The notes under the pieces were generated by a model. That model was not told the DNA's origin. It searched no databases and saw nothing but the letters and a program-made list of their open reading frames with translations. From Candidatus Sulfotelmatobacter sp. (GTDB lineage Bacteria; Acidobacteriota; Terriglobia; Terriglobales; SbA1): DNA of 12,128 nt. Both the position numbers and the translations under genes were made by a program. The stretch's first letter is position 1. Each line of letters opens with the position of its first letter. The DNA is taken from assembly GCA_030151135.1 (NCBI GenBank), contig JASLEQ010000461.1, forward strand, positions 1 to 12,128. The letters run 5' to 3'. Shown piece after piece: positions 1 to 12,128 of the stretch.

Positions 1-852
1 TGTGCCGATGGCTCCGGTCCAGGTCCGCTCGTGCGCGGCACAAACGGGAATTTGTACGGCACCACCGTGTTTGGAGGCACGAATCGGTACGGTACCATTT
101 TTGAGATCACGCCTTCTGGTCAGCTGACCACGCTGTATAACTTCACCGGCACGGGCGGGGACACGGGCGCATCCAGCTTGGTGCAAGCTAATAACGGAAG
201 CTTTTACGGGACAACCTTGAACCTCAATAATTTCGAAGGCGAGATTTTCGAACTTACGAATGCCGGCAAGTTCACGATCCTCTACAACTTCTGCAGTTTC
301 AATTGCCAAACGCAATTCGCCGATCCGGGCGCAATGATTCAGGCCAGCGACGGTAACCTGTATGGGGTGGCGGGCACAGGCGGCGCAAATCTCAACGGCG
401 GAATCTTCAAGATGACAACCACGGGCACGGTGAGTACCTACCTGAGCTTTCCCACTTGCAACCCCACTTACAATTGCCCCAGCGGATTCGCCCCCTATGG
501 ACTTACGCAGGGCACAGACGGAAATTTCTACGGGGTAATGGATGGCGGAGGATTGGTTCCTTGTTTCGGCATGGCTGGTTGCGGCACTGTCTATAAAGTC
601 ACGACGGGCTTGCCGCCATTCGTGGCGCCCTACCCGAACTACGGGAAGATCGGATCAGAAATGAGACTTATCGGGAACGGCCTGACCGGCACAACGAACG
701 TGACGTTTAACGGAACACAGGCTGCCTTCCACGTCGTATCCGATACCTACATCACCGCAACCGTTCCGACGGGCGCGACATCCGGCGTCATCGAAGTAAC
801 CACCTCAACGGGCACGCTGAAGAGTAATGTGGCTTTCAGAGTGCCGCAGTAA
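1..852 (+). CDS. GloVer-repeat protein with C-terminal IPT/TIG domain (5' truncated)
   Basis: The frame is open from the first base, so the gene starts before the window; 283 codons are visible. At least four copies of a repeat of about 50-55 residues can be seen, each with a 'G.LYGT' or 'G.FYGV' start, a 'GTIFEIT..G' middle and a 'LYNF'-like end. This is the pattern of the GloVer 'choice-of-anchor tandem repeat' family, common in Acidobacteria and thought to form beta-propeller-like extracellular proteins. The last ~85 residues (from about PPFVAPYP) look like an IPT/TIG immunoglobulin-like domain, with 'GNGLTGTTNVTFNG' and 'ITATVPTGATSGVIEVTT'. It is probably secreted or surface-exposed, but the N-terminus that would carry a signal peptide is outside the window. 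The molecular role is unknown. It converges with the regulator gene on the other strand, 169 bp away. Confidence 0.85.
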   Translation, partial: CADGSGPGPLVRGTNGNLYGTTVFGGTNRYGTIFEITPSGQLTTLYNFTGTGGDTGASSLVQANNGSFYGTTLNLNNFEGEIFELTNAGKFTILYNFCSFNCQTQFADPGAMIQASDGNLYGVAGTGGANLNGGIFKMTTTGTVSTYLSFPTCNPTYNCPSGFAPYGLTQGTDGNFYGVMDGGGLVPCFGMAGCGTVYKVTTGLPPFVAPYPNYGKIGSEMRLIGNGLTGTTNVTFNGTQAAFHVVSDTYITATVPTGATSGVIEVTTSTGTLKSNVAFRVPQ

Positions 853-930
853 AGGTTTCACTCAGTCGTGCAAAAGTGCTCTGAAGCTGGAGCGATTTGG
901 TGGGAACTCCCGATCACGGCTAAGCAAAAG

Positions 931-960
931 AAGGAACTCCTACCGTTCGGTCGGCTCCTT
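931..960 (-). terminator. Possible intrinsic terminator of the winged-helix regulator gene
   Basis: AAGGA at 931-935 pairs with TCCTT at 956-960, and a weaker inner CCG/CGG pairing is possible. Read on the minus strand the hairpin is followed by a pyrimidine-rich CTTTTGC. It lies about 60 nt past the stop codon at 1022. The stem is interrupted, so this is a weak call. Confidence 0.3.
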
Positions 961-1021
961 GCATAATTCCGATTCGATCCCACGAAACAACGACAACCGC
1001 CCGAGATTCCATTCGGCAATC

Positions 1022-1945
1022 TCATTGCGACCGGCCGTTGCCATAAATCGAGGCGCGCAAGGCGTTCGTGACTTCTCCGGCGATATCTTGCTGCACCCAT
1101 AACTTGTCGGTAAGGCCGCGGTCGTAGCTTTCAGACCAGATGACGTATCCGTTCTCGGCGCGAACCAGGCGGGCTGCAACACGGAGCCGCGTATCCGACT
1201 TGCGCACGCTGCCATCCAGCAGATAGGAAACGCCCAGCTGTTTGCCGATCTCCGCGAGGGGCACCTGCTTGCCCTTGAAGAAAAAAGAAGACGTTGCCGC
1301 GGAGACGCGGAAGTCGGGAATCTTGCTCAGTCGATCGATCAACTCCTCGGTCATGCCGTCGGCGAACTCTTCTTCTTTCATGCCTTCCGTGAGATCGAGA
1401 AACGGAAGAACGGCAATCGACTTCTGGGGCAGGGCCGCGAGCGCGGCGGAGGGCGGTTGCTTGCCCGCGTTCCGGCCGCGGATGAAGAAGCCAAACGCCA
1501 GCACCGCAAGGAGAAGAACAGCCGGAATTACCAGCAATCGAAGGCGAACCTGGATCTGCCGGCTTCCGGCGGCGTGCGGCTTCTGCCTCGGTTGCTCGCC
1601 ATCGCTCCATGGGCGCACGGTTGCAACCATGCGATATCCCAAGCGAGGCACGGTTGCAATATAGACAGGTTGTTTCGGATCATCGCCCAGCTGCCGCCGC
1701 AGGGACGTGACCGCCTGATACACCGAGTCTTGCGAGACGGCGACCTCTGGCCATACCTGGGCTAGAAGATCGTCGATGCTGACGACCTGGCCCGATCGCT
1801 CGGCCAGGCAGATCAATAAGCGCATGGCGCGCACTTCCAGCCGGACGGTCTCCGCGTTACGCGAGATTTCGCCGGCGGCCGGATCGACGCGCCAATCGCC
1901 GATGCATAGGATCTTGTTTTTGGGAGACTCCACGATTCGCACCAC
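1022..1945 (-). CDS. Winged-helix transmembrane transcriptional regulator with FlgO-like C-terminal domain
   Basis: The protein has 307 residues. Residues ~13-110 form an OmpR/CadC-type winged helix: 'EISRNAETVRLEVRAMRLLICLAERSG' is split here around its core, followed by 'VWPEVAVSQDSVYQAV' and the wing 'YIATVPRLGYRMVA'. A single membrane helix follows at about 136-155. Residues ~175-300 ('SIAVLPFLDL', 'FADGMTEELIDRLSKI', 'LGVSYLLDGSVR', 'GYVIWSESYDR') match the FlgO-like/adenylyl-cyclase-associated domain often found between a CadC-type winged helix and TPR repeats in Acidobacteria. The topology suggests a cytoplasmic DNA-binding head and a periplasmic sensor, as in CadC and ToxR. The usual TPR tail is absent: the frame stops right after the FlgO-like part. 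The start is GTG (GTG GTG CGA); no clear Shine-Dalgarno sequence is seen. Targets cannot be read from the sequence. Confidence 0.85.
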   Translation of the reverse strand: MVRIVESPKNKILCIGDWRVDPAAGEISRNAETVRLEVRAMRLLICLAERSGQVVSIDDLLAQVWPEVAVSQDSVYQAVTSLRRQLGDDPKQPVYIATVPRLGYRMVATVRPWSDGEQPRQKPHAAGSRQIQVRLRLLVIPAVLLLAVLAFGFFIRGRNAGKQPPSAALAALPQKSIAVLPFLDLTEGMKEEEFADGMTEELIDRLSKIPDFRVSAATSSFFFKGKQVPLAEIGKQLGVSYLLDGSVRKSDTRLRVAARLVRAENGYVIWSESYDRGLTDKLWVQQDIAGEVTNALRASIYGNGRSQ

Positions 1946-2147
1946 GCCGGGGCTGCCGCCGATTCTACCAGCCGGTAATTCCCTTCGAGCTTACGACGCC
2001 TGAACAATCGATTTCAGAACTATTCAGAAGGTTTCAGGCGAGTTTCAGGACTTTAGCGGCGGCGGCCGGGTATGGTCGGGGCGGTTCCGTTCGCAAAACA
2101 GAAATTTGGCGTTTCACTTTTCTGAGCTTCCATTCTGGAGGGCATGA

Positions 2148-2636
2148 ATGCCGACTCGAACTGCCGATCAAACTTTCCGCAAGAATCGTGGACTGGTGGC
2201 GATTGCCACCGGAGGGCTGATCGCAGGAGCTCTGGATTTGACACAGGCGAGCATCTTGTTTGGATGGGACATTCCCAAAGTCATTGCTGCGGGACTGCTA
2301 GGACCCAAGGTGATCCATGGAGGAGTTGGCATATATCTGCTTGGCGTCGTCTTGCATTTCTTTATTGCGTGCTCAGCGGCCGCGGTTTACTACGTCGCCA
2401 GCCGCAGGCTGCACTTCCTGATCGAGCATCCCCTGGTATGCGGACTGTTCTTTGGAGCGGCGGTGGAAGAAGTTATGAACCTGGTGGTGCTGCCTCTGTC
2501 GGCGCTTCGCGCCCGCGGACCTTACGAATTGCATGACCTGATCCTGGGATTGCTGGTGCATATGATCGTTGTGGGATTACCGATTGCTTTCAGCGTGAGC
2601 CGGTTCCATGCCAGGCCGCAGCAATCAAACGCATAG
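2148..2636 (+). CDS. Small integral membrane protein, four predicted helices, unknown function
   Basis: The protein has 162 residues and I do not recognise its family. Hydrophobic segments lie at about 16-38, 60-83, 93-118 and 128-150, and the N-terminus is basic (MPTRTADQTFRKNR), so an inner-membrane protein with four helices and an N-in start is likely. Acidic residues inside helix 3 ('GAAVEEVMNLVV') and a histidine before helix 2 ('KVIHGG') could be functional. The start at 2148 is supported by GGAGGG at 2137-2142, 5 nt upstream. An overlapping ATG at 2144 opens another frame that lacks the membrane pattern. The arrangement recalls the YagU/DUF1440 group, but that is only a resemblance of size and topology. 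It is divergent from the regulator gene, with about 200 bp between them. Confidence 0.7.
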   Translation: MPTRTADQTFRKNRGLVAIATGGLIAGALDLTQASILFGWDIPKVIAAGLLGPKVIHGGVGIYLLGVVLHFFIACSAAAVYYVASRRLHFLIEHPLVCGLFFGAAVEEVMNLVVLPLSALRARGPYELHDLILGLLVHMIVVGLPIAFSVSRFHARPQQSNA

Positions 2637-3077
2637 AGCAGTCCGAACGTAAGCAGCGAGTTTCCCGAGCGTCCCATCCCTGGCGCGAGAACCCTGTGAT
2701 CATGCGGAAAATCGATGCCTGCCATCCAATTCGCAAGATCCCAGGATGTTACGAATCGCGAAAAATGGCCGGAAAACGAAAGGTCTAGTACTTCGAAATG
2801 TGCAAATCTCATTATGGGAGTGGGCGCGGGCGGCGATAGAGGGCAAAAATGTTAATACGCGGTAAATTGCATAAGTGGTTACTAGTCATCGCTTTAAGGC
2901 CTGAAAAATATCTGAACATGAACCGACCAGCCGGTCTTTCCGGGGAAAAGGTCGATGGGGGGCCGACCGTTCCACAGCGTTTTCCACAGGGAAGCGGTGT
3001 CTTGAGCAATCTTTGCAAACTCAACTGAGTACAGTACTTACTGGAGTGTGCTCTAGGGGAAACGCTGTACCGGGAAA
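2637..3077. other. Intergenic region between two convergent genes, no convincing gene
   Basis: This 441-bp stretch separates the ends of the membrane-protein gene and dnaB. No frame on either strand has a believable start, ribosome site and protein pattern. It contains TTTTCCACA at 2980-2988, which fits the DnaA-box consensus TTWTNCACA, with a second GTTCCACAG 11 bp to its left. I see no clear intrinsic terminator for either flanking gene; AGTAC-A-GTACT near 3028-3038 is a short palindrome without a T tract. Confidence 0.5.
2968..2988 (-). promoter_or_regulatory. Two DnaA-box-like sites downstream of dnaB
   Basis: On the minus strand the sites read TGTGGAAAAC followed by CTGTGGAAC. The first is the reverse complement of TTTTCCACA and fits TTWTNCACA; the second lacks the AT-rich end. 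Their function is not shown by sequence alone. They matter mainly because similar sites occur upstream of dnaB. Confidence 0.35.
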
Positions 3078-4469
3078 TTATTCCTCGGAAGCGATGCCGC
3101 CCTCAGCTAGTGACTCAAATCGGGTGCAGTGTTTGAGGAAGGCCATCTTCACGCGGCCGATGGGACCGTTGCGCTGTTTGGCAATAATGATTTCGGCGCG
3201 GCCCTGCAGTTCAGGATCGTCCTGCTTGTAGACTTCTTCGCGAAAGATAAACATGACGAGATCGGCATCCTGCTCGATAGATCCGGACTCGCGAAGATCG
3301 GCGAGTTGCGGTCGATGATCGCCTCCACGGCTTTCCGGAGCACGGCTCAACTGCGAAAGCGCGATGACAGGGACCTGCAATTCTTTCGCGAGGGCCTTCA
3401 AGCCGCGAGAAATCGCAGACACCTCCTGCGTGCGGTTTTCGAAGCGCTTACCTCCGCCTGACATGAGTTGCAGGTAATCGACAATGATCAGGTCGAGGCG
3501 GCCTTGCGATTGCTTGAGCCGGCGGGCTTTCGCGCGCATTTCGCTGAGGGAAATTCCAGGCGTGTCGTCAATAAAGATGGGCGCGTGGGCGAGTTGCTCC
3601 ATGGCCTTTACGACTCGCTTCGTGTCGTCCTGCCACAGGGAGCCGGTGCGCATTTTGTGCGCGTCGACACGGGCCTGGGAGCAAAGCAAGCGCATCAGCA
3701 ACGCCTCGCGCGACATTTCCAGCGAGAAGACGCCAACGACTTGCTGATCTTCGATGGAAGCGTTCTCCGCGATGTTCATGACGAACGCGGTTTTGCCCAT
3801 GGAAGGCCGCGCCGCGATGATCACCAGGTCTGAACGCTGCAGCCCGCTGGTCATCTCGTCAAGGTCGGTGTAGTGAGTGGCGAGGCCGGTGATGCGCTGG
3901 CCGCGCTGCAACAGGGCGTCGACCGAACCGAAAGTCTCGCGAACGATTTCCTGCACGCCCATGAAGCCGCGGCCAATGCGTTTTTCCGAGAGCTGGAAGA
4001 TGGCGGCCTCGGCATCGCTGAGAACGTCTTCGGCTAAATCGCTTTGATCGGAGGCACGCGCGATCGCGGCGCTGGCAGCGGAGATCAGTCCGCGCAGCAA
4101 TGCTTTATCGCGCACGATCCTGACGTAATGCTCGATGCTCGGCCGCTCGGGGACGCCTTCGACCAGGCTGGAGACATAAGCGACGTCGCCGATGGGCTGC
4201 AAATCCTTGTGGCGATCGAGCTCCTCGATCAGCGTGATCATGTCGATAGGGCGCGATGATTCGGCCAGGTCGACCATCCGCGCATAGATGCGGCGGTGCG
4301 AGTCCAGGGAGAAGTCCTCGGTTCGCAGGTGTTCGGCGGCCTGGTTGTAGGCGAAGTTGTCGAGCAGGATCGCGCCGAGAATGGATCGCTCCGCGTCTAC
4401 GTTGGCGGGAAGCGTGCTGACTGCGTAATCGGAAGTAGCCATCGAGGACCCCGAACCCTTTGGTGCCAT
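3078..4469 (-). CDS. dnaB: Replicative DNA helicase DnaB
   Basis: The protein has 463 residues, a normal length for DnaB, the hexameric 5'-3' helicase that unwinds DNA at the replication fork and recruits DnaG primase. The N-terminal domain is at about 15-120 ('NVDAERSILGAILLDNFAY'). The linker helix is near 140-185. The RecA-like C-terminal domain follows from about 190, starting with 'ITGLATHYTDLDEMTSGLQRSDLVIIAARP'-type sequence in two parts. The Walker A motif is ARPSMGKTA at 220-228 (K226, T227). Walker B is LIIVDYLQLM at 327-336 (D331). 'SQLSRAPESR' with the downstream 'DLRESGSIEQDAD' (391-403) is the classical DnaB signature. No intein is present. The ATG at 4469 has GAGG four bases upstream; an in-frame ATG at codon 10 is an alternative. 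The gene stands alone, divergent from the acyltransferase gene. Confidence 0.97.
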   Translation of the reverse strand: MAPKGSGSSMATSDYAVSTLPANVDAERSILGAILLDNFAYNQAAEHLRTEDFSLDSHRRIYARMVDLAESSRPIDMITLIEELDRHKDLQPIGDVAYVSSLVEGVPERPSIEHYVRIVRDKALLRGLISAASAAIARASDQSDLAEDVLSDAEAAIFQLSEKRIGRGFMGVQEIVRETFGSVDALLQRGQRITGLATHYTDLDEMTSGLQRSDLVIIAARPSMGKTAFVMNIAENASIEDQQVVGVFSLEMSREALLMRLLCSQARVDAHKMRTGSLWQDDTKRVVKAMEQLAHAPIFIDDTPGISLSEMRAKARRLKQSQGRLDLIIVDYLQLMSGGGKRFENRTQEVSAISRGLKALAKELQVPVIALSQLSRAPESRGGDHRPQLADLRESGSIEQDADLVMFIFREEVYKQDDPELQGRAEIIIAKQRNGPIGRVKMAFLKHCTRFESLAEGGIASEE

Positions 4470-4579
4470 TATGCCTCATGGGCGAATTAAAAGCGAAACG
4501 CAAACTGGAAATGTATTTACCGCGACTCGCCCGTCAGAAAAACAGTGCAGCAGCGGTCGGCGAATGTGGGGCGAAGGGC

Positions 4580-4631
4580 TGTGAACAACTTGTGAACCTG
4601 TGCTCTTTCCTGTGGAAGCCACGCGAAAACT
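4580..4631. promoter_or_regulatory. DnaA-box-like cluster upstream of dnaB
   Basis: This 52-bp segment lies in the divergent region between dnaB and the acyltransferase gene. It contains TGTGAACAA, TGTGAACC and TGTGGAAGCC, followed by GAAAACT. The reverse complements TTGTTCACA and TTCCACA resemble DnaA boxes but none is a perfect consensus. The same modules with the same spacing recur at 6383-6434. Control of dnaB by DnaA is a possible reading, not a demonstrated one. Confidence 0.35.
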
Positions 4632-4709
4632 GGTCCCTATTTCGTTAACGAGATCGCGGCTGGAAGTTTCGGGCACGCGGTATGATGAATCGCTTTCCAG
4701 ACTCCGGAA

Positions 4710-5906
4710 ATGCCACTTATGGCTGCAGCCGAACCAGAAATCGCGCGCTCGTCCGGCCTTCTGCGTCCGTTCATGCCGGAACTGGACACTCTGCGCGGAA
4801 TGGCCGTGCTGGGCGTGCTATTTCTTCACGGTTTTTACTGGCAGTATGCGCGCCTGTCATTTGGAAAAGCGGCGCGGACATTCCTCAACCTGACGCAGCC
4901 GGGATGGGTAGGCGTCCATTTATTTTTCGTTCTTTCCGGATTCCTGATCACCGGGATCCTGCTCGACTCGAAACAGCGGCCCGACTTTTATCGCCGCTTC
5001 TACACGCGACGGGCCCTGCGCATTCTTCCTCCGTACTACCTGCTGCTGCTCTTGCTGTTGGTGCTGCGCGCGTCATCGGCGGCTTTCGTCGGGCTGAGCT
5101 TTGTATACCTTTCCAACATGACCGAGTTCTTCGGAGTGGCCTGCGACTACGGGCCACTCTGGTCGCTGGCGGTAGAGGAGCACTTCTACATTGCGTGGCC
5201 GACGGTGGTGCGGAAGTTGAGCAGCCGGCGCCTGGCCTGGTTCTCCGCGGCGATTGTTGTGGGCATTCCGGTCGCGCGCGCTTACTCCTTCGCGAAGGGC
5301 TGGACCGCCGGCCTCGATTGGTATACCTGGTTTGTCGCGGATGGTCTTGCGACAGGCGCGCTGCTCGCTATTGTTCTGCGGAGCGCGATCACACGCAGGC
5401 AGGCGCGGACTGTGTGCGGCTGGCTCCTCGGCGGCTGTCTCGTTGCAGCACTCGCCGGCGCACCGTTCGGCATCCTCACGCGCAATCGAATCTTAGGAGC
5501 TTCACTGCAGCTCAGCATTATCCATTTGTTCTTCGCCGGCGTCCTTCTCATATTTCTTCTGGTGGGTAGTAGTTCGGCAAAGCGTTTCGTTGACCTGGGG
5601 GTTCTTCGTTTTCTCGGCTACATCAGCTACGGACTCTACCTCGATCACATGCTGGCATTTCGGATGTACGACCGGTTCTGCCGCCACTATGCTCCCGGCT
5701 GGATTCCCTCCAATGGTCATTTTGGCCTGGTGGTGTGGCGCTTTGTTCTGGCCGGCGGAGCGGCCATTACCGCGGCGTACCTTTCCCGAAGGTTCTACGA
5801 GGAACAGTTCTTGCGCTTGAAGGATTCCCTGGTTCCGCGCCCTGGGGCGGAAGTTCGGGAGCGTGTGATCGATGCGGGGCCCGCCATTGATTCCCGCATT
5901 GCCTGA
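4710..5906 (+). CDS. Acyltransferase 3 family integral membrane protein (OafA/YrhL-like)
   Basis: The protein has 398 residues, the usual size for a stand-alone acyltransferase-3 domain. Members of this family sit in the inner membrane and transfer acetyl, succinyl or similar acyl groups to sugars, lipopolysaccharide O-antigen, exopolysaccharide or peptidoglycan. The family signatures are present in order: 'ELDTLRGMAVLGVLFLHG' at 24-41 with the conserved histidine H40, 'FFVLSGFLITGILL' at 72-85, the arginine-rich 'RRFYTRRALRILPPYY' at 95-110, and 'LWSLAVEEHFY' at 150-160 (E156, E157, H158). 'FLGYISYGLYLDHM' lies at 301-314. About ten membrane helices can be drawn. No SGNH domain is attached. 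The start at 4710 is the likely one; ATG at 4719 is also possible. A TATGAT at 4681-4686 could be its -10 element. The acyl acceptor is unknown; no glycan genes are adjacent. Confidence 0.9.
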   Translation: MPLMAAAEPEIARSSGLLRPFMPELDTLRGMAVLGVLFLHGFYWQYARLSFGKAARTFLNLTQPGWVGVHLFFVLSGFLITGILLDSKQRPDFYRRFYTRRALRILPPYYLLLLLLLVLRASSAAFVGLSFVYLSNMTEFFGVACDYGPLWSLAVEEHFYIAWPTVVRKLSSRRLAWFSAAIVVGIPVARAYSFAKGWTAGLDWYTWFVADGLATGALLAIVLRSAITRRQARTVCGWLLGGCLVAALAGAPFGILTRNRILGASLQLSIIHLFFAGVLLIFLLVGSSSAKRFVDLGVLRFLGYISYGLYLDHMLAFRMYDRFCRHYAPGWIPSNGHFGLVVWRFVLAGGAAITAAYLSRRFYEEQFLRLKDSLVPRPGAEVRERVIDAGPAIDSRIA

Positions 5907-6052
5907 GCAGATTCCCAGCTCCGCTTGGGACGAATTCTGCACCGCGGGGAAAGCGGACAAAAATTGAATGCGGCCCAGGGCCAGCCACCCCGGACCGCAT
6001 CGTTCGTGTGTTCCTGACCTGGCACAGTCGCCGCGGAGGCGGTGACATGAAC

Positions 6053-6098
6053 GCTTCAGCCAGCATCTTCCCACAAGGGGCGCTGCTTGTGCTGAAGC
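6053..6098. repeat. Two-stage inverted repeat (possible RNA hairpin)
   Basis: GCTTCAG at 6053-6059 pairs with CTGAAGC at 6092-6098, and CACAAG at 6072-6077 pairs with CTTGTG at 6086-6091. The two stems share a 3' side without a gap and have a 12-nt bulge on the 5' side. No T tract follows, so it does not look like a terminator. Confidence 0.4.
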
Positions 6099-6382
6099 CG
6101 GTTTGCGACTCGCGATCATGCGATCGTAAATCTCAAACCGCTGCGGTTCGAGCAGTCTACCTTGCCCTCAAGAGCAAGGCGGGGGAGGAGGCCGCAACGC
6201 CCGGGCAACCAGTCGCGCTGTCGCGCGTTTCTGGAAGTTTTCCCCTCGGCGATCCGCTCTCGAGAATCACCGCTACTGCTCGCTCGCCGCAATCATCCGG
6301 TCGAGCCAGGAACCATCACGTTTCGCTGGAACCCACTTTCGTATAGTTTGTTGCGAGCCGCAACACAAAAAACCGCGAACGT

Positions 6383-6434
6383 TGTGAACAAGCTGTGGAG
6401 GATGACAGTTCCTTGTGGAAGCCGTAGGAAAACT
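6383..6434. repeat. Second copy of the TGTGAACAA / TGTGGAAGCC block
   Basis: TGTGAACAA, TGTG, TGTGGAAGCC (one base offset at the preceding position) and GAAAACT lie in the same order and at the same spacing as at 4580-4631, giving an ungapped 52-bp alignment in which the modules match and the spacers do not. The gene downstream is the exported methyltransferase. Confidence 0.4.
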
Positions 6435-6659
6435 TAGAAGGAAGATTGGCAAGCGCCATGCGTCATTCGAATTTTCAATGACTTACACGCTGTTAAGAAA
6501 ATCGGTGCGGCGGGGGCATTTCGTGGTTCCTGTGATTCGCGGGAGGAGGAAAGCAAGTTGCGGTGAGGGGAACCTTTCATCTGAAGCGGTAGCGAGAACG
6601 ACGTAAACCAATCCATCCAAAAGTCAATTCCGCCAGTCTAAGCCTTGAGAGGATTTCTC

Positions 6660-7328
6660 ATGCTTCGAGTCCGAGTTTGCATACTGGGTCTTTGCGTTCT
6701 ATTGACGGTCGGTTCACTTCCGGCGCAGGATGCCGCGCCGGCGAATCCATCACAACAACGAAAAACCAGCGAGCCCTATACCGGGGACCTGTCAATTTTC
6801 GATTCCCCCGGCCGCGACGAGGCGTTGCAGATCCAGCGCGTCATGAACCTTCTCGGAATCGAAAAAGGCAAAAGTGTGGCAGATCTTGGAGCGGGCTCCG
6901 GATGGTTCACCGTCCGAGCCGCGCGCCGCGTTGGATTCGCCGGCAGCGTCTACGCCGTCGACATCAATCCTGAAGCGATCAGCCATATTCAGGCCAGAGC
7001 GAACTCCGAAAACCTGAGGAACGTCAAAACGATCCTGAGCAAGCCCGACGATCCTCAACTGCCCGCGAATTCCATTGACGCGGTGCTGCTGCTGAAGACG
7101 TATCACGAAGTTGCGCATCCGGAGGAACTGTTGCGAAATCTAAGACAGGCCCTGCGGGCGGACGCGAAGGTTGGAGTGATCGATCGCAACGGCAACGGCG
7201 AGAATCATGGGATCGGGAAAGATATTGTGATTCGCGAGGCAAGAGAGGCGGGTTATGACTTGGCCGGCCAATACGACTTTGTAAAAGACGGCATGGACTA
7301 CTTCCTGGTGTTTACTCCATCAAAGTAA
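6660..7328 (+). CDS. Exported class I SAM-dependent methyltransferase-like protein
   Basis: The protein has 222 residues from the ATG at 6660, which is preceded by GAGAGGA six bases upstream; an upstream in-frame TTG at 6645 overlaps that site and is rejected. Residues 1-22 are a clear signal peptide (basic MLRVR, hydrophobic core, cleavage near LPA/QDA). The rest is a Rossmann methyltransferase: motif I 'VADLGAGSGWFT' at 73-84, the acidic end of strand 2 'VYAVDINPEA' at 97-106, 'SIDAVLLLKTYHEV' at 138-151 as motif IV, then 'LRQALRADAKVGVIDRNG'. Exported proteins with this fold are known as predicted methyltransferases in several phyla. The substrate is unknown, and the supply of SAM outside the cytoplasm is an open question. 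The gene stands alone and converges with the M20 peptidase gene, 47 bp away. Confidence 0.85.
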   Translation: MLRVRVCILGLCVLLTVGSLPAQDAAPANPSQQRKTSEPYTGDLSIFDSPGRDEALQIQRVMNLLGIEKGKSVADLGAGSGWFTVRAARRVGFAGSVYAVDINPEAISHIQARANSENLRNVKTILSKPDDPQLPANSIDAVLLLKTYHEVAHPEELLRNLRQALRADAKVGVIDRNGNGENHGIGKDIVIREAREAGYDLAGQYDFVKDGMDYFLVFTPSK

Positions 7329-7375
7329 GTTCTTCGAGCAGAAGAGATGTTGCGAGACGCGCCGGGCGAATCAGG

Positions 7376-8557
7376 TCAAGCGCTCTCGATAAGACCTGCC
7401 AGCAGCAAGGCCCGTCGCGGCAGTTCAGAAATGACGATGTGCTCGTGAATGGCATGCGCACCATCTCCTTCTGCGCCGAGACCGTCGAGCGTCGGAATGC
7501 CGATGCCCGCCGTAAAGTTCCCGTCAGACCCGCCGCCGACAGCGGCCTCGCCAAGCTTCCAATCGATCTGATGTGCGACCGCTTTTGCTTTTTCGTACAG
7601 AGCTGCAACTCCAGGCGTACGTTCCATCGGCATGCGGTTGATGTGCCCTTCGATGGTCAGTTTGCAGCGTCGATCGTGCGGCTTCAACGCGCGTAACTTG
7701 CGATCGAGCGCTTTGGCCTGCCCGGCGCTCTTGATGCGCACGTCGATTTCAACCTTGGCTTCGGCTGCGACGACGTTGGTTCGCGTGCCGCCACGAATGA
7801 TCCCGGGATTCACCGACAAACCTGCTTTCAAATTGTTCAGCTTCCAGAGTGCCTGGATCTGGTGAGCTAACTCGACAATGGCGCTGTGGCCTTTGCCGGG
7901 ATCGAGTCCGGCATGCGATGAAATGCCGTGGGCGGTAAGGAAATATTCGCCGACGCCTTTGCGCGCCGTTTTGACCGCGCCACCGCCAGCCGCGGGCTCA
8001 AGCACCAGCACCGCCGCGGACTGCCGCGCAAGGCTTTCGGTAATCTCGCGTGAAGAATAGCTGCCGACTTCTTCATCCGATACCAGGAAGACGGTCACAG
8101 GTCTGGGTAACTTTCCATGCCACGCTTTCAGGGCTTCCACCGCGTATAGCATCAGTGCGACGCCGGCCTTCATGTCGAGCACGCCTGGACCGTGCATGCG
8201 ACCCTTCTCGACTTTGCAGGGCATCTTCGCGAGCGTACCCAGGGGATAGACGGTATCAAAATGCCCGAGCAGCAATACCGGTTTCTGGGCCGCGTCTCCC
8301 GCGAAATCGATTTGCAGATTATCGCCATATGATTCAGCGGGGTGCAGTTTCGCCTTGCCTCCGATGGCTTCGAATGTTCCCGCGAGGAATGCTCCCATGC
8401 GATCGGCGGCCGGCTTCTCATCGCTTGGCGACTCAATTTCGACGAACGAGCGGATGGTTTGAAGGAGCGCATCCCGCCGGGATTCGAAATAACTCAGGCG
8501 TTCGCGCCAGAGTGAATCTTGTGCGGGCTTTGTATCTCGTAACGTTTTCTTCGGCAT
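7376..8557 (-). CDS. M20 family metallopeptidase, glutamate carboxypeptidase (CPG2)-like
   Basis: The protein has 393 residues and follows carboxypeptidase G2 closely in motif order. The di-zinc site is complete: H99 in 'LLGHFDTVYP', D128 in 'GPGVLDMKAG' as bridging ligand, E162 (general base) and E163 in 'SDEEVGSYSSR', E187 in 'LEPA', and H368 in 'GDGAHAIHEHI'. The dimerisation (lid) domain lies about 205-320, with 'AHGISSHAG' and 'NVVAAEAKVEIDVR'. 'GGGSDGNFTA' and 'ISELPRRALLLAGLI' fit the C-terminal part. Family members remove C-terminal glutamate or hydrolyse related amides; here the exact substrate is unknown. No signal peptide is seen, so it is probably cytoplasmic. No good Shine-Dalgarno precedes ATG 8557. 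It is divergent from fabZ. Confidence 0.92.
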   Translation of the reverse strand: MPKKTLRDTKPAQDSLWRERLSYFESRRDALLQTIRSFVEIESPSDEKPAADRMGAFLAGTFEAIGGKAKLHPAESYGDNLQIDFAGDAAQKPVLLLGHFDTVYPLGTLAKMPCKVEKGRMHGPGVLDMKAGVALMLYAVEALKAWHGKLPRPVTVFLVSDEEVGSYSSREITESLARQSAAVLVLEPAAGGGAVKTARKGVGEYFLTAHGISSHAGLDPGKGHSAIVELAHQIQALWKLNNLKAGLSVNPGIIRGGTRTNVVAAEAKVEIDVRIKSAGQAKALDRKLRALKPHDRRCKLTIEGHINRMPMERTPGVAALYEKAKAVAHQIDWKLGEAAVGGGSDGNFTAGIGIPTLDGLGAEGDGAHAIHEHIVISELPRRALLLAGLIESA

Positions 8558-8619
8558 TGAGTCGTGTTTCCATCTCTCGGAAAATCAGCGAGAGACAAAA
8601 CTTCCCTTCATCGGCACCT

Positions 8620-8646
8620 TTGTACTTGCGAGTCGTACAGTATAAT
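8620..8646 (+). promoter_or_regulatory. Promoter of fabZ-lpxA with a very short predicted leader
   Basis: TATAAT at 8641-8646 is a perfect -10 element. TTGTAC at 8620-8625 is the best -35 candidate, with a 15-nt spacer (TTTGTA one base earlier gives 16). The predicted start near 8653 leaves only about 8 nt before ATG 8661 or 17 nt before ATG 8670, and no Shine-Dalgarno sequence is present, so translation may start on a nearly leaderless mRNA. Confidence 0.6.
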
Positions 8647-8660
8647 CTTGACGCCGTTTG

Positions 8661-9197
8661 ATGCGAACTATGAGTGAGAACAGCCCTGTCACAGAGTCCT
8701 CGGCCGAGGGGCCGAAGACTGTTCTTGATATCAACGAACTCTTCAAAATCCTTCCGCACCGCTATCCATTGCTGCTGATCGACCGCGTGATTGAACTCAA
8801 GCGCAAGCAGCGGATTGTCGCCATCAAGAACGTGACTATCAACGAACAGTTTTTCCTTGGACACTTTCCCGGACTGCCGATCATGCCCGGCGTGCTCATT
8901 ATTGAGGCGATCGCGCAGGCGGGAGGGGCGTTGCTTCTGACCGAAGTTCCGGATCGCAACGACAAGGTCATGGTGTTTACAGGGATTGAACGCGCCAAGT
9001 TTCGCCGTCCGGTGGGACCGGGCGATCAGTTGCGGCTTGAGGTGGAACTCAAAGGCTGGCGCGAGGTGCCGGGCATGACCGCCGCGAAAATGCAAGGTTA
9101 CGCATTTGTCGGCAGCCGAAAAGTTGCAGAGGCGATTGTCTCGTGCCAGCTCATCGACAGTTCGCGCGGACGCGCGGCGAATAACACCCAAGAGTAA
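8661..9197 (+). CDS. fabZ: 3-hydroxyacyl-[acyl-carrier-protein] dehydratase FabZ
   Basis: FabZ removes water from 3-hydroxyacyl-ACP to give trans-2-enoyl-ACP in type II fatty acid elongation; it competes with LpxA for 3-hydroxyacyl-ACP. The hot-dog fold signatures are clear: '[14 protein letters not shown]' (from about residue 30) and '[23 protein letters not shown]', with catalytic H68 and E82 counted from ATG 8661. The length of 178 residues exceeds the usual ~150 because of a ~20-residue polar N-terminal extension and a polar C-terminal tail. The start could be ATG 8661 or ATG 8670; neither has a ribosome site, and TTG 8658 is unlikely. Its stop is 78 bp before lpxA, an arrangement common in lipid A gene clusters. 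Confidence 0.95.
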
Positions 9198-9221
9198 GCT
9201 GGTGGCGTTCATTCGAAAGTT

Positions 9222-9252
9222 TGGACCACGAAGAACACTAAGATTCACGAAA
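9222..9252 (+). repeat. Degenerate ACCACGAAG/ACACTAAG/TTCACGAA repeat between fabZ and lpxA
   Basis: The segment is built of similar 8-9-mers (ACCACGAAG, AACACTAAG, ATTCACGAA). Such 'accacgaag-acacgaag' strings occur as short dispersed intergenic repeats in many environmental genomes; this is a recollection of a pattern, not a database result. It is only about 30 bp long. Confidence 0.3.
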
Positions 9253-9275
9253 CAAATCTTGCTCCGTCGCGTTCC

Positions 9276-10052
9276 ATGAACGTACATCCGACCGCCATCA
9301 TTGATCCGCGCGCGAAGGTCCCGGCGTCGTGCACCGTGGGGCCTTATTGCGTGATCGGACCTGAAGTGGAACTGGGCGAGAATTGCCGCCTTATCTCACA
9401 CGTGGCGATCGAAGGACCGTCGCGCATCGGGTCGAACAATTCTTTCTTCCCTTTCTGCGCCGTCGGCATGGCCCCGCAGGATGTGACCTACAAGGGAGAG
9501 CCCACGCGGCTGGAAATCGGAGATCACAATGAGATCCGAGAATATGTGACGTTGAACCGCGGCACGGTGAAAGGGGGCGGCGTCACCAGAATCGGCAGCC
9601 ACATTTTGATTATGGCCTATACGCACGTGGGCCATGACTGCGTGATCGGCGACCACTGCATGCTGGTGAACGGCGCAACCATCGCGGGACACGTTACCGT
9701 CGAAGAGTGGGCTGTGGTGGGCGCGCTGTGCCCGGTGCACCAGTTCGTGCGGATCGGCGCGCACTCCTACGTCGGCGGAGGAACGACCATCACGCAGGAT
9801 GTGCTGCCATTTTCCATGACATCGGCGGCGCGCGAGACCCATGCCTACCTGATGAACAAAGTCGGACTCCAACGGCGCGGATTCTCTAAAGAACGTATCG
9901 CAAAGATCCATCACGCCTATAAAATTCTGCTCGCCTCGAAGATGAATACGACGCAGGCGGTGGAGAAGCTGAAGTCCGAGGCAGACCGCAGCGAAGATGT
10001 GGAGACGCTGATCCGGTTCATCGAGAGCTCGGAGCGCGGAATCATCAAGTAG
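9276..10052 (+). CDS. lpxA: Acyl-[ACP]-UDP-N-acetylglucosamine O-acyltransferase LpxA
   Basis: LpxA carries out the first step of lipid A synthesis, moving a 3-hydroxyacyl chain from ACP to the 3-OH of UDP-GlcNAc in the cytoplasm. The protein has 258 residues (E. coli 262) and consists of hexapeptide repeats of a left-handed beta-helix over about 1-185, then a helical C-terminal domain with 'NKVGLQRRGFSKERI' and 'IESSERGIIK'. By ungapped alignment to remembered E. coli LpxA, the catalytic H125 corresponds to H120 in 'YTHVGHDC', H122 to H117, H144 to H139 and H160 to H155. The chain-length position G173 corresponds to G168, so a long hydroxyacyl chain is plausible. The ATG at 9276 has no clear ribosome site. 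It is probably co-transcribed with fabZ. Confidence 0.96.
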   Translation: MNVHPTAIIDPRAKVPASCTVGPYCVIGPEVELGENCRLISHVAIEGPSRIGSNNSFFPFCAVGMAPQDVTYKGEPTRLEIGDHNEIREYVTLNRGTVKGGGVTRIGSHILIMAYTHVGHDCVIGDHCMLVNGATIAGHVTVEEWAVVGALCPVHQFVRIGAHSYVGGGTTITQDVLPFSMTSAARETHAYLMNKVGLQRRGFSKERIAKIHHAYKILLASKMNTTQAVEKLKSEADRSEDVETLIRFIESSERGIIK

Positions 10053-10210
10053 CCACCTCTCAGCCGCTCACAGCGGAATTGACTTCGATCCATACTGACC
10101 TTATTGATGCTGCTCCCAAACTGGCATGCTCAGAGTTCTTCGCCGAGGCAGATGCCAGGAGCAAGCCAGTATCCGCAGTGGGGAAAACCTCTTTCGCCTT
10201 GGAAAGCCGA

Positions 10211-10735
10211 TCATGCCCAGTGCACGGGAAGGAACAGCATCAGGACCATGAAGACAATCGTCAGCCCCTCAATCAGCAAAGCGTAGTTCGTCATCCGCTT
10301 GGCTTGCGCGAAGCGGGCGAAGAGACGGTTCATCACGAGTCCGACCAGAACCAGCGGGGACGCGAAGACGCGGAACATGCACGCCCACCCGACCAGAGAA
10401 TTGCTTTGCCCTATGGCTGGGATCGCCATTAGAACCAGGGACACCGGTGCGCTCGCGCTGAGCGCAATCATGATCTTGGAGTAATTCGTGTAAGCGGTTT
10501 CGTGGGTGTAGATCACCAGCACCAGGACGAAGGTCACTGCCAGCAGCATGCCGCAGATGAAGAATTCGAGCATGAGGTCGCCGCCGGCCCACATGCCGCC
10601 GTACTGAGCGGCGTCGGCAGGATGAGTCTCGTACTGCCAATATCTCCAGACGATCAGAACCGCGGCGATCGCCAATACGCCCACGTACGCACAGGCGACC
10701 AGGGCGAGCTGAATTTTCCACGGGATGCGGATCAC
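10211..10735 (-). CDS. Multi-pass membrane protein of unknown function
   Basis: The protein has 174 residues and I do not recognise its family. Hydrophobic segments lie at about 8-30, 53-76, 86-108, 115-137 and 150-170, so four to five membrane helices are likely. The loop after helix 1 ('RYWQYETHPADAAQYGGMW') is polar and aromatic; basic residues cluster at 141-147 ('RFAQAKR'), which should face the cytoplasm. The start is GTG at 10735 with no clear ribosome site; no better in-frame start was found. The gene converges with lpxA (158 bp gap) and lies downstream of the small RNA terminator. The steady hydrophobic pattern and GC-rich third positions make it a real gene in my view. Confidence 0.65.
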   Translation of the reverse strand: MIRIPWKIQLALVACAYVGVLAIAAVLIVWRYWQYETHPADAAQYGGMWAGGDLMLEFFICGMLLAVTFVLVLVIYTHETAYTNYSKIMIALSASAPVSLVLMAIPAIGQSNSLVGWACMFRVFASPLVLVGLVMNRLFARFAQAKRMTNYALLIEGLTIVFMVLMLFLPVHWA

Positions 10736-10790
10736 GGGTTCATGGTAGCGGGGTGATCGCTGAATCGCTTGTAACCGAGGTAATGATGTC

Positions 10791-10810
10791 TGAGCTCGGG
10801 GGCGAGCTCA
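10791..10810. repeat. Perfect inverted repeat upstream of the membrane-protein gene
   Basis: TGAGCTCG and CGAGCTCA form a perfect 8-bp stem around a GGGG loop. No T tract follows on either strand. It sits between the CHPERS repeat and the GTG start on the minus strand and could be an operator or part of the repeat element. Confidence 0.4.
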
Positions 10811-10816
10811 TCGTAA

Positions 10817-10845
10817 GGGATCCCTCGACTGCGCTCGGGATGACA
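10817..10845 (-). repeat. CHPERS-type dispersed intergenic repeat, copy 1
   Basis: The minus strand contains TGTCATCCCGAGCGCAGTCG, a sequence that I recognise as a frequent intergenic repeat, translated by gene finders as CHPERS. It matches copy 2 (11208-11236) at 25 of 29 positions. It lies directly beyond the terminator of the small RNA. Confidence 0.6.
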
Positions 10846-10851
10846 GATCGG

Positions 10852-10888
10852 AAAAAGCGAAAGCCCCGAGAGTGCGCCCGGGGCTTTC
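10852..10888 (-). terminator. Intrinsic terminator of the antisense small RNA
   Basis: A 10-bp stem (10859-10868 with 10879-10888; GAAAGCCCCG/CGGGGCTTTC on the plus strand) encloses a 10-nt loop. On the minus strand it is followed by GCTTTTTCC, which gives a five-T tract at 10856-10852. On the plus strand no T run follows, so it acts for minus-strand transcription. Confidence 0.8.
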
Positions 10889-10914
10889 ATGATACTGAAC
10901 GGCGTTTGCCAAAC
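10852..10914 (-). ncRNA. Predicted ~63-nt small RNA antisense to the neighbouring tRNA anticodon arm
   Basis: A minus-strand transcript starting at about 10914 from the promoter at 10921-10948 would consist of only two parts. The first is a 23-nt 5' segment (10913-10891), complementary over its whole length to tRNA positions 11042-11020: 21 Watson-Crick and two G-U pairs, covering the D-loop GG, the 3' D stem, the 5' anticodon stem and the whole anticodon loop. The second is the intrinsic terminator, beginning two bases later. GGC-AAAC-GCC in the small RNA and GGC-GTTT-GCC in the tRNA can form small complementary loops that could start the pairing. I infer a regulator that binds the tRNA or its precursor; no protein is encoded. 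Expression is unproven. Alternatively, a longer transcript from the tRNA promoter could use this segment in cis. Confidence 0.6.
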
Positions 10915-10948
10915 ATCTCCATCATAAATAAGCTATATCGAATGTCAA
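10914..10948 (-). promoter_or_regulatory. Strong sigma70-type promoter of the antisense small RNA
   Basis: On the minus strand TTGACA (10948-10943) is a perfect -35 element and TATGAT (10926-10921) a near-perfect -10, with a 16-nt AT-rich spacer. The predicted start seven bases on, at about G10914, is one base before the antisense segment. It is the best -35/-10 pair I found in the window. Confidence 0.7.
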
Positions 10949-10972
10949 CTGACTTTGGTGTCGAGTACCGCG

Positions 10973-11059
10973 AGGAGGGCAAGGGAGTTGAACCCTAGTG
11001 GCTGCGAGGCCACTCGACATTTGGCAAACGCCGTCCAGTACCCACTGGCAATACCCTCC
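10973..11059 (-). tRNA. Class II 8/4-type tRNA (allo-tRNA-like), anticodon GCC
   Basis: The 87-nt sequence folds completely. The acceptor stem has 8 bp: GGAGGGTA (11059-11052) with TGCCCTCC (10981-10974), including one T-G. The D arm is CCAG-TGGGTA-CTGG (11048-11035) with the GG needed for D/T-loop contact. A11034 is the usual purine 26. The anticodon stem has 6 bp with two G-T pairs (11033-11028 / 11020-11015) and the 7-nt loop TTGCCAA: U33, anticodon GCC (11025-11023), A37. The variable arm is AGTGGC-CTCGCA-GCCACT (11014-10997). The T arm has a 4-bp stem and loop TTCAACT (10996-10982). The discriminator is T10973; CCA is not encoded (CGC follows). A 7/5 fold would need a T-T mismatch, so 8/4 fits better. 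8/4 and 9/3 tRNAs were described by Mukai and colleagues (2017), including acidobacterial ones proposed as suppressors or regulatory RNAs. GCC and U73 suit glycine, the long arm suits SerRS; charging is uncertain. Confidence 0.85.
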
Positions 11060-11076
11060 TAAACGATCGTCCGCCA

Positions 11077-11110
11077 TGAGTGGATTCTACGGCGCGTTTA
11101 AGCGTGTCGA
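11077..11110 (-). promoter_or_regulatory. Candidate promoter of the tRNA
   Basis: TAGAAT (11089-11084, minus strand) is a fair -10; TCGACA (11110-11105) is a possible -35 with a short 15-nt spacer, or TTGTTC a few bases further out with 19 nt. The predicted start near 11077 would give an 18-nt 5' leader on the tRNA. It is weaker than the small RNA promoter. Confidence 0.3.
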
Positions 11111-11207
11111 ACAAGTTGACCCATCATTTTTCGGTTGCGAATTCCATTTCGGGAAACAGCTCGGGTAGCTGAAGACTCCAGCTCGGTTGAGTTCATTTGC
11201 ACGGCTA

Positions 11208-11236
11208 GGGATACTTGGACTGCGCTCAGGATGACA
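11208..11236 (-). repeat. CHPERS-type dispersed intergenic repeat, copy 2
   Basis: It aligns to copy 1 (10817-10845) without gaps and differs at four of 29 positions. It begins directly after the T tract of the rpoD terminator, the same relation that copy 1 has to the small RNA terminator. Confidence 0.55.
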
Positions 11237-11267
11237 AAATAAAAAGGCACGACCGAAGCCGTGCCTT
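11237..11267 (-). terminator. Intrinsic terminator of rpoD
   Basis: AAGGCACG/CGTGCCTT (11244-11251 with 11260-11267) forms an 8-bp stem that extends by a G-T and a C-G pair to a TTCG tetraloop. On the minus strand it is followed by TTTATTTTG. It lies 41 bases past the rpoD stop and separates rpoD from the tRNA locus. Confidence 0.85.
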
Positions 11268-11308
11268 GATAAATCCGCGCTCATCCGCGTGAATCCGCGG
11301 AAAAGAAG

Positions 11309-12128
<820 letters not shown>

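What the first reader, a model, noticed from the sequence alone, without database searches (positions are those of the whole stretch)
10852..10948. A dedicated small RNA gene that appears to be antisense to the anticodon arm of the adjacent tRNA
Seen directly: a perfect TTGACA, 16 nt, TATGAT; a predicted start at ~10914; a 23-nt run (10913-10891) that pairs without interruption with tRNA nucleotides 11042-11020 (21 Watson-Crick, 2 G-U); and a 10-bp terminator stem with five Ts starting two bases later. Promoter, complement and terminator leave almost no other sequence, so the RNA seems to exist only to pair with this tRNA. The pairing covers the whole anticodon loop and would block decoding and D/T-arm folding. 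I know of no described tRNA-specific antisense RNA with its own gene next to the tRNA; novelty is my inference, since I could not search.
Basis: partly seen in the sequence, partly recalled or inferred. Interest (0 to 1): 0.95.

Follow-up and report, generated by a model that had tools for sequence, protein, structure and literature searches.

The report
tRNA with its own antisense gene
Beside an unusual transfer RNA gene in what is likely an acidobacterium lies a tiny separate unit, with promoter-like and terminator-like signals, whose predicted RNA is complementary to that tRNA's anticodon arm; in dozens of related copies the two sequences change in step, so the small RNA likely exists to switch its own tRNA off.

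Summary
The tRNA (10973-11059, minus strand) has the 8/4 allo-tRNA form. I compared 102 related loci (86 distinct anticodon arms). In 88 the arm has an uninterrupted complement of at least 10 nt downstream; median score is 14.0 for own locus against 6.6 for swapped loci. A sigma70-like promoter lies at the antisense 5' end in 86 of 88 and a terminator follows in 87 of 88. Pair types interchange along the helix. Losses are one-sided: of 62 allo-tRNAs in 40 genomes, 58 have an antisense unit, and the four exceptions are a broken, a decayed, a gap-cut and one nearly intact tRNA (L083). By contrast, 27 of 71 antisense units have no allo-tRNA beside them. At the site behind rpoD, eight pairs carry six different arms, each with its own antisense; in two genomes only the antisense unit is left there. 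The likely mechanism is silencing by pairing of a tRNA that may mistranslate; a toxin-antitoxin-like role is suggested, not shown. No expression data exist here, and the founding allo-tRNA paper (Mukai 2017) could not be read. I found no description of a dedicated antisense gene for a tRNA in the papers searched.

The parts
10973..11059 (-). 8/4 allo-tRNA gene (8-bp acceptor, 4-bp T stem, 5-bp D stem, 6-bp variable arm), anticodon GCC, U73, no encoded CCA
   Evidence: ARAGORN tRNA-Gly(gcc); Rfam tRNA-Sec 47.1 bits vs cut-off 47; fold; family model R1 91.4 bits
11016..11042 (-). target in the tRNA: D-arm 3' part, anticodon 5' stem, loop and part of 3' stem
   Evidence: 27-nt uninterrupted helix
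10852..10948 (-). antisense small-RNA unit, promoter to terminator
   Evidence: family model R2 84.6 bits (the window is one of the 23 sequences R2 was built from)
10943..10948 (-). -35 TTGACA
   Evidence: promoter score of at least 8 at the antisense 5' end in 86 of 88 loci
10921..10926 (-). -10 TATGAT; predicted start near 10914
   Evidence: start not mapped experimentally
10891..10917 (-). antisense segment (pairs with 11042-11016); its first 3 nt may lie upstream of the predicted start
   Evidence: covariation
10858..10889 (-). intrinsic terminator stem-loop, T tract follows at 10856-10852
   Evidence: terminator in 87 of 88 loci
10959..10966 (-). tRNA 3' trailer, 8 nt complementary to 3' anticodon stem/variable arm (11019-11012)
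   Evidence: read; family permutation test
11068..11076 (-). 5' leader, 9 nt complementary (7 WC + 2 GU) to anticodon 5' stem and loop (11030-11022)
   Evidence: family permutation test
11084..11089 (-). -10-like TAGAAT upstream of the tRNA, no clear -35
   Evidence: TANN(A/C)T within -50..-18 in 60 of 102 loci, 52 of them at -26 to -30 (no shuffle control run)
11142..11155 (-). upstream palindrome-like element (TTCCCGAAATGGAA), possible regulator site
   Evidence: element at -112..-78 in 40 of 102 loci vs 4.4% of shuffles; strict form 27 of 102 vs 0.7%

Best explanation
The locus is a two-gene RNA pair: an 8/4 allo-tRNA gene and, 24 bp behind it on the same strand, a separate promoter-antisense-terminator unit whose predicted ~60-nt RNA is complementary over 24-27 nt to that tRNA's D and anticodon arms and would likely silence the tRNA by pairing with it. 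Shown from sequence: the complementarity, its covariation across loci, the positioned promoter-like and terminator-like signals, and the one-sided losses (antisense without tRNA is common, tRNA without antisense is rare). Inferred: the sRNA is made from a strong sigma70-type promoter in excess over a weakly or conditionally transcribed tRNA. Its 5' end would seed on the anticodon loop and invade the anticodon and D stems, so that the tRNA can neither fold nor decode; the duplex may then be cut by RNase III. Because few loci have a T run between the two units, transcripts reading through from the tRNA would carry the antisense in cis and fold into one long hairpin. The tRNA's own leader and trailer also complement the anticodon and variable arms, which could make the precursor prone to trapping before maturation. 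Why silence it: some allo-tRNAs insert serine or alanine in E. coli according to identity elements rather than anticodon (review PMC7609411), so a free allo-tRNA would likely mistranslate. The pair therefore probably behaves like a toxin and its antidote (this last step about 40% likely, untested).
For: Own versus swapped complement 14.0 vs 6.6; own above the swapped 95th percentile in 87 of 102 loci, above the 99th in 78. Standard pairs 68-72 of 72 at columns +4 to +11 with three to six pair types each, shuffled means 32-57. Promoter score at least 8 in 86 of 88 (base shuffles 14.5%), at least 9 in 77 of 88 (4.6%); terminator in 87 of 88 (10.7%). Co-fold binding energy: own median -17.1 kcal/mol, 84 of 88 below -10; swapped median -2.0, 11% below -10, n=290. 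In 18 genomes with several pairs, own 14.6 (n=45) vs cross 5.3 (n=80), one cross pair above 12. Of 22 non-allo tRNAs in fetched loci, four of them tRNA-Sec, none reaches 12 and two reach 9.6. Behind rpoD, eight tRNA+antisense loci carry six different 20-nt arms, each with its own antisense, two with one mismatch. 58 of 62 allo-tRNAs in 40 genomes have an antisense unit, while 27 of 71 antisense units stand without an allo-tRNA.
Against: No transcript, duplex or phenotype has been observed. Covariation shows selected pairing but not its direction (inhibition, sponge or chaperone). Eight loci have a unit whose antisense is mismatched, in some with an otherwise intact tRNA, and L083 keeps a tRNA with 7 of 8 acceptor pairs (as four antisense-bearing loci do) without any antisense. 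The helix ends are weaker: columns +0 to +3 give 63-66 of 72 and +13 to +15 give 53-56, and +1 is no better than shuffled. In the window the precursor with leader and trailer still folds best as a cloverleaf. Some tRNA-less units still show tRNA remains beside them and may be remnants rather than selected. U73 in the window differs from G73 in 80 of 102 relatives, so its charging is unknown; and the review says that some odd allo-tRNAs were not usable in E. coli. Loci are related, so counts are not independent; R1 was built from 33 of them; the genomes are mostly metagenome assemblies and may be incomplete.
Confidence: 0.77

Rival explanations
1. Direction reversed: the small RNA acts on other RNAs (mRNAs or foreign tRNAs), and the allo-tRNA is its sponge or decoy.
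For: Covariation is symmetrical; antisense units persist without a tRNA; in the window only the sRNA has a consensus promoter.
Against: In the window the antisense segment fills most of the sRNA between start and terminator, and it varies between loci, unlike an mRNA seed. The tRNA keeps its acceptor stem (92 of 102 with all 8 pairs), which a sponge would not need. Targets other than tRNAs were not searched.
Confidence: 0.1
2. Cis control only: the antisense is the 3' part of a long tRNA precursor, and the read-through hairpin, with leader and trailer, decides whether the tRNA matures; the internal promoter is secondary.
For: The tRNA-to-terminator transcript folds into a 27-bp hairpin, -91.7 kcal/mol, z -5.6. 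Only 5 of 88 loci have a T5 run between tRNA and antisense. Leader and trailer complements exceed all 2000 permutations; 6 of 16 hand-picked precursors fold better than their cloverleaf.
Against: A promoter at the antisense 5' end in 86 of 88, and 27 antisense units without an allo-tRNA, have no place in a cis-only model.
Confidence: 0.1
3. DNA-level inverted repeat of a mobile element or recombination site, kept matched by gene conversion rather than by RNA function.
For: Dispersed, multicopy, sometimes clustered units; REP-like repeats inserted in or near some.
Against: G-U pairs are tolerated; promoter and terminator are conserved, the promoter by two solutions, TTGACA or an extended -10; the tRNA acceptor stem is kept. 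No match in phage or plasmid records, and none for an 18-nt D-arm pattern in viral contigs. Neighbouring mobility genes were not surveyed.
Confidence: 0.03

Closest known systems
Allo-tRNAs (8/4 and 9/3 tRNAs; Mukai et al. 2017, known here through review PMC7609411: section 7 and passages read)
   Same: Found in Acidobacteria, 8/4 acceptor branch, long variable arm, varied anticodons; some insert Ser or Ala in E. coli by identity elements rather than anticodon; one group (UAU) was thought linked to transposons or toxin-antitoxin systems
   Different: The word antisense does not occur in the review's text nor in PMC7590224. The original paper was not available
SdsR/RyeA of E. coli, an RNA toxin with an antisense RNA antitoxin (PMC6610125, abstract and passages)
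   Same: Both partners RNA; [quoted passage not shown]
   Different: There the two are mutually cis-encoded and the toxin represses an mRNA; here they are consecutive on one strand and the target is a tRNA. Toxicity untested here
CreT/CreA (PMC8501985, abstract and outline)
   Same: RNA toxin acting through tRNA function, silenced with the help of an RNA
   Different: CreT sequesters a tRNA by codons; [quoted passage not shown] Here the tRNA itself is the target of pairing
Antisense tRNA transcripts in Pseudomonas aeruginosa and Buchnera (PMC8765398, PMC6867890, passages)
   Same: RNA complementary to tRNA observed in bacteria
   Different: Transcripts described as antisense counterparts of the tRNAs themselves; no separate gene with its own promoter and terminator in the passages seen

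Membership tests
allo-tRNA (8/4) | 12-bp acceptor branch split 8/4 | tested here: met
   Fold of 10970-11060 gives 8 acceptor pairs (plus an outer A-U) and a 4-bp T stem; 8 of 8 acceptor pairs in 92 of 102 loci
allo-tRNA (8/4) | long variable arm and long D stem | tested here: met
   6-bp variable arm, 5-bp D stem
allo-tRNA (8/4) | seryl identity (G73, SerRS charging) | tested here: inconclusive
   U73 in the window; G73 in 80 of 102 relatives; charging not testable
tRNA-Sec | UCA anticodon (usual) and 8/5 acceptor branch | tested here: not met
   Anticodon GCC, 8/4, Rfam score only 0.1 bit above cut-off; the four tRNA-Sec in the control set have no strong antisense, best score 10
RNA-RNA toxin-antitoxin pair (SdsR/RyeA kind) | antitoxin RNA complementary to toxin RNA, with own promoter | tested here: met
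   (RNAs predicted, not observed)
RNA-RNA toxin-antitoxin pair (SdsR/RyeA kind) | toxin not kept without antitoxin | tested here: met
   4 of 62 allo-tRNAs without an antisense unit: L099 broken, L223 decayed, L209 cut by a gap, L083 with one acceptor mismatch (the one real possible exception); 27 of 71 antisense units without tRNA
RNA-RNA toxin-antitoxin pair (SdsR/RyeA kind) | expression of the toxin alone arrests growth | not testable with these tools
   needs expression in a laboratory strain
T-box riboswitch | specifier loop and NCCA-binding antiterminator before a regulated gene | tested here: not met
   No T-box match among Rfam families; the antisense segment is followed directly by a terminator; downstream genes were not compared

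The most novel reading that the evidence does not exclude
A protein-free toxin-antitoxin family in which the toxin is a mistranslating tRNA and the antidote is an antisense RNA to its anticodon arm. The anticodon arm diversifies and drags its antidote along, each genome holds insulated pairs, and free-standing or tandem antidotes give immunity to allo-tRNAs encoded elsewhere.
Probability: 0.38. Interest if true: 0.97.

Novelty: categorically new. Interest (0 to 1): 0.93.

Why it matters
tRNAs are usually thought to be controlled by transcription, processing, modification, charging and nucleases. A dedicated, covarying antisense gene for a tRNA would be a new layer. It could also answer a puzzle, namely how acidobacteria tolerate allo-tRNAs whose anticodons do not match their amino acid: they appear to keep an antidote beside them. 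The family is large, so the pairing rule and the tRNA-less antisense units make direct tests possible.

Tried and rejected
Chance inverted repeat: rejected. Ordinary tRNA-Gly or tRNA-Sec: rejected by the 8/4 fold and the anticodon. T-box leader: no Rfam match. Plasmid or phage element: no match. Synteny through LpxA: 80 loci were fetched, none with the tRNA/antisense region in the fetched stretch (one 39-nt rpoD match only); the useful site is behind rpoD. A GAG-type DNA search in the class found 6 of 399 genomes, all seen before. Range: 63 of 398 genomes of the family of G002 at E<=1e-8; 1 of 199 in a phylum draw at E<=1e-7; 2 of 200 in the phylum of G690, both near 45 bits, one of which (L310) is tRNA-Ser by ARAGORN and the other (L309) unread. 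In the class draw 183 of 399 passed E<=0.001, but most matches below about 42 bits look like ordinary long-arm tRNAs and were not used.

Rows dropped before counts: one search gave 60 matches; two duplicates (L092's copy of L082, and L166 = L119) were left out. One search gave 50; three duplicates (two in L198, one in L203) were left out. Of the resulting 105, three (L143, L227, L232) lack the D-arm motif and were dropped, leaving 102; L233, another kind of tRNA, stays counted as a miss. One search used only the 88 loci that have a helix, so its pair counts are conditional on that choice; one search uses all 102. One search used 62 of the 66 tRNA matches, leaving out four of 38-40 bits. One search folded 16 of 102 precursors, picked by hand. 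The position-33 and anticodon table is unreliable for loci whose loop register could not be set, so I use only the fixed column. A weak antisense-model match in L290 (30.6 bits) was not read.

Full report
What is in the window. The minus strand reads: C-terminal part of a sigma-70 protein (ends 11309; Pfam), then a tRNA-like gene 11059-10973, then a promoter-like pair TTGACA-16-TATGAT, a 27-nt complement of the tRNA (10917-10891), a terminator, and a 174-aa ORF without Pfam match. The tRNA folds as an 8/4 cloverleaf with a 6-bp variable arm and GCC anticodon; Rfam lists it as tRNA-Sec at 47.1 bits, cut-off 47. This is the allo-tRNA architecture described in the review PMC7609411 (section 7 read). 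The best LpxA relative, 88% identical, is Candidatus Sulfotelmatobacter, so the host is likely an acidobacterium.

Family. The 211-nt unit matched 11 of 20 relatives, and the tRNA stretch 23 of 250 genomes of the family of G002. A covariance model built from 33 of these tRNAs (A1, R1) found 63 of 398 genomes at E<=1e-8, up to five copies per genome. In the class draw (399 genomes), nine of the ten loci L135-L144 carry an antisense (L141 imperfect; L135 is the locus also read as L121); L143, which lacks the D-arm motif, does not.

Pairing test. For 102 loci (86 distinct 20-nt anticodon arms) the best uninterrupted complement between that arm and its own downstream 35-260 nt has median score 14.0. 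The same arm against the downstream DNA of other loci (arms differing at 4 or more positions) gives 6.6; 87 of 102 exceed the swapped 95th percentile, 78 the 99th, and 68 beat every swap. With one sequence per distinct 16-nt arm (72, from loci that have a helix), columns +4 to +11 form standard pairs in 68-72 of 72, with C-G, T-A, G-C and A-T interchanging in most columns; shuffled means are 32-57. The ends are weaker: +0 to +3 give 63-66 (shuffled 49-61), +12 gives 70 (67), +13 to +15 give 53-56 (31-44). Other tRNAs in the fetched loci, including four tRNA-Sec: 0 of 22 reach 12, 2 reach 9.6, median 6.75. In 18 genomes holding several pairs, own median is 14.6 (n=45), cross 5.3 (n=80), one cross pair above 12. 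Predicted binding energy is -17.1 kcal/mol for own pairs (88) and -2.0 for swapped (290).

Gene signals. At the antisense 5' end a promoter scoring at least 8 is present in 86 of 88 loci, base-shuffled 14.5% (at least 9: 77 of 88, 4.6%); some use TTGACA plus a -10, others an extended -10 (TGCTATAAT). A terminator follows in 87 of 88, shuffled 10.7%. Only 5 of 88 have a T5 run between tRNA and antisense, so a tRNA transcript would tend to run into the antisense.

Losses are one-sided. Fourteen of 102 loci lack a strict complement. Eight still have a unit, by eye, but with mismatches (L089, L119, L141, L187, L212, L217, L220, L224; in L212 and L224 the tRNA is damaged too). L120 is cut by a contig end and L209 by an assembly gap. 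L223 has a decayed tRNA, L099 one broken by a repeat insertion. L083 has one acceptor mismatch (7 of 8 pairs, as in four antisense-bearing loci) and is the one possible real exception. L233 is another kind of tRNA. Conversely, a model of the antisense unit (R2 from 23 sequences) finds 71 units in 40 genomes (33 positive). Of the 62 allo-tRNAs of at least 50 bits in the same 40 genomes, 44 have such a unit within 130 nt; the other 18 were checked by sequence: 14 have a unit that R2 missed (one, L217, mismatched), 4 have none (L083, L099, L209, L223). So 58 of 62 tRNAs have a unit, while 27 of 71 units have no allo-tRNA within 130 nt upstream. I read 25 of the 27. At least four of these still show tRNA or trailer remains (in G002, G008:C15, G017:C33 and G251:C58). 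Sixteen of the 25 pair with at least one of the 102 known arms at score 13 or more; reversed sequences reach at most 11.3. G007, G010 and G018 carry such units but no allo-tRNA above 40 bits; the assemblies may be incomplete.

Site behind rpoD. Of 30 genomes searched, 27 gave an rpoD match. The pair is found there in the window and in G002, G012, G014, G625, G642, G096 and G041, with six different arms, each matched by its antisense, with one mismatch in G014 and G642. In G018 and G009 only an antisense unit is left directly behind rpoD (the G009 unit matches no known arm well). In G251 a unit stands beside a decayed tRNA. In G064 two tRNA-less units in tandem come first and a complete pair follows about 0.9 kb further on. 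G005 has L083, the tRNA without antisense. The 15 other genomes show neither at the thresholds used, apart from one weak unread match in L290; several of these stretches end at contig ends.

Further structure. The 5' leader (mostly around -13 to -18) complements the anticodon 5' stem and loop, and the 3' trailer complements the 3' anticodon stem and variable arm. Over 85 distinct arms both means exceed all 2000 permutations of locus labels (leader 6.49 vs 4.72, trailer 8.61 vs 6.54), although single loci exceed the swapped 95th percentile only in 29 (leader) and 15 (trailer) of 102. Of 16 hand-picked precursors, 6 have a lower energy than their cloverleaf form, clearly a two-hairpin leader/trailer fold in L121, L182 and L231; the window's precursor does not. 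Upstream of the tRNA lies a palindrome-like element near -90 in 40 of 102 loci against 4.4% of shuffles, so tRNA transcription may be regulated.

Mechanism. I take the antisense to be an inhibitor: pairing over the D and anticodon arms would prevent folding and decoding. The review reports that some allo-tRNAs are active in E. coli and insert amino acids by identity elements rather than anticodon, that is, they mistranslate, and that others were not usable there. An antidote kept almost wherever the tRNA is kept, and often kept alone, is what a toxin-antidote pair would leave. Toxicity, expression and direction of action are untested.

Novelty. Searches, judged by their listings: antisense RNA with allo-tRNA (none); allo-tRNA papers; small RNAs complementary to tRNA (1, 21 and 10 papers); RNA toxins and toxic tRNAs (10 of 282, 8 of 18 and 15 of 532 listed); and two of gkw898, Acidobacteri and antisense (15 of 71 listed). 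None named a dedicated antisense gene for a tRNA. Known antisense tRNA transcripts are counterparts of the tRNAs themselves (passages). The founding paper was not held; its abstract, as I recall it, speaks of possible regulatory noncoding RNAs, so it may contain hints. I rate the system as categorically new because no known kind that I found pairs a tRNA gene with its own covarying antisense gene; if the toxin-antidote role proves right it would also be a new branch of RNA-only toxin-antitoxin pairs.

Noticed in passing
L273:58-176; L299:960-1061; L276:531-738; L105 (second unit, G096:C70:1753-1850): Antisense units in tandem (L276, L105), and two units (L273, L299) that seem to carry two different antisense segments in one transcript, as if serving two tRNAs.
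   Followed up: partly
window 11142-11155 and upstream of many relatives: Palindrome-like element (form TTCCCRAATYGGGA) about 90-100 nt upstream of the tRNA, with a -10-like TAGAAT/TACAAT near -27 and no clear -35; suggests regulated tRNA transcription.
   Followed up: partly
L099, L128, L224: REP-like repeats inserted in the variable arm of allo-tRNAs; an antisense unit is kept in L128 and (mismatched) L224.
   Followed up: no
L098, L161 (same type as L091, L100): A GAG-anticodon type sits directly upstream of an ORF starting M(P/S)KLRIGSRGS, which looks like hemC (read from the DNA; gene name recalled, not searched).
   Followed up: no
72 distinct arms, column +8: The column that is position 33 in the window's register is T in 46, C in 18 and G in 8 of 72, although U33 is nearly universal in tRNAs (recalled); the G cases may be register shifts. 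Many of these tRNAs may decode poorly.
   Followed up: partly
L148, L150, L154, L227: tRNAs of the UAU (Ile) group show no strong downstream antisense (scores 7 to 9.6), unlike the family studied here.
   Followed up: partly
window 10816-10845 and 11207-11236: Two copies of a 30-nt repeat, 87% identical, flank the tRNA/antisense pair.
   Followed up: no
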